Assembly: GCF_001687305.1 (NCBI RefSeq)
Contig: NZ_KV700385.1
Location: 726,523-790,522, forward strand
DNA from: Actinomyces vulturis
GTDB taxonomy: Bacteria > Actinomycetota > Actinomycetes > Actinomycetales > Actinomycetaceae
DNA: 64,000 nt
Reading direction: 5' to 3'
The notes under the pieces are model-generated. The model worked only from the letters and a program-made list of their open reading frames with translations, made no database searches and was not told the DNA's origin. A program made the position numbers and the translations under genes. Positions 1 through 64,000 of this stretch are shown piece by piece (within the stretch, counting starts at the first letter, position 1; each line of letters opens with the position of its first letter).

Positions 1-383
1 CCGCATGCGCCAGTTTTGGGTTCCCAGGCGCCAAAAACAACTTGTTTGATTCGAGCTAATTGAATGGCACCTGCGCACATAGTGCAAGGTTCAAGCGTTA
101 CGACGAGAGTGCATCCATCGCAGTGGCTGGAATCTAACGCAGCACTAGCAGCACGCAAGGCACGAATCTCAGCGTGCGCGCTGGGATCTTTCAACTCTTC
201 GCGTCGATTGCCTTCAATAGCGATGATTTGCCCTTCTGGGGCAAGGACCACTGCACCAACGGGAATTTCTCCACGATTACCTGCTTCTGTTCCTGCCTCA
301 ATGGCACGCTCCATCGCCTGATCCCACAGTGGAGGGACAGGGGGGTGGGAGGGGAAAGATAGGGTAATCGCAGAGGAATCCAC
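1..383 (-). CDS. tadA: tRNA-specific adenosine deaminase, 3' end cut by window edge
   Basis: Deaminates adenosine-34 to inosine in the tRNA anticodon wobble position in the cytoplasm. The visible 127 codons contain the zinc-dependent deaminase signatures HAE (zinc His and proton-shuttle Glu) and PCTMCAG (two zinc Cys), preceded by EIPVGAVV, as in TadA. The reading continues past base 1, so the C-terminal part is missing. I chose a GTG at 383, which gives a short N-terminal extension before WDQAMERAI; an internal ATG at 314 would cut into the first helix of the family and is less likely. No good Shine-Dalgarno is visible. It lies 42 bases downstream of upp on the same strand and is probably co-transcribed. 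Confidence 0.85.
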   Translation of the reverse strand, partial: MDSSAITLSFPSHPPVPPLWDQAMERAIEAGTEAGNRGEIPVGAVVLAPEGQIIAIEGNRREELKDPSAHAEIRALRAASAALDSSHCDGCTLVVTLEPCTMCAGAIQLARIKQVVFGAWEPKTGAC

Positions 384-425
384 GGGAAGAGTTGAAAACC
401 GGGTGGTAGAGAAGCGTAAAGAAAC

Positions 426-1061
426 TTAGACGATGCCGTAGAGGCGGTCGCCAGCATCACCCAGACCGGGAACGATGTAGGCATCCTCGTTGAGCTTTTC
501 GTCAACCCCAGCGGTCACAATGGTGACATTGGCTCGGTGGCCAACATGCTTATCAACGGTCGCCAGGCCCTCGGGGGCGGCGATGAGGCAGATGGCAGTT
601 ACGTCACGGGCGCCACGCTCAAGCAGGTAGTCGATGGCGGCGATGAGGGTGTGACCGGTGGCGAGCATCGGATCAACGATGAAGCACTGGCGTCCCGAAA
701 GGTCCTGAGGGAGACGGTTGGCGTAGGTTTCTACTTCGAGGGTGTCCTCATCACGCTTCATGCCAAGGAAGCCGACTTCGGCGGTGGGCAGGAGACGGGT
801 CATTCCGTCAAGCATGCCTAGGCCTGCACGCAGGATGGGGACGAGGATTGGACGGGGGCTGGCGATGCGACGGCAGGATGCCTCGGCTACGGGGGTCTTG
901 ATGGTGACTTCTTCGGTGGCAACCTCGCGGGTGGCTTCGTAGGCCAGGAGGGTGACGAGTTCGTCAACCAACTGACGGAACACTGCGGAGGGAGTGTTCT
1001 CATCGCGAAGGACAGAAAGCTTGTGGTCGATAAGTGGGTGATCAGCTACATGAAGGCGCAT
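426..1061 (-). CDS. upp: Uracil phosphoribosyltransferase
   Basis: Pyrimidine salvage: uracil + PRPP gives UMP + pyrophosphate, in the cytoplasm. The 211-residue length is normal for the family. The PRPP-binding loop DPMLATGHT is at residues 130-138, [10 protein letters not shown] (residues 74-83) is the conserved Upp segment, and the GDAGDRLYG tail is the uracil-binding C-terminus. It begins with ATG and [10 protein letters not shown] is a typical Upp N-terminus. It precedes tadA in an apparent two-gene unit. A UraA-type permease at 5307-6680 would supply the substrate. Confidence 0.97.
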
Positions 1062-1247
1062 GGGTTAAGGGTATTACGTCATCTCTGTTCGCAGCGCATC
1101 GACAGCATGATTTCTTTCATTTTTTCGTCACTAGTCGGTTATTTGAGGCCGTACATCACGGCGTCATCTTAGGCACTTAGCGCATTGTCGAAGGTGAAGG
1201 TGTAATCGCTCTTCTTCAGTGCTAGGGGGAATCATTCGATGGGAGGC

Positions 1248-1340
1248 TAGGAGAAGTTCCTTGGTGTTTGCCCTCCGGGGAACGCGCGGAGCGTCCGTGT
1301 GTAGTGGGAACTTAGGAGAAGTTCCTTGGTATTTGTCCTC
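1248..1340. repeat. Pair of 28-bp direct repeats in the upp/BCCT intergenic region
   Basis: Positions 1248-1275 and 1313-1340 match at 26 of 28 bases, 65 bases apart, both beginning TAGGAGAAGTTCCTTGGT. They lie in the 449-base gap upstream of upp and downstream of the BCCT gene. No gene is evident in the gap. The function is unknown; a regulator-binding pair or a small duplication are both possible. Confidence 0.6.
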
Positions 1341-1430
1341 TCAGGAGAAGCAGGAAGATCGGTAGGGGTGGGCGTGGCGGAAGCAGTGGCCATGCGTGGA
1401 AAGGGAACAATGCGGTGCTTGTGTCAATAA

Positions 1431-1494
1431 GGGGGGGGGAGGCGGCAAAGCCGCCTCACCCCCCCCACGGGTTCATGGATCACGCTCCATGAAC
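1431..1494 (-). terminator. Two consecutive hairpins after the BCCT gene
   Basis: Going downstream from the BCCT stop on the minus strand, the first hairpin is GTTCATGGA/TCCATGAAC (1471-1494, 6-base loop). The second is a stem of about 16 bp made of a G-run plus GGCGGC with an AAA loop (1431-1466, one mismatch), followed on the minus strand by TTATTG. The second looks like the terminator. The nine-base G-run and the matching C-rich arm are prone to length variation. Confidence 0.65.
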
Positions 1495-1510
1495 ACTAAA
1501 GGTATGACCC

Positions 1511-3571
1511 TTAAGCTTCGATAGTTTCAGCCATGGTCATAAATTCATGCCAACGCTCATAATGGTCAAGCACGTCGTGAGCAACCTGGTCGCTGCTCCA
1601 TCCCATCACGTCGTAGCCTTGGCCGCCGCCGGTGGGACGTACTTCGAGTCGGGTAGTGACGTCATCGGAGTCCTGAACCACGGCACCGTAGTAGGTGGGG
1701 ACGGGAGCCTGGACCGCACGCACGATGTAGCGGAAAGGTTTGAGGCCGGCGTCGGGATCCTCTTCGCCTACGGTGAGAGTGACACGTCCAAGGAAGGGGC
1801 GCTCGTCGTCGGGATCCTGGGCACTGTCATCTTCGCGCACCACGGTGGCGGTCAAGGATTCGCTGCGAAGTTCGTCGGCCACTGCTTCAAGGGCGGGCAC
1901 TACGCGCTTGTCCAGCGCCTGGATGGCGCGAGCGGGGGAGACCACGTCGAAAGTTTGGCTCAGGCGGTCACGCCAGGAGATCTTGCCCAGTGAGCCAGCG
2001 GAGCCAGAACGGCCAATAACGGAGGTGCGGGCAATGTGGGAGCGTGCAGCAGCCCGAGAATCTTCAGTGTATAAAGCCTTGTAGAGGCAGGCCATGATAA
2101 GCAGGAGCACGAAGGAGAAGGGTAAAGCCATCACGATCGTTGCTTGCTGAAGAATCGGAATGCCGCCAGCCACGAGCATGGCGATGGTGAGTACGCCGGT
2201 CAGTGCGGCCCAGAAAACGCGTAGCCAGCCGGGAGCATCGCGGTGGGTGGAACCTACGCGGATACACAGATTTGCCATCACTAGGGCGCCGGAATCTGCG
2301 CTAGTTACATAGAAGAGGATCCCGACGAAGAGGCTGACGGCCACGAGCATGGTGCCGGCTGGGAATCGTTCAAGCAGAGAGTACAGGCCCTGTTCGGGAG
2401 ATGAGACAGTCACTTCGGCGAACTGCTTATCACCGTTAAAGATGAGGTCTAGGGCGCTGTTACCGAAGATGGATACCCACATGGTTACGTAGGAGAAAGG
2501 AAGTACCAGGGCGCCAAGAACGAACTGGCGGATGGTGCGGCCACGAGAAATGCGTGCCAGGAACATACCCACGAAGGCAGCCCAAGTAATCCACCATGCC
2601 CAGAAGAATAGGGTCCAGGAGTTTAGCCATGCGGTGGGGCGGTTGTAAGCGTATGTTTCGAGAGTCAGTTCGGGGAATTGGTGGATGAAATCGCCCACGT
2701 TGGTGACTAGGGCGTCAAAGAGGAATGCGGTGTTACCAGTCACCAGTACCCATAGAGCTAGTCCTACGGCGAGCAGCACGTTGATGTTGGACAGGATGCG
2801 TACGCCCTTTTCCACACCGGAGACAGCTGAGACGATGGCCATGATGACACTTAAGGTGATGAGGCCAATCTGGGTGGAGGTGGCTTGGGGGAGTCCGAGC
2901 ATAAGGGACAGGCCAACGTTGAGCTGGACCACGCCCACACCGAGAGAAGCGGCAATACCGAAAACACCGCCGAGGAGTGCGGCCGCGTCGACTACATCGC
3001 CAACCCAACCGTCGAGGCGGGAGCCGAGGAGGGGACGCAAAGTGGAGCGTACGGCTAGCGGATAGCGGTGGCGGTAGGCGAAGTAACCCAGTGCCATGCC
3101 GACTAGTGCATACATGCCCCATCCGGTGATTCCGTAGTGGAACATCGTATAAACCACGCTCATACGGGCTGCTTGGAGCGTTTCACCTGGGGCGTTAGGA
3201 GGTGCGATGTACTGGGCAACGGGTTCTGCCACGGCGTAGAACATGATGCCGGTGCCCACACCTGCTGCGAAGAGCATGGCTGCCCAAGAGAAAGTGGAAA
3301 AGTCTGGGGTCGCGTTATTGGGGCCAAGTCTCACTGTGCCGTAGCGGCTGAGCGCGAGGATGACGACGAAAGCCAAAATGGCGGTCGACATGGCGATGTA
3401 GAAGGAACCAAACCAGTTGCCGGTCCAGTTCACTGCGGTGGAGAATGCATTGGAGACTTGGTCGGGCGCCACAATTGCTACACCGGCAACAATCATGACG
3501 GTTACTGCTGAGAAGATGAGAACAGGTAGGTTAATAACCGTATGTTCTTGAGTGGAAGTGGGGGCTCCCAT
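1511..3571 (-). CDS. BCCT-family transporter (betaine/carnitine/choline type)
   Basis: Secondary transporter importing a quaternary ammonium compound such as glycine betaine or choline by ion symport. About twelve membrane segments occupy the first ~500 residues, followed by a ~150-residue hydrophilic C-terminal tail. The glycine-rich GTGIMFYAVAEP (about residues 106-117) and the Trp-rich segment WTLFFWAWWITW followed by ARISRGRTIR (about residues 319-345) are BCCT hallmarks. The frame is open to 3676, but I place the start at ATG 3571, where GAAAGGG sits about six bases upstream (686 aa). The substrate cannot be told from sequence. A 7-1-7 palindrome lies just upstream of the ribosome-binding site. 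Confidence 0.93.
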   Translation of the reverse strand: MGAPTSTQEHTVINLPVLIFSAVTVMIVAGVAIVAPDQVSNAFSTAVNWTGNWFGSFYIAMSTAILAFVVILALSRYGTVRLGPNNATPDFSTFSWAAMLFAAGVGTGIMFYAVAEPVAQYIAPPNAPGETLQAARMSVVYTMFHYGITGWGMYALVGMALGYFAYRHRYPLAVRSTLRPLLGSRLDGWVGDVVDAAALLGGVFGIAASLGVGVVQLNVGLSLMLGLPQATSTQIGLITLSVIMAIVSAVSGVEKGVRILSNINVLLAVGLALWVLVTGNTAFLFDALVTNVGDFIHQFPELTLETYAYNRPTAWLNSWTLFFWAWWITWAAFVGMFLARISRGRTIRQFVLGALVLPFSYVTMWVSIFGNSALDLIFNGDKQFAEVTVSSPEQGLYSLLERFPAGTMLVAVSLFVGILFYVTSADSGALVMANLCIRVGSTHRDAPGWLRVFWAALTGVLTIAMLVAGGIPILQQATIVMALPFSFVLLLIMACLYKALYTEDSRAAARSHIARTSVIGRSGSAGSLGKISWRDRLSQTFDVVSPARAIQALDKRVVPALEAVADELRSESLTATVVREDDSAQDPDDERPFLGRVTLTVGEEDPDAGLKPFRYIVRAVQAPVPTYYGAVVQDSDDVTTRLEVRPTGGGQGYDVMGWSSDQVAHDVLDHYERWHEFMTMAETIEA

Positions 3572-3582
3572 AACACCCTTTC

Positions 3583-3597
3583 TGAGAATTATTCTCA
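3583..3597. promoter_or_regulatory. Fur/Zur-like 7-1-7 palindrome
   Basis: TGAGAATTATTCTCA is a perfect 7-1-7 inverted repeat 12 bases upstream of the BCCT start codon. Fur-family boxes have the same architecture (TGATAAT-N-ATTATCA for Fur, TGAAAAT-N-ATTTTCA for actinobacterial Zur), and this one differs by one base per arm from each. Its position next to the ribosome-binding site would suit a repressor. Confidence 0.55.
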
Positions 3598-3718
3598 ATA
3601 ATTTTTCAAACATGGAACTTTTAGACCATGTCATAATTGGCGTGGAACATGCAAAATGTCGTGATTTACGGCGCACCGCTGTGGTGTGCTCAACGTGGAT
3701 AGCGCAGAGGAGAAGTTC

Positions 3719-4702
3719 GTGACCACACCTGGAGCTACCACTCTTTCCACTCCCTCTTCATGGGATGACGATCCTGCGGGAGCATCTCTCCTCATTGCCA
3801 CAGGTCGAGCCCGTCACAACATGCTCGTCATGAGTGAGCACACCTTCCTCATTGACCTCTTCGAAGCGTGGGGAACCCCCGAATCCTCCATCCGCTCCTC
3901 ATTCCTTCCTGGAGTCAGTGCCCCTACTGCGCCCGGCCACTGCGATCAACTGCGCTCTTATGAGCGAGACGGATTGACCTACCTCATTGCCCAAGGCTTC
4001 ACCACCGCCTATGAAGGTAAAGCCGTGCGTCGCGTTAACGCCATTCCTCGTCTCGCCGCAGCCGGCCAGCCAGATGCTGCGGTGATCGTCGTGCGAGCAA
4101 CCTCTCTAGGAGAAGCTCCTATCGGCAGCATCCTGCCTGTGGCTGACCACTTGATGCTCGCCCCACATATGGTTCCCACTGATATCAACCTTCACAGCGT
4201 GGAATGGAACAAGGCTATCCGCCGCGCCGCCCAACACACTCATGCTGCTGGACCGGATGTTATTGCCGCTTTGTGGGCAGGAGCCGTTAAACCCGGCCAC
4301 GCAGAATCGCGTGTACTGATCTCTATGGGAGCAGACATTGTTATTCATGATGGTCTTCCTCAGGCGCTGACCCTCATGAGTGCTGGAGTTCCTGTTCTTC
4401 TGCTGGCAGTAGTGGACAGCGTGATTCCTGCGCAGGGACTTCAATTGGCCGAAGATACTGGAGTGCGCGGGCGAGATGATGAGGCTGGAAGTGTGCCAAC
4501 GCCGTCGGCAAGTACTCCTACTCCCCATCGAGGAGGGCGACGTGTTCGTCGAGCAGATGTGGTGGGCACAGGCACATCGACACCAATCAACGGTTCAGGT
4601 TTGACCATTCCCGTGGATCATCGTGTGACCACCATCCTTGAAGGGCTGAGTGAATTCCTCCTCAAGAATGATTCCCGATTTGCTAGCGATCGGGCACGAT
4701 AA
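3719..4702 (+). CDS. Purine nucleoside phosphorylase-like protein, active site degenerate
   Basis: The protein follows the trimeric PNP fold order: an N-terminal segment, FLPGV near residue 60, then LIAQGFTTAYEG where PNPs have the MQGRxHxYEG strand, ADHLML where PNPs have DHINL, and ESRVLISMGADIV where PNPs have CRLLRKLGADAV. Several catalytic signatures are altered: the His of RxHxYEG reads Thr, NAAGG is missing, the MST triplet reads IHD and the late Asn reads Asp. An inserted Pro/Thr/Arg-rich linker of about 60 residues precedes the last helix. I chose GTG 3719 because AGGAGAAG precedes it at good spacing; GTG 3686 would add 11 residues. It is followed after 5 bases by a DUF4190 gene. A true phosphorylase activity is doubtful. 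Confidence 0.7.
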   Translation: MTTPGATTLSTPSSWDDDPAGASLLIATGRARHNMLVMSEHTFLIDLFEAWGTPESSIRSSFLPGVSAPTAPGHCDQLRSYERDGLTYLIAQGFTTAYEGKAVRRVNAIPRLAAAGQPDAAVIVVRATSLGEAPIGSILPVADHLMLAPHMVPTDINLHSVEWNKAIRRAAQHTHAAGPDVIAALWAGAVKPGHAESRVLISMGADIVIHDGLPQALTLMSAGVPVLLLAVVDSVIPAQGLQLAEDTGVRGRDDEAGSVPTPSASTPTPHRGGRRVRRADVVGTGTSTPINGSGLTIPVDHRVTTILEGLSEFLLKNDSRFASDRAR

Positions 4703-4707
4703 GAGCG

Positions 4708-5097
4708 ATGACAAATCCTCCGCCTACCCACTTCACTGCGAATCCGCAAGGGGACTCCACTCGATTAGTTCCCGAAGGTTTTGTCTTCCCTGGTACGGAG
4801 ACAATCAATCCCGCTGAGGTTTTTTCTACTCCCGGGTATCAAGCGCCTAAATCGGGCGTGCCAGTGTTGGCTCGGCTTGCTTTGATCTTCGGGATTGTAA
4901 GTGTGCTGATGTGGCCCTTAGGAATCGTCGCCCTCGTTCTTGGGATTATTGCGTATATCAGGCGCACTCCACATCACGGCGCGGAACAGACGTCTGCGCT
5001 AGCAGGAATGGTGATTGGCGCTATGACTACGGTCATCTTTGTATGGACCTTTATCCTTGTGAAGTTTTCTTTCCCCCTGTTGTCGCTGTTGGGGTAG
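4708..5097 (+). CDS. DUF4190 small membrane protein
   Basis: 129 residues: a hydrophilic Pro-rich N-terminus of about 50 residues, then two hydrophobic segments (roughly residues 52-78 and 95-125) separated by RRTPHHGAEQTSALAG. The pattern LARLALIFGIVSVLMWPLGIVALVLG is the DUF4190 signature, in slightly longer form. Function unknown; such proteins are common in actinomycetes. It starts 5 bases after the PNP-like gene and is presumably co-transcribed with it. Confidence 0.75.
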   Translation: MTNPPPTHFTANPQGDSTRLVPEGFVFPGTETINPAEVFSTPGYQAPKSGVPVLARLALIFGIVSVLMWPLGIVALVLGIIAYIRRTPHHGAEQTSALAGMVIGAMTTVIFVWTFILVKFSFPLLSLLG

Positions 5098-5232
5098 AAG
5101 TGTTGGTTTCTTGAGACTTTCTTACGAGGAAAGTGTGTTGGGTGACTGTGTTTGGTATATCTATTCATAGCAGTGATGAGAATCGTAATTTTTTACTGGC
5201 GCAATCGCAGAATAAGCCTGTATGCTGATATC

Positions 5233-5256
5233 CCGGCAGTGAACGCCGGTTTTTTT
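5233..5256 (+). terminator. Intrinsic terminator or attenuator before uraA
   Basis: CCGGC/GCCGG with a 7-base loop is followed by seven T residues (5250-5256). It lies 135 bases after the DUF4190 gene and 50 bases before the uraA start. It either ends the PNP-like/DUF4190 transcript or acts as an attenuator in the uraA leader. The stem is only 5 bp. I found no clear PyrR-binding motif. Confidence 0.7.
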
Positions 5257-5306
5257 ATGCCTGATTCGCTGTTAACCACGGAAATCCCCTGAACTAGGAG
5301 ACGCAG

Positions 5307-6680
5307 ATGGCGAATGTCCGCGGCTGGACTCTGCACGGAGACGGCAAAACGATTCAACCCGGAGACGTTGTTCTCCCCTCCGAGCGCCTCACATGGCCTC
5401 GCACCATTGGTATTGGTATTCAGCACGTTGTTGCTATGTTTGGCGCCACCTTCTTGGTTCCTTTGCTCACGGGCTTTTCTCCATCTACAACCCTTTTCTT
5501 TACGGGTGTGGGAACACTTCTTTTCCTTGGTATTACAGCAGGTCGGCTGCCTAGTTATCTAGGCAGCTCTTTTGCACTCATTGCTCCTATTGGTGCTGTG
5601 ACGGGTTATGTTGCCGGTGGCGGTGGATTGATCGATGAACACAAGGCTTCCTTGGCTCAAGGTGGCATCATTGCTGCGGGCGCTAGCCTTGCCTTGGTCG
5701 GTATTGTTGTTCACTTTGCTGGATCGCATTGGATTGACCGTCTGATGCCTCCTATTGTGACCGGCGCTATCGTCTCCTTGATCGGCTTTAACCTTGCTCC
5801 CGCTGCATGGAACAACGTCAAGGTCGCCCCTGTCACCGCTGTGGTCACTATTGCCTCTATCCTCTTGGTCACCGTGTTGTTTAAGGGGATCATTGGTCGT
5901 CTGTCCATCCTTATTGGTGTGCTCATTGGTTATGCCACAGCAGTCATTCGTGGTGAAGTGGACTTTTCCGCTATGAACGATGCTGCATGGGTGGGTATGC
6001 CTCACTTCCGTGGTCCTGCTTTTGACTTCAGTTTGCTCGGCCTGTTCGTTCCTGTGGTTCTCGTGCTCGTCGCCGAGAACGTCGGTCACGTCAAATCCGT
6101 GGCTGCCATGACCGACGAGAATCTCGATGATGTTACCGGCCGCGCACTTTTCGCCGATGGCTTGTCCACTATGCTCGCCGGTGCTGGCGGTGGTTCTGGT
6201 ACTACCACCTACGCTGAGAATATTGGCGTGATGGCGGCCACCCGTGTCTACTCCACCGCCGCTTACGTGGTGGCTGCGGTGACCGCATTGTCCCTGAGTT
6301 TGCTACCTAAGTTCGGTGCCCTTATCGCCACTATTCCCGCTGGCGTGCTCGGTGGTGCAGCAACTGTTCTCTACGGCATGATCGGTATGCTCGGCGTGCG
6401 CATCTGGGTTCAGAACAAGGTTGACTTCTCTGATCCGGTCAACCTCAATACGGCGGCTGTGGCTATGGTGATTGCCATCGCCAACTTCACCTGGACTGTT
6501 GGGCAGATGTCCTTTGCTGGTATTGCCTTGGGTTCTGTGGCAGCCATTGGTATCTACCACCTCATGCGCTTCCTGTCGAAACTTCGTGGAACTAATCTCG
6601 AAGAGGCCTCTCCTGCATCAGCCCCCGCTGGCGTGGAACTTGAATCGCCGGCATACGCCACCCGTCACAAGAGCAACTAA
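5307..6680 (+). CDS. uraA: Uracil/xanthine permease, NCS2 family (UraA-like)
   Basis: Proton-coupled nucleobase importer in the cytoplasmic membrane; probably supplies uracil to Upp (426-1061). The 457 residues contain GIGIQHVVAMFGATFLVPLL near the N-terminus, the LVAENVGH motif with the substrate-binding Glu, and GTTTYAENIGVMAATRVYS, which is closer to UraA/RutG uracil carriers than to xanthine or urate carriers. About 12-14 membrane segments; the last ~30 residues are hydrophilic. The start ATG follows AGGAG at good spacing. The terminator-like hairpin 50 bases upstream suggests either an independent promoter very close by or attenuation. Confidence 0.93.
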   Translation: MANVRGWTLHGDGKTIQPGDVVLPSERLTWPRTIGIGIQHVVAMFGATFLVPLLTGFSPSTTLFFTGVGTLLFLGITAGRLPSYLGSSFALIAPIGAVTGYVAGGGGLIDEHKASLAQGGIIAAGASLALVGIVVHFAGSHWIDRLMPPIVTGAIVSLIGFNLAPAAWNNVKVAPVTAVVTIASILLVTVLFKGIIGRLSILIGVLIGYATAVIRGEVDFSAMNDAAWVGMPHFRGPAFDFSLLGLFVPVVLVLVAENVGHVKSVAAMTDENLDDVTGRALFADGLSTMLAGAGGGSGTTTYAENIGVMAATRVYSTAAYVVAAVTALSLSLLPKFGALIATIPAGVLGGAATVLYGMIGMLGVRIWVQNKVDFSDPVNLNTAAVAMVIAIANFTWTVGQMSFAGIALGSVAAIGIYHLMRFLSKLRGTNLEEASPASAPAGVELESPAYATRHKSN

Positions 6681-6785
6681 TAAGTTGCCCTCACTCCTGG
6701 AGTGTGCGGTGAATGGGAAGGTGAGAGTCTTCCGAATGGTTTGGTGTGAGCGCACAGACGTCTTTCTGGTCGCACTTAACTGAGC

Positions 6786-6834
6786 AACGCCGTGGTGGGC
6801 ATCCAGCAACGAGCTGGGTGCCCACCACGGCGTT
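6786..6834. terminator. Long hairpin downstream of uraA
   Basis: A 22-bp stem with one internal mismatch and a 5-base loop runs from AACGCCGTGGTGGGCA to its complement ending CCACGGCGTT. No T-run follows on either strand. It is probably the uraA terminator of the long-stem type seen across this window. The rest of 6681-7078 shows no gene. Confidence 0.65.
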
Positions 6835-7078
6835 ATGGGGTATTGATGTGGGATTGTGGGCATGCATTAACAGTGCAGATGTGACAGAGGTCACTATATT
6901 GATTTTTTCCTGACTTATCCCCAACTGTGTGTGAAGAGGGTCTGGTGGGATGTGGAATGTTGTGGACCAACCTATGTGGCCAGCATTTTTCTCGCATGAA
7001 TAAATGTCAGCGGGGGTATGGATGATGGGTGTTTGAGGAGTTTTTTCTATTCTCGAGATCATCAAAAAATACATGGTT

Positions 7079-7126
7079 CTGTGAATTACACACATGTAAT
7101 CCACAGGTCTGTGAAACCTATCCACA
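7079..7126. promoter_or_regulatory. Inverted repeat with DnaA-box-like sites upstream of nrdH
   Basis: A 12-4-12 inverted repeat spans 7079-7106 (11 of 12 pairs match); its core ATTACACACATGTAAT has the 16-bp palindromic form of an NrdR box but not its consensus. The right arm contains TAATCCACA (7097-7105), and CTATCCACA follows at 7118-7126; each is one base from the DnaA box TTATCCACA. Another, TTATCCCCA, is at 6915-6923. Control of nrd by NrdR or DnaA is known in other bacteria; which applies here is open. Confidence 0.5.
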
Positions 7127-7147
7127 GGAAGAGTGCAGGAGGTGTTC

Positions 7148-7324
7148 ATGAGTGGGGTCAACACATCATCTTGGGGTGGTGGCGCAAATCCACCCCTAGG
7201 GGTAGTGTCGAGCCTGGTAGGAATCTCCTGCCCTCCCGAAAATAACAACCGCGTTGTTACACCGGAGGAATTCACTGAAGATGGTGATTCTCCAGTAGGC
7301 AACCCACCACCGGAAGGTAGTTCG
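7148..7324 (+). promoter_or_regulatory. nrdH leader, possibly translated in frame with nrdH
   Basis: An ATG at 7148 has a near-perfect Shine-Dalgarno (AGGAGG, six bases upstream) and its frame runs without stop into nrdH, which would add 59 residues (beginning MSGVNTSSWGGG) before the canonical NrdH start. The segment resembles no domain I know. It also holds small hairpins (GGGGTGG/CCACCCC at 7174-7197, AACAAC/GTTGTT near 7245-7259). It may be a structured 5' leader or an N-terminal extension. Confidence 0.4.
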
Positions 7325-7570
7325 ATGACCATCACCGTCTACAGCAAGCCCAACTGCGTACAGTGCACGGCCACCTACCGCGCTCTCGACAAAAACGGTC
7401 TGTCTTACACCACGGTGGACATTTCTCTTGACGCTGAGGCTCTCGATCAGGTCAAGTCCCTCGGATACACTTCCGCTCCTGTTGTGATGGCCGGAGGCGA
7501 TCACTGGTCTGGTTTCCGCCCTGACAAGATCAAGGCCCTCGTCGCCCAGGCAGAAGCAGTCGCAATCTGA
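7325..7570 (+). CDS. nrdH: NrdH-redoxin (glutaredoxin-like electron donor)
   Basis: Small thioredoxin-fold protein that reduces class Ib ribonucleotide reductase, itself reduced by thioredoxin reductase. The 81 residues starting MTITVYSKPNCVQCTATYRA carry the CxxC redox pair (Cys11, Cys14; CVQC) and the NrdH-type C-terminal part SAPVVMAGGDHWSGFRPDKI. GGAAGG lies ten bases upstream of ATG 7325. The frame is open further upstream to an ATG with a strong ribosome-binding site at 7148 (see that entry). First gene of nrdH-nrdI-nrdE. Confidence 0.95.
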   Translation: MTITVYSKPNCVQCTATYRALDKNGLSYTTVDISLDAEALDQVKSLGYTSAPVVMAGGDHWSGFRPDKIKALVAQAEAVAI

Positions 7571-7591
7571 GCATCGTTCTAATCGACTGCT

Positions 7592-7993
7592 ATGGGACTG
7601 CTCGTCTATTTCTCATCCGTTTCTGAAAATACTCACCGGTTTATTCAGAAACTCGGAATGCGCGCGCAACGAATTCCCCTTCTACCTTCTCAACCTGCGC
7701 TCGTGGTTGATGAAGAGTATGTTCTCGTTGTTCCCACTTATGGTGGTGGCGCAATTAAAGGGGCGGTCCCTAAGCAAGTCATCCGTTTTCTTAACGATCC
7801 ACACAATCGCAGTTTGTGTCGTGGTGTGATCGTTTCAGGAAACACTAACTTCGGCACGGCTTATGGGCTTGCCGGTGAGATTATTTCCAACAAACTCCAG
7901 GTTCCCTTGCTGTACCGTTACGAATTGTTGGGAACCCCCGCTGATGTCACCCGCGTCAAAGAAGGATTGGAACAGTTTTGGCAGACACGTTAA
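7592..7993 (+). CDS. nrdI: NrdI flavodoxin-like protein
   Basis: FMN protein that supplies the oxidant needed to assemble the dimanganese-tyrosyl cofactor of NrdF. 133 residues with the flavin phosphate loop FSSVSENT near the N-terminus, VVPTYGGG near residue 50 and [10 protein letters not shown] near residue 88, all typical of NrdI. The C-terminal 16 bases overlap the start of nrdE, indicating translational coupling. The ribosome-binding site is weak. Confidence 0.95.
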
Positions 7994-10134
7994 CCGATAC
8001 CGGACTGGAAACATCTCCCGCACCGGAACTTGATTACCATGCCCTCAACGCCAAACTGAATCTGTATGACGCTCAGGGGCGTATTCAGTTTGACGCTGAT
8101 CATGAAGCAGCACGCCAGTACTTCCTCCAGCACGTGAACCAGAACACCGTGTTCTTCCATGACATTGAGGAAAAACTCGAATACCTCGTCGAAGAGGGCT
8201 ACTACGAACGTGACATACTCGACCGCTACAGTCCTGAATTTGTAAAGGTAGCGTTTAAAACCGCCTACAGCCACAGGTTCCGCTTCGAAACATTTCTCGG
8301 AGCCTTCAAGTACTACACCTCGTACACCCTGAAGACTTTCGACGGTAAGCGCTACCTTGAACGCTTTGAAGATCGCGTCACTATGGTGGCCCTCGCCTTG
8401 GCGGAAGGTAATGAGGAACTGGCTATCGATCTCATCAATGAGATCATGACTGGACGTTTCCAGCCCGCAACCCCCACTTTCCTTAATGAAGGTAAAGCCC
8501 AGCGCGGCGAACCCGTATCCTGCTTCCTGGTCCGCATTGAAGACAATATGGAGTCCATCTCCCGCGGCATCAATTCGGCGCTGCAGTTGTCTAAGCGTGG
8601 CGGCGGTGTGGCATTGCTCCTAACCAATCTGCGTGAGCAGGGAGCTCCCATTAAGCGGATTGAAAACCAGTCCAGTGGCATAGTTCCCGTGATGAAACTT
8701 CTTGAGGATTCGTTCTCTTACGCTAACCAACTTGGCGCACGTCAGGGAGCTGGAGCGGTTTATCTTCACGCCCACCACCCGGACATCATGCGATTCCTCG
8801 ATACTAAGCGCGAAAACGCTGATGAAAAGATTCGCATCAAAACTCTCTCGCTGGGTGTTGTGATTCCTGATATCACCTTTGAACTGGCCAAGAAGAACGA
8901 GGACATGTACCTCTTCTCCCCCTATGACGTGGAACGCGTCTACGGTGTCCCCTTCTCGGAGATCAGCGTCTCGGAGAAATATCACGAGATGGTTGATGAC
9001 TCGCGAATCCGTAAGTCCAAGGTTAAGGCTCGTAAGTTCTTCCAGACCATCGCCGAAATCCAATTTGAATCCGGCTACCCCTATGTCATGTTCGAGGATA
9101 CGGTTAACCGTGCCAATCCCATCGATGGCAAGGTGGTTATGTCCAACCTGTGCTCGGAAATTCTTCAGGTTTCCGAACCTAGCCAACTCAATGAGGATCT
9201 CACCTACAAGCACATCGGCAAGGACATCTCCTGCAACCTTGGCTCCCTTAATATCGCCAAGACCATGGAATCGCCAGACTTTGCTCGCACCATTCGTACC
9301 GCGGTGCGTGGCCTAACCGCGGTCTCGGACCAAACACATATGCATTCAGTTCCCTCCATTGATCGAGGTAACAGCGAATCCCATGCCATTGGTTTGGGAC
9401 AAATGAACCTTCATGGCTTTCTTGCCCGCGAAAGTATCTACTACGGCAGTGAAGAAGCCTTGGATTTCACTAACGTTTACTTCGCCACTGTCCTCTTCCA
9501 CGTACTAAGCGCCTCTAACGAACTAGCTGTTGAACGTGGTGAATCTTTCGTCGGCTTTGAAAAGAGTGATTACGCCAACGGCAAGTTCTTTACGAAGTAT
9601 CGCGAACAAGACTTCCTTCCCACCACCGACAAGGTTAAGGAAATCTTCGAGCGCAACAACCTTCACGTCCCCACCCGACAGGACTGGGCAGAACTTGCTG
9701 ACCGTATTGCCTCGACTGGTCTCTACAATCGCAATCTCCAGGCTGTACCACCTACTGGCTCTATTAGTTATATCAACAATTCCACTTCATCGATCCACCC
9801 AATCGTCTCTAAGATCGAAATCCGAAAAGAAGGAAAGATCGGTCGCGTCTACTACCCGGCGCCCTACATGACCAACGAAAACCTGTCTTTCTATCAGGAT
9901 GCCTATGAAATTGGATACGAGAAGATCATTGATACTTATGCTGTAGCCACACAGCATGTTGATCAGGGCTTGAGTCTTACACTTTTCTTCTCTGATACGG
10001 CTACCACCCGTGACCTGAATAAGGCACAGATTTACGCATGGCGTAAGGGCATCAAGACCATCTACTATGTGCGTTTACGCCAGGCGGCACTTGAAGGAAC
10101 AGAGGTTCAAGGCTGCGTGAGTTGCATGCTCTAA
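7978..10134 (+). CDS. nrdE: Class Ib ribonucleoside-diphosphate reductase, alpha subunit
   Basis: Large catalytic subunit that reduces ribonucleoside diphosphates to deoxyribonucleotides with NrdF. 718 residues. The active-site set is present: Cys182 (VSCFLV), the radical triad Asn390-Cys392-Glu394 (NLCSEI), the redox partner Cys419 ([10 protein letters not shown]), and the C-terminal shuttle pair GCVSCML. The N-terminal ATP-cone of class Ia enzymes is absent, as expected for NrdE. The start is a TTG overlapping nrdI by 16 bases. The partner nrdF is not adjacent: an opposite-strand gene intervenes. Confidence 0.97.
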
Positions 10135-10146
10135 GTGCATTCACTT

Positions 10147-10227
10147 CCGCCTGTATGACCTAAGGTTGCAGGCGGCTGATTACAAATTCACCAGGGTCTC
10201 GGCCGCATAGTGCGCGGCCGGGACCCT
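10147..10227. terminator. Two hairpins between nrdE and budA
   Basis: CCGCCTG (10147-10153) pairs with CAGGCGG (10169-10175). A stronger 14-bp stem with one G-T pair runs from AGGGTCTCGGCCGC (10193-10206) to its partner ending at 10227. Neither is followed by a marked T-run. They lie between two convergent genes and probably stop transcription from both sides. Confidence 0.6.
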
Positions 10228-10384
10228 ACATCTATGGGGCTAATATCTTTGTCGGTTGTTTTGCAGAAAACTTACGATGATGCGACAACTAGCGATATTC
10301 CGTGATGTCTTAAGAAAAACAAGGGAGAGTAAGAAGCCTTGTCAATACGAAGAATGATGGTGTGCTAAATGCTACAGCACAACA

Positions 10385-11107
10385 TTAGTGCGGCTGATGC
10401 TCAACCTTGGCAATGTCCTGCGAAGCATCTTGAGTGAAATCGGCTTGTTCAAAAGCATCATTCATCGGCAGGCGCACATGAAAATCAGTTGCAGGGCAAA
10501 CCTCAACCCTGCCCTGCATAATGTCAAAATCCATAATATGGCCGCCAAAATCATGCGAGTCAGCCAAGAAATGCGCATGGCAGCCAGCAACAGATATGTT
10601 CTGCTCATAAATCGGGGTGCGGAAAGCAACCACCGTGCCGTCAATCATGCGACGCTGAAAAATAGGTTCATTGTGCGTAGCCTCAATCATCGGGCGATAC
10701 GGCTTGTCCTGCTTCACTACTGTCCGAGTCGACATGCGTTGAAAAAGCCCCGTAATTTTTAAGGCATACATGTAGTTTGCCGAAGGCAGAAGCTCATCCA
10801 TCCGTTCAGCGAATTCTGAACGAGACATTGGCTTATCGACAACAAAAGACAAGCGTGGCACAAAATGTGTTACCACCGCATAAGGAGTGCGATGATCAGA
10901 TGAGGGCTGCGAAACGCTACCATTACCACGTAACTGGTAGCACACGCCGTCGAGAATGATCATTTCTCCATCAAGGCCATTGAAAGTGCCGATACCAAAA
11001 CTGCCATGTGACATGAGTTCGCCAATAGTCATGTCATCTTCATAAATGCCTTGAGCAAGAGCACTAATGAGTGAGGACTGGTAAATCGTGTGTCGAGCTT
11101 GAGGCAT
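10385..11107 (-). CDS. budA: Alpha-acetolactate decarboxylase
   Basis: Converts (S)-2-acetolactate to (R)-acetoin and CO2 in the cytoplasm, as an overflow route from pyruvate and a control on branched-chain amino acid synthesis. 240 residues, family-typical length. The N-terminal QSSLISALAQGIYEDDMTIG and the zinc site GCHAHFLADSHDFGGH match the family: His177, His179 and His190 have the 2- and 11-residue spacing of the known zinc ligands. No acetolactate synthase or acetoin reductase is near. It sits between nrdE and nrdF on the opposite strand. Confidence 0.93.
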   Translation of the reverse strand: MPQARHTIYQSSLISALAQGIYEDDMTIGELMSHGSFGIGTFNGLDGEMIILDGVCYQLRGNGSVSQPSSDHRTPYAVVTHFVPRLSFVVDKPMSRSEFAERMDELLPSANYMYALKITGLFQRMSTRTVVKQDKPYRPMIEATHNEPIFQRRMIDGTVVAFRTPIYEQNISVAGCHAHFLADSHDFGGHIMDFDIMQGRVEVCPATDFHVRLPMNDAFEQADFTQDASQDIAKVEHQPH

Positions 11108-11201
11108 TCAAGGGACCTTAACTATGTGGGGAAACGGGGTTAGGCATCATCATAACGATCTGGTGTGCTGATAAATGACCTCGTGGCAGTGAACCCGATA
11201 G

Positions 11202-12239
<1,038 letters not shown>

Positions 12240-12242
12240 TTC

Positions 12243-12986
12243 ATGACATGGACCTATCCTGACAACGAACAGGTCCGTTGCGGCATCCCCTTTAATGGGG
12301 TACTTCCGCTGTGGCACAGTGACGGAACCATTACCTGGCATGCCTCACGCGACGAGTCTATTCGTTTCGATGAGTTGGTTAATATTGGCTTACTGACTTG
12401 GGAAGAAGGGGCGACTCCTCTCCCTTCGGGATTCTCAGAGCGATGGGAAATTGCCGAACTCACTAACAACGGCATGACGCTCATTCTCCGAGCAGTTGAT
12501 GCTCATGCTCAAGCAGCATTGGGAGATCACGGCAACGGACGTCGGATTTCTCTACGTGAGCCCATGACCTATGAAGAGGCAATGGGGCAAGAATTTGATG
12601 CCAATTCCTTCGCTATTCACTGCGCACGTATCATGCTTCGCTTAGCACGTGACCACGGAGTGGGCCTTATTAATTTGCGATTTCCCCGTGAAAAAGACCC
12701 TGCGCCAATTGTGAGTATGTCTGCAGCAAGTGATGCTCACGGTATGATGACTTTTGATGTGGGCACACAACTAGATGTTGATGCTCCTGAGTGGAAAGAT
12801 GCTCAGAAGCATGGAGCCATGAATATGCTGATGATTCAGCGGCCTTACTCATCGCTGATTGATCGGTCAACCCAGGCCCTTGATGCGGCGGCCCTGGTGG
12901 AACTTGCTCAGCCTGTTGTGCGCGCAGCAATCCAGCCTGGATTCCCTTTTGCTCTGGGCTTGGCGACCATGCTTCCCACTATCTGA
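12243..12986 (+). CDS. Unknown protein coupled to nrdF
   Basis: 247 residues, soluble, mildly acidic, no signal peptide or membrane segment. I do not recognise a family. It opens MTWTYPDNEQVRCGIPFNGV, contains repeated Trp/aromatic strands in the first 80 residues, a central helical part (YEEAMGQEFDANSFAIHCARIMLRLA) and a C-terminal helix ending GFPFALGLATMLPTI. The ATG lies 3 bases after the nrdF stop, so it is very probably translated from the nrdF transcript. That context suggests, but does not show, a link to ribonucleotide reductase. Confidence 0.75.
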   Translation: MTWTYPDNEQVRCGIPFNGVLPLWHSDGTITWHASRDESIRFDELVNIGLLTWEEGATPLPSGFSERWEIAELTNNGMTLILRAVDAHAQAALGDHGNGRRISLREPMTYEEAMGQEFDANSFAIHCARIMLRLARDHGVGLINLRFPREKDPAPIVSMSAASDAHGMMTFDVGTQLDVDAPEWKDAQKHGAMNMLMIQRPYSSLIDRSTQALDAAALVELAQPVVRAAIQPGFPFALGLATMLPTI

Positions 12987-13112
12987 ACCTGCGGACGTGC
13001 TACTAAGAGCAGGCGGTTTGAATATTTCATCGTCTGAACGTCATCACTGCACTCGTAAGAAAGCATCAGTGCACTCACTTCAATGAGCAACTCTCACGTC
13101 GCAGGTAGGTAA

Positions 13113-14786
13113 TTAGCGGGTTTCAATGGTGGCGAAGTCCGCCGCAGCGATAGGCAAACTATCGTTGCCAGGCTCTTCTTCCTTAACTGGTAGTGATTCG
13201 TCAATTACGGGAACTGGGGTGTTATCCGGTTCGTCTTCCTCATCAGTGACGTCATTGCCGTCTACCGGGGCGAAATCATCACCATGGGGGTAATTGTCCT
13301 CGTCACCACGTTCCCAGATGCCGGCATCCTCGTTGGTTCCAGAGTTAGGGCGAATGTCATCGCTAATGACGGAGTCATCGAGGTCAGCGGGATTAGGGCC
13401 ACGGCGAATAATTTGAGGCGTGGGTTCAATGAGAATGGTTTCGCTGACTAGGGTGGTGCTGATGATCTCACCGTTGCGTGTAACGACCTTGTGCATAACG
13501 CGTTTGAGGCCATCTTCGCCGGGGCGAACTTGTTCAAAGGCCCCCGCTTTCCACGTGGGTTCGACAATGACCTTAGTCAAAGCAGGAATCTTCTCGTCGT
13601 CGGTCACGTAGGTAATCACTTCACCATTAGGAGCGACAGGGCCATCGCCCCCGGTTGGGGTGGGCGTGGGCTCAGGTGCCACAGGTGTGAAGGTCGGAAC
13701 TGGTCGGGCAGTAGCAGGCAGATTAGTGGGCTTTGGAACTGGTTTGATTGGTGTCGCGTTCGGCGTGGGTTCCGGGTTGTTGGGATTGACCGTTGGTGTA
13801 GGCGCAGGAATCACGGAAGGCTTTGGTGACACTGCGGGCTTAGGTGAAGGGGGAGTGCTCGGTTTGGGGGCGAGGGCGGCTACAGATGTGGTGGGCTCGG
13901 GACTAGGGACCACAGGAGTGGGTGCTGGTACAGGAGTCGGAGCCAGAGGATACGCGGGGGCCACGGTAGGAACCGGATCAGGATCCGCAGAAGTGGCTGA
14001 TGCCTGATCGTTAATCATCGGAACTGTAGTTTCGGCAGGAAAAATAGGAGCGACGTCAATCGGTTTGGAGATGTGGGGAGCCTCTTGGTCAGAAGGTTGA
14101 GAAGGTTTCGAGGGAAGCGGCACCGGTGCAGGAGCTGGAGCGGGGCGCACAGGAGCGAGTGGCGCAGGTTCGGGATGAACAGGGCGCACAGGGGCTGGTG
14201 CGTGAGAAGGCTGAACAGCGTGGGGAGCCGCAATGATTGGAGGCTGAGGAACCTCAGGAGCTGGTGCGGGTATCGGTGCAGGTTCATTAACAGCAGGCGC
14301 GACTACGGGAGAGGTAGGTTTTTCAGTCGCTGGAGTTGCAGGTGTTTCGGGAGTAACAATTGCCGGAACTTTAGGCTGTTCGGCGCCAGCAAGAGTATGA
14401 ATGGTGGGGGTGTGGAGGGGCGGGCCGGCTACTTCGCCTACACGCTCAGCAGGAATAGGAATCTGAACAGGCTTGGCCTGATTGGGAGTTGCGCTAGTAA
14501 TGACACTTGGTGTTGGTAAGGCTTGGGGTACGGCAGGTTTGTCGGCCTGAGAAGACGGGGTAGCGACAGCCTGAACAGGCGATGTATTCCCGGAAGGCGA
14601 GTCATTTGAGGGGCCCGCCTGAGCGTCAATCGTGGTAGTGATAGGGCCGTCCTGTACTACGCGTGACGAACTCTGCTGAGCATCTAAAGCCCAGATAGAT
14701 GCGCCAGCAGCAACAGCGAAAACCGGCACTAGCGCGATTCCACGCAAAACACCCCCGGACGGGATGGAAAGCGGAGGGTTAGCCAC
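13113..14786 (-). CDS. Envelope protein with Pro-rich stalk and G5 domain
   Basis: Probably a cell-envelope protein anchored by one N-terminal membrane segment (LRGIALVPVFAVAAGASIWAL, about residues 13-32). A stalk of nearly 370 residues rich in Pro, Ala, Val and Thr follows, then a G5 domain (about residues 395-470: EVITYVTDDEKIPALTK, GEDGLKRVMHKVV, NGEIISTTLVSETI, ending IIRRGP), and an acidic C-terminal tail. G5 domains are found in Rpf-type and other wall-associated proteins and may bind sugars. I chose GTG 14786, preceded by AAGGAG, instead of the open frame to 14888. The low-complexity stalk is likely to vary in length between strains. Confidence 0.8.
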   Translation of the reverse strand: MANPPLSIPSGGVLRGIALVPVFAVAAGASIWALDAQQSSSRVVQDGPITTTIDAQAGPSNDSPSGNTSPVQAVATPSSQADKPAVPQALPTPSVITSATPNQAKPVQIPIPAERVGEVAGPPLHTPTIHTLAGAEQPKVPAIVTPETPATPATEKPTSPVVAPAVNEPAPIPAPAPEVPQPPIIAAPHAVQPSHAPAPVRPVHPEPAPLAPVRPAPAPAPVPLPSKPSQPSDQEAPHISKPIDVAPIFPAETTVPMINDQASATSADPDPVPTVAPAYPLAPTPVPAPTPVVPSPEPTTSVAALAPKPSTPPSPKPAVSPKPSVIPAPTPTVNPNNPEPTPNATPIKPVPKPTNLPATARPVPTFTPVAPEPTPTPTGGDGPVAPNGEVITYVTDDEKIPALTKVIVEPTWKAGAFEQVRPGEDGLKRVMHKVVTRNGEIISTTLVSETILIEPTPQIIRRGPNPADLDDSVISDDIRPNSGTNEDAGIWERGDEDNYPHGDDFAPVDGNDVTDEEDEPDNTPVPVIDESLPVKEEEPGNDSLPIAAADFATIETR

Positions 14787-15081
14787 AGTGGCTCCTTGAA
14801 AAATCCTTGCGCGTGAACATATGAAAGGGCATTGCGACGAACGGGGTGCTCGGCACAGCGAAGCGCTTAGGACGGGAACCCTGAGCACAGTTCTGCGGTC
14901 ATGCTATCGGAATGTTGTGGGATTCGTCTATTAGTGTCATTGCTAGAAGGGCGGAATAATGGGCTTCAGTGACTACCAGTACGTTTGTGTGGCCTAGAAT
15001 CGGCAGTCTAGGGTGCGCACCTATGTCTTAGGTTCTCCTCGATGCATACTCCGCTTTCGCATTTTACTGTCAGGATATTCC

Positions 15082-15930
15082 ATGCTTTCCGCTGAAACCG
15101 ACGCCCCGCCCCGCCACATTATTGCCGTGGTTCCAGCGCATAACGAGCAAGATCGTATAACTACAACGCTTATGGCAATTTCGGCGATTGACGGCGTTGA
15201 GCACATCATCGTGGTTGATGACGGTTCTACTGATTCCACTGTCACGCGCGCACGAGAGGCAGGTGCACAGGTTTTATCTCATGCGATCTGCCAAGGCAAA
15301 GCTCAAGCCATGGATACCGGTGCAAAGGAAGCATTTCGACGTGCCCGTATTCAGGGGTGCGCCTTAGACGATCTAGCCCTGCTTTTTATTGACGCTGATC
15401 TTGAAGATTCTGCGCGCCATTGTGCTCCCCTGGTTGATGCAATTCGTCATAACCAGACAGACGTCGCCATTGCTGTGTTGCCGCCGCAGGAAGGATCAGG
15501 CGGTAAGGGAAGAGTCGTTCGCCTGGCTCGCCATGGCATTAACGAAGTTACTGGTTATCAGCCGATCGCTCCACTGTCTGGTCAGCGTTGTATCCGTGCT
15601 CGCCTCTATCGTGACCTCATGCCTATGGCGCAGGGGTGGGGAATCGAAGTAGCCATGACGATCACGGCTTTACGTTACGGTGCAAGGGTTCTTGAAGTTC
15701 CATGCGAGTTGACTCACCGTGTGACGGGTAAAGACTTGAAAGGGATTCTTCACCGTGCCGATCAGGCTTGTGCTGTTGTCCGGACCCTTCGTCACCAAGG
15801 CCTGAGTCTCCGCTGTGCGCTTACCCCTCTTGTCCGATCCGGTATCGGTGCTCCTGCCCCTCTTTCACCTGAGCAGGCCCATGAATTCACCCCGCAGGTC
15901 TACCGTATGCCGTCACGGCCTAGGCGGTAA
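15082..15930 (+). CDS. Family 2 glycosyltransferase
   Basis: Transfers a sugar from a nucleotide or lipid donor; the acceptor is unknown. 282 residues from ATG 15082, which follows AGGA at 6 bases. GT-A fold marks are present: AVVPAHNEQDRI at the start, VVDDGSTDST (nucleotide binding) and LLFIDADLED (metal-binding DxD-like). No membrane segment is seen, so it acts at the cytoplasmic face. It converges tail to tail with a large membrane protein 19 bases away. The frame is open upstream to 15013, but the N-terminus there does not look like a GT2. Confidence 0.85.
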   Translation: MLSAETDAPPRHIIAVVPAHNEQDRITTTLMAISAIDGVEHIIVVDDGSTDSTVTRAREAGAQVLSHAICQGKAQAMDTGAKEAFRRARIQGCALDDLALLFIDADLEDSARHCAPLVDAIRHNQTDVAIAVLPPQEGSGGKGRVVRLARHGINEVTGYQPIAPLSGQRCIRARLYRDLMPMAQGWGIEVAMTITALRYGARVLEVPCELTHRVTGKDLKGILHRADQACAVVRTLRHQGLSLRCALTPLVRSGIGAPAPLSPEQAHEFTPQVYRMPSRPRR

Positions 15931-15949
15931 AGATACCTCTTGATCGTCG

Positions 15950-18223
15950 TCATTGATGTTCTTTGAGGACGTCTAGGCAAGAAGATGCGGTGCGTTTGTC
16001 CATCAGAGAACTTGTAAGGACAAGCAAAAGTAGCGGCACCATCATTGATAGTGCGTATCCCACCATCAGCAGGCCGGAGTCGTTGAGAGCAACCTCAATG
16101 ACAAGCATGATGAAGCAATTCGTGAGGTAGGTTCGTCCGTGGGGTGCGAGCGCTAAGCGGGGATAAGGACCTTGTTTTTGTTGGGAGAGGGCAAGAATCG
16201 TGTGGGTTTTTTGCCATAGATGAACTCCAATCACCACAACGACGAGAAGGATCAGAGGGCCAATCCATGAGTAATCAATCAAGGGTCCGACTAGTGCTCG
16301 TACCTTTCGAGTCAATGTGGCTAAGCTCTGACCATTACTGAGATTGGTGATGAAATGACCGGCGTGAGTTTGTGAATCGACTGCTCTGGTGGCGTCGTAG
16401 AGAGCAAATGCGGTGACCAGAGTGAAGGCGCTCAGTGTAACAATGAGGAATCGGCGGATCGTCAGGCGCCAGCGCAGTGTCTGCATCATGACTAGCAGAA
16501 CAATGATTCCTAAAGCCAAGGCACCGCCCACATCGGCGCCGACAGAGGGGGCCGCATCGAAGGACATGGCCACTGCGCCCACAATTCCAATTCCTAGCGC
16601 GTGCACCCATCGAGATGAGGGTGGTGCAGCAAGTGCCCACATGGTTAAGGCAATGACGAGGCCGGCGCTCGCCACAGCGAAAGCAGGATTGGACACCCCG
16701 AAGAATCGTCCAGCGATGATGGTGTTCATTCCTAGTAGGCCGTTGAGAGCAAAGCGTTGGTTGACAGCCGGGACGATAAACACCACCGCGCTTGCTGTTG
16801 CAGCCAGGGCGAGAACTACAGTCCGCCAGGCACGAGGTTCATCCATAGATAATCGTGCGATTCCTGTGACGAGCATCGTAGCAATGAGAGCAGAAACGAT
16901 GAGTATTCCGAGAATGATGGTTGCTGGAAGCCATGGAGCAGGAGCATTCGGCCGTGCTCCTAAACGCCACCACGGAACACTGTTGCCCAGTGTAAGAAGG
17001 AGCGGAAATCCGGCTGATGTCGATGCGGTAAACGCTAACGCTCGTGTCTGAGGATAATTCCCTCGTAGAAGACAAGCACTGATCGTAGTGGTGATAAGAA
17101 TGCCAATAATCAAAGCGATTGCGATAGGGAGAGTTACCAGACGTGAAGCCTGAGCATGAAGGTCTTCATCTTGAAGACGCTCAGCAGCATCGCGCCCGAG
17201 AATAAGGCTCTCACATGAACTGCTCTCACTTGAACCGCATGATAGAACGGGCAGCGATCTAGGTGCGGGAAGTTCAGGGGCTGCGAACGTGTCGGTAATG
17301 AGTGAAGACAAACTTCGGGTTTGAACCAAACCTTTCTGGTGTGTGCCCGGACCTACAAAGTCTGTCGAACCTACGGGGATAAGCGAAGTTTGTGTATGAG
17401 CGAAGGCTGGCGAGAAAATGCCGAGTTGCGGTGAGAGTCGACCGGAGTCTGACAGTGAAGCAACCACGAGCATGGGGGAGTATTCACTGAACTCGTTAGT
17501 AACTTGAGAGATCGCTTGCCAGGTTTTAACAATTACTTCGTCGCTGTGGTTAAAGCACGAACCTTTATCGCTACATGAGGAAGGAGTGGCATCTATTAAA
17601 ATCAACGCAGGAGTATTGCTGACTGCCGTGCGCTCGCGGAATGCCTCGTCAATGGAGTCTACGTTAGTTGAAGATGCGGAATTATTTCCGGCTAACCATG
17701 CATGAGGACCAACTGTGATGACGTGTGCACCATGTTCAGTGATGACTGTTGAGGCGAGGCTTCCCACAGTCGCTTGGTAATGCTGAGTATGAGCAAAATG
17801 CTGCGCGGACTCCCATGTCAATGATGTATCGCAATTGCCATCATCGGCGGATCCATTGACACGTTGACCGGCCCCCAATGTTAACCATCCATCAGCGGGG
17901 CATGTGAGTGACCGAGTAGTGCGAGTGACCAGGGATACGGGATAACCCTCACCGGCAGTCTGAAGAATTCCTAACGCTGCCAGATTGACTTCCGGATCGC
18001 TGCTGCTTTGAGCCTGAAGAAGATCAGCCCAAGTCAGGTTTGCTGTACCTACCACCACGACGGTACGAGGCGCTAACCCCTGTGAATTGTTCTGCGAAGT
18101 GCTCAGGGCGCCGGCAGTGGGAAGAACAAAAACTATCAGCGTGAACAATGCCGTAAGAGCGATCAATGCGCGCCACACGCTGGCCTGGCTTATGGCTACG
18201 TGCTGGTGGCGTGCTGTGTTCAT
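15950..18223 (-). CDS. Large membrane protein with extracytoplasmic domain, function unknown
   Basis: 757 residues. A signal-anchor (about residues 18-40) is followed by an extracytoplasmic domain of about 350 residues containing RTVVVVGTANLTWADLLQ, PADGWLTLGAGQRVNG and TPALILIDATPSS, which looks like a degenerate alkaline-phosphatase/sulfatase-type fold. About ten membrane segments follow, including LPIAIALIIGILITTTI, and a short cytoplasmic tail. Similar two-part proteins occur in actinomycetes beside glycosyltransferases. The stop lies 19 bases from the stop of the GT2 gene. Role in envelope polysaccharide handling is inferred from the neighbour only. Confidence 0.65.
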   Translation of the reverse strand: MNTARHQHVAISQASVWRALIALTALFTLIVFVLPTAGALSTSQNNSQGLAPRTVVVVGTANLTWADLLQAQSSSDPEVNLAALGILQTAGEGYPVSLVTRTTRSLTCPADGWLTLGAGQRVNGSADDGNCDTSLTWESAQHFAHTQHYQATVGSLASTVITEHGAHVITVGPHAWLAGNNSASSTNVDSIDEAFRERTAVSNTPALILIDATPSSCSDKGSCFNHSDEVIVKTWQAISQVTNEFSEYSPMLVVASLSDSGRLSPQLGIFSPAFAHTQTSLIPVGSTDFVGPGTHQKGLVQTRSLSSLITDTFAAPELPAPRSLPVLSCGSSESSSCESLILGRDAAERLQDEDLHAQASRLVTLPIAIALIIGILITTTISACLLRGNYPQTRALAFTASTSAGFPLLLTLGNSVPWWRLGARPNAPAPWLPATIILGILIVSALIATMLVTGIARLSMDEPRAWRTVVLALAATASAVVFIVPAVNQRFALNGLLGMNTIIAGRFFGVSNPAFAVASAGLVIALTMWALAAPPSSRWVHALGIGIVGAVAMSFDAAPSVGADVGGALALGIIVLLVMMQTLRWRLTIRRFLIVTLSAFTLVTAFALYDATRAVDSQTHAGHFITNLSNGQSLATLTRKVRALVGPLIDYSWIGPLILLVVVVIGVHLWQKTHTILALSQQKQGPYPRLALAPHGRTYLTNCFIMLVIEVALNDSGLLMVGYALSMMVPLLLLVLTSSLMDKRTASSCLDVLKEHQ

Positions 18224-18249
18224 AACTCAAGATTACGGGTAGACGCAGT

Positions 18250-18281
18250 GATGAGGCACCAGCCGTGGCTAGTGCCTCATC
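18250..18281 (-). terminator. Hairpin downstream of the DHA2 exporter
   Basis: GATGAGGCAC (18250-18259) pairs perfectly with GTGCCTCATC (18272-18281) over a 12-base loop. There is no T-run. It lies after the exporter gene and just upstream of the membrane-protein gene, so it probably separates the two minus-strand transcripts. Confidence 0.55.
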
Positions 18282-18407
18282 ATCTGTGGTGAAGGTGGGG
18301 TCTGTGCAGTGTTGTGGAAAAGGACAGTTATCTTTACTCGCTGTCGGTGGTGATGATTGACGGCGAACAACTACACCGTTCTAGATCGTCAGTCGTTGGT
18401 GACGGGA

Positions 18408-20099
18408 TTATGCTGAGTTTGTAGTGTCATCCGAAACTTTTGAGTGGTGTCTACGGGCTGATTTTTGGCTGCGCGGAAGGCGCAGTGTAGCGATCACGCC
18501 GAGGAACATAAATCCGGCACCCACCCAGAGAGGCACTCGCGAACCGGATACGAAGGCGTCACTGAGTTCGGTGGCCACTTCCTGTCGCACCTCAGGCTGC
18601 CATGCGGCTGCTGGCCCTTGCCCCTCACGGACCAGTGTGATCATCGTCCCCGCAGTAGGCGCAAGTTGCTGTTCAATTTGTGTGGCTTGCTGAGGGGGAA
18701 GGGAAGTGTTGCCCAGTATGCCGGAGGCTGCTGAGGTGATTGAACTAGCCATGATTGTGGCAATAATGGCGACACCTAGTGCACTGCCTAATTGACGTAC
18801 GGTGGATTGGGTGGCTGAACCTTGTCCGGACTTTGCGGGAGGAACCTCAGCAAGAACAGTTGAGGTTAATTGTGCGCTAGCAAAGCCGAGGCCTACACCG
18901 TAAAGGACTAAGGCGACATCGATCTGCCATGTGGGGGAGGTAGGCTTCATGATAAGTGCCATGGCTACCATGCCGATGGTTTCGAGAATTAAACCCCACG
19001 TTGCCACATTGGTCGCGCCAATGGTGCGAGCTAGCGGACCGGCAGTTCCGCCGGCGATGAATGAACCGACAGCCATGATGGCTAAGACGGCGCCTGCGTG
19101 CATGGCTGACAGGCCGAGGACGTTTTGAAGGTAGAGGGGGAGGACGAAGAGCAAGCCAAACTCACCCATGGCAACCACCATTGCGGCGATGTTGCCCCAT
19201 GAGAATGACTGAAGGCGGAATAGGCCCATGTCGAGCATAACGTCTCGACCTGCGGTGCCGCGGCGAATTTCTGTACGCACAAACACAAAGCAGGCAATAA
19301 CACCCAAAGCGATAGCGATAGGTGCAGGGGATAGTGGCCATGAAGCAGCCCACCCTTTGCTGGTGGGAGCCCACCAGCCCAGGTTGCGTCCTTCGACGAG
19401 ACCGAACACGATGCTGCCCATTCCGATGAAAGAGGAAAGGAAGCCTACGGAGTCAAAGTCAGAGAAGAACTGAGAGTGCTGCTTGTTGGAGCCTTCGCTG
19501 GTTTGGGGGACCCAGAGGAGCGAACCAAGAGCAATGACGATGGCCAAGGGAATGTTGATGCCAAACACCCAGCGCCATGTGGCGTGGGTGGTTAAATATC
19601 CGCCAAGAAGAGGGCCGATCGCCGCGGCACCGGAAATTGTGGCGCCCCAGATACCGAAAGCGATGGCGCGCTCGCGGCCACGGAAAGTTGCATTGACGGT
19701 GGATAAAGTGGAGGGGAGAACAAAAGCGCCGCCGATGCCTTGAATGGCGCGTGCCAGGAGCAAACTTGAGGCGTTGGTTGCCAGGCCAGCAAGTAAAGAT
19801 GCGCCGGCGAATAGTGCCATACCCAACAGCAGAGTGGTGCGTCGACCAAATTTGTCACCTGCACGTCCGGTGGTAATCAGCAAGGCGGCGAAGATGAGGT
19901 TGTAAATGGTGGTGACCCACTGGGCCTGAGTAAAGGTTAAGGGGAGTTGGTCAATCATCGTCGGCAAGGCGACGTTGACGATGGTTCCGTCAATAACAAT
20001 GGTACTGACGGCTAATGCGAGGACGCCAAGGGCTTTCCAGCGGTTGGCAGTGAAGCGGTCCTGCTCGGTTGCTTCGGGTGACGATGATGTCGTAGCCAT
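18408..20099 (-). CDS. MFS exporter, DHA2 family (EmrB/QacA type)
   Basis: Proton-driven efflux of drugs or other hydrophobic cations across the cytoplasmic membrane, with 14 predicted membrane segments over 563 residues. Marks: STIVIDGTIVNVALPTM in segment 1, motif A GRAGDKFGRR between segments 2 and 3, the RAIQGIGGA segment, and antiporter motif C GATISGAAAIGPLLGG in segment 5. The ATG is preceded by GGAGG. Regulation: a 17-bp palindrome overlaps the likely -10 box TATACT upstream. No dedicated regulator gene is adjacent; oxyR lies upstream in the same direction with its own terminator. Confidence 0.92.
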   Translation of the reverse strand: MATTSSSPEATEQDRFTANRWKALGVLALAVSTIVIDGTIVNVALPTMIDQLPLTFTQAQWVTTIYNLIFAALLITTGRAGDKFGRRTTLLLGMALFAGASLLAGLATNASSLLLARAIQGIGGAFVLPSTLSTVNATFRGRERAIAFGIWGATISGAAAIGPLLGGYLTTHATWRWVFGINIPLAIVIALGSLLWVPQTSEGSNKQHSQFFSDFDSVGFLSSFIGMGSIVFGLVEGRNLGWWAPTSKGWAASWPLSPAPIAIALGVIACFVFVRTEIRRGTAGRDVMLDMGLFRLQSFSWGNIAAMVVAMGEFGLLFVLPLYLQNVLGLSAMHAGAVLAIMAVGSFIAGGTAGPLARTIGATNVATWGLILETIGMVAMALIMKPTSPTWQIDVALVLYGVGLGFASAQLTSTVLAEVPPAKSGQGSATQSTVRQLGSALGVAIIATIMASSITSAASGILGNTSLPPQQATQIEQQLAPTAGTMITLVREGQGPAAAWQPEVRQEVATELSDAFVSGSRVPLWVGAGFMFLGVIATLRLPRSQKSARRHHSKVSDDTTNSA

Positions 20100-20132
20100 A
20101 AGGCCTCCTGGGTTGATTAACTAACCTCAGTA

Positions 20133-20149
20133 TATGACGGCTTGTCATA
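20133..20149. promoter_or_regulatory. 17-bp palindromic operator candidate at the exporter promoter
   Basis: TATGAC and GTCATA are separated by 5 bases. On the minus strand the right arm runs into TATACT, a good -10 box 33 bases before the exporter ATG, so a bound repressor would block RNA polymerase. A second imperfect inverted repeat (GGTTAGTTAATCAACC, 12 of 16) lies between it and the ribosome-binding site. The size fits a MarR- or TetR-type site. Confidence 0.5.
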
Positions 20150-20252
20150 AAAATATATCTGCATAATGGTCTGCTCTCTCACATTGCATGGTGAAGAATC
20201 TTGTGGTGGAGAGAGGAGCATGAAAATGATGGTGGGGAGGAAAACTAACGAT

Positions 20253-20283
20253 GAATGCCCTCGCCGTCACGGCAAGGGCATTC
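20253..20283 (-). terminator. Hairpin downstream of oxyR
   Basis: GAATGCCCTCGCC pairs with GGCAAGGGCATTC over a 5-base loop, one mismatch. It follows the oxyR stop by about 60 bases on the minus strand. The likely oxyR terminator. Confidence 0.65.
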
Positions 20284-20320
20284 GAGAAATGGTGCGGCAG
20301 TAGCGCGGGTGACATGTCAA

Positions 20321-20344
20321 TGACGTAATCAGTGACGTAATCAG
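20321..20344. repeat. Tandem 12-bp duplication at the oxyR stop
   Basis: TGACGTAATCAG occurs twice head to tail, directly abutting the oxyR stop codon. It is outside the coding sequence. Probably a slippage duplication. Confidence 0.7.
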
Positions 20345-21313
20345 TTAGCACACTGGGCAAGAAGGTCCGGCGGGGACAGGGGTGGCCTCTTCTGTGGGAA
20401 GACCGGCTTTTTTAATGATCTCGGTCATTACGGTGGCTAATTGAGTGAACTCGGCACCACGAGAAGAGGAAATGCGGTGAACCAGGCCGATATGGCGGCG
20501 AGGTGAAGCATTAGCAAAGCGGGCAACGGCCAGACCTTCGATTGAGGTCATTAGACTCAAGCCGCCTTCGGGGATCACGGTGACGCCGGCACCATGGGCA
20601 ACTAGGCGGGTTACGGTAGCTAGGGTGGTAGCAACGGCGCGAGGGGGGCGGCTGCTGTAGTGCTGACACAGGGCTAGGGTCTGGTCGCGTAGGCAGTTGC
20701 TTTCGTCAAGAAGGAGGAGGTTGGCGCTATCGAGAGAAGTTACATCTACGTCGTCGCGGCCAGCCCATTCATGATCGGCTGGGACCAGGGCGACGAGAGG
20801 TTCGTCGTACATGGGGGTTACGGCGAAACGAGTGAGGTCCAGGTCTACATCCAGGGCGATTACAGCGGCATCGAGAGTTCCCTGGGTGAGAGAGTCAAGG
20901 ATGTCGCCGGTGACAAGTTCACGGAATTCGGGACGTAACTGCTCCAAGTGGTCAGGGAGGGTGTCCATGAGTAGGGGGGCGACGTAAGGTGCGAGGGTCG
21001 GGATTAAGCCAATACGCATCAAACCGCTAAGGGCTGTTCCGTGGGTGTCGACCGCTTCACCGAATGCTTCTGCGGCAAACACTGCCTCGCGAGCGAAGGG
21101 GAGGAGAGTTTCGCCTAGGGGTGTGATCAGGACACGACGGGTGGTGCGTTCAACTAACTCACCGCCGACGCGACGTTCGAGTGCGGTGATGGATTGAGAA
21201 AGGCTGGGCTGACTTACGCCCATAGAGGCGGCAGCTTCGCCGAAGTGCTGGTATTGGCATAGGGCAACAAAACCACGCAACTGGGAGAAGGATGGTTGTG
21301 TGTTGTTCGGCAT
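20345..21313 (-). CDS. oxyR: OxyR-type LysR regulator of peroxide stress
   Basis: Hydrogen peroxide sensor and transcription regulator. 322 residues: winged HTH at about 8-66 (FVALCQYQHFGEAAASMGVSQPSLSQSI), then the effector domain. The redox segment SNCLRDQTLALC holds Cys207 and Cys216, nine residues apart as in E. coli Cys199/Cys208, and is followed by a typical VAHGAGVTVIPEGG. An unusual tail ends PSCPVC, adding a second CxxC pair (Cys319, Cys322). AAGGAG precedes the start. Its targets are not evident; no catalase or alkyl hydroperoxide reductase gene is in this window. Confidence 0.92.
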   Translation of the reverse strand: MPNNTQPSFSQLRGFVALCQYQHFGEAAASMGVSQPSLSQSITALERRVGGELVERTTRRVLITPLGETLLPFAREAVFAAEAFGEAVDTHGTALSGLMRIGLIPTLAPYVAPLLMDTLPDHLEQLRPEFRELVTGDILDSLTQGTLDAAVIALDVDLDLTRFAVTPMYDEPLVALVPADHEWAGRDDVDVTSLDSANLLLLDESNCLRDQTLALCQHYSSRPPRAVATTLATVTRLVAHGAGVTVIPEGGLSLMTSIEGLAVARFANASPRRHIGLVHRISSSRGAEFTQLATVMTEIIKKAGLPTEEATPVPAGPSCPVC

Positions 21314-21603
21314 GGTTCATGCTCCTTGGAAACGGTCAATAAGGTGGGGGCGTTTTGTGCTCAGGCGCTCGTTGGCGCAAATGAGGAAAACGAGGTGTTA
21401 ACGACAAATGGGGAGTGGGGGTTCTGCAATGCCGTGGTGGAGGCCGCGGAGTCTCATAGGGTGAGAGTGCAGGGGGTGCCGCTCTTATAAGAGAATCTAC
21501 ACTATAAACTGTTGATATGTAAATTAACTGATAGGTAAGGTCTGATTAGTGGTGTTGTTGACATATCACAGGCCCTAACTCCTCAGTATGGCCTTCATCT
21601 GGC
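21314..21603. other. oxyR-serS intergenic region, no gene seen
   Basis: Divergent promoter region of 302 bases. The part near 21490-21545 is A+T-rich (CTATAAACTGTTGATATG, CTGATAGG) and could contain LysR-type sites for OxyR autoregulation, but I cannot fix a full ATAG-N7-CTAT element. The remainder shows no supported gene. Confidence 0.4.
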
Positions 21604-21609
21604 TACACT
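21604..21609 (+). promoter_or_regulatory. -10 box of serS, leaderless
   Basis: TACACT ends six bases before the serS ATG and there is no Shine-Dalgarno between them, so transcription should start at or next to the start codon. The same TANNNT-N6-start layout recurs at cysS, ung, the kinase, LytR_C and L,D-transpeptidase genes. Confidence 0.6.
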
Positions 21610-21615
21610 CTCAAC

Positions 21616-22887
21616 ATGATCGATCTGCGTGCTCTTCGCGAAAACCCTGAACCATTCCGTGCAAGCCAACGCGCCCGTGGCGCTGACGAAACTCTGGTTG
21701 ATCGCATTATCGAGGCTGATAGTTCTCGTCGGAGTTCTCTTTCAGCATTCGAAAACCTGCGTGCCGAGCAGAAAACCCTCTCCGCATCTGTAGGTAAAGC
21801 AACACCCGAAGAGCGCCCCACTATTCTGGCTCAGGCCAAGGAGATGGCTGCTAAGGTCAAGGAAGCCTCTGCGACTGCTGATGAACAGGCGCAGCAATTT
21901 GACGCTTTGATGAAGCAAATGCCTAACCTCATCGACGGTGCCCCTAGCGGCGGTGAAGAAGACTATGTGGTTCTTCGCCATGAAGGCCCCAAAGTTCGTG
22001 ACTTTAGTGCCGAAGGATTTGAGCCTGCTGACCACCTGGCTATTGGTGAAGCCCTGGACATCATCGACACAAAGCGTGGAGCTAAAGTCTCCGGAGCGCG
22101 TTTTTACTACCTCAAGGGTTGGGGGATGCGCCTCGAACTGGCCCTGATGACCGCTGCACTCGATTGCGCACTGGCTCACGGCTTTACCCCTATGACCACC
22201 CCCACCCTCGTGACACCTCAGGTCATGGGCGGTACCGGTTTCTTGGGTGCGCACGCTGATGAAATCTACTACCTGCCTACAGACGATCTCTACCTCACCG
22301 GCACTAGTGAAGTTGCACTTGCCGGATACCATGGTGATGAAATTATCGACCTGAGCGACGGTCCGTTGCGCTACATGGGCTGGTCAACCTGTTACCGCCG
22401 TGAAGCTGGCGCTGCGGGTAAGGATACTCGAGGCATCATTCGCGTCCATCAGTTCAACAAGGCAGAAATGTTCTCCTACTGCCGCCCTGAAGATGCACGT
22501 GACGAACATGAACGCCTGTTGGCCATGGAAGAAGAAATGCTTGCCTTGGTTGAACTGCCTTACCGTGTCATTGATACTGCGGCCGGTGACCTGGGTTCTT
22601 CTGCAGCCCGTAAATTTGATTGTGAAGCGTGGCTGCCTACTCAGAACCGTTGGATGGAAGTCACCTCTACCTCTAACTGCACTACTTTCCAGGCTCGTCG
22701 TCTGGGTGTGCGTGAGCGCGGCGAACAGGGTACATCTCCTGTAGCTACCCTGAACGGCACTTTGGCCACCACTCGTTGGATGGTTGCCATTTTGGAAAAT
22801 CACCAGAATGCTGATGGAACTGTCACCATTCCTCAAGGCCTTCGTCCCTATCTCGGCGGCGTGAGTGTCATCGAACCGATTGCCTAA
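21616..22887 (+). CDS. serS: Seryl-tRNA synthetase
   Basis: Class II synthetase charging tRNA-Ser, including the tRNA-Ser(UGA) gene at 25798-25884. 423 residues: the N-terminal coiled-coil arm covers about residues 1-110 ([32 protein letters not shown]), and the catalytic core has GTSEVALAG, motif 2 [20 protein letters not shown] with FNKAEMF, and motif 3 [13 protein letters not shown]. The ATG lies six bases after a TACACT -10 box. The downstream HAD gene overlaps or abuts its stop codon. Confidence 0.98.
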
Positions 22888-23848
22888 CGTGGCCCATCAC
22901 CATAACGATCGCTTCACTGCGCCGCATCCCCCTCTGACTAACGATCAGTACGCAGATGTGGTGCGGGCATTACGCGACACCTTGCGACGACTTGAATTCA
23001 CTCCACCTTCGGTGGGTCCCCGGACTCTTGTAGCATTAGATGTTGATGGCACTTTGATTGCTATGGATTTCACGTTGTCCAAACGCGTCAAAGAAACAAT
23101 TGCCCGCACCATCGCCACCGGTACTCAGGTGGTGATTGCCACTGGTCGCGGCGTAAGTGCAGCACTGCCTGTCGCCCGCGAATGCGGTCTGACCCGAGGG
23201 TGGATGGTATGTGCTAACGGTGCACAAACCCTTCGCCTCGACCCAGCACTGCCGGGTGGCTATGAGGTGATTGAGCAGTTAACCTTCGATCCGCGCGAGG
23301 TCATCATGGCGCTATCTAAGGTATTGCCCGATGCGATTGTGGCGGTGGAATCGCCAACCGGCTTTCTCGTCAGTAAGCCATTTCCCCCTGGTGAGCTCAT
23401 TGAAGAGCAGCATGTGGTTTCCTTAGAGGAACTGTGCGCTCATCCAGTGAGTCGTGTGGTGCTCCGAGCTCCCGGCATGAGCGTGGAGGAATTCTCCGAC
23501 AAGATTGCTGCTGCTGGCGTGCAATCTGTGGAGTATGCCGTGGGCTGGACCGCTTGGCTTGATGTTGCTCCTCAAGGAGTGACGAAGGCCGGAGCACTTG
23601 ATGCTTTGTGCGAAAGCCTTGGTATTTGCCGCACATCCACGATCGCTGTTGGGGACGGCTCCAATGACCGAGAAATGCTTGAATGGGCTCACCTATCTGT
23701 TGCGATGGGTAACGCCACCGACGAAGTGCAATCTCACGCCCGCGTAGTAACGGAAAGTGTCTGGTCTGATGGGTGCCCGGCATTACTCGATGCTTGGAGA
23801 ATGAATGCGCTTTCTGCTCATCGAATGAATAAGGGGACTGTCTACTGA
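22865..23848 (+). CDS. HAD-superfamily hydrolase, Cof/IIB type
   Basis: Probably a cytoplasmic sugar-phosphate or nucleotide phosphatase. 327 residues with all four HAD motifs: [11 protein letters not shown] (nucleophile Asp), [18 protein letters not shown] (Lys) and [11 protein letters not shown]. The cap between motifs II and III is of the C2B type found in Cof-like enzymes; substrates of this class cannot be read from sequence. Two starts are possible: GTG 22865, overlapping serS by 23 bases, or GTG 22889, one base after the serS stop. Either implies translational coupling to serS. Confidence 0.88.
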
Positions 23849-23930
23849 TGTTCCCTGGCGCGCCAGGGGTGGCGAGTCGAGGCGAATGCATGAAGAGGGG
23901 GCTACTGATGTTTCCCTCGCCCTTGGCGAG
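23842..23930. repeat. Two related stem-loops after the HAD gene
   Basis: The segment CTACTGATGTT(T)CCCT occurs at about 23843 and 23902. Each copy runs into a hairpin: a perfect 16-bp palindrome CCCTGGCGCGCCAGGG at 23853-23868, and CTCGCC/GGCGAG with a 3-base loop at 23916-23930. The copies are about 60 bases apart and their stems differ in sequence although both are kept, which suggests selection for structure. The first copy includes the HAD stop codon. Confidence 0.55.
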
Positions 23931-24380
23931 CGGGGCTGTGATAGAAACTGATGCCATTCTCTTTTCCCGCACTGGTGTGGTTATGACGCCATACAGACGG
24001 GGCGCCCGTGACTGTTGGCGAACAACATATAAATAATGAGTGTTTCGTCTTCGAATAAATTGTTGAATTCCTGGTAGCTATGATGAGGATTCGTTCAGTG
24101 CGGACTGGTCAAGAATCAGATAATTTCACCGCTTCTCTTGACAAGTAGAGCGCTGTACCAAGCATTGCCCTGATTCATCCGTTTAGGTTGGGAGGTTTCC
24201 CGATTACTAAGTCGTGAGGAATCTCCTGCAAAAGAAGAAAGAAGGAAAAATTCAGTCGTTTTTCTTCCGCTGTTTGGTTTTCCTTGATACGTTGAATGGG
24301 CAATGAGAACAACGCCGTCCTCATTGCTTCTATACGTACCGCCCTGAACGATCAGTGACGATCAATTCCGAGGAGGAACC
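23931..24380. other. Intergenic region upstream of the AGE isomerase
   Basis: No supported gene in about 450 bases. A perfect -35 hexamer TTGACA is at 24138-24143, but no convincing -10 follows at 17 bases. An 8-bp hairpin GCAATGAG/CTCATTGC (24300-24327) lies in the leader, 54 bases before the next start codon, and could act in attenuation. The middle is unusually A+T-rich. Confidence 0.4.
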
Positions 24381-25721
24381 ATGAGTCTGGGATGGTTTGA
24401 ATCACCCGAGCATATACGCTGGCTAGCAACACATACCCATGCACTTTTACGCGCCGGCAAACTCTCCATGGTCCCAGCAGGATTTGGGTGGATTGGTCCA
24501 GACGGTGAAGTTGATCAAGACCGTGGTGTAGCACTTTGGATTACCGGCCGAATGACCTTCTGCTTTTCTTTGGGGACGCTCTTGGGCATTCCGGGATGCC
24601 GAAAATATGCTGACCACGGTGTGCGTTCGCTTGCTCGCTCATTAAAAGACAATCAATATGGCGGTTACTACAGCCTGGTGGAATGTGGGTTTGATGAAGA
24701 AGGACGTGCAATTCCCCGCGATAAACAATCGCGAAAAGAGTGCTACCAGCACGCCTTTGTTCTTTTGGCGGCAGCAACTGCTGTTGCTGCAAATCGTCCC
24801 GGCGCAACGGAGCTGCTCCGCGACGCGATGGAAATCCATGAACGTTACTTTTTTGATGAATCCTACGGACTTCCTATTGAATCATTCGCTTGCGATTTCA
24901 CCGATCCAGAAGAATACCGTGGAATTAATGCTGCAATGCATTGTGTGGAAGCCTATTTAGCGACCGCTGATGCAACCGGTGACGTGACTTGGCTCGAACG
25001 AGCTGTCCAAATTATTGATTTCGCCGTTAACGTGCAGGCGCGTAATAACAGTTGGCGAATTCCTGAACACTATGATGCCGGTTGGCATGTTGATGTCAAC
25101 TACAACATGGATCAACCCAATCATCCCTTCCGTCCTGGAGGGGTTACCCCTGGCCACGGCTTAGAGTGGGCGCGATTAACAGCGCAAGCTCGTGCTGCCT
25201 TAATTGCTCGTAAACTTCCTGCAGGGGAATGGATGTTGCCAGCGGCTGAAGAACTCTTCGACCGCGCTCGGATCGATGGTTGGAGAGTCGACGGTAATCC
25301 AGGCTTTGTATACACCACCGATAACAACGGCCACCCGCTAGTTCGCCAAAGGATGCACTGGACTGTTTGTGAAGGTGTTAGCGCTGCAGCCATGCTCAGG
25401 CGCGCAGTACTGGACTCAGGTCGAAGCGAAATGGATGTTGAGCACTACGAACATTGCTATCGTTCTTGGGTTGACTATCTTGAAGAATACGTCATCCGAG
25501 ACAATGGTCTATGGATCCATGAATGTACTCCAGAAAATGAGCCAGACAATACTGTCTGGCCCGGTCATCCTGATGTCTACCATGGCCTACAAATGACCTT
25601 AGCTGCACGTATGCCTGTCTGGCCTGCCATGGGGCAAGCGTTGGCAGAAGGACGTTTAGATCGACCTGAGTCACCCGAACGTGAGGAAAAACCCAAGGGG
25701 CGCCGTCGGTTGTTTTCCTAG
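24381..25721 (+). CDS. AGE-family sugar isomerase/epimerase (YihS/mannose isomerase-like)
   Basis: N-acylglucosamine 2-epimerase superfamily enzyme, probably interconverting an aldose and ketose such as mannose-fructose or sulfoquinovose-sulfofructose in the cytoplasm. 446 residues forming an (alpha/alpha)6 barrel: RGVALWITGRMTFCFSLG near residue 50, QHAFVLLAAA near 120, GGVTPGHGLEWARL near 255 with the catalytic His, and MHWTVCEGVSAAAML near 330. A strong GAGGAGG precedes the ATG. A basic tail (KPKGRRRLFS) ends it. The monocistronic setting gives no clue to the substrate. Confidence 0.85.
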   Translation: MSLGWFESPEHIRWLATHTHALLRAGKLSMVPAGFGWIGPDGEVDQDRGVALWITGRMTFCFSLGTLLGIPGCRKYADHGVRSLARSLKDNQYGGYYSLVECGFDEEGRAIPRDKQSRKECYQHAFVLLAAATAVAANRPGATELLRDAMEIHERYFFDESYGLPIESFACDFTDPEEYRGINAAMHCVEAYLATADATGDVTWLERAVQIIDFAVNVQARNNSWRIPEHYDAGWHVDVNYNMDQPNHPFRPGGVTPGHGLEWARLTAQARAALIARKLPAGEWMLPAAEELFDRARIDGWRVDGNPGFVYTTDNNGHPLVRQRMHWTVCEGVSAAAMLRRAVLDSGRSEMDVEHYEHCYRSWVDYLEEYVIRDNGLWIHECTPENEPDNTVWPGHPDVYHGLQMTLAARMPVWPAMGQALAEGRLDRPESPEREEKPKGRRRLFS

Positions 25722-25797
25722 GAGTCGGTGATGTTAGACTGCTTCCTGGTCAATACTTGAACACCAGAGTCGATCTGTTGGACAGGTAAATCGCCAA

Positions 25798-25884
25798 GGA
25801 GTGGTGACAGAGTGGCCGAATGTGACGGTCTTGAAAACCGTTGTACGTTTACGCGTACCGAGGGTTCGAATCCCTCCCGCTCCG
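25798..25884 (+). tRNA. tRNA-Ser(UGA)
   Basis: 87-nt class II tRNA. The acceptor arms GGAGTGG and CCGCTCC pair with one G-T. The anticodon stem ACGGT/ACCGT encloses loop CTTGAAA with anticodon TGA (25832-25834). A long variable arm (GTACGTTTACGCGTAC) marks it as serine. The T-arm is GAGGG-TTCGAAT-CCCTC. CCA is not encoded. A strong terminator follows. Confidence 0.97.
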
Positions 25885-25891
25885 CTCTTGA

Positions 25892-25930
25892 AATATCGGG
25901 ACCTCAGAAATGGGGTCCCGATATTTTTTG
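25892..25930 (+). terminator. Terminator of tRNA-Ser
   Basis: AATATCGGGACC (25892-25903) pairs perfectly with GGTCCCGATATT (25914-25925), followed by a run of T. It begins 8 bases after the tRNA 3' end. The following ~190 bases up to lsr2 hold only its promoter region (a TTGACA is at about 26074). Confidence 0.92.
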
Positions 25931-26118
25931 GTCAGTCAAGCGAAAATACAAATCTCAAGCATGGTTTTCCTGAAGAAAAACTGAGACCAGTAATTCTTCT
26001 ACGGCATTCACATTCTTCAAATCTTCTTGAAATACAAAAATATTTCATTTAGTGTGGATAATGAACTAATTGGCTTGACAATAAAATCAAGCGAACGCAC
26101 GGCGAAAGGAACGTCATA

Positions 26119-26442
26119 ATGGCGCAGAAAATTCAGACCATTCTTGTTGATGACCTCGACCATGGCGAAGCACACGAAACTGTAACGTTCGCTCTGGACG
26201 GCGTCTCTTACGAAATTGATCTATCCGACGAACACGCAGCAGAACTTCGCGCAGACTTCGCTAAGTGGACCGAACCTGCACGTCGCGTCTCTGGCCGTCG
26301 CGTTTCCGGTCGCCGCCGTTCTTCCGGCCCCGGTGAAACTGCAAAGATTCGTGAATGGGCCAAGAGTCAGAACATGACCGTCTCCGAGCGTGGCCGCGTC
26401 TCTGCAGAGGTTCGTGACGCTTACTACGCAGCACAGGGCTGA
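26119..26442 (+). CDS. lsr2: Lsr2 nucleoid-associated protein
   Basis: H-NS-like bridging protein of Actinobacteria that silences A+T-rich and acquired DNA. 107 residues: an N-terminal dimerisation domain (MAQKIQTILVDDLD, VTFALDGVSYEIDLS), a basic Arg/Ser linker with repeated RRVSGRR, and a C-terminal DNA-binding domain with the minor-groove hook SERGRVSAEV. AAAGGA lies upstream of the ATG. Monocistronic between tRNA-Ser and gpmA. Confidence 0.97.
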   Translation: MAQKIQTILVDDLDHGEAHETVTFALDGVSYEIDLSDEHAAELRADFAKWTEPARRVSGRRVSGRRRSSGPGETAKIREWAKSQNMTVSERGRVSAEVRDAYYAAQG

Positions 26443-26510
26443 ACCTTCTTGCATTGGTAGAATTCTTACGTCCCTGCCTTACTCATTACGATCTTAAGGA
26501 TTGATTCTTC

Positions 26511-27248
26511 ATGGCATACACGCTTGTTCTTCTTCGCCACGGCGAAAGTGAATGGAACGCAAAGAACCTCTTCACCGGATGGGTCGATGTTCCCCTCTCC
26601 GAAAAGGGCCGTGCAGAGGCTGTCGCCGGTGGCGGATTCCTGAAGGAAGCAGGTGTTCTGCCTGACAAGTTGTTCACCTCCATGCTGCGCCGCGCCATCA
26701 TGACCGCCAACCTTGCTCTTGATGCTGCTGACCGCCACTGGATCCCCGTTGAGCGTAACTGGCGTCTCAATGAGCGTCATTACGGTGCACTGCAGGGTAA
26801 GAATAAGAAGGAAATCCGCGATGAATACGGTGAAGAGCAGTTCATGCTCTGGCGCCGTTCCTACGATGTGCCCCCGCCGGCCATTGAAGCAGGTAGCGAA
26901 TTTTCCCAGGATTCTGATCCTCGTTACGCAGGTGAGCCCATCCCCGCTACTGAGTGCCTTAAGGATGTTCTTGAGCGTCTGCTTCCCTATTGGGAAGAAA
27001 CTATCGTTCCTGAGATCAAGACTGGCAAGACTGTCATGATTGCCGCACACGGCAACTCCCTGCGCGCAATCGTCAAGCACCTTGACGAAATCAGCGACGA
27101 AGACATTGCAGGAGTTAATATCCCCACTGGCATTCCGTTGGTTTACGAACTTGATGAAGAAACTCTCAAGCCCATCAAGAAGGGCGGCCGCTACCTCGAT
27201 CCCGAGGCAGAAGCCAAGATCGCTGCAGTGGCTAACCAGGGTAAGTGA
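26511..27248 (+). CDS. gpmA: 2,3-bisphosphoglycerate-dependent phosphoglycerate mutase
   Basis: Glycolytic interconversion of 3- and 2-phosphoglycerate. 245 residues. [18 protein letters not shown] holds the phosphorylated His and Arg, [14 protein letters not shown] the substrate-binding region, and [14 protein letters not shown] the second catalytic His. TTAAGGA lies upstream of the ATG. It ends before a strong bidirectional terminator that separates it from convergent phoU. Confidence 0.97.
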
Positions 27249-27285
27249 CCTCATTAATCCGAGGATTAGTCACCACTGACTGAAC

Positions 27286-27329
27286 ATACTGGTGGGGCGT
27301 TGGGAGAAATCCCAACGCCCCACCAGTAT
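27286..27329. terminator. Bidirectional terminator between gpmA and phoU
   Basis: A perfect 19-bp stem with a 6-base loop runs from ATACTGGTGGGGCG through CCCAACGCCCC to CCAGTAT. Symmetric, with short A/T flanks, between convergent genes. Confidence 0.85.
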
Positions 27330-27388
27330 TCCTGCCCACTGGAGAATCACACCCCACGCATTACTTGCATACCTGCAGGGTAGGAGGA

Positions 27389-28036
27389 TCAGCGTTCTTC
27401 GGTTGATCCCAAAACAAGGAAGGTGACTCTGCGAGCCACGCTGGTGGCGTGGTCGCCAAAACGCTCTAGGAAACGAGCCAACAACACAGCGTCAATCACC
27501 TGCTGGCGGCTGAGATTCAGTTCAGGATTGATAATTAGATCGAAACTTTGACGCTGCAACTCATCAAGGATGTCATCGTTATCGGAAATGGCGCGAGCTA
27601 GATCAATGTCTTTCTCCTCAATGAGGCGAGAGACGGAAGCGGAAGTTTCCACTGCGGCGTCTGACATCTTGACCAGCAGACTGAACAGTGGATCAGGAAC
27701 GGGATGCTCGGGGTAACGACCACGGGCAATGGCGGCCACGTGGCGAGCAAGGTCCCCCTGACGTTCCAAGGTTTGAGCCATACGTAGAGCACTAATGACA
27801 TGGCGAAGATCGCCAGCGACCGGCTGCTGGCGGGCAAGCAACATGACGCACAAATCATCAATATCGCGCTGCAGTTCGTTAATCCGCTCATCAGCGTCAA
27901 TGACCTGCTCAGCCACAATAATGTCGCCGGTGCGTAGTGCACTGGCTGCACGCTTCATGGCTGTGTGTACCTGAGAGGCCATGGACTCAAGATTGCGTTC
28001 TAACTGAGTGAGTTCGGAATGGAAAATATCCCTCAC
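27389..28036 (-). CDS. phoU: Phosphate signalling protein PhoU
   Basis: Cytoplasmic helical-bundle protein that represses phosphate-starvation signalling by linking the phosphate transporter to the sensor kinase. 215 residues in two repeated three-helix bundles, each with the metal-binding ExxxD-type signature: ADERINELQRDIDD with RMAQTLERQGDLARHV in the first half and ARFLERFGDHATSVARRV in the second. Begins at GTG 28036 after AGGAG. It diverges from the sensor-kinase gene next door, the usual actinobacterial arrangement. No pst transporter genes are in the window. Confidence 0.95.
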   Translation of the reverse strand: MRDIFHSELTQLERNLESMASQVHTAMKRAASALRTGDIIVAEQVIDADERINELQRDIDDLCVMLLARQQPVAGDLRHVISALRMAQTLERQGDLARHVAAIARGRYPEHPVPDPLFSLLVKMSDAAVETSASVSRLIEEKDIDLARAISDNDDILDELQRQSFDLIINPELNLSRQQVIDAVLLARFLERFGDHATSVARRVTFLVLGSTEER

Positions 28037-28223
28037 GCGCTGCTCCTAACCGCTGTGATTTGTGCGCGAGCCATGGCAATGCATGGCTGTCTTTCTGATT
28101 GTGCTCAAGAAAGGTAAACGAGAGTTGAAGTTCATCTAAACATCAGTGACATAGTCGGTAATCAGGCTGTAATTCTGGCAAAAATGTCCGTCTAGGTAGG
28201 AAATACGTCGTAATCTTACTGAT

Positions 28224-29429
28224 GTGATGACGATGACCACCCTGACATTGGTGGCCCTTCTCGCTGTAATCGTTGGCGTGGCTGCGGGGCTCGCATTTGC
28301 TTATTCTGAGCGTGATTGGCGTGTACGTCGCGAAGAAAGAGCACTCTCTCGACAATCGCGTCTTTCTGCTGAAGATGGAGTAATCCCCATTCTGGCAGCA
28401 CTACGTTCCACCGTAATCATGCTTGATGAAGACGATGATGTGCTGCGTGCATCAGCTAGTGCTTACGCTTTTAACCTTGTCCACGATGACGTGATGGACG
28501 AGCCTCAAATTGCAGCTATGGTGAAAAAAGTTCGTTCCACCGGCGTAACTATGGATGAAGATATTCAAGTGGCGCGCGGTCGCATTCATGGTGCAGGAGT
28601 GTTCTTTCTTCACGTTCGCGTAGCCTCCATTGGCCGTCAACACATTCTGATTCTCGTGGAAGATCGCACTTCATCGAGGCGTTTAGAAGCCATGCGCAGA
28701 GACTTTGTAGCCAACGTGTCTCACGAACTTAAAACCCCGGTCGGAGCATTGTCCTTGCTGGCAGAAACAGTTGAAGCTAACGCCCAAAACCCAGACGTGG
28801 TTCGCCAATTCTCTGCGAGGATGTCCAAAGAAGCTCAGCGTCTTGGCATGCTGGTTAACGAGATTATTGAACTCTCACGTCTCCAAGATGGTGACGCTTT
28901 GGTTAGTCCAGAGACAGTAGAACTTGATGAAGTTATTACTGAAGCCATTGATCGTGTCCGTATCGAAGCTCAAGCGCGAGACATTGCCCTCATGGTAGGA
29001 GGAGAAAAGAACGTCACCGTCCGGGGAGATGCTGCACTGCTGACCACTGCCATCCGTAACCTTTTGGATAACGCGATTTCCTACTCCAACCCGCATACTC
29101 GCGTGTCCGTCGGAGTATCGCGCACGAGCGATGAAGTCCATGTAGCCGTGGTAGATCAAGGAATCGGCATCGCATCAGAAGATCAAGAGCGCGTGTTCGA
29201 GCGCTTCTTTCGCGTTGATAAAGCCCGCTCGCGCGCTACTGGTGGTACAGGTCTTGGCTTGTCGATCGTTAAGCATGTGGCTGCTGACCACGGTGGAACC
29301 GTCAAAATTTGGTCAGCACTCGGGCAAGGTTCAACCTTCACTCTGATTCTTCCCCGATCTGTTGATCACCCCGTTGATGATGATGGATTCGCTACTCAGA
29401 CCAATCCAGAACAAGGAGAACTTTCATGA
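28224..29429 (+). CDS. senX3: Phosphate-type sensor histidine kinase (SenX3/PhoR-like)
   Basis: Membrane sensor of phosphate limitation that phosphorylates the response regulator next to it. 401 residues: one N-terminal membrane segment (about 5-27), a PAS-like cytoplasmic region (about 55-150), then HisKA with His167 in FVANVSHELKTPVGALS, and HATPase with RNLLDNAISYSNP, DQGIGIASEDQERVFERFFR and TGLGLSIVKHVAADHGG. Starts are closely stacked (GTG 28224, ATG 28227, ATG 28233). Its last 4 bases overlap regX3. A GTTCATC at 28130-28136 is one base from the Streptomyces PHO-box unit, but I see no proper repeat. Confidence 0.93.
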   Translation: MMTMTTLTLVALLAVIVGVAAGLAFAYSERDWRVRREERALSRQSRLSAEDGVIPILAALRSTVIMLDEDDDVLRASASAYAFNLVHDDVMDEPQIAAMVKKVRSTGVTMDEDIQVARGRIHGAGVFFLHVRVASIGRQHILILVEDRTSSRRLEAMRRDFVANVSHELKTPVGALSLLAETVEANAQNPDVVRQFSARMSKEAQRLGMLVNEIIELSRLQDGDALVSPETVELDEVITEAIDRVRIEAQARDIALMVGGEKNVTVRGDAALLTTAIRNLLDNAISYSNPHTRVSVGVSRTSDEVHVAVVDQGIGIASEDQERVFERFFRVDKARSRATGGTGLGLSIVKHVAADHGGTVKIWSALGQGSTFTLILPRSVDHPVDDDGFATQTNPEQGELS

Positions 29430-30112
29430 CTACCATCTTGTTGGTTGAGGATGAGGAAAACTATCGCGAGCCCCTCGCATTCAATCTGCGCGGTGAGGGA
29501 TTTACCGTGCTCGAAGCAGCGGATGGGATCCAAGCTCTTGAGCAATTCGATCCTCTGCGTATTGACGTGGTTCTTCTTGACCTTATGCTTCCTGGACTTA
29601 GCGGCATGGAGGTGTGCAAACGCATCCGTTCTCAGTCCACGGTTCCCGTTATTATGGTCACGGCCAAAGACTCAGAAATCGACAAAATTGTGGGCCTAGA
29701 AATTGGTGCCGACGACTATGTCACTAAGCCATACTCCTATCGTGAACTCGTCGCTCGCGTGAACGCCGTGCTACGCCGTGTTCACCCAGAAGATCCCGGA
29801 GAATCCAGCGTTTTGGAAGTTGGTAGCGTCCGTATGGACGTGGAGCGTCATGAAGTAAGTGTGCGTGGAGAAATGGTGCAAATGCCTCTGCGTGAATTTG
29901 AATTACTTGAATTGCTCATGCGCCACCCCAATCGTGTTCTTACCCGTGGTCAGATTATTGATCGTGTCTGGGGAAGTGATTATGTGGGTGATACCAAAAC
30001 TCTTGATGTGCACGTGAAGCGAATTCGCTCAAAGATCGAACGTGAACCGGCACATCCCATGATGCTTCTTACCGTTCGAGGCTTAGGTTATAAACTCGTT
30101 GATGCTGAATAA
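29426..30112 (+). CDS. regX3: OmpR-family response regulator (RegX3/PhoP-like)
   Basis: Transcription regulator of the phosphate regulon, phosphorylated by the kinase immediately upstream. 228 residues: receiver domain with phosphoacceptor Asp52 (VVLLDLMLPG), the acidic pocket VEDEE and Lys in DDYVTKPY; winged-helix output domain with REFELLELLMRHPNRVLTRGQI and a terminal VRGLGYKL. The ATG overlaps the kinase stop, giving translational coupling. The 140 bases after it carry the carD promoter. Confidence 0.95.
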   Translation: MTTILLVEDEENYREPLAFNLRGEGFTVLEAADGIQALEQFDPLRIDVVLLDLMLPGLSGMEVCKRIRSQSTVPVIMVTAKDSEIDKIVGLEIGADDYVTKPYSYRELVARVNAVLRRVHPEDPGESSVLEVGSVRMDVERHEVSVRGEMVQMPLREFELLELLMRHPNRVLTRGQIIDRVWGSDYVGDTKTLDVHVKRIRSKIEREPAHPMMLLTVRGLGYKLVDAE

Positions 30113-30254
30113 TTCGCTAATTTGTTTATGTTTTTTGGGAATGTAAATAGCCGGGAATCCCTGTTCTTCCGGTTAAGTGTGGAATCTCATTTATTGCCTA
30201 TCTAGGCGGGGTGTTAGAATGGAGATCCGCACACGTATGGAGTGATATCTCATT

Positions 30255-30746
30255 ATGACCTTCCAAATTGGAGAAACTGTGGTCTACCCGCACCACGGTG
30301 CCGCGCGCATTATCGATATTCAGAAGCGAACAATGCGTGGTGAAGAAAAAACTTATTTGCAGTTAGAGGTTGCACAAGGCGACCTCACTATTCTGGTCCC
30401 CGCTGAAAGCGTTGACCTCATCGGTGTGCGCGATGTTGTTGACGAAAACGGCCTCGAAAAGGTTTTTGATGTTCTTCGGGAGTCCTTCACTGAAGAACCC
30501 ACCAACTGGTCACGCCGTTACAAAGCCAACCAGGAAAAAATTGCGTCCGGTGACGTAATCAAGGTCGCTGAAGTGGTTCGTGACCTTTCTCGTCGCGATA
30601 CTGACCGCGGACTAAGTGCCGGAGAAAAGCGCATGCTTTCTAAGGCTCGTCAAATTTTGGTCTCTGAACTCGCGCTGGCACAGAAGATCGAAGAGTCCAA
30701 AGCTGAAGCCGCTCTCGATGAAGTTCTGGCAGAAGACGTGAAGTGA
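30255..30746 (+). CDS. carD: CarD-family RNA polymerase-binding protein
   Basis: Binds the RNA polymerase beta subunit and stabilises open complexes; essential in mycobacteria. 163 residues: N-terminal Tudor-like RNAP-interaction domain ([19 protein letters not shown]) and C-terminal helical DNA-binding domain with the conserved Trp in [16 protein letters not shown] and [26 protein letters not shown] -10 box lies about 35 bases upstream. Its stop overlaps the ispD start. Confidence 0.96.
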
Positions 30747-31561
30747 CCGGTACCCCTGAAACATCCTTAACAACCTCGCCCCAGGGCGGGGTTGTTGGCA
30801 TTGTGACCGCAGCGGGATCCGGCACTCGCCTCGGTCTGAACAAACCCAAATGCTTCGCTACTCTCAATGGCAGGGCTCTTGTTGAACTCTCCGTTCAAGC
30901 CATGCTTGCTGGGGGAGCAGACCATGTGGTGGTCACAGCTCCTCTCGGCTTTGTCAGTGATGTAGTCGCTTACATGAATCCACTATGGCCGGTCACCGTG
31001 GTAGAAGGGTCGCCTCTCTCCCGCCAAGCATCTGTAGCCGCCGGACTCCGTGTGGCTGCAACCTTTAATCCGGCCATTATTCTTGTTCACGATGCCGCAC
31101 GCCCGCTCACCCCGCCAGCAGTCGTTGAGCGGGTTATCAATGCCGTCCGTGCAGGACATGATGCGGTCATCCCTGCTTTGCCGGTGACTGACACGATTAA
31201 AGAAATCCGTCCAGAAAAGGATTCATTGACATCCCGTTTGCTCGTCAAAGACGAGGCGACTGCTGGGCGAGATAATGACGGCGATGTGGAGTACGTCGTT
31301 GGCACACCGCAGCGTTCGACTCTTCGCGCCGTGCATACCCCGCAGGGATTTCGCGCTGAGGTACTCGTCGCTGCTCATGAGGCAGCCAGTGAGCGCGGTA
31401 ATGATGAAGCCCTTGCTGCTAGTGACGATGCAGCCCTCGTTGAGTGGCTTGGACGTACAGTGAGCGTGGTTCCCAGTGATCCATTGGCTATGAAAGTAAC
31501 GACCCGTTTGGATCTTATGGTGGCGCAGATGCTCATGGAGGATCCCGAGGCCTTGCGGTAA
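30743..31561 (+). CDS. ispD: 2-C-methyl-D-erythritol 4-phosphate cytidylyltransferase
   Basis: Non-mevalonate isoprenoid pathway: MEP + CTP gives CDP-methylerythritol. 272 residues, slightly longer than usual (about 230) because of an insertion around [21 protein letters not shown]. The CTP-binding loop [16 protein letters not shown] near residue 22 and [10 protein letters not shown] near 115 are diagnostic. It starts at GTG 30743, overlapping the carD stop by 4 bases. ispF lies 1.6 kb downstream, separated by a transporter gene. Confidence 0.96.
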
Positions 31562-31722
31562 GAACTGTTCTTGAGTTTTGTTCTAAAGAGTGGAACGGAC
31601 TTTGTGGCCTGCGGCTGAGACGAGGGAAAATTCCTACCAGTTTCACTGAATGTTACTGACTGTTTTCTTTCTCGTTACCCGCAGGGGCCTAGTAGAGAAA
31701 ATTTGTTCTTAAGGTAGGGTGA

Positions 31723-33180
31723 ATGTGCTTACGTGAGCGTAAAACAGCCCTTAGAGTGTCTGCTATGAGTTCGATGCCACCTAGTCAGCCATCCCTTGCG
31801 GATGCTTCACAGGACAAGCGCAAGAGTTTCATGACATGGCCCGTTTTCGCTTGGGGCCTGTGGGACTGGGGATCCGCAGCATTCAACGCTGTGATCACCA
31901 CCTTCGTCTTCACCGTCTACCTCTCCAGCAGTTCGTTCGGAGACACGGCAAAGAACGAATCAGCAATTTCCTTGGGACTCACCATTGCAGGCTTCCTTAT
32001 CGCAGCCCTCGCACCCGTCACCGGCCAGCGCAGTGACCGCGCCGGCAAAAACGTCTACTGGCTCGGCATCTATTCCCTCGTGGTCACCGCTGTTGCAGGC
32101 TCACTGTTTTTCATCAAACCCGACCCGGCATATCTCTGGCCCGGCATCATCCTGCTGGGTATCGGCAACGTCTTCTTCGAACTCGCTAGCGTGAACTACA
32201 ACGGGCTCCTCTCGCGTCTGACCCCCAAAGATCGCATGGGCGCCGTCAGCGGTTTCGGCTGGGGCATGGGCTACCTCGGCGGCATTGTGCTGCTGGGTCT
32301 GCTGTTCGTTGGCTTCATCAACACGGACACCACCTGGTTTGGCACCTCCACAGAAAACGGCATGGGTGTACGCCAAGGCATGCTGGTGGCCGCAGCCTGG
32401 TTCGGCCTATCGGCCATCCCCGTCCTGTGGACCCAATCGGTCCGTCGAGCAGACGCCCGCGCCCGCCGCGACGGACTCGACGTTCCCGACCGCAGCGAAG
32501 CCCTCGCACAACCCCGCGAATCTCTCCTCGCCTCCTACAAGCGCCTGTGGCGAACCCTGGTAGCGCTGTTCAAAACCCACCCCGAAGTGGTCTGGTTCCT
32601 CGCCGCAGCAGCCATCTACCGTGACGGCCTGGCAGGCGTGTTCACCTACGGCGGCATCATCGCTCAAAACACCTTTGGCTTTACCCCCGGTGAAGTCATC
32701 ATCTTTGCCATCGTCGCCAACGTGGTGGCTGGTGTTGTCACCATTGGCGCCGGTCATCTTGATGACCTTTTTGGTCCTAAGCGCGTGATTGTAGGCAGCC
32801 TTGTCATTCTCGTCATCTGCGGCATCCTCACCTTCATTCTTCACTCAGGCGGCAAACCCGTCTTCTGGATACTTGGCTTGCTCCTGAGCGCCTGTGTAGG
32901 CCCCGCTCAATCTGCTTCTCGTTCACTGCTGGCGCGTCTGATCCCTTACGGCCGTGAAGGTGAAATCTTCGGCCTTTACGCCACTACCGGTCGCGCTGTT
33001 TCTTTCGTTGCTCCTGCCATGTACGGCCTGAGCGTATGGATCGGCAAGCACGTCTCCGGCGCAGACGCCGGATACTGGGGCATCCTCGGCGTGGTTCTTG
33101 TCCTGGCAGTGGGCCTTGCTATGGTCGGTAAAATCCAGGACCCCAAGGGGCACATCACTGACCTGGGAGATGAGTCATGA
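31723..33180 (+). CDS. UMF1-type MFS transporter (Atg22-like)
   Basis: Membrane carrier of unknown substrate, 485 residues, about 12 membrane segments. [20 protein letters not shown] in segment 1 is the signature of the UMF1 family, related to the yeast vacuolar amino-acid exporter Atg22; [21 protein letters not shown] and [12 protein letters not shown] are further family segments. Start choice is uncertain: ATG 31723 follows AAGGTAGGG; ATG 31765 is an alternative. Its last 4 bases overlap ispF, so the two are co-translated. Insertion of a transporter into the ispD-ispF pair is uncommon. Confidence 0.85.
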
Positions 33181-33677
33181 CTATTCCACCGCTCCTGCCT
33201 CAAGTCGGCATCGGTACCGACGTCCACGCCTTCGCAGACGCTGACACACCCACCCCCCTCTACCTCGCCTGCCTGCACTGGGACGGAGAACAAGGCCTCT
33301 CCGGTCACTCAGACGGAGACGCAGTAGCCCACGCCTGCGCTGATGCACTTTTTTCTGCATCTAATCTCGGTGACCTGGGCTCCAACTTTGGGGTGGCAGA
33401 ACCAGAATGGGCCGGCGCAAGCGGTAGCACCCTCTTGGCTGAAGCGGCACGGCGCGTGCGGGAAGCAGGGTTCGAGATTGGCAATATCGCTGTTCAACTC
33501 GTGGCCCAGCGCCCGCGCGTGAGCGCACGCATGGACGAAGCGCGCCAAGCACTCACAGACGCCGCCGGCGCACCCGTCATGTTCAGCGCCACCACCACTG
33601 ACCACCTCGGATTCGTCGGACGCAGTGAAGGAGTTATGGCCATTGCCACTGCTCTGGTTTACCGAGTCGACCAATAA
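33177..33677 (+). CDS. ispF: 2-C-methyl-D-erythritol 2,4-cyclodiphosphate synthase
   Basis: Isoprenoid pathway enzyme forming the cyclic diphosphate from CDP-ME-2-phosphate. 166 residues, trimeric fold. Metal ligands Asp15 and His17 in GTDVHAF and a third His53 in [27 protein letters not shown] is the CMP-binding end. The stretch between the two ligand motifs is a few residues longer than usual. ATG overlaps the upstream transporter stop. Confidence 0.96.
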
Positions 33678-33743
33678 GTACCTCTCTACTAAGCTGGCAG
33701 GTGAGGTGAAGTGCCTCATGCTAAGTGACGTCGGAAAGAAACA

Positions 33744-33776
33744 GGCTAGGTAATCCCTAGCCGCCCGCGATAGCCT
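33744..33776 (+). promoter_or_regulatory. cysS promoter with upstream inverted repeat
   Basis: GGCTAGG and CCTAGCC form a 7-5-7 inverted repeat (33744-33762). Eight bases further, TAGCCT (33771-33776) sits six bases before the cysS GTG, matching the leaderless layout. The repeat could be an operator at the -35 region or a short terminator for ispF. Confidence 0.5.
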
Positions 33777-33782
33777 GGGATA

Positions 33783-35321
33783 GTGAATACCCCTGATGAG
33801 CACGTAGCCCAGCCCACGTTACGTTTGTACGACTCTGCCCAGCGCGCCGTAGTGCCCCTGGCTCCCACCGTCACACCTGGAGTAGTCACCATCTACCTGT
33901 GTGGTGCCACCGTTCAGGGATCACCCCACATCGGACACATGCGCAGCGCCATCGCCTTCGACGTGCTACGCCGCTGGCTCACCCGTCAAGGCCAGCGCGT
34001 TATCATGGCCCGCAATGTTACCGACATTGATGACAAGATCCTTACCAAGTCCGCAGCCACTGAGCCCCCCACCCCGTGGTGGGCACATGCTCAGCACTTC
34101 GAGCGTGAATTTGCTGCTGCCTACGAGGCACTTGGCGTCATTCCTCCGACTGTTGAACCTCGCGCTACTGGGCACATCCCTGAGCAGATCGCTCTCATCG
34201 AGCGGCTCATGGAACGCGGCCACGCCTACGTCGGCAGCCCCGGAAACGTCTACTTCTCCGTCTCTTCCCTGCCTGACTACGGCTCACTGACCAACCAGCG
34301 CGTTAGCGACCTGGCCACCACAGAAGATGAAAGCCAGATCGACGCAGCAGTCGAAGCAGATAAGCGCGACCCCCGCGACTTCGCCCTGTGGAAAGCCGCC
34401 AAGCCTACCGAACCGGCAGACGCCGCATGGGAATCTCCCTGGGGGCGTGGCCGGCCAGGTTGGCACCTCGAATGCTCCGCCATGAGCCAGCGCTACCTGG
34501 GAGATACCTTCGACATTCACGGCGGCGGAATCGACCTGCGTTTCCCCCATCATGAAAACGAGCAAGCCCAATCCCACGGTGCCGGGTGGGGATTCGCCAA
34601 CCACTGGGTCCACAACGCTTGGGTCACCATTAAGGGCGAAAAGATGAGTAAGTCCTTGGGCAACTCCCTTGTTGTCAGCGAACTGCTCACCCGATACCCC
34701 GCCTATGCATTGCGTGCAGCACTGGGAACCGTCCACCACCGCTCTACCGTGGAATTCTCCGACGAGACTCTCACTGAAGCGGCCGCCATGTTCGAGCGCT
34801 TCGCTGCCACACTGCTCCGTGCCCACGAAGTCCTTACTGCTTCCCTTGCACCTAACGCCCCTGAAGGCGTTGATGGCGTGGACGCACCTGAAGACTTTGT
34901 GCGCACCTACCCCCTGCCCGAGGACTTCTCTCACGCCATGGATGATGACCTTAACCTGGCCGGAGCACTCGCCCAGATCCACCAAACCATCAAGGCACTT
35001 AACGCCGAACTTGCCGGAGCCAACCCCGATGCGGGTCGCGTCTGGGACCTGGCACTGAGCGCACGCGCCATGCTTGAGATTCTTGGCCTAGATCCGCTGG
35101 CCCAGCCATGGCGAGCAACCGTCATGTCCGGCACGGGAGCAGACGGCCAGAACGGAGCCATGGACGCGCTGGGCAGCCTAGTCCAAGCCATGCTGGATGA
35201 ACGCGCACAAGCACGACAAGACCGCGATTGGGCCCGTGCAGATGCACTGCGCGACCAGTTGACGCATGCTGGAGTGGTGGTTGAAGACAGCCCCACCGGA
35301 GCACGCTGGCACCTGGCTTAA
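33783..35321 (+). CDS. cysS: Cysteinyl-tRNA synthetase
   Basis: Class I synthetase charging tRNA-Cys. 512 residues. GSPHIGHM is the HIGH motif (His49-His52), preceded by the zinc Cys40 (YLCG); further zinc ligands lie in WHLECSAM and FPHHENE; KMSKS is near residue 283. The CysS-specific C-terminal helical domain is complete. It is CysS rather than MshC because it has full length and the canonical KMSKS. GTG start without a Shine-Dalgarno, six bases after TAGCCT. Confidence 0.96.
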
Positions 35322-35385
35322 TACCGAATTCGAAACACATCACATCAGACTTAGCGCACTTCAGTGCCATTGACGAAAGAACACT

Positions 35386-36378
35386 ATGCCCGGTAACGAT
35401 AAAGTCCACGGCGCACTCCGCAAGCCTGGAAAAAAGAAGCGTCCCTTGAAGGGATCTGGCGGACAGAAGAAACACGGCTTGGAAGGCAAGGGGCCAACCC
35501 CTCGTGCTGAAGACCGCAAAGGACACCCTAAAGCACGAGCCAAGGCACGCGCTGAAGCACGCGCAGCTCAACCTACTCGAGCCAAGCAACTTGAAAAGAT
35601 TAAAAACCGTTTCCAGGTGCCTCAGGATCATGAAATTGTTGCAGGCCGTAACGCTGTAGCTGAAGCGGCACGTGCAGGCGTGCCTATTCACCGAGTATTT
35701 ATGGCGGTTTCCTCTGAGAATGACGATCGTCTCGGTGCTGTGGTTCGCCGTGCTGCACTTATGGGGGCACCAATTCTTGACGTATCCAAACTGGACCTCG
35801 AAGCACTCACTGATGGTGCTGTTCACCAAGGAGTGGCCATTGAGATTCCTGCCTACGAATACGCAGATGCTCAAGAACTGGCTGCACAGGCCCGCGCTCG
35901 CGGATCGCTGCCCCTGCTAGTTGCATTGGATCAGGTCACCGATCCCCACAACCTCGGTGCAGTTCTGCGAAGCGCAGGCGCATTCGACGCACATGGTGTG
36001 ATTATCCCTGAGCGTCGTAGCGTGGGTGTGAATGCCACCGTCTGGAAGGTTAGTGCCGGAGCTGCGGCACGAGTGCCGGTGGCTCGCGAAACCAATCTGG
36101 TTCGTACTCTCGAGGCTCTGAAGAAAGATGGTTTCTTTGTGGTGGGCCTTGATGGTGAAGCAGATGAAAGTATTGATGGCCTCTCTCTTGCCAATGTGCC
36201 CTTGGTACTTGTCACTGGCGCCGAAGGTGCAGGTCTGTCTCGCCTGGTTCGCGAAACCTGTGACTTGATTGCTTCTATTGAGATTTCCCGCACCGTGGAA
36301 TCCCTCAATGCGGCAGTGGCCACTGGCATCGCCCTGTATGAAGTCAGCCGACTTCGCCGTCAAGGAACTAAAGCCTGA
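35386..36378 (+). CDS. rlmB: 23S rRNA 2'-O-ribose methyltransferase, SpoU/TrmH family
   Basis: Methylates the 2'-OH of G2251 in 23S rRNA using S-adenosylmethionine. 330 residues: a basic Lys/Arg-rich extension of about 75 residues (GALRKPGKKKRPLKGSGGQKK), the substrate-binding L30e-like domain (EIVAGRNAVAEAARAGVPIH), and the knotted SPOUT domain with LDQVTDPHNLGAVLRSAGAF, LVTGAEGAGLSRLVRETCD and ISRTVESLNAAVATGIALYE. The usual downstream neighbour of cysS in actinomycetes. A hairpin terminator follows. Confidence 0.95.
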   Translation: MPGNDKVHGALRKPGKKKRPLKGSGGQKKHGLEGKGPTPRAEDRKGHPKARAKARAEARAAQPTRAKQLEKIKNRFQVPQDHEIVAGRNAVAEAARAGVPIHRVFMAVSSENDDRLGAVVRRAALMGAPILDVSKLDLEALTDGAVHQGVAIEIPAYEYADAQELAAQARARGSLPLLVALDQVTDPHNLGAVLRSAGAFDAHGVIIPERRSVGVNATVWKVSAGAAARVPVARETNLVRTLEALKKDGFFVVGLDGEADESIDGLSLANVPLVLVTGAEGAGLSRLVRETCDLIASIEISRTVESLNAAVATGIALYEVSRLRRQGTKA

Positions 36379-36389
36379 GCATATAGTGT

Positions 36390-36419
36390 CGTGCAGGCCC
36401 TCATCACGGGGCCTGCACG
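36390..36419 (+). terminator. Terminator after rlmB
   Basis: CGTGCAGGCCC (36390-36400) pairs perfectly with GGGCCTGCACG (36409-36419). No T-run. It ends the carD-rlmB gene block. Confidence 0.7.
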
Positions 36420-36504
36420 GTCCCCCAACTGTCAACGATGACCGGGTGCCACCTTGTTTGCTGGTTGTTGCTAGCGGTGAGCACCGTTTCTTGAGGAAGA
36501 TTTC

Positions 36505-38754
36505 ATGACCCAGAAAACTCACACCCTGGACCTCAACGGCCGCGTGGCCTACGGCGCCGATTACAACCCTGAGCAATGGGATGAAGCGACCATCGCTCAG
36601 GATATTGAGTTAATGAAACAGGCCGGAGTCACCATGGTGACCCTCGGTGTTTTTTCCTGGGCCCTACTTGAACCCGAACGTGGCCACTACGACCTTGACT
36701 GGATCGTCAACCTTGTTGATCGACTCTGGGACAACGGCATTGCTGTGGATATGGCCAGCGCCACCGCCTCGCCACCCGCATGGCTTGGTCGTGCAGAACC
36801 CACCACCTTGGCAGTGAATGCACACGGTGTACGCATGGCTTGGGGGTCACGCCAGCACTACTGCCCGTCCTCACCGATCATGCGCCAAGCTTTCGCTGAT
36901 ATGGCCAAGGCTCTTGCTACCCGCCTAGCAGGACATCCCGGTGTGGCCATGTGGCACATTAATAATGAATACGGTTGTCACACCGCTGAATGCTTCTGTG
37001 AATCGTGTGAAAATAACTTCCGAATCTGGCTACTTGAACGCTACGGCAATCTCGAAACCATCAACCGCGTGTGGGGAACCGCCTTCTGGTCTCAAACACT
37101 GCATAGCGTGGAAGACATTATCGCCCCACGCCTGACCTCCACCTTCCCCTCACCTGCACGCGACCTAGACTGGAAGCGCTTCTCCTCGGACTCTCTTCTG
37201 GCCTGCTATCAGGCAGAAGAAGACGTGATCCGTGCCGCGCTCGCGGATGCTGGACGTACTCTCCCTGTCACCACCAATTTCATGGGTCTGTTCGAACCTG
37301 TGGACTATGTGGCCTGGGCAGAACACTGTGATCTCATCACCAACGACTGTTATCCCGACCCAGCAGACCCACGCGCACCCCAAATGATCGCCTTCACTGG
37401 TGACCTCATGCGTGGCCTGGGCAAAGGGCGCCCCTGGCTCCTGATGGAACAGGCCCCCAGTCAGGTTCAATGGCGCCTGCGCAATGCAGTTAAACGTCGC
37501 GGAGAATTCCTTCTCGGATCACTGGCCCACATGGCTCACGGAGCTGATGGCATTATGCAATTTCAGTGGCGCCAATCCGTGGCCGGTGCAGAAACTTTCC
37601 ACTCTGGCATGGTGCCTCACTTCGGTCCTGACAGTGACACCTTCAAAGAAGTCGTTGAAACCGGCGCCGTACTCTCACGCCTTAGCGGAGTGCTCGGCCA
37701 ACCGTTCAATGCACAGACAGCAGTCCTCGTGGACTGGGACTCTATGTGGCAATCTTCCAGCGCCATCGGCCCAGACAGTGCAGGTGGTGACGTGCTTGCC
37801 CCCTCACGTTCTACTGTGGCCCGCTCACTCACCCGTTGGCATGCCACATGCTTTGAAAATCGTTTGCCTGTTGATGTCCTCCCTGCCTCACGAATGGACG
37901 AAAGGGAAGGAAATGCAAAATCCGGTCAGTATGAGAGCATTCAGCACCGCGTCGTCGTTGTGCCAGAACTTAGTTATATTCGCCCTGGCGTAATCAACGG
38001 CTGTACCTCGGTTCTTGAGCGCGGCGGATGTGTTGTGGTTACCCCGCGTACTGGTGTGTTTACCGTTGACGGTCATGCGGTTCAAGGGGGATACCTCACT
38101 GATCGCCCTAACGGCGATAGTGGTTCCATGGCAGACTTGTGCGGTGTTCGTGTCATGGCTCAGGTGCCTGTGCTCGCTGAACCTAGTGAACCTTGGTCAG
38201 ACCCTTCGCTACCAGACGCTGCATGTCAGCCCATTTGCTCCGAACTGACTCCCACATGGGGAAGTACCGACATTCCTCTCTCCACACAGGGGGCACTGGC
38301 TCGGGCTGCAGGTGAATCTGTTCTCATGGGTCACTCATGGACCGAGCAACTTGAGGTCCTCAGTCCTAATGACTTGGCATTTGCAGGGGGAGATGTCGAG
38401 GTGCTTGCCTCCTATGCCACCGGTCCTCTGGCTGGTCAGCCAGCCATTACTCACCGTCGCGTGGGAGAGGGACATGTTATCTACGTTGGTGTGGACCTGG
38501 GGGAGCAGGGCCGAAGTGCTGTTATGCGCTTGGCAGCGGCTTATGCAGGAGTCGTTTCCACTGGTGCGCAGATGACCGTCCCCGCAGGAGTGGAAGTCAC
38601 TCAGCGTGGTTCATATCTTTTTGTCCTCAACTATTCAGATTCCATGAAGGAAATCGGTGGGATCGAAGGTTGGGACGCAGTGAGTGACTCGCAAGTTACT
38701 GGACACATGATTCTTGCTCCGCGCAGTGGCGCTGTCGTGAAACTTTCGGCGTGA
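36505..38754 (+). CDS. GH42 beta-galactosidase
   Basis: Hydrolyses terminal beta-galactosides, probably short imported oligosaccharides since no signal peptide is seen. 749 residues: catalytic TIM barrel at about 1-390 with acid/base Glu155 (HINNEYGCH) and nucleophile Glu315 (WLLMEQAPSQVQW); the four Cys of the GH42 zinc site are Cys120, Cys163, Cys165 and Cys168. A trimerisation domain and a C-terminal beta domain follow. Somewhat longer than typical (about 690) because of a linker near 450-480. GAGGAAG precedes the ATG. No lactose transporter is adjacent; the orphan MsiK-type ATPase at 54335 could serve one elsewhere. Confidence 0.95.
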   Translation: MTQKTHTLDLNGRVAYGADYNPEQWDEATIAQDIELMKQAGVTMVTLGVFSWALLEPERGHYDLDWIVNLVDRLWDNGIAVDMASATASPPAWLGRAEPTTLAVNAHGVRMAWGSRQHYCPSSPIMRQAFADMAKALATRLAGHPGVAMWHINNEYGCHTAECFCESCENNFRIWLLERYGNLETINRVWGTAFWSQTLHSVEDIIAPRLTSTFPSPARDLDWKRFSSDSLLACYQAEEDVIRAALADAGRTLPVTTNFMGLFEPVDYVAWAEHCDLITNDCYPDPADPRAPQMIAFTGDLMRGLGKGRPWLLMEQAPSQVQWRLRNAVKRRGEFLLGSLAHMAHGADGIMQFQWRQSVAGAETFHSGMVPHFGPDSDTFKEVVETGAVLSRLSGVLGQPFNAQTAVLVDWDSMWQSSSAIGPDSAGGDVLAPSRSTVARSLTRWHATCFENRLPVDVLPASRMDEREGNAKSGQYESIQHRVVVVPELSYIRPGVINGCTSVLERGGCVVVTPRTGVFTVDGHAVQGGYLTDRPNGDSGSMADLCGVRVMAQVPVLAEPSEPWSDPSLPDAACQPICSELTPTWGSTDIPLSTQGALARAAGESVLMGHSWTEQLEVLSPNDLAFAGGDVEVLASYATGPLAGQPAITHRRVGEGHVIYVGVDLGEQGRSAVMRLAAAYAGVVSTGAQMTVPAGVEVTQRGSYLFVLNYSDSMKEIGGIEGWDAVSDSQVTGHMILAPRSGAVVKLSA

Positions 38755-38818
38755 CACTACCCACGGAAGAGCAAACCCTGACACAATGGGGTCAGACTGA
38801 CAAGTAAGGGAGGCCGTC

Positions 38819-40105
38819 ATGGCTCAGGAATCTTCGCAGCGTTGGAATCGCACCGAAGGCGTAGTGATCGCACCTAACAGTGCACCTGAGGACGTGGCGC
38901 GTGAATTGGAAGAACGTCGAGTCGTTGCCCGACTTGAGTGGTTCCCCGATTCTCTGCACTTGCTCTCTCTCACTCTCATGACGGACTCGCAGGGCCGCGT
39001 AGCTGTTACGCCCCCGCAGCGCGGTGGTGTGGTAGCCGGCATGGATGTGAGTGAATTGACCCAGTCACTTGCCCGCGCCCTTGAGGGGAGTGTCGCCATT
39101 GGTCCTGCCTCTTACGATGCCATGCCCTCGCAGTCCGCTGTGACAGACCCTGGTGGGGATGATGCTGCGTTGTCACCAGAGTCCTACACTTCCCGGACTG
39201 TCGTGATCTCTCCGTTGAGTGCTTATACGGTTCCGTTGCAGGCCACTTTGCTTGAGCGGCCCCTGGCTGTGATGAATGCTCCTGATGCTGATCGTCGCGT
39301 TGTGATGTACACCGGGCCTGGGTATGACGTGGGGTGCTACGGTTGGGATGAAGAGGCTTTACCTGCGCTGATCGTGCGTGTTACCGATAAGGACATGTCC
39401 ATTCGCGCCGTTCCAGCACCGCGTCATGGTGAGGGTGAAGTATTCGCCGATGGTGAGGATGAAGGCACCTACTCGTGGGGTATGCGCAGCCTTTACGTCT
39501 GGGGTGACGTTGATGATCCCGGCCCGGCACTGCGTAACCTTGTCGAGGAGTTTCTTACCGATCGTCAGGACGCGCAAGTTATTGCCTCTTGCATTGAAAA
39601 TGTCGAATGGGGCGATGTGGCTCAAGCGATGGCCATGCCGGGTTTTGAAGGTTTGCGCGCATGTCTGAAGGTACTGCATTTGCCCGACGTGATTGCTGAT
39701 GTGCTTAGTGGTGCTACTGCACCTGCTGATGTTCCCGGCATCGTGATCCATGAGCCTCGTGGCTTGTCTAACGCTGTGGGACGTAGTGTGGGCATGCTCC
39801 TGCAGGATCCTGATGCTCCCGGCTCGAGTTTCTGGCAGGCTTACATTCGTACTGCCACTGATCTTCCTTGGGTTGTGCGCCTGGCTACTGTTGTGGAGGC
39901 GGGTGTAGGTGGCGCCCTCCTTGGCTCTGCTATTCGACGTCGCTCCCGTTTCGGATCCTTGCCTGCAGGTCGCGTAGCGGCGGGCGTTGTGCTGTTGATT
40001 GACGCTGTGGCTGAATCGTCACTGGCGTCATGGACCCGTCGCCGCGAGTTGCGTCGCCGTGCAGAAGAAAATCTTGGGGGAGTGGCCGAAGAACTCGGCG
40101 CCTGA
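38819..40105 (+). CDS. Unknown 428-residue protein
   Basis: I do not recognise this protein as a whole. The acidic soluble part (about 1-345) includes VVARLEWFPDSLHLLSLTLM, VVMYTGPGYDVGCYGWDEEALPALIVRV and a DPGPALRNLVEEFLTDRQD helix. The C-terminus (about 355-395) has two weak hydrophobic segments around GVGGALLGSAI and VAAGVVLLIDAVAESSLASW, followed by an Arg-rich RRRELRRRAEENL, so it may be tail-anchored facing the cytoplasm. AGGGAGG precedes the ATG. Single gene between GH42 and a strong terminator. Confidence 0.7.
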   Translation: MAQESSQRWNRTEGVVIAPNSAPEDVARELEERRVVARLEWFPDSLHLLSLTLMTDSQGRVAVTPPQRGGVVAGMDVSELTQSLARALEGSVAIGPASYDAMPSQSAVTDPGGDDAALSPESYTSRTVVISPLSAYTVPLQATLLERPLAVMNAPDADRRVVMYTGPGYDVGCYGWDEEALPALIVRVTDKDMSIRAVPAPRHGEGEVFADGEDEGTYSWGMRSLYVWGDVDDPGPALRNLVEEFLTDRQDAQVIASCIENVEWGDVAQAMAMPGFEGLRACLKVLHLPDVIADVLSGATAPADVPGIVIHEPRGLSNAVGRSVGMLLQDPDAPGSSFWQAYIRTATDLPWVVRLATVVEAGVGGALLGSAIRRRSRFGSLPAGRVAAGVVLLIDAVAESSLASWTRRRELRRRAEENLGGVAEELGA

Positions 40106-40199
40106 GGTTCTGAAGCCTTGAAGATAGCCTTTCTTGTTGGACCGTCACTGTCTAGATTGACGTAGTCTTCTTTTTCCTGAGGCTGCACTATTCATTCTC

Positions 40200-40244
40200 A
40201 TGGTGGGTTCCTGACGCGAAAGTGTCAGGCACCCACCATTTTTT
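40200..40244 (+). terminator. Strong intrinsic terminator
   Basis: A 15-bp stem with one mismatch (TGGTGGGTTCCTGAC with GTCAGGCACCCACCA) over an 8-base loop, followed by six T. Confidence 0.93.
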
Positions 40245-40451
40245 GTGGCGAATTTCGTATCAGGAATCTTGACGTATCGACGCGGTTTTCCAATGTTTTT
40301 GTGGGGTCGTTAGCGTTACTTATGTCAGAGAGTATTAACCTCATTATGTTCTAGTGTGCTATTGCGTTATATTGCGGTGTGGTGGCAGGGAACTCATCTC
40401 TATCACCATCCCCCTCCATGAAGGTCGCAACCAATAACTCAAGGAACACTT
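40245..40451. other. Leader region of the symporter gene
   Basis: A+T-rich stretch with a plausible -10 box TATATT near 40370 and ATTGCG repeated on both sides of it. About 75 bases of leader follow before the ATG, without a recognisable riboswitch. No gene seen. Confidence 0.4.
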
Positions 40452-41504
40452 ATGGCTACCCCCGGCTTCCCTGGGCTCGCTGGATCACAGATGAGCAAAG
40501 AAGAAAAATCTGCTCGCATCGCCGTGATGATTTTCCCCTTCATCATGCTTAGTGCATTTATTGGAGCATTCTTTTCACCTGCGACATTTGTTCCTCTCGC
40601 AGGTTATCTGACTCCTTTGCTTGCTGTGACCATGTTCGGTATGGGCATGACTCTTACCGTTCCTGATTTCACGATGATTGCTCGTCACCCCAAACCCGTC
40701 ATTGTTGGTGTGGCAGCACAATACCTCGTGATGCCTCTTGTGGGATGGACTGTTGCTCATATCCTTCCCCTGCCTGCACCTGTGGCTGTGGGCATTATCC
40801 TCGTGGGATGCGTCCCAGGGGGCACCACCTCCAATGTGGTGACCTTCCTGGCTAAGGGCAATACCGCACTGAGCGTGTCCATGACTGCTTTCTCCACGAT
40901 GCTCGCCCCCATCGTCACCCCCTTGCTGACCCTTCTTCTGGCAGGCACTTATATGCCTATTAATGCTCAGGCTATGGCCATCCAGATCGTCAAGATCGTC
41001 CTCCTGCCTGTCGGCTTGGGCCTGGCCCTCAACGTGTTCTTTAACTCCCTAACCAGCAAGGTCCAGCCCATCATGCCCTGGGTTTCCGTGGTAGCTATCG
41101 CTGGTGTTGTTGCCGCAGTGGTGGCCAAAAGCGCACCGCTCATTGAAACCGCAGGCTTCCTCACCTTCTTCGCTATTGCCCTGGAAAATGCCGTGGGCTA
41201 TTCCCTGGGATACGCTGTGGCACGCGCCGTGGGCCTGACCCGCGCCGATCGCCGGACCCTGTCCATCGAGGTGGGCTTGCAGAACGCAGGCTTGGGCTCA
41301 ACCCTCGCCATGACTCACTTGGGTGCCGCCGTGGCTATGCCCTGTGCAATCGCTACCTTCTGGCACACCATGACTGGTGCGGGATTGGCTATGTACTGGC
41401 GCCTGCGCGGCTACCCCCTTGGTGAAGATCCTTCCCTTGAAGCAGAACTGCTCTCCGTTACCGCTTCGGAATCGGAAGATGCAGTCACTGCATCCGCATC
41501 CTGA
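40452..41504 (+). CDS. Bile acid:sodium symporter (BASS) family transporter
   Basis: Sodium-coupled importer of an organic anion; family members move bile acids, steroid-like compounds, pyruvate or pantothenate. 350 residues with 9-10 membrane segments. The two sodium-site crossover motifs are present: VGCVPGGTTSNVVTFLAKGN near residue 120 and IEVGLQNAGLGSTLAMTHLG near 275. AAGGA precedes the ATG. The MFS gene follows 15 bases after the stop. The substrate is not determinable; the downstream DUF5692/SRPBCC genes make a hydrophobic anion a reasonable guess. Confidence 0.9.
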   Translation: MATPGFPGLAGSQMSKEEKSARIAVMIFPFIMLSAFIGAFFSPATFVPLAGYLTPLLAVTMFGMGMTLTVPDFTMIARHPKPVIVGVAAQYLVMPLVGWTVAHILPLPAPVAVGIILVGCVPGGTTSNVVTFLAKGNTALSVSMTAFSTMLAPIVTPLLTLLLAGTYMPINAQAMAIQIVKIVLLPVGLGLALNVFFNSLTSKVQPIMPWVSVVAIAGVVAAVVAKSAPLIETAGFLTFFAIALENAVGYSLGYAVARAVGLTRADRRTLSIEVGLQNAGLGSTLAMTHLGAAVAMPCAIATFWHTMTGAGLAMYWRLRGYPLGEDPSLEAELLSVTASESEDAVTASAS

Positions 41505-41519
41505 CTGTAAACGGCTGAT

Positions 41520-42962
41520 ATGAACCTCACCTCCACACATCAATCCCGACGCCCTCGTATCTTTGCAGCAACCTTCGTCTCCGAAATTGCTGTGGGGGCA
41601 CACGTCGGCGGTGTGGGCGCACTCATGGTGCTGCTCGCCAATGATTTCAACACTCCGGTGGCTACTTTCGCCATCCTGAGTTCCTTCCTTGGTGTAGGCA
41701 TGGTGGTTTTTAGCCTTCTCTCTCGCTGGCTACTCCAAGCCACGGCGGGCACCATCCTCCGCCTGGCCGCCTACCTGGTGGTCTTTGGAGCAATCGGCCT
41801 GGCCTTCGCCCCATGGATTTGGCTCGTCATTGTGTGCGGTCTTCTCGTGGGATGCGGAACCTCGCTGGTCATCCTCATCGTGCCCGCCGTGCTTGCTGGT
41901 CCTCGCCGTGCCCGCGATATCGCTCTGGCCAACGGCGCCTCCTCAGCAGCATCCATCGCAGCACCACTGGTTTATGGCTTCTGCGATTCGCTACCCGGAG
42001 TTCCCGGACGCTGGGCCGCACTGATGCTGGCCCTCCCCGCCATGTACGTGCTAGCTACTATTCGTCACATTGATTTCGTCAACACCCCCTCAGCATTCGC
42101 CGAACGCTGGGAAGGGCGAAAAGGGCGAGCGCGCCGGAAAGACCTCTCTGACGCCTTTGGCCCCGTGAGCACAGTCCGAGCATTCGGTGGCGCAGAAAAC
42201 GTTGCCGATGATGAACTCGCACGTGCCACTCTGGCTCATGGTGCTACCTCCGTTCATGTTCCTGATCTGGGTGATTATGACAGTGTCTCCGTGGGCGCGG
42301 TGACTGATGCTGCACCGTCAGTAATGGAAGACCACATCCATCCCAGTCACACACCCCAGGAACAGGTACTGACAGGACTAGCCGGGCGGCGTCACCTGCG
42401 TATTGCGCTGAATCTTCTGCGAGTTGCGCTTAGCCTTGTCACGGAGTTTTCCCTCTACGCCTGGGGGGTGGCGCGTTTGGTCGAGAACGGCGTGCCTACA
42501 GCAACGGCAGCAACTTTGGGGGCTGTATTTCCCCTCGGTATGGCAGCAGGGCGCTTGTCTGCTGGTCTGCTCATCCGCTGGCGTTATGTTTTCGTGGCCA
42601 GCATCGCCGCCTCCATTGTCGGTACGCTCATGATTGGCCTGGGCTTGCACTTGCCTCAGATTATTGCCGGTTTAGTAATTGCCGGCATGGGCAACGCCTT
42701 GCTCTACCCCATTACCGTGGATGACTTGGTGGCTATTGATGGGCTTTCGCCCAACCGTGCCGCAGCGCTGTGCTCCCTGGGCGGTGGCGTAACTGTATTC
42801 GTTATGCCTCTTATCCTTCCCCTCGTGGGGCACTATCTGAGTTTGGCGCACTCCTTGCTGCTACTTTGCCCCATCGCTCTTATCCTCTACTTCATCCCCA
42901 CCGGTCGAAGTAGTGTTCATGACAATGATGAGTTCGTAGAGGAGATTACAGCCCGAGCATGA
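41520..42962 (+). CDS. MFS transporter
   Basis: Major facilitator, 480 residues, 12 membrane segments split 6+6 by an unusually long cytoplasmic loop (about residues 185-290, with RWEGRKGRARRKDLSDAFG and an acidic stretch to HIHPSHTPQEQ). VGAHVGGVGALMVLLANDF in segment 1 and PLGMAAGRLSAGLLIRW in the second half support MFS; substrate unknown. It follows the BASS symporter by 15 bases and is presumably in one operon with it; one could import and the other export related compounds. A 19-bp terminator stem follows. Confidence 0.85.
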   Translation: MNLTSTHQSRRPRIFAATFVSEIAVGAHVGGVGALMVLLANDFNTPVATFAILSSFLGVGMVVFSLLSRWLLQATAGTILRLAAYLVVFGAIGLAFAPWIWLVIVCGLLVGCGTSLVILIVPAVLAGPRRARDIALANGASSAASIAAPLVYGFCDSLPGVPGRWAALMLALPAMYVLATIRHIDFVNTPSAFAERWEGRKGRARRKDLSDAFGPVSTVRAFGGAENVADDELARATLAHGATSVHVPDLGDYDSVSVGAVTDAAPSVMEDHIHPSHTPQEQVLTGLAGRRHLRIALNLLRVALSLVTEFSLYAWGVARLVENGVPTATAATLGAVFPLGMAAGRLSAGLLIRWRYVFVASIAASIVGTLMIGLGLHLPQIIAGLVIAGMGNALLYPITVDDLVAIDGLSPNRAAALCSLGGGVTVFVMPLILPLVGHYLSLAHSLLLLCPIALILYFIPTGRSSVHDNDEFVEEITARA

Positions 42963-42992
42963 ACATGCTCGCAAATGCATCAAGATGTTGAC

Positions 42993-43034
42993 TGAAGCGT
43001 TGGGGGCGAGCGAATGCTCGGCCCCAACGCTTCA
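42993..43034. terminator. Bidirectional terminator between MFS and DUF5692 genes
   Basis: A 19-bp stem with one mismatch and a 4-base loop runs from TGAAGCGTTGGGGG to CCCCAACGCTTCA. It lies between convergent genes and begins only 30 bases after the MFS stop. Confidence 0.8.
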
Positions 43035-43041
43035 TCTCCTA

Positions 43042-44355
43042 TTACGATTTCTTCGTGAGAACATTGTCAGCACTGAATGGAGTGCGTGGCTTATTCCAGC
43101 GTTTATCTTCATTCCCCCACCACGGCATATGACCTACATAGCCGTCTGTCGGAGGCTCGTCACTGTCAGGATCAAAGCCCAGTTCACGTGGGGTCTCCTT
43201 GATGAAGTCGCACAGGAAGTATTTATCCTTATCGTCGAAGTGCTCGCGAACAATCGTGCGGAACTCGCCCATCTCAAAGTAGAGAGCATTCGTGAGTGGG
43301 TTACGACCCGTCGTTTTAATCTTGTACATCCAGTACATGAATAGAGCGATGTTAGAAATTAGTGCTGCCATGGAGCAGGCGATATTCGCTGCAGGGTTCA
43401 TCGTGGCGAAGTTTGTCATTGATGACGGTGGCACCAAGATCTCGGGGAGCAGGTTATTCGCTGCAATCCAGAACATGAGGGTAAAGCACCGGAACCAAAT
43501 CCACTGTCCCTTCGCCCAGGTGAATGCAGGGATTGTGCAAGCAAGCAGTAATGCCAGTGTGCAATACCAGGTGTAGTCAGCCAAAGAGTTGTAGAGAAAA
43601 GCATGGTTCCACAGGTCGTAGGCAATAACCCAGGGCCACACCATGTCCACCCAAATGAGACCACGAACCTTCTGTTTCCCTGGGGAAGTTACCATGATCT
43701 TGCCTAGACCAGTGATCGTGATGATGTTGAGTAGGCCAGCAAGGGCCGAGGCAATATTCCACCAACCGCCAATCGTGCGGAAACCTGTGGCAGGGTCAAT
43801 ACCCACATGGCCAGCAGCGAAGTTTGCTGCAACACCCTCATACCAGGCCTGTGAACCTACCTCGCCGGCTACGCCACGAGCTTCAGGTAGGCCAGCAATC
43901 ATGTCAATACCGTTGTGGGTTTCATTGATATGGGCTAGGCAAGTCCAATCTGCACCACAGGCGTAATAGGTATCACCTTGGAAGAAAATCGTCAGGTCGC
44001 GGATATTGGCTTCCATAATGTTGGCGGTTAATCCAATCCATAAAGCCACGCCAAACCAGATGGCATAACGGTGGGCTTTTCGCGGGTTACGCTTGCCGTA
44101 CACCAGAAGGAAACCGGTCATTGTTGCCGTGGCTACCATGATGGCGTACTTGCCGAAAGGGAACCAACCAACCATCGGTGTTCCGTGAATGGCGGCATAC
44201 GGCATCATGAGAATGCCCCCAACAGTCCACAGGGCAAAGATCGTCCAGTTCCACCGTCGGTTGATCTCGGCAATGAGAATCTGGAGGCCAAAAACTAGTA
44301 GCCAGATCATATAGACCGTCGGGGTGCCAATCTCCCACAAGAACAGTGAATGCAT
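43042..44355 (-). CDS. Multi-spanning membrane protein, DUF5692-like (copy A)
   Basis: 437 residues, about eight to ten membrane segments, Trp-rich. I associate it with the DUF5692 family of uncharacterised actinobacterial membrane proteins. Distinctive segments: NIMEANIRDLTIFF near residue 112, WWNIASALAGLLNIITITGL near 200, VIAYDLWNHAFLYNSLADYTWY near 240 and LACTIPAFTWAKGQW. A loop with two Cys (YACGADWTCLAHIN) may be extracellular. The ~80-residue C-terminal tail is hydrophilic. AGGAG precedes the ATG. It diverges from the SRPBCC gene and is a paralogue of the gene at 45786-46829. Confidence 0.75.
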   Translation of the reverse strand: MHSLFLWEIGTPTVYMIWLLVFGLQILIAEINRRWNWTIFALWTVGGILMMPYAAIHGTPMVGWFPFGKYAIMVATATMTGFLLVYGKRNPRKAHRYAIWFGVALWIGLTANIMEANIRDLTIFFQGDTYYACGADWTCLAHINETHNGIDMIAGLPEARGVAGEVGSQAWYEGVAANFAAGHVGIDPATGFRTIGGWWNIASALAGLLNIITITGLGKIMVTSPGKQKVRGLIWVDMVWPWVIAYDLWNHAFLYNSLADYTWYCTLALLLACTIPAFTWAKGQWIWFRCFTLMFWIAANNLLPEILVPPSSMTNFATMNPAANIACSMAALISNIALFMYWMYKIKTTGRNPLTNALYFEMGEFRTIVREHFDDKDKYFLCDFIKETPRELGFDPDSDEPPTDGYVGHMPWWGNEDKRWNKPRTPFSADNVLTKKS

Positions 44356-44622
44356 CAGTGAACTCCTGTAGTGGTAGAGGTGCTAGATAACCAGCGCGGA
44401 ATCATCACAAAGTCACCGATCAACGACGTTGTTAATCGGCGGAATACCGGCGTTTTCCGGTATCGATATTTTTCATGATTGGGACAAAAGTCGGCTGAAT
44501 TCAGCCTAGGAGACATCGTAGGCTGGGTGGGTCCGTCGCGCACAGAGAGGTGCGCAGATGTCCTGTGATGAGACAAAGCAATGGTGCTTTTGTTCATCAT
44601 GACAACGAGAAAGTGAGGAGAA
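44356..44622. promoter_or_regulatory. Divergent promoter region with several palindromes
   Basis: Between the DUF5692 copy A gene and the SRPBCC gene: ATACCGG-N6-CCGGTAT (44444-44463), a perfect 14-bp palindrome GGCTGAATTCAGCC (44493-44506), GCGCAC-N6-GTGCGC (44538-44555), and a looser CCGAT...ATCGG pair with CAAC/GTTG inside it (about 44417-44440). The number and quality of symmetric sites suggest one or more dimeric regulators. No regulator gene lies nearby. Confidence 0.55.
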
Positions 44623-45657
44623 ATGACTCTTTCCTTGAAAGGTCTGGCTAAAACTGCTGGTGTGCTCGGAGCAGGGGTGCTGTCTGGCATGGTGGTTTTC
44701 TCCCAACTCACCGGAAAAGCTACTCCAGAAGAGCAAGCCTGGCACTACCCCTCAGATGACTTGGTTGACGCTAACTACAAGAATGCCTATTCATCCACCT
44801 ACGCCGTTGACATTGATGCCCCTGCCTACGCCGTATACCGCATCTTCAAGCAAATCGGGTGCGATAAGTCTGGTTCCTTTTCTTCGGAGTTTCTCGAGCG
44901 TGTCTTCGCGCGCTTGCCTTTCTTCAACTCCTACGAGATCCAAGAAGAATTTCAGCAGCCGGACTCCCTTGTCCCTGGTGACGTGGCAGCATTTGATTTC
45001 CACGGCATGTCCATGGAATGGGCTGACGTGGTCCCTGGAAAGTACTTGTGTCAGTGGGTGGATACAAAGAACCCGCCTGCTGCTCCAGGCTCATACGCAT
45101 TCCGTTACCCCACCATGAAACATTACGGTGTGGCCTGGTGCTTCTACATGGTCCCCCTCAAGGGTGGACGGACGCGTTTGATCAATCACTGGCGTATTGG
45201 TTTCGAGCCCGATACTGCCCTGCCAAAGGCCATCAACTGGCTCAACATTGAACTTATTGGCGGCTGCATGACGCACATGCAGAATCTCTACGTCAAGCGC
45301 GTAGCTGAGTTCAGCAAGAAGCAGCAGCACACCGGCAAGTTTATGCGCGGAGTACTGGGTGGCCGCTTCTTCAACTCCGGAACCCCAGCAGGGCGCTGGG
45401 ATGGAACACCTCTATTTGAAGAGACTTACACCCAGTGGATGCGTTACGGTCGCCAGAATCCGGCAGTCGCCGAAATACGCCCTCCCGTTACTGACAATCC
45501 CGAATGGCCACCCACCGGCCCTGGAACTCCCTGGGCTGACATAGTGGACGATGAGTATTTCGAGGGTTGGAGTGAACCCGAATTCAGTTGGGAGGAGCAG
45601 ATTCGCCAGAAGATGGAGAAAACTTACCTGCCTAACTGGGGTAAGGAAGGCAAGTAA
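44623..45657 (+). CDS. Membrane-anchored SRPBCC-like protein
   Basis: 344 residues. An N-terminal hydrophobic segment (GVLGAGVLSGMVVFSQL, about 12-28) is probably a signal anchor. Residues 60-230 read as a START/SRPBCC hydrophobic-ligand-binding domain: VDIDAPAYAVYRIFKQIGCDKSG, LVPGDVAAFDFHGMSMEWADVVPG, and FYMVPLKGGRTRLINHWRIGF. The C-terminal ~110 residues are rich in Trp, Pro and charged residues and are unlike any domain I know. It lies between two paralogous DUF5692-like genes and shares a promoter region with one. AGTGAGGAG precedes the ATG closely. Binding of a hydrophobic compound is inference from the fold. Confidence 0.7.
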   Translation: MTLSLKGLAKTAGVLGAGVLSGMVVFSQLTGKATPEEQAWHYPSDDLVDANYKNAYSSTYAVDIDAPAYAVYRIFKQIGCDKSGSFSSEFLERVFARLPFFNSYEIQEEFQQPDSLVPGDVAAFDFHGMSMEWADVVPGKYLCQWVDTKNPPAAPGSYAFRYPTMKHYGVAWCFYMVPLKGGRTRLINHWRIGFEPDTALPKAINWLNIELIGGCMTHMQNLYVKRVAEFSKKQQHTGKFMRGVLGGRFFNSGTPAGRWDGTPLFEETYTQWMRYGRQNPAVAEIRPPVTDNPEWPPTGPGTPWADIVDDEYFEGWSEPEFSWEEQIRQKMEKTYLPNWGKEGK

Positions 45658-45667
45658 CTAACCAATG

Positions 45668-45726
45668 AAAGATAGAGGTGGTGGGGCAGGTGATCAAAGA
45701 TCACCTGCCCCACCACCTCTATCTTT
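45668..45726. terminator. 28-bp perfect hairpin terminator
   Basis: Positions 45668-45695 pair without mismatch with 45699-45726 over an AAA loop, from AAAGATAGAGGTGG to CCACCTCTATCTTT, followed by T. It lies between the convergent SRPBCC and DUF5692 copy B genes and should act both ways. Exceptionally long. Confidence 0.93.
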
Positions 45727-45785
45727 TGGATCCGTGAACTAATGCCTGAGTCAAGCATTTCAGATGTCCCTGGTTCTGCTGTTTG

Positions 45786-46829
45786 TTAGTACACGGCGTC
45801 GTATCCCAAATCATGAGGAGAAGCATTCAGGCGAGCAGCGATACGACGCTTATCATCCTCGCTAGCATGTTCGGCAACCATGCGCGCGTAGGAAGGGGTG
45901 TCGGAGTAGACCTCTTGGATGAAAGGATTACGTTTTTTCTTGATGATGCGCCACATGTGGTAACTGAACACTGCGATATTGGCGATTAAGGAGGCGGCAG
46001 CGAGAAGTGTCATCGCTGTGGGGTTATGTGCCGAGCGATGTGCGAACATGGAATCCTGCATGAAGTGTGGGAAGGTTAGCACTACAGCAGACCAGCAGGT
46101 TAGCGTGTAGGCGCGGTACTGGATCCAGGAACCTTTTCCGAAGGGGAGCAGGGCAGGGATGGTGCAGGCGGCTAGAAGAGCAATGCCCGAGTACCAGGCG
46201 CGGTCCGCCAGGCAGTTATAGACGTAGGAAAGGTTCCACAGGTCGTAGGCGATGATCCACCAGATGGTGAGGTCGCCCCAGATAATGGCTTTGGACTTAC
46301 CTTTGGCTACGAAGATGCCGATCCAGCCTGAGATAGCAAGGAAGTTCAAGATGCCGGCAATGCCATTCATAATGTTCCAAGGTCCACCCCATGTCACCAT
46401 GCCTTGAGAGGGGTCTACGCCGTGGATGGAGAAGCACTGGAAGTCACGGATGACCGCTTCGATAATGTTGACGGCCAGGATAAACGGTGGAATCAAGAGG
46501 TACCACTTGTTGTAGCGTAAGCGCGGAAAGTACTGCAGCGCCACCAAACACAAGGATCCTGCGAGGGCAGAGTATTGCTTAACGATGGGGAACCAGCCGG
46601 CAGAGTTCGTCCCTTCAGTGGAGTGTGGCCACCAGAAAACGGTGAGAAGTAATGGGATGACTATGAACACTGCTAGGACTACCCATTTGTTTCGTTGAGC
46701 TAGCCAAGCGACGGTAGTGAGCGCAACCGTGACCACAATGAGCATGAGGTAATCCCACCACTGACCCCGCTCGAAGAAGAATAGTGTCGGGTAATCTGGT
46801 GGAGTGATTGTCGCCAGTGAAGTGAACAT
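45786..46829 (-). CDS. Multi-spanning membrane protein, DUF5692-like (copy B)
   Basis: 347 residues, about eight to nine membrane segments. Clear paralogue of the gene at 43042-44355: NIIEAVIRDFQCF, PWNIMNGIAGILNFLAISGW, IIAYDLWNLSYVYNCLADRAWY and LACTIPALLPFGKGSW align with matching segments in copy A. It lacks the two-Cys loop and the long tail of copy A. AAGGA precedes the ATG. Same strand as copy A, but separated from it by the oppositely oriented SRPBCC gene and a 28-bp terminator, so the two are transcribed separately. Confidence 0.75.
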   Translation of the reverse strand: MFTSLATITPPDYPTLFFFERGQWWDYLMLIVVTVALTTVAWLAQRNKWVVLAVFIVIPLLLTVFWWPHSTEGTNSAGWFPIVKQYSALAGSLCLVALQYFPRLRYNKWYLLIPPFILAVNIIEAVIRDFQCFSIHGVDPSQGMVTWGGPWNIMNGIAGILNFLAISGWIGIFVAKGKSKAIIWGDLTIWWIIAYDLWNLSYVYNCLADRAWYSGIALLAACTIPALLPFGKGSWIQYRAYTLTCWSAVVLTFPHFMQDSMFAHRSAHNPTAMTLLAAASLIANIAVFSYHMWRIIKKKRNPFIQEVYSDTPSYARMVAEHASEDDKRRIAARLNASPHDLGYDAVY

Positions 46830-47034
46830 CGTCGTTCCTTTTCAGAGCATCGCCGATTGACTAGCTGCGTGGATGCGTAAGGGGGGCTGCTTGTGGTGTG
46901 ACAGATTGTGCAGGCCCTAAGTTTTCACGTGAAACGCTAGAAACTATTTTTCCTCGTCTCATCGTAGAGATGAGCTGACCTTGAACCCATTTGCTATGAA
47001 GTAAACGCTGTAGTGAACGCACGTGCACAATGGG

Positions 47035-47069
47035 AGAAGGGGCAAGAGTCATTGTCTTGCCCCTTCTTT
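47035..47069 (-). terminator. Hairpin after the small anchored protein gene
   Basis: AGAAGGGGCAAGA pairs perfectly with TCTTGCCCCTTCT (47055-47067) over a 7-base loop. It follows the minus-strand gene at 47101-47700. Between it and the DUF5692 copy B start (46830-47034) I see no gene. Confidence 0.75.
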
Positions 47070-47100
47070 GAGATGAGTATTTAGGTGTGGCTAGAAGGGA

Positions 47101-47700
47101 TCAGTCAAGGTGATGTTTCTTCTTGGTGCCTGCCTTCCGTTCTTTCCAAGCGAAGGCTCCTACGCCTACACCGAGACCGACGATGGCCGCAATAATGGCA
47201 GGAATCCAGCCGGGACCGGAGATTCCATTGTTGTTTTGTTTGGATTCAGGAATGATTGCGTCGGGGGCATCACAGGGTTCATTGGTGAGTGCAAGTTGAT
47301 CTCGCATGACGACCATTTGCTTCACCCCATCGGCGCCTTCATTGGCGGTGATGAGCACGTAGTCGCCATTAGTCATGGGGACTTCACCGGTGACAAACTC
47401 GCCGTTCTGGCTGTAGACCACACCAGGAAGGTCTTTGAGGATGATGACGTCATCGTCTACTCCGCAGAAGTCTCGGACCCAGCCTTGCATATCGATTGGG
47501 TTAGGCATTTTCCCTTCTTCCGCGGGAATGCCTTCCATGCTTGGAGTAGGGGCGATAGTGGCTGTTGGTGTGGGCGCTGGAGTCTCATCGGCAAACGCCG
47601 GAGTGCCGACGATGTTGAGAATCGCGCCGATCACTATAAAACCGGGGAGGATGAGTGCGGTGAGGATGCGTCCAATTCGTCTGTGAGAGACGGGTGTCAT
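47101..47700 (-). CDS. Small secreted, membrane-anchored protein, unknown
   Basis: 199 residues. An N-terminal signal sequence (LTALILPGFIVIGAILNIVGTPAFA) with probable cleavage after AFA, a short Pro/Thr stretch, an extracytoplasmic domain of about 95 residues with two Cys (FCGVDDD and EPCDAPD), then one membrane segment (WIPAIIAAIVGLGVGVGAFAW) and a basic KERKAGTKKKHHLD tail. It has no LPXTG motif, so the tail anchors it in the membrane. ATG 47700 is chosen over TTG 47715. Neighbour of a sortase-anchored protein gene on the same strand. Confidence 0.75.
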   Translation of the reverse strand: MTPVSHRRIGRILTALILPGFIVIGAILNIVGTPAFADETPAPTPTATIAPTPSMEGIPAEEGKMPNPIDMQGWVRDFCGVDDDVIILKDLPGVVYSQNGEFVTGEVPMTNGDYVLITANEGADGVKQMVVMRDQLALTNEPCDAPDAIIPESKQNNNGISGPGWIPAIIAAIVGLGVGVGAFAWKERKAGTKKKHHLD

Positions 47701-47866
47701 GATGTGTTCTTTCAACGTTATGTGTAGTGATTACTGTTCAAGATAAGAATAATAGGTATTGAAATTGAATATGAGGCAGGGCGCTTCCGCGAGTATTGCG
47801 GAAGCGCCCTGCCATTGACTTCACTGGGTTTCATTAGTGATGAACCTTAGTGAAGTGAGTGCTAAT

Positions 47867-49741
47867 TCAGCTGTGGCGACGACGTGCGGTTAGAGCACCT
47901 GCACCGGCAACAGCTGCGACACCGGCAATGCCGAGGAGGGAGAGTGCGTCAGCGCCGGTCTGTGCGAGACCCTTCTTGCTGTCACTCTTCTTTGCTGGCT
48001 TCTTGGTGGACTCGGCCTTGGCCTCATCCTTTGCCTTGGAGTCGCCAGGCTTTGCTTCGTCAGCGGGAGCGGGGGCCTCGGTTGCTTCGTCAGCGGGAGC
48101 GGGGGCCTCGGTTGCTTCGTCAACGAGAACGGGGGCCTCGGTTGCTTCGTCAGCGGGAGCGGGGGCCTCGGTTGCTTCGTCAACGAGAACGGGGGCCTCG
48201 GTTGCTTCGTCAGCGGGAGCGGGGGCCTCGGTTGCTTCGTCAGCGGGAGCCTCAGGGGTGCTGCAGGCGAGTGCAATATCGGAGAGGGGGAACATTGCGG
48301 CGCGGGTGCCGTTTGCGAAGTAGAGTTTGTCTCCGTACTTGGGGTTGAGGAGCTTAGCGTTCTCAACGTCGATCACAACACCCATCCATGCATCACCCTC
48401 GGGGCGATCTACGGTGACGGGGAGTTCCTTCATTTTTTGAGCATTGGCGTTGATGAGTTTGCCTTCATCATTCAGGGTGCCGATGCCGTAGTGGAGAACG
48501 TCGATCATTTCGTCCTGGCGCACGTCCACGCTGATCTTCTCAACGCCGTTTACGCATACGCCTGTGACCTTGTAAGCAGGGTCAACGATGATTGCGTCAG
48601 CGGGCATGACATAGGAAGTCTTCACGACGGGAACCTTGACGGTTGCGCCGAGGTTGAGGGAAGCCTCGAGAACTTCGCCACCAACCTTCTCGATCTTTAG
48701 CTCGTACTGACCGGGATCGAAGTACTGGGTGTGCGCATCAGAGCCAGCCTTGGCGGTGTAGACGGTAGCAACTTCGCCGGTCGCTTTGTTGATTAAGGTG
48801 TAAACAACGTCGAAGTTCTTGGATGATTCGAAAGTGACGGGGTAGCGAACCTCACCCTTTTCGGACACCTTCTTGTCGGCAACCTTCACCATAGCCTTGA
48901 CCTGAGCTTCGGTGGCTTCATCTGCAAAATCAGCGAAGGTAGGAAGGGCTTCTTCTTTGTAGACAGGCTGCTTAACGGTGCGGTCAACGTTAACGACGAA
49001 CTCGCTCTGGGATGAAGCCTGACCTTCGCCACGGATCATCTTGACATTGAGGGCGGTGTTGGCGTCGAAGTAGAGAACTTTGTCGGCTGCGCCTGCTTCG
49101 AGGACGACGTCAGAGGCAACGCGGTTACCGTTGTTGTCAGTGATGATGTAGGTAACTTTGTGGTTCTGAAGTGCTTTGAAGGTGACAGCAACGCGCTGAT
49201 CGCCTGAAGGGCCTGTCTGGGTGTTGCCGACGGAGACCATTGCTCCAGCGATGGCAGCTTCGTCGCCGGAGAGGCCTTCGATGACGGGGGCCTTCACGTC
49301 TTCTGTTACAGGGGTGACAACCTTCTCAGCCTCGTCACCGTAGGGGTTCTTGAGGTTGGGGTCAACGACAGGCTGAGTGGCGGCGGGGGTTTCTTCGGCG
49401 GGTGTTTCGGGGGCGGCAGGAGTTTCAGTTTCAACGGCGGGCTGTGCGCAGGAGAGGCTGACAGATTCAGGGCCGCTCCATTTGCCATCGTTCTGGACGT
49501 AAACGTCGACAGACATGTTGGTGGCCTCGCCAATGGTTACACTCTGGCCGCTGAGGCGCTCGCCATCGGGGGTAACAATGCCAAGGTTTTCACTACCGTT
49601 AACGGAGAAAACGGCGTTGCCGAGTGAATCACAGGAGTAGGTGTAATCGCCTGCAGCGCTTGCAGTAGGGACTACTGCGCCAGCGCAGAGAAGGGCGGCG
49701 GTGACAGCACTGACGCCCAGGCGCTTATTGAACTTGGTCAT
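47867..49741 (-). CDS. Cell-wall-anchored surface protein with LPXTG-like signal
   Basis: 624 residues from ATG 49741, which follows GGAG at 7 bases. Signal peptide (RLGVSAVTAALLCAGAVVPTASA), an extracellular part with apparently repeated modules of roughly 100 residues (VAVTFKALQNHKVTYIITDNNGN near 225 and YPVTFESSKNFDVVYTLINKATGE near 310 resemble each other), a stalk of 10-residue repeats DEATEAPAPA, a Lys/Ala-rich region, and a sorting signal: LAQTG (592-596), hydrophobic stretch, RRRHS. The extracellular function is unknown; adhesion or matrix binding is a guess. No sortase gene is in the window. Confidence 0.85.
   Translation of the reverse strand: MTKFNKRLGVSAVTAALLCAGAVVPTASAAGDYTYSCDSLGNAVFSVNGSENLGIVTPDGERLSGQSVTIGEATNMSVDVYVQNDGKWSGPESVSLSCAQPAVETETPAAPETPAEETPAATQPVVDPNLKNPYGDEAEKVVTPVTEDVKAPVIEGLSGDEAAIAGAMVSVGNTQTGPSGDQRVAVTFKALQNHKVTYIITDNNGNRVASDVVLEAGAADKVLYFDANTALNVKMIRGEGQASSQSEFVVNVDRTVKQPVYKEEALPTFADFADEATEAQVKAMVKVADKKVSEKGEVRYPVTFESSKNFDVVYTLINKATGEVATVYTAKAGSDAHTQYFDPGQYELKIEKVGGEVLEASLNLGATVKVPVVKTSYVMPADAIIVDPAYKVTGVCVNGVEKISVDVRQDEMIDVLHYGIGTLNDEGKLINANAQKMKELPVTVDRPEGDAWMGVVIDVENAKLLNPKYGDKLYFANGTRAAMFPLSDIALACSTPEAPADEATEAPAPADEATEAPVLVDEATEAPAPADEATEAPVLVDEATEAPAPADEATEAPAPADEAKPGDSKAKDEAKAESTKKPAKKSDSKKGLAQTGADALSLLGIAGVAAVAGAGALTARRRHS
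48052..48250 (-). repeat. 30-bp coding repeats in the surface-protein stalk
   Basis: Six exact-length units fill 48061-48240, with partial units on both flanks. Two variants differ by three G-to-A changes (CAGCGGGAGC versus CAACGAGAAC) and occur in the order A-A-B-A-B-A. They encode APADEATE or VLVDEATE. The alternation indicates duplication of a 60-bp AB block. The number of units is likely to vary. Confidence 0.95.
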
Positions 49742-50148
49742 GAGGGGGCTCCACTTCATGATGAGTAATGGTTGCTTATCGCATCCAGTAGATAATCTGG
49801 CGCGAACTCTTAGAGCGTAGCAAAGGCAACTGTCATTAATCAGTGGTTTCAGAGAAATCTTTATCAAATTGTTATAGGGATTTTAGGCTTTAATTGCAGC
49901 AAAAGGTGCTGGTCGTGTGTTATTGGGAAACGTCTAGCATGGAATGAAAACTGACGCACCCTTCGGAGGGGGTTAAAAAGTTGTACTAATTCGATACATA
50001 TATGTATCAATAAGGTTTGGGGGCGAGACGTAGCGAGATGGAGGGAGCAGTAATCTACCTTCGGAGGTGTAACGTCAGGATGAACGGGTTCGAATTGGGA
50101 CATTCTGGGATTTGATCATCGGAGGTACTCTGTTCTCTCGTTTCGCTC
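49742..50148. other. Intergenic region with a 16-bp palindrome and two small hairpins
   Basis: No gene seen. GATACATATATGTATC at 49993-50008 is a perfect palindrome, probably a regulator site. Two short hairpins share the core CCTTCGGAGG (49959-49970 and 50057-50068). The surface-protein promoter must lie in the A+T-rich part near 49830-49900. Confidence 0.45.
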
Positions 50149-50185
50149 TGGAGTTGCGTATCAGACTCGAACCGATGGCCTGCTG
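50149..50185 (-). pseudogene. 3' fragment of tRNA-Thr (att-site-like duplicate)
   Basis: 33 of 37 bases match the 3' half of tRNA-Thr at 51150-51186, in the same orientation, including encoded CCA, the acceptor 3' strand, the whole T-arm, the variable loop and most of the 3' strand of the anticodon stem. Upstream of this the similarity stops. A 3' tRNA fragment in direct orientation about 1 kb beyond the intact gene is the classical trace of site-specific integration. Confidence 0.75.
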
Positions 50186-50249
50186 CTCATCACTCAGATC
50201 CACTGGGTGGAGGGGTGGAGAATATACGACGATATGGAGGATGGCGAGC

Positions 50250-50624
50250 ATGAATGGTGACTTTGACGGGTCGCGACTCCGTCTCCTACGCAAAGCAATG
50301 GGCCTTGACAGCGCATGGGTCGCCGCGCGCTTCGCCGTTAATGAGCGCACAGTGAGGCGCTGGCAGGCGGGAACCAATCCGATTCCGCCAGACGTAGTAA
50401 CGGGCTTCCAGCAGTTGGTTGAGAAATATAGCGAACTCATCGAGTCCATGATTGACGGCGTAGAAAAAGATGGCGTGCTGCTCGTTTTCTCCGGCTTGGA
50501 GGCTTCACAACTCGATGGGGATGCGATTCCCCTATCGATGTTCAATCGAGCAGCTCAGCAGGCAGCGATCTACTGTGAAGAAAACAAGATTCCATACGTC
50601 ATCAAAGTTCGTACACTTTCTTAG
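50250..50624 (+). CDS. Small HTH DNA-binding protein
   Basis: 124 residues from ATG 50250, nine bases after GGAGG. An N-terminal helix-turn-helix (RLRLLRKAMGLDSAWVAARFAVNERTVRRWQAG) is followed by a conserved-looking NPIPPDVVTGFQQL. The arrangement resembles the YdiL/Aca2-like HTH group, in which HTH is followed by WxxG..IP; this is a weak impression. The C-terminal half (GVLLVFSGLEASQL, YCEENKIPYVIKV) may mediate dimerisation. The frame is open upstream to 50112 through the tRNA fragment, which argues that part is not coding. A 16-bp palindrome at 49993-50008 is a plausible target. Confidence 0.7.
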   Translation: MNGDFDGSRLRLLRKAMGLDSAWVAARFAVNERTVRRWQAGTNPIPPDVVTGFQQLVEKYSELIESMIDGVEKDGVLLVFSGLEASQLDGDAIPLSMFNRAAQQAAIYCEENKIPYVIKVRTLS

Positions 50625-51108
50625 ACTGTATTTGAGGCTTGAATCAGCGTCTCACTTTCCTGCGTAATTATGGGGGAGTGCGGCGCTATTTTTGAGCGTC
50701 ATGCCGATAGATTGTGGAAAAGTAAATGCGGAGTGGCGCGCGAAGCGTGGCGTGAATGATTGTGTCAGGGGCGTCTACGGGGTTTTTCGCTGTAAAACCA
50801 GGGTAAAGTTCGTTACCTTTTTTAGTGATCTGCCGGTAAGCAGTGGTGGGGGGGGGATGGGAAACTAATTCCCAATGGGGCTTCACTTTTGAGTCAGAAT
50901 TTATCGTCGCCAGGTGTTGAGCATTGAGGGAGGGGAGTCGTGGAAGTTTGTTGTGTTTCCCTGAATTCGGGAGGACTTGTTACCTTGCCTTCGTTTGTGG
51001 TGGGGGAGGTTGTGAGAACATTTTGGGAACATCGCACGGCGAAACATGGGGTATTTGGGGGTAGTGCAGGGTAGGTAGCGCTCCCCGCCCACCAACCCGC
51101 AACATAGA
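50625..51108. other. Non-coding part of the tRNA-bounded segment
   Basis: About 480 bases with no supported gene on either strand; short open frames here have no ribosome-binding site and no recognisable product. Contains G-runs (for example near 50850) and looks like decayed sequence. Confidence 0.45.
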
Positions 51109-51146
51109 GAAAACCCCTGCAATTCCTTGGAATCACAGGGATTTTA
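51109..51146 (-). terminator. Terminator of tRNA-Thr
   Basis: Read on the minus strand, AATCCCTGTGATTCC pairs with GGAATTGCAGGGGTT with one mismatch, then TTTTCT. It begins four bases after the tRNA 3' end. Confidence 0.85.
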
Positions 51147-51149
51147 TGC

Positions 51150-51225
51150 TGGAGCCGCGTATCGGACTCGAACCGATGACCTGCTGTTTACAAGACAGCT
51201 GCTCTACCAACTGAGCTAACACGGC
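51150..51225 (-). tRNA. tRNA-Thr(UGU)
   Basis: 76 nt. Acceptor GCCGTGT/ACGCGGC with one G-T pair, D-arm with AGCTCAGTTGGTAGAGC, anticodon stem GCTGT/ACAGC with loop CTTGTAA (anticodon TGT, at 51190-51192), T-arm ATCGG-TTCGAGT-CCGAT, and encoded CCA. Its 3' half is duplicated at 50149-50185. Confidence 0.97.
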
Positions 51226-51300
51226 ATGTGCAAGTGCTTGCTGCACCGCACCATAGTGTGCCTTGTAATAAGGGTGCCGCGCAAACTGCGCGGTAGTGAC

Positions 51301-52107
51301 TTACTTCAAGGAGTTGATTTTGTCGGTGATACCGGTAGGTGTATTGATCTCCGCTAAATCCACTTTCTGTCCATTGATGAGGAGGGAAGGGGTGCCAGTC
51401 AGTCCTATTTCTTGGAAATGCTTGGTGTTCTCAGTAGTCCAAGGCTGGTATGTGTTGGCTTCGATGGTAGGAGTAAATTCTGTGGATACTTCAGTAGGGA
51501 CGCCCGCGTTCGTTGCAGCTTCAATAAGAGCTTGAATGGTCAAAGCTTGAGGATTTTGAGTCTTGACGGCATTTTCAAGGATAGCGAAAGCATTCTTGTG
51601 GAAATCCATGGCGTGCGCAGGATCTTTAACGAGAACTACGGCCAGTGCGTTATTCACTGCATCGGTCCAAGCGCTACCAAGAATCTTCACTGGGTGAAGA
51701 ACGATAGTTGCTTGGCCGTTCGTCGCTAATTCAGCTAACTCGGCGCTGTGTAGAGTTTCGAACTCTGCGCAGTGCGGGCAGGCGTAATCAAAGTAGAGGT
51801 CAATAACGGGTGCATTTTCATTGACAGAGCCAGCGACAAGGTCCTTTCCGAAAGGGATCGCACCATTTTCTGTGGTATGGGGAGGGATGCCAGCAACTGT
51901 CGAAGGACTAACGGATGGAGTTTCTCCGGTAGGAGTAGCGCCATTCGAGGACTTCGAACCGAAGATGACCGCAGCGATGACCAATGCTGTAATAACGGTG
52001 GCAGCAACGATAATCAGGATGCTCTTTTTGCGAGCGGCACGAGCCTGTTCTTCGCGCATTGCTTTAGCCTTAGCGCGTGCAGCATCACGATTAGAGGCAG
52101 TAGACAT
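51301..52107 (-). CDS. Membrane-anchored DsbA-like thiol oxidoreductase
   Basis: Forms or shuffles disulfides in exported proteins. 268 residues: a basic cytoplasmic start (RDAARAKAKAMREEQARAARKK), a membrane anchor at about 29-50, a Ser/Thr/Pro linker, then a DsbA-type thioredoxin fold with the active site YACPHCAEF (Cys110, Cys113), an inserted helical part, and the cis-Pro loop TGTPSLLING. CCGGAGAA precedes the ATG. It lies between tRNA-Thr and the kinase gene. Confidence 0.93.
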   Translation of the reverse strand: MSTASNRDAARAKAKAMREEQARAARKKSILIIVAATVITALVIAAVIFGSKSSNGATPTGETPSVSPSTVAGIPPHTTENGAIPFGKDLVAGSVNENAPVIDLYFDYACPHCAEFETLHSAELAELATNGQATIVLHPVKILGSAWTDAVNNALAVVLVKDPAHAMDFHKNAFAILENAVKTQNPQALTIQALIEAATNAGVPTEVSTEFTPTIEANTYQPWTTENTKHFQEIGLTGTPSLLINGQKVDLAEINTPTGITDKINSLK

Positions 52108-52218
52108 ACAAATTCTCCGGTTCTATTCTGATGAAACATCAGTTCTATCGGTAATGTCCTTTATTTTATAAGGAATAGGACAAAGGCTGAATCTTCTCCA
52201 GTGTGGAAAATGCCGTTG

Positions 52219-54114
52219 TTACATCGACAAGTCAAAAGGGGCAATACTTGACGATGGCATGTGTCCACTTATCAGCAGGCCCACGATGATTACGGTGCCG
52301 ATGATGAGGGCTAATCCTTGGATTAGTCTCCAGGACTTTGTTGGGGCGCATAAGCCAATCATGCTTGCACTTGCGCGGCGGGTAGGGGCATTCCATGGAA
52401 CGAGCCAGGCAACCATAAGGAACAGGGCAATCATCAGTCCACTAACGAAACGAGGTTGTACTCCTGCAGGAACTGCTTGGAGCCAGTTGGCTGATACGGT
52501 GATGATTCCACCAGTCAGAATCGACATCTTGCTCATTAGCATGACAATGAGTGCGGGAATGCATCCGGCGATAACAGCGCCTAAGCCAGCTAGGGCGGCT
52601 TGGATGAGATACCACGGTGTGGCAACGACCATCGCTGGGTTGTCAGCAAATGATGTGTTGCCTCGACGCAAGCGGCGTTGGCGTTTGGAATCCTGTGCGC
52701 GGCCAATGAGGCCAGCCATGACTATCCATATGCTGGCACCGGCAAGAGCCCAGATCGGGCGAATACTGCCAATTGTTACGAGGAGTAATCCCCAGGCAAT
52801 TGTCATTAAGGGGTGCGGTGTGGGGGGAAGCGCCCACTGGGGAACTTCAGGAACTGTTGGGTGTTCCTGGTTAGTGGTTGAGGCATGTGCGGCATTGAAT
52901 GTGGGCGGCAATGAATCAGAATCTGCTGGTGCCATATTCTGTGCATCCCACGGAACTGACACAGCAGGAGCCCATTGATTCTGTGCTTCTGATGCAGTTG
53001 GAGTTGGTGGCAGTGCTGTGCCGTACGAATTGGGTGTGGACTGTGGATGAGTCCATTCGCGCAATATGGTATGTCTGGGCTGAGTACCTTCGGCCTGTGT
53101 GGGGGAAGTATCAGAGTCTGTAGAGTGCTCAGAATTGAAACTGGATCCGTAGCGTGCGGTATAGCCGTATTGTTCGGGGGTTAGTGCAGTGGGCTCCGAG
53201 GCTGGGAGGGCAACTTCTAGGGCTTCTTCTCCTGTGCCGCCGCCGGCAATTTCGTCAATGACGGCAACGAGGTCAGTAATAGGGAGGCGGTCTTCAACTT
53301 CAGGTGCTAGTGCCAATGTGAAAGCACGAGCAAGATAAGGCCAATTCTCTTCTAAGTCTCCAAGTTCTGGAGTACCGCCATATACGCGGCGGAACACGGA
53401 CTGCCAGGGGCCTGATCCGAAGGGGGCCTTGCCGGTCAGTGTGAAAAGAAGGACGCCGGCGCACGCATACCAGTCCACACTAGGGCTTGGCGTGCCTCCA
53501 TCAAGCATTTCCGGTGGAATAAAACCGGGAGTGCCAGTGACCTGGCCGGTTTGGGTAAGACGCGCATCATCAGACACTTGGGCAATGCCGAAGTCAATAA
53601 GGACGGGGCCGTCATTGCTGAGCATCACGTTTGATGGCTTGAGATCGCGATGGATAACGTCAGCAGTGTGAACCGCCTTGAGGGCGCCGAGGAGACCATG
53701 CGCCAAATCTGCGTACTCAGTGCTTGCTTCGTTTAAGTCGTAAGGGCCGTCATGGTCCACTTCGTGTTGAAGAGTGGGGCCATCAACAAGTTCGGTAATA
53801 ACGAATGACAGTTCATGCTCACTTGCCTCAATGTCGAGGATGCGAGCGACGCGAGCATCTTTCAAACGGGCAAGCACTCGAGCTTCACGGCGAAGGCGGC
53901 GCCGAGCTACAGGATCAGCAGCGATCTGTGGGTGAAGAATTTTCATGGCTACGCGTATGCCTTGAGCGTCGCGGGCTTCCCAGACCACGCCCATACCGCC
54001 ACTGCCGAGGCGGCGAATTAACTCGTATCCACCCACAACCGTCCCGGCGCGGAGAGTAGAGACGGACTGTGGAGACATGGGTGGCGTTTGCGCCGGTGAG
54101 GGGCGTTCGGTCAT
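52219..54114 (-). CDS. Ser/Thr protein kinase with multi-spanning membrane tail
   Basis: Hanks-type kinase, 631 residues from ATG 54114. Kinase domain about 28-290: glycine loop RLGSGGMGVVWEA, Lys58 (VAMKIL), HRD with catalytic Asp157 (VIHRDLKPSNVML), DFG at 174-176 (LIDFGIAQV), then GTPGFIPPEML. A Pro/Ser/Thr linker of about 130 residues leads to four to six C-terminal membrane segments; there are no extracellular PASTA repeats, so it differs from PknB. The start is six bases after TACTGT with no Shine-Dalgarno; the frame is open further upstream to 54282. Substrates unknown. Confidence 0.9.
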   Translation of the reverse strand: MTERPSPAQTPPMSPQSVSTLRAGTVVGGYELIRRLGSGGMGVVWEARDAQGIRVAMKILHPQIAADPVARRRLRREARVLARLKDARVARILDIEASEHELSFVITELVDGPTLQHEVDHDGPYDLNEASTEYADLAHGLLGALKAVHTADVIHRDLKPSNVMLSNDGPVLIDFGIAQVSDDARLTQTGQVTGTPGFIPPEMLDGGTPSPSVDWYACAGVLLFTLTGKAPFGSGPWQSVFRRVYGGTPELGDLEENWPYLARAFTLALAPEVEDRLPITDLVAVIDEIAGGGTGEEALEVALPASEPTALTPEQYGYTARYGSSFNSEHSTDSDTSPTQAEGTQPRHTILREWTHPQSTPNSYGTALPPTPTASEAQNQWAPAVSVPWDAQNMAPADSDSLPPTFNAAHASTTNQEHPTVPEVPQWALPPTPHPLMTIAWGLLLVTIGSIRPIWALAGASIWIVMAGLIGRAQDSKRQRRLRRGNTSFADNPAMVVATPWYLIQAALAGLGAVIAGCIPALIVMLMSKMSILTGGIITVSANWLQAVPAGVQPRFVSGLMIALFLMVAWLVPWNAPTRRASASMIGLCAPTKSWRLIQGLALIIGTVIIVGLLISGHMPSSSIAPFDLSM

Positions 54115-54120
54115 AGGTTC

Positions 54121-54126
54121 ACAGTA
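54121..54126 (-). promoter_or_regulatory. -10 box of the kinase gene, leaderless
   Basis: TACTGT on the minus strand, followed by six bases and the ATG at 54114. Same layout as serS and others. Confidence 0.55.
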
Positions 54127-54334
54127 CCGGTAACTACCCACATTGATAATTGGGTGACACACCTCACGAGGATCGTGACCACTTCGTGACCCCATGACCC
54201 TCATCACAGGGCTCTCGTATGGCAAGATTGGGCATAGCCAACCCTTCCGTTGGCCAGTGTCAATGCGGACACGCAATGACACCTTTCACTACGGATCGTC
54301 CGGCACGTACCTGCCGGTGAAGGGATAGCCACTC

Positions 54335-55462
54335 ATGGCAACAGTGACCTTTGATCATGCAACGCGTATCTACCCGGGCAATGACCGCCCCTCTGTAGAT
54401 CAGTTGAACCTTGAAATCGCAGACGGTGAGTTTCTGGTCCTTGTTGGCCCCTCTGGTTGCGGTAAGTCCACCTCATTGCGCATGCTTGCAGGTTTGGAAG
54501 ATGTGAACTCCGGTCGTATCCTCATTGGCGATCGCGACGTCACTGACGTCCAGCCTAAGGACCGCGATATTGCAATGGTGTTCCAGAACTACGCTCTGTA
54601 CCCTCATATGACCGTGGCCGATAATATGGGCTTCGCTCTGAAGATCGCTGGTACTCCCAAGGATGAGATTGCCCGCCGTGTTAAGGAAGCAGCCAAGATT
54701 CTGGGACTGACCGAATACCTTGATCGTAAGCCCAAGGCTCTCTCCGGTGGTCAGCGTCAGCGTGTAGCCATGGGCCGCGCTATTGTGCGTAAGCCCAAGG
54801 TCTTCCTCATGGACGAGCCTCTTTCTAACTTGGACGCAAAACTCCGTGTTCAGACCCGTACCCAGATTGCCTCCCTGCAGCGTTCCCTTGGCGTGACTAC
54901 GGTGTACGTGACTCACGATCAGACTGAAGCTCTGACCATGGGTGACCGCATCGCAGTCCTCAAGGACGGCTTGCTCCAGCAAGTGGGTACTCCTCGCGAG
55001 ATGTACGAGAAGCCCGCTAATGAGTTTGTTGCAGGTTTCATCGGCTCACCTGCAATGAACATGGGTACTTTCAATGTTGAAGGCAATGTTGCTACCCTCG
55101 GTGCCGCCAAGGTGGAACTGCCTCGCTTGGCCGTTGATGCTCTCACTCCCGAGGACAATGGCAAGGTCATTATCGGATTCCGTCCCGAAGCGCTCGACGT
55201 GGTCTCCTCCACCGATGAGAACTCCATCCCTGTGCGCTTGTCCTTTGTTGAAGAACTTGGGTCGGACGCATACGTTTATGGTGAACTCGTCGGCGCAGAA
55301 GGCGCCACCGAAAAACTTGGCTCTGGTGAAGACTCTAGCCAGTTGATCGTTCGCGTTCCTCCTCGTACCGCTCCCGATCCGGGCGAAATCATTTACGTCC
55401 GCATTCGCCCTGGTCAGGAGCACCTGTTCTCCGCAGCAACCGGCAAGCGTCTGCCTGCATGA
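54335..55462 (+). CDS. msiK: Sugar ABC transporter ATPase, MsiK/UgpC type
   Basis: ATP-hydrolysing subunit that in actinomycetes energises several carbohydrate importers. 375 residues: Walker [10 protein letters not shown] (38-46), Q-loop FQNYALYP, signature LSGGQ (136-140), Walker B FLMDEP with Asp160-Glu161, H-loop VTHDQTEAL, and a C-terminal regulatory OB/TOBE domain (about 240-375). No permease or binding-protein genes adjoin it, typical of the shared MsiK role. A 6-bp hairpin (54300-54317) lies in the leader. Confidence 0.94.
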
Positions 55463-55518
55463 TCGCATAGCGTCATGCATCACATGGCGACTGCACCGAG
55501 TAGTTGAACAGCATGTTA

Positions 55519-55552
55519 GCCAGCCCCGATTCGCAAGCGAATCGGGGCTGGC
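55519..55552 (+). terminator. Terminator after msiK
   Basis: A perfect 16-bp inverted repeat, GCCAGCCCCGATTCGC and its complement, separated by AA. No T-run. Confidence 0.8.
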
Positions 55553-55602
55553 CCCTGCATGCCTACCGCGCGTTCAAGACCGCGACCTGAAAGAATGTCC
55601 CC

Positions 55603-56973
55603 ATGCCCCAATCCATGAAGATCACCGCGGCCACTATTGATCCCGCGTTGCTTGACCTTCCGTGGGAACTCCCTCTCGAGAACTGGCCCGCCGATGTTCT
55701 CGCTGCCCTCCCACGCGGCCTTTCGCGCCACATCGTGCGTTTCGTGAACCTCTCCGAACGCGTTATTGCCGTTAAAGAAATTGGCGAATCTGTCGCTTAC
55801 CGCGAGTATGAACTTCTCCGTGACCTAGTGCGGCTAGGAGCGCCTTGCGTTACTCCCACCGCAGTGATTACAGGGCGAAGTGACCTTCAAGGTGAAGAAC
55901 TCAACTCGATTCTCGTCACCGAACATCTGTCTTACTCTTTGCCCTATCGCGCACTTTTCAGTCAGTACATGCGTCCTGAAACTGCGACTCGTCTTATCGA
56001 CGCACTTGCCGTTCTCCTTGTTCGTCTTCATCTCATTGGTTTCTACTGGGGTGACGTTTCTCTTTCCAATACCCTTTTCCGTCGTGACGCGGGAGCCTTT
56101 GCTGCCTACCTTGTGGATGCCGAAACTGGCGAACTTCACATTGAAGGTCTCACTGACGGTAAACGCGAGTACGACATTGATCTCGCGCGTACCAATATCA
56201 TTGGTGAACTTATGGACCTCCAGGCCGGAGCGCTTCTCGAAAGTACTGTGGATACCATTGAAATTGGCGACCGTATCGTCAATCGTTACAACGAACTGTG
56301 GGATGTCCTTACTGCTGAAGAATCTTTTTCTGTTGATGAGCGCTGGCGCGTGGCTCACCGCATTAAGCAACTCAATGAACTGGGCTTCGACGTTGGTGAA
56401 CTCACCATGGCTACTGACGCCGCAGGCACGCGGATGGTTATCCAGCCCAAAGTGGTTGATGCTGGTCATTATCACCGTCAGATCATGCGTCTGACTGGTC
56501 TTGACGTGGAAGAACGTCAGGGGCAGCGCATGCTTAACGATCTCGAGTCCTACCGCACTCTGATGGGGCGTAAGAACGACCCTATTGAGCAGGTGGCTCA
56601 TGCATGGATGGCGGACGTATTTGAACCCACCCTTGATGCTGTCCCCATTGAATTACGTCGCAAACTCGAACCGGCAGAAATCTTTCACGAAGTTCTTGAA
56701 CACCGCTGGTACATGTCTGAGCGTATGGGCTATGACGTGACTATGGAAGAAGCTGTTAAGGATTACGTTGACACGGTTCTCCCTCACCACTGGGATGAAC
56801 AGAGTTATCTTTCTCTTGGTGACACCCAAGAAATGGACGCAATTTTCTCTGACGATGAAGCAGAGGTGCTCGAAGATGATCCCGACTTTGCTGCACTCGA
56901 CGAAGAAAGCCTTAATCAGTTCGGCCTCAACCCCATGGGCTTTACTGCTGGTATGAAGTTCAAGGGTGAATAA
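55603..56973 (+). CDS. DUF4032 protein with kinase-like fold
   Basis: 456 residues, cytoplasmic, acidic. The N-terminal half looks like the lipopolysaccharide-kinase branch of the protein-kinase fold: VIAVKEIGESVAYREYELL (Lys and Glu), LVRLHLIGFYWGDVSLSNTLFRR (catalytic loop with Asp and Asn) and AAYLVDAETGEL (metal Asp). The C-terminal half is the DUF4032 region (WYMSERMGYDVTMEEAVKDYV), ending in an acidic stretch. It follows msiK, a frequent actinobacterial pairing, suggesting a link to sugar uptake or envelope carbohydrate metabolism, but the substrate is unknown. GAAAGAA lies upstream of the ATG. Confidence 0.88.
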   Translation: MPQSMKITAATIDPALLDLPWELPLENWPADVLAALPRGLSRHIVRFVNLSERVIAVKEIGESVAYREYELLRDLVRLGAPCVTPTAVITGRSDLQGEELNSILVTEHLSYSLPYRALFSQYMRPETATRLIDALAVLLVRLHLIGFYWGDVSLSNTLFRRDAGAFAAYLVDAETGELHIEGLTDGKREYDIDLARTNIIGELMDLQAGALLESTVDTIEIGDRIVNRYNELWDVLTAEESFSVDERWRVAHRIKQLNELGFDVGELTMATDAAGTRMVIQPKVVDAGHYHRQIMRLTGLDVEERQGQRMLNDLESYRTLMGRKNDPIEQVAHAWMADVFEPTLDAVPIELRRKLEPAEIFHEVLEHRWYMSERMGYDVTMEEAVKDYVDTVLPHHWDEQSYLSLGDTQEMDAIFSDDEAEVLEDDPDFAALDEESLNQFGLNPMGFTAGMKFKGE

Positions 56974-56999
56974 AAACCTTGAAAGAATCATTTCCTTGT

Positions 57000-57782
57000 C
57001 TAAAGCAGCATGGCCTGATAGGACGAGGGCTGCGGGTCGGGCATAGCGGCGGGGCTGGTTATCTTTGCCCATTCAATTGGTTGTGCCCCTTGTTCAATAA
57101 GAAGAGCATTCACGGCGCTAAAGGGACGTGAGCCAAAAAATCCCCGGGAGGCAGACAGAGGCGAAGGGTGAGCGGAGGCGACAATCGGTGTCTGTTGAAG
57201 AAGCGAGGAAAGGGACTGCGCGCTGCGCCCCCACAGCACAGCCACTAACGGCAGGCCGCGGTCATTGAGAATGCGTACTACATCCTGCGTGACCTGTTGC
57301 CAACCCCAACGCTGATGGGAATTGGCATTGCCCACTTCTACGCTTAGTACAGTGTTCAGTAGCATCACTCCCTGTTCACTCCACTCACTCAAATCGCCCG
57401 ATGTCGGGTAGTCGCCGCCCACATCGGCGACTAGTTCCTTATATATATTGGTCAGGCTTCGGGGTAGGGGGGTGGTGGGAGAGACCGAAAAACTTAGACC
57501 CACGGCGTCGCCCTCAGTAGGATAGGGGTCCTGGCCGAGAATGAGGACGCTCGTGAACTCAATTGGTTGAGACAGCGCTCGAAAAATATTGCTTGGACGA
57601 GGCGCTACGCGAACGCCCTGCGCTTCGGATTGGCATAGACGAGTAGCAAGTTCGGTGATGAGGGCGTCGTGAGTAGACAACGCCGATGCCCACGACGGAT
57701 GCATCGCATCACGGCAATGGCGCACAAAGCAGTCAGGGACGTCTGAGTCGTGAACAGGGCACATCAGTATTTCACTCACCAT
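57000..57782 (-). CDS. ung: Uracil-DNA glycosylase, family 1
   Basis: Removes uracil from DNA as the first step of base-excision repair. 260 residues from ATG 57782. The catalytic water-activating motif GQDPYPTEGDAVGLSFSV, the LLNTVLSVEVG segment with the uracil-binding Asn, and the minor-groove loop HPSPLSASRGFFGSRPFS are all intact. I prefer ATG 57782 to the frame start at 57809, because TACAGT lies six bases before it. It diverges from the LytR_C gene, and both promoters fit in 57 bases. Confidence 0.95.
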   Translation of the reverse strand: MVSEILMCPVHDSDVPDCFVRHCRDAMHPSWASALSTHDALITELATRLCQSEAQGVRVAPRPSNIFRALSQPIEFTSVLILGQDPYPTEGDAVGLSFSVSPTTPLPRSLTNIYKELVADVGGDYPTSGDLSEWSEQGVMLLNTVLSVEVGNANSHQRWGWQQVTQDVVRILNDRGLPLVAVLWGRSAQSLSSLLQQTPIVASAHPSPLSASRGFFGSRPFSAVNALLIEQGAQPIEWAKITSPAAMPDPQPSSYQAMLL

Positions 57783-57788
57783 AAGATC

Positions 57789-57833
57789 ACTGTAGCGCGC
57801 CGTATCCACTCATTGGCCGTTCGCCGGTAGCCT
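57789..57833. promoter_or_regulatory. Divergent leaderless promoters of ung and the LytR_C gene
   Basis: On the minus strand TACAGT (57794-57789) ends six bases before the ung ATG. On the plus strand TAGCCT (57828-57833) ends six bases before GTG 57840. The two -10 boxes face away from each other about 35 bases apart, so their -35 regions overlap. Confidence 0.6.
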
Positions 57834-57839
57834 GGAGAG

Positions 57840-58463
57840 GTGAAAACTTACGATTACCCCGAGGATGAATTCGACGTCTCTGACGCTACCGGCCCCATTC
57901 CGGTTGGTGTTCACCGTGCTCGTGTTCCCATGTGGCGCTCTTGGTTGCCACTCTTACTCATCCTCGTCATTGCTCCTGCTTTGGCATGGGGGGCAGTAAG
58001 TTTGCTTGGCAGTGCTAGCGATAACCCGGTGGCGAGTGCCTTAGGTAAGGGTACTGAGAGTGCTCAACCCGTTGAGAATCAGGGGAGCGAGCAGACTGCT
58101 GCTCCCACCGAAGAAGCCAGTGTTCAGGCCACGCCGAGTTCTCCTGCTGATGATGACATCGACAGCAATCAGGTGAATTTCTCTACTGGCATTACTATTC
58201 ACAACGGCACTACCACCAATGGCCTGGCAACTCGCAGCGGTGACAAACTCAAACTCAAGGGATTTTCCTCAGTTGATGTGGTTCCCGGTGTTTATGAGAT
58301 GGACTACCCATCTGATTCGACCGTTTTTTACGCATCCGAAAATGATAAGACCACTGCTGAAGTAGTGGCGCGATTACTGGGTATTGATCAAGTTATCGAA
58401 AGTGCTGATGAAGCGCAGTCCAATCCCATCGTGGTGGTATTGCGCGCAGAAACCGGTGAGTAA
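57840..58463 (+). CDS. LytR C-terminal domain membrane protein
   Basis: 207 residues. A short cytoplasmic N-terminus, one membrane segment (LPLLLILVIAPALAWGAVSLL, about 37-57), a Ser/Glu/Pro linker, and a LytR_C domain (about 112-205: ITIHNGTTTNGLATRSGDKLKLKGF, TVFYASENDKTTAEVVARLLG). Stand-alone LytR_C proteins in actinomycetes are thought to act with LCP cell-wall ligases; no LCP catalytic domain is present. GTG start six bases after TAGCCT. Next to ung and upstream of groEL, but ended before the groEL promoter. Confidence 0.88.
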   Translation: MKTYDYPEDEFDVSDATGPIPVGVHRARVPMWRSWLPLLLILVIAPALAWGAVSLLGSASDNPVASALGKGTESAQPVENQGSEQTAAPTEEASVQATPSSPADDDIDSNQVNFSTGITIHNGTTTNGLATRSGDKLKLKGFSSVDVVPGVYEMDYPSDSTVFYASENDKTTAEVVARLLGIDQVIESADEAQSNPIVVVLRAETGE

Positions 58464-58517
58464 ATGGAAAATTGAGTCGGTGTGACTCAATTTACCGCTT
58501 CGCCCAGGGCCGAGCAT

Positions 58518-60314
<1,797 letters not shown>

Positions 60315-60379
60315 TTCAACGATCAGTGCGCATGAGTGAACTTGCACTATGCAGATGAACTTATGCCCATGAAATCTTT

Positions 60380-60424
60380 GGCGGTGGCCGCCATCCGTAA
60401 GGGTGGCGGCCACCGCCCTTTCTT
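60380..60424 (+). terminator. Terminator after groEL
   Basis: GGCGGTGGCCGCCA (60380-60393) pairs perfectly with TGGCGGCCACCGCC (60404-60417), followed by CTTTCTTG. Confidence 0.85.
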
Positions 60425-60479
60425 GTCGATAGGGGAGAGGTCACCATTGGCGACATAGCGATAGGACCTAGGTCGCCGG

Positions 60480-60485
60480 TAGGCT
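60480..60485 (+). promoter_or_regulatory. -10 box of the L,D-transpeptidase gene, leaderless
   Basis: TAGGCT ends six bases before GTG 60492. The intervening bases TAAAAG are a poor Shine-Dalgarno. Same layout as cysS and LytR_C. Confidence 0.55.
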
Positions 60486-60491
60486 TAAAAG

Positions 60492-61958
60492 GTGCGTGAC
60501 TGGATGAAAAGCAAGAAAGCCGCTGTAATTGCGGGAGCAGGCGTGATCGTTCTGTGTGCTGGTGCAGGAACCGCAGCATATGGGCTTCACTACGATGACC
60601 GTGCTCTTCCTGGAACAAGCGTGCTTGGACAAGACGTCTCTGGAATGGACCGTCAAGCCCTCATCAACGATCTTCACCAGCGTGCTGACAAAGCTACGTT
60701 GGAAGTGAGCGTTGATGGGCCAAACCCGGCGACGTATACCGCAACACTTGCTGATCTAGGTATCACTCTGAACGCTGAAGCCACAGCAGAACAGATTCTC
60801 CAGCGCAGTGAATCTTGGCCGGACCGCTTCACCGCACTCATTAATGATGAAAGCATCATTCCCGTTATCACTCGCGATGATGCAGTCTTTACCGCCTATG
60901 TCGACCAACTTACCGCCGATGTTGCTGAGCCTATGCTCAATGCCAAAGTCACTTTGAACGACGAAAATATTTTTGTAGTTACTCCTGCACAAGCAGGCTA
61001 TGAAGTGGACCCTTCCAAACTTAAGGCGGCTACTGATGCGTTGGTAAGCAATCTTAAGCCTGCGCAAGTCACCGTCAGCGTGAGTGAAAAAGAACCACGC
61101 GTTACCACTGAACAGGCACAAGAATTGGCAGATCAAGCTAACGCCACGCTTGATGCTACCTTCCAACTGTGGGACGGTATCGACAACTTTCCTGCAAATC
61201 GCCAAGTCAAAGCATCCTGGATTGTGATGCCCAGTGCTGCGGATATCGAAGCGGGATCGCCGGATAACCCCGCAACTTTCAGCGTTGATGATCAGGCTAT
61301 TCGTCAATGGGTTAGTAGCACTGCTGCTGCTACCAATACTGAGACCGAGCAGGGTCTACGTACCGTTAACGGTAATGGTGAACAGGTGGCAGTTACTCGT
61401 TACGGTGCCATCGGTTGGACGGTTATTAATGCCCAGGATGTGGCAACTCAAGCAGTTGATGCATTTTCCAAAGGTGAAGATTTCACTGGTGATCTCGAAT
61501 ATGACGAGGCGCAAGCTTGGCAGGACCGTACTGTCCCTACCGGAGATGCCATTACTGCCTATTCGCCGGGACCTGGTGAAAAGTGGATTGATATTGATCT
61601 TGCTAACCACACCGTCGCCGCGTATCAAGGTCGTAGCCTGGTATGGGGGCCTGTCGGTATGGTGGCAGGTGCTCCTGCCACTCCTACTGTTCAAGGCGTA
61701 TATTACGTGACCCGCCAGGTTGCCGATGACACAATGCGTGGCGAAAATGCTGACGGTACAACCTATGAAACTGCTAATGTTCCATGGGCAACCTACTTCT
61801 ACTCTGGCTACGCCCTTCATGGTGCCTACTGGCGTGGAACCTTCGGCTATGACGCTGGCGCAGGAGGTTCACACGGATGCGTTAACCTTGCCCCCGAAGA
61901 TGCTCACTGGATTTTTGACTGGGCAGTTCCCGGAACAACCGTCGTCTCCCACTCCTGA
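60492..61958 (+). CDS. L,D-transpeptidase with PG-binding repeats (YkuD)
   Basis: Cross-links peptidoglycan stem peptides (3-3 links) or attaches proteins, outside the membrane. 488 residues: an N-terminal signal anchor (AAVIAGAGVIVLCAGAGTAAYG), two VanW-associated PG_binding_4-like modules (about 35-150 and 150-330), and a C-terminal YkuD domain from about 365 (KWIDIDLANHTVAAYQGRSLV), with the catalytic motif HGAYW followed by SHGCVNL (His461, Cys463). GTG start. Convergent with the WXG100 gene. Confidence 0.94.
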   Translation: MRDWMKSKKAAVIAGAGVIVLCAGAGTAAYGLHYDDRALPGTSVLGQDVSGMDRQALINDLHQRADKATLEVSVDGPNPATYTATLADLGITLNAEATAEQILQRSESWPDRFTALINDESIIPVITRDDAVFTAYVDQLTADVAEPMLNAKVTLNDENIFVVTPAQAGYEVDPSKLKAATDALVSNLKPAQVTVSVSEKEPRVTTEQAQELADQANATLDATFQLWDGIDNFPANRQVKASWIVMPSAADIEAGSPDNPATFSVDDQAIRQWVSSTAAATNTETEQGLRTVNGNGEQVAVTRYGAIGWTVINAQDVATQAVDAFSKGEDFTGDLEYDEAQAWQDRTVPTGDAITAYSPGPGEKWIDIDLANHTVAAYQGRSLVWGPVGMVAGAPATPTVQGVYYVTRQVADDTMRGENADGTTYETANVPWATYFYSGYALHGAYWRGTFGYDAGAGGSHGCVNLAPEDAHWIFDWAVPGTTVVSHS

Positions 61959-62011
61959 CCTTACCCCTGAGGGTGCACATATCAGTGTGTCTTGTGGGGA
62001 TGGGAAGTAAG

Positions 62012-62305
62012 TTAGGAAGTCTGGAACAGAGAAGAGTTTTGGGATTCGGCGTCGTCGTAACTGATGGCGGCTTGATCTAAGGCAGTGCTGATCGAATCGA
62101 GTACGTCTTGAACGTTGATCTGGGCGGCATGCCACTGAGTAGCACAATCTCCCATTGCTATTGATGCTTGACCACTCCAGGACGTTTGTAGATCAGTTAA
62201 ATCCGCAGCCATCGCGTCAGCCTCGGCCTGAATTGTGGAAATGCGGGTGCGTGTGCGGCTGGCTGCATCAGTAATGAGGGCGGTGTCAACAGAAAAAACT
62301 GGCAT
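62012..62305 (-). CDS. WXG100-family protein
   Basis: Small helical-hairpin protein of the ESX/type VII export family. 97 residues from ATG 62305, five bases after GGAGG. Two helices flank the turn TSWSGQASIA with Trp43-Ser44-Gly45. The C-terminus (ISYDDAESQNSSLF) carries a YxxxD-like export signal as YDDAE, one residue short of YxxxD/E spacing. No EccC or other ESX genes are near, so this is an orphan. It may be an exported substrate or act within the cell. Confidence 0.85.
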   Translation of the reverse strand: MPVFSVDTALITDAASRTRTRISTIQAEADAMAADLTDLQTSWSGQASIAMGDCATQWHAAQINVQDVLDSISTALDQAAISYDDAESQNSSLFQTS

Positions 62306-62494
62306 GAGAACCTCCAAGAATGAGAATGTTTTCCCATCCTAGAAAGGAATCTTTTCCTAGCCGTATGCTGCTGTGAACAGACCTAGTGGGGAGACATCAA
62401 TATATGGTTGTGGGGAAAGAAACCGATGCGCTGGCGCTTGTTATCTGGGTACGTCGCGTTTTTAATGCCTACCGGAGATGAGCAAGTTGGGAAC

Positions 62495-63970
62495 TCACAC
62501 GGTAGGTGAATGTTCCGCCAACGGTAGGAGGATACGAACGGTAGCGCCACCCCCGGGAGTGTTTTGCATCGAGACATGACCATGATGCATTTCAATAATT
62601 GTCGCGACGATAGCCAAACCAAGGCCGGAACCGCCGGTTTCACGGTTGCGTGACGAATCCGAGCGGTAGAAACGCTCGAAGACACGCTCCATATCGGCTG
62701 GGCTCACTCCCGGTCCGTGGTCGCGAATCTCGATAATGGCCATCTCTTTATCCTTGCCCAAAGCAATCTCCACGGGAGAATCTTCAGGTGTGTAACGCAA
62801 GATGTTACCGATGAGGTTAGTTAACACCTGGCTCAGGCGATCCTGATCGCCCATCACCGTAATGCTCGGAGCGTCGCTTACCCCATCAAGGGCAACTACC
62901 GCACTGTCACGATCTGGAGCAAGAACGCTTAAATCAATGAGAGCCTGGACAGCAAGCGCCGTCATATCCACCGGACGCATGGTGATGGTGTGCCCCTCAT
63001 CCATGCGAGCCAAGCGAAGAAGATCTTCCACCAGACGGCCCATACGGGTTGCTTCAGCTTCAATGCGCCCCATCACTTCACCAGTGCGTTCTTCGGGAAC
63101 GCCGCCCATGCGATATAACTCGCCGTAGCCACGCATCGTCGCCAGAGGAGTGCGCAACTCGTGAGAGGCATCGGAAACAAAGCGTTGCATACGCTGCTGA
63201 GCTACTTCACGAAGATCAAAGGCTTGCTCAATTTGCGCAAGCATGGAGTTAAGGGAACGCTGCAAACCGCCAACCTCTGTGGTCACGGGCTCGCTCACGT
63301 CAACACGAGCTGATAGGTCCCCGCTAGCGATACGACCAGCAACAGATTCGATGTTACGTAGAGGCTGTAGGTTCCGTTGTACTAGATAACTGGAAATAAT
63401 CGCACCACTCATCACCACGGCCAGACCAGTCATTGCTACGACGAGACGAGTACGTTCCACTGTTTCCATGATGTCCGTCAGTGGCAGACCAATGACAACA
63501 GTGCCGATAGTCTTGCCGGTTCGAGAATCCATGATTTGACCGGTGATTACACGCCACTGATGGTGTGGAAGATTCGATGAAATCGTTCGAGGTCCCTGGG
63601 AAATATCTGTCAGATCCACTTCGCGCACATGGGGGAAACCATATTCGCCGGCAGTGCGATCAGAGAGGAACGTGTCAGTGTGACCGTCGAGATAATCGGC
63701 ATGTACGTAGTAGGTAGAGAGCATCGTCTCGGACTCGCCACTCTTCAACTGTGGCAGAGTCTGATTACCAATGGCTTCGGCAGTTGTGGTCAACTGGGTA
63801 TCAACCTGGCCGAGTAAATGTGTGTACAACATTGATGTGACCACGGCTGATGAAATCGCCAGACCTGCGGTCAACACCATTGTGGTCATTACCGTAAGGC
63901 GCGCAGTTAAGGGAAGACGTCGCCAGTGCCAATTCAGGCGAAGTTGGCGTTTGGGGAAAAGGATAGACAT
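62495..63970 (-). CDS. Sensor histidine kinase, MprB/TcrY-like
   Basis: Membrane sensor of a two-component system. 491 residues: two membrane segments (about 22-46 and 174-196) enclosing an extracellular sensor of about 125 residues, a HAMP domain (about 197-250: QRNLQPLRNIESVAGRIASGDLSARV), HisKA with His270 (FVSDASHELRTPLATMRGYGELYR), and HATPase with NLIGNILRYTPED, RDHGPGVSPADMERVFERFYR and SGLGLAIV. The stimulus is unknown; the family often senses envelope stress. The regulator gene lies immediately upstream and is cut by the window edge. Confidence 0.93.
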   Translation of the reverse strand: MSILFPKRQLRLNWHWRRLPLTARLTVMTTMVLTAGLAISSAVVTSMLYTHLLGQVDTQLTTTAEAIGNQTLPQLKSGESETMLSTYYVHADYLDGHTDTFLSDRTAGEYGFPHVREVDLTDISQGPRTISSNLPHHQWRVITGQIMDSRTGKTIGTVVIGLPLTDIMETVERTRLVVAMTGLAVVMSGAIISSYLVQRNLQPLRNIESVAGRIASGDLSARVDVSEPVTTEVGGLQRSLNSMLAQIEQAFDLREVAQQRMQRFVSDASHELRTPLATMRGYGELYRMGGVPEERTGEVMGRIEAEATRMGRLVEDLLRLARMDEGHTITMRPVDMTALAVQALIDLSVLAPDRDSAVVALDGVSDAPSITVMGDQDRLSQVLTNLIGNILRYTPEDSPVEIALGKDKEMAIIEIRDHGPGVSPADMERVFERFYRSDSSRNRETGGSGLGLAIVATIIEMHHGHVSMQNTPGGGATVRILLPLAEHSPTV

Positions 63971-63973
63971 CGC

Positions 63974-64000
63974 TTACTGGGCCTTTGGCTGGCGAATCAT
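63974..64000 (-). CDS. C-terminal end of an OmpR-type response regulator (partial)
   Basis: Only the last eight codons are visible, reading MIRQPKAQ and a TAA stop three bases before the kinase start. OmpR-type winged helices usually end in VRGVGYxxR, which MIRQP fits, and the order regulator-kinase is standard. Assigned from this fragment and its position. Confidence 0.55.
   Translation of the reverse strand: MIRQPKAQ

Follow-up and report, generated by a model that had tools for sequence, protein, structure and literature searches.

The window, by which we mean the whole 64,000-nucleotide stretch of Actinomyces vulturis DNA that was analysed, contains five adjacent genes in the region described here:

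40452-41504, plus strand, BASS carrier gene (ORF; 143.3 bits to Pfam SBF)
41520-42962, plus strand, MFS carrier gene (ORF; 42.7 bits to Pfam MFS_1)
43042-44355, minus strand, copy A, a long DUF5692 paralogue of 437 aa (ORF; PF18948)
44356-44622, no strand, divergent intergenic region of 267 bp between copy A and the SRPBCC gene (ORF coordinates)
44623-45657, plus strand, anchored SRPBCC/START-fold protein of 344 aa (ORF; fold assigned by model)
45786-46829, minus strand, copy B, a DUF5692 paralogue of 347 aa (ORF; PF18948)

These open reading frames agree with the gene positions given in the original prediction. By ORF coordinates, a gap of 15 bp separates the BASS gene from the MFS gene. Because copy B and the SRPBCC gene converge, copy A, the SRPBCC gene, and copy B (the cassette) do not form one operon in the window. 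Part of a rough alignment of the A/SRPBCC intergenic region showed no obvious operator motif.

Copies A and B had been predicted to be DUF5692-like paralogues, and both pass the curated PF18948 cut-off of 27 bits, with scores of 198 bits for A and 395.6 bits for B. They are 30% (BLAST) to 35% (alignment) identical. The motifs proposed to be shared by the two copies are real in the alignment, except that LACTIPA holds for A and reads AACTIPA in B. The extra two-cysteine loop proposed for copy A is also present: each of the 20 A-type rows has C133 and C139, and the 19 B-type and 79 standalone rows are all gapped at the insertion. Copy A additionally carries a long C-terminal tail. Nine residues (K84, N121, D129, N152, D186, Y195, D196, N199, and R239, B numbering) are common to A, B, and the standalone DUF5692 (PF18948) proteins: every A-type and every B-type row has them, as do 99-100% of the standalone ones. 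As a yardstick, which is our own and not a published definition, we used the 36 polar or aromatic positions that are near-invariant in 79 standalone proteins. Copy A keeps 26 of the 36 and copy B keeps 30; the differences in B include W42..Q45 in the first long helix, where the family has E..R, and the E position is W in 18 of the 19 B-type rows. Because near-invariant residues are changed (10 in A, 6 in B), these sequences suggest that A and B may not carry out the ordinary reaction of the DUF5692 family. We rejected complementary residue loss as proof of one active site formed by the two copies, as 3 losses are shared against 1.7 expected if they were independent, with no complementarity beyond chance. 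Besides the insertion and tail of A and the missing E..R motif of the window B, the pair differs from standalone members in being accompanied by an SRPBCC gene, which is absent from 63 of 63 standalone loci (tblastn, 1e-6).

The predicted structure of copy B contains nine long helices. A Foldseek search with this model against the PDB returned nothing at E<=0.001 (best E 0.16), and a PDB sequence profile search for DUF5692 found nothing significant (best E 0.87). With no significant match of either kind in the PDB, DUF5692 as an already solved carrier or enzyme fold was rejected. The predicted fold may be new, and the lack of a PDB match is no proof of novelty. Comparison of the DUF5692 model with 7TM rhodopsins and receptors gave a middling Z of 5.9 (VIA), which we do not read as kinship.

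The SRPBCC fold proposed for the protein encoded between A and B is borne out by its model and by structure comparison. Its helix-grip element order and structural matches are common with the SRPBCC/START superfamily (PYR/PYL, rhizobial START-type, aromatase/cyclase, norcoclaurine synthase), with low Foldseek TM-scores (at most 0.49 by target). In contrast to that superfamily, the window protein is anchored in the membrane and is extended at its C-terminus by a stretch that the model renders with low confidence. It shows no match to Pfam or NCBIfam at E<=0.1; 6 of 18 SRPBCC homologues have a weak match to PF10604 (best E 0.011, cut-off not reached). The N-terminal helix comprises residues 5-29 and would tether the SRPBCC domain outside the membrane.

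Copy A, the SRPBCC gene, and copy B are one co-inherited unit. When GTDB species genomes were scanned by profile, at least 584 relatives of copy B came up, the best 80 of which were analysed. The B subfamily accounts for 17 of these best 80 (62-77% identity), and all 17 B-type loci have both A and SRPBCC within ~4 kb of B. At the other 63 of the best 80 loci, neither A nor SRPBCC was detected (tblastn, 1e-6; flanks short in some). Thus, DUF5692 genes are rarely beside SRPBCC genes across the family, the pattern named beforehand as one that would speak against the proposed grouping, but this is not so for the B subfamily, where A, SRPBCC, and B occur together as the grouping implied. The cassette occurs in Actinomyces, Schaalia, Bowdeniella, Corynebacterium, Arcanobacterium, Boudabousia, Mobiluncus, other Actinomycetaceae, and one Tissierella (Bacillota). 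The 17 loci show four gene arrangements. In 15 of them, A and SRPBCC are direct neighbours read in divergent directions. In 12, B lies 3′ of SRPBCC on the same strand; the two genes overlap or are at most 8 bp apart in 11 of these and are separated by 104 bp in the other. Four loci share the convergent orientation of B and SRPBCC seen in the window, and in L055 B is placed between SRPBCC and A. The trio is kept through these rearrangements, which argues for function. Among 59 relatives, four genomes (G000, G008, G012, and G018) alone have a full-length SRPBCC protein (>600 bits), and the same four are the ones that carry copy A; five other genomes gave weak SRPBCC matches (22-46 bits), and the six relatives with DUF5692 but without A had no full-length SRPBCC. 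In 394 genomes of the class, the full SRPBCC protein was found in the window genome only; 30 others matched weakly, none above 49 bits.

Copies A and B also appear to have a shared history. The 17 cassette genomes contain 19 A-type matches, each with a B-like-scoring DUF5692 match within ~3 kb. G945 and G946 have two full sets each; in the second set, too, A and B flank a separate SRPBCC gene, which scores 675 bits in one genome and 663 bits in the other. In a quick tree, A and B form separate clades with SH-aLRT support of 99 and 96. The subgroups broadly match between the A and B clades; Tissierella, for instance, joins Arcanobacterium with support of 98 in A and 94 in B, and the A/B pair has therefore probably moved together; the quick tree also shows differences, with Mobiluncus placed differently and Bowdeniella grouping with Corynebacterium in B only.

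The surroundings of DUF5692 genes were surveyed at 100 loci (83 non-cassette and 17 cassette), out to a distance of five genes. In all four Paenibacillus loci, a homologue of PDB 2b9w lies upstream of DUF5692, one or two called genes away, with scores of 222.9, 236.7, 196.2, and 232.6 bits, and the next PDB chain scores at most 37.7. We take 2b9w, named "putative aminooxidase" in the PDB, to be the polyunsaturated fatty acid isomerase of P. acnes. It is a flavin amine-oxidase-type protein and differs in family from DUF5692, but the adjacency of its homologues to DUF5692 in Paenibacillus possibly reflects a shared pathway. A regulator cluster occurs within five genes in 39 of the 83 non-cassette loci, directly upstream of DUF5692 in 33, and 36 of the 39 regulators hit TetR_N at E<=0.001. 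Five of the 100 loci encode an 893-956-aa protein with Fer4_20 and Pyr_redox_2 (an Fe-S/flavin reductase), four encode HypA, and three a CobW/HypB-type protein. No TetR, 2b9w-like, or reductase cluster was found within five genes of the 17 cassettes. The one paper in the literature searched that mentions DUF5692 places it, at a frequency of 0.4, near genes for ~900-aa oxidoreductases akin to an isoprene reductase, together with HypA, HypB, and TetR. In two Acetobacterium species, according to the same paper, an oleate hydratase is located between TetR and a hypothetical protein at such a locus; the paper does not state how that protein relates to DUF5692. Isoprene is a conjugated diene, as is the product of a linoleate isomerase, a possible parallel. 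Oleate hydratase (PF06100) is above cut-off in 13 of 33 genomes searched, including the window genome, and in none of the seven other cassette genomes sampled (L107 lay outside the set searched). Given the 2b9w homologues, TetR regulators, and reductases in this context, and the Bifidobacterium breve gene described below, it is likely that DUF5692 acts on unsaturated lipids.

BBI, the bifidobacterial linoleate isomerase, sits in the membrane and has seven or nine helices. A DUF5692 match was found in 37 of 112 genomes of the genus that includes G054, 33 of them above the cut-off. G464, whose 16S sequence bears the B. breve signature, has one DUF5692 gene above the cut-off (463 bits). Judging by 16S signatures, DUF5692 is also present in G477 (dentium-like), G510 (catenulatum group), and G487 (mixed signature). 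By the same signatures, it is not above the cut-off in G450 (adolescentis-like), G460 (bifidum-like), and G493 (longum-like), and it scores 25.7 bits, below the cut-off, in G468 (catenulatum group). The 16S pattern matched only 56 of the 112 genomes, each species is represented by one genome, and producer status is a strain trait. A primer pair for B. breve DSM 20213 given in an excerpt of PMC6955684 matches G464 alone. B. breve CCFM683 converts 92.25% of linoleate, and 0% once bbi is deleted; complementation brings conversion back to 85.62%, and expression of bbi in L. plantarum ST-III gives 78.64% (PMC11812354, excerpt). The apparent B. breve genome has a DUF5692 gene, as the window does, but bbi alone suffices in L. 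plantarum, whereas the window has two paralogues and an SRPBCC gene. Reported producers of conjugated linoleate include B. breve and B. dentium (review PMC12254105, excerpt) and a B. pseudocatenulatum strain (PMC11812354, excerpt). The DUF5692 distribution partly agrees with these reports; the fit is weakened because B. longum and B. animalis strains are also reported as producers (PMC12254105, excerpt). The passages and the part of a table considered from PMC6955684 name no DUF5692 gene, and the literature searched contained no text linking bbi to DUF5692. We regard it as fairly likely that bbi is a DUF5692 gene, which makes this a candidate identity.

These observations suggest a model in which A and B are intramembrane DUF5692 proteins that most likely act together, probably as a heteromer, on an unsaturated acyl lipid. 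They would probably shift or otherwise edit a double bond by acid-base chemistry, using D/N/Y/R/K residues that are conserved within the helix bundle. On the outer side, held to the membrane by its N-terminal helix, the SRPBCC domain would bind the hydrophobic substrate or product and pass it to or from A and B. Counting against the model are the changed near-invariant residues of A and B, the lack of TetR, 2b9w-like, and reductase clusters near the 17 cassettes, the lack of an oleate hydratase in the seven other cassette genomes sampled, the convergent orientation of B and SRPBCC in the window, and the low TM-scores of the SRPBCC model. We consider this model reasonable and assign it a probability of about 0.5.

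The original prediction had counted the BASS and MFS genes as members of the set. On such a reading, drawn from the adjacency of the five genes in the window, BASS and MFS import a bile-acid or sterol-like compound, SRPBCC binds it, and A and B modify it. We consider this very improbable. Homologues of the window BASS and MFS proteins are absent from the flanks of 20 other cassette loci, namely the 17 B-type loci and those of G008, G012, and G018 (tblastn, E up to 1e-2; flanks searched at the 17 loci were 2.8-10 kb per side, except L063 with none on the left and 2.1 kb on the right). The BASS protein passes the Pfam SBF cut-off, and its best NCBIfam model is PanS (NF047939), at 254.7 bits with a cut-off of 400. 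These results speak against membership, and we rejected both genes as cassette members in favour of unrelated neighbours. Nothing was found that points to a sterol or bile-acid substrate, and the DUF5692 surroundings elsewhere point to unsaturated fatty acids; the broader proposals, a hydrophobic ligand and different tasks for A and B, are plausible.

A and B could instead move a hydrophobic compound as a transporter or flippase, with SRPBCC as extracytoplasmic binding partner and no chemistry involved. A nine-helix membrane protein, as modelled, together with a tethered binding-type domain would fit such a function, but the many invariant polar helix residues suit an enzyme at least equally, and standalone members adjoin homologues of the fatty-acid isomerase structure. 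The absence of a PDB match to the copy B model also counts against a transporter, although a new transporter fold would still be compatible, and we regard this explanation as unlikely. Another explanation to which we give little credence is that the cassette remodels the envelope lipids of the cell itself, not imported or host fatty acids. The membrane location and START-like fold are in keeping with it, and the hosts include both Corynebacterium and Actinomyces, whose envelope lipids differ. However, patchy presence (4 of 59 relatives) and the one Bacillota member suggest an optional function. The double-bond-editing model can be extended, tentatively and with considerable doubt, to an obligate heteromeric intramembrane lipid isomerase that has its functional residues divided between diverged subunits, is fed by a tethered SRPBCC carrier, and has a fold without a solved counterpart. 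In that form the cassette would be self-contained and occasionally transferred, editing double bonds of host or dietary lipids in host-associated Actinomycetota.

Purification of membrane-bound linoleate isomerases dates back to the 1960s (Kepler et al. 1966, as cited by PMC12254105, excerpt), and no protein family assigned to them was found in the literature searched. Judged from sequence, the DUF5692 family may be the enzyme by which some gut bifidobacteria rearrange the double bonds of polyunsaturated fats. A testable identity for this family, with its at least 584 relatives, could explain part of bacterial conjugated-fatty-acid biology. If this is true, the A-SRPBCC-B cassette would represent a more elaborate form of such a DUF5692 enzyme, linked to the cell surface.

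DUF5692 paralogues also occur side by side outside the cassette. At two loci from two genomes of the same Actinomycetota family, a highly diverged DUF5692-like gene (L152:6640-7608 and L157:5857-6768) is oriented divergently to an adjoining normal DUF5692 gene. The diverged genes score 26.4 and 26.6 bits, respectively, slightly below the curated Pfam cut-off of 27 bits. This arrangement is a further recurring DUF5692 paralogue pair. The SRPBCC gene of the cassette was not seen among the listed neighbours of these pairs. Four consecutive DUF5692 matches are found in the genome of locus L052 (G937:C2:1972822-1976918), separate from the cassette of that genome.

Within the genus of Actinomyces vulturis, copy B is interrupted or misassembled in one draft genome (G018:C10:18566-19446), while the reading frames of copy A and the SRPBCC gene are open there. 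Two of the other genes in the window are:

47867-49867, LPXTG-type anchored protein with DEATEAP-type repeats close to the C-terminus
50112-50624, small HTH protein that barely meets the Aca2/YdiL-like Pfam cut-off (23.8 bits)

Outside the window, the same genome encodes an oleate hydratase (PF06100, 654 bits, G000:C4:122945-124438), which was found in none of the seven other cassette genomes sampled.

An HTH protein and an FAD protein resembling 2b9w, the Propionibacterium acnes polyunsaturated fatty acid isomerase, precede DUF5692 at all four Paenibacillus loci (L071, L075, L081, and L097). A DUF5692 gene with 44.5% identity to copy B is located on a Latilactobacillus curvatus plasmid (CP117684.1, L049). 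Weak partial DUF5692 matches (21-26 bits) are present in ORFs of 443-496 aa from G468, G469, G490, and G456, four genomes of the genus of G054, which also holds an apparent Bifidobacterium breve genome; these ORFs possibly represent a remote DUF5692 subfamily.
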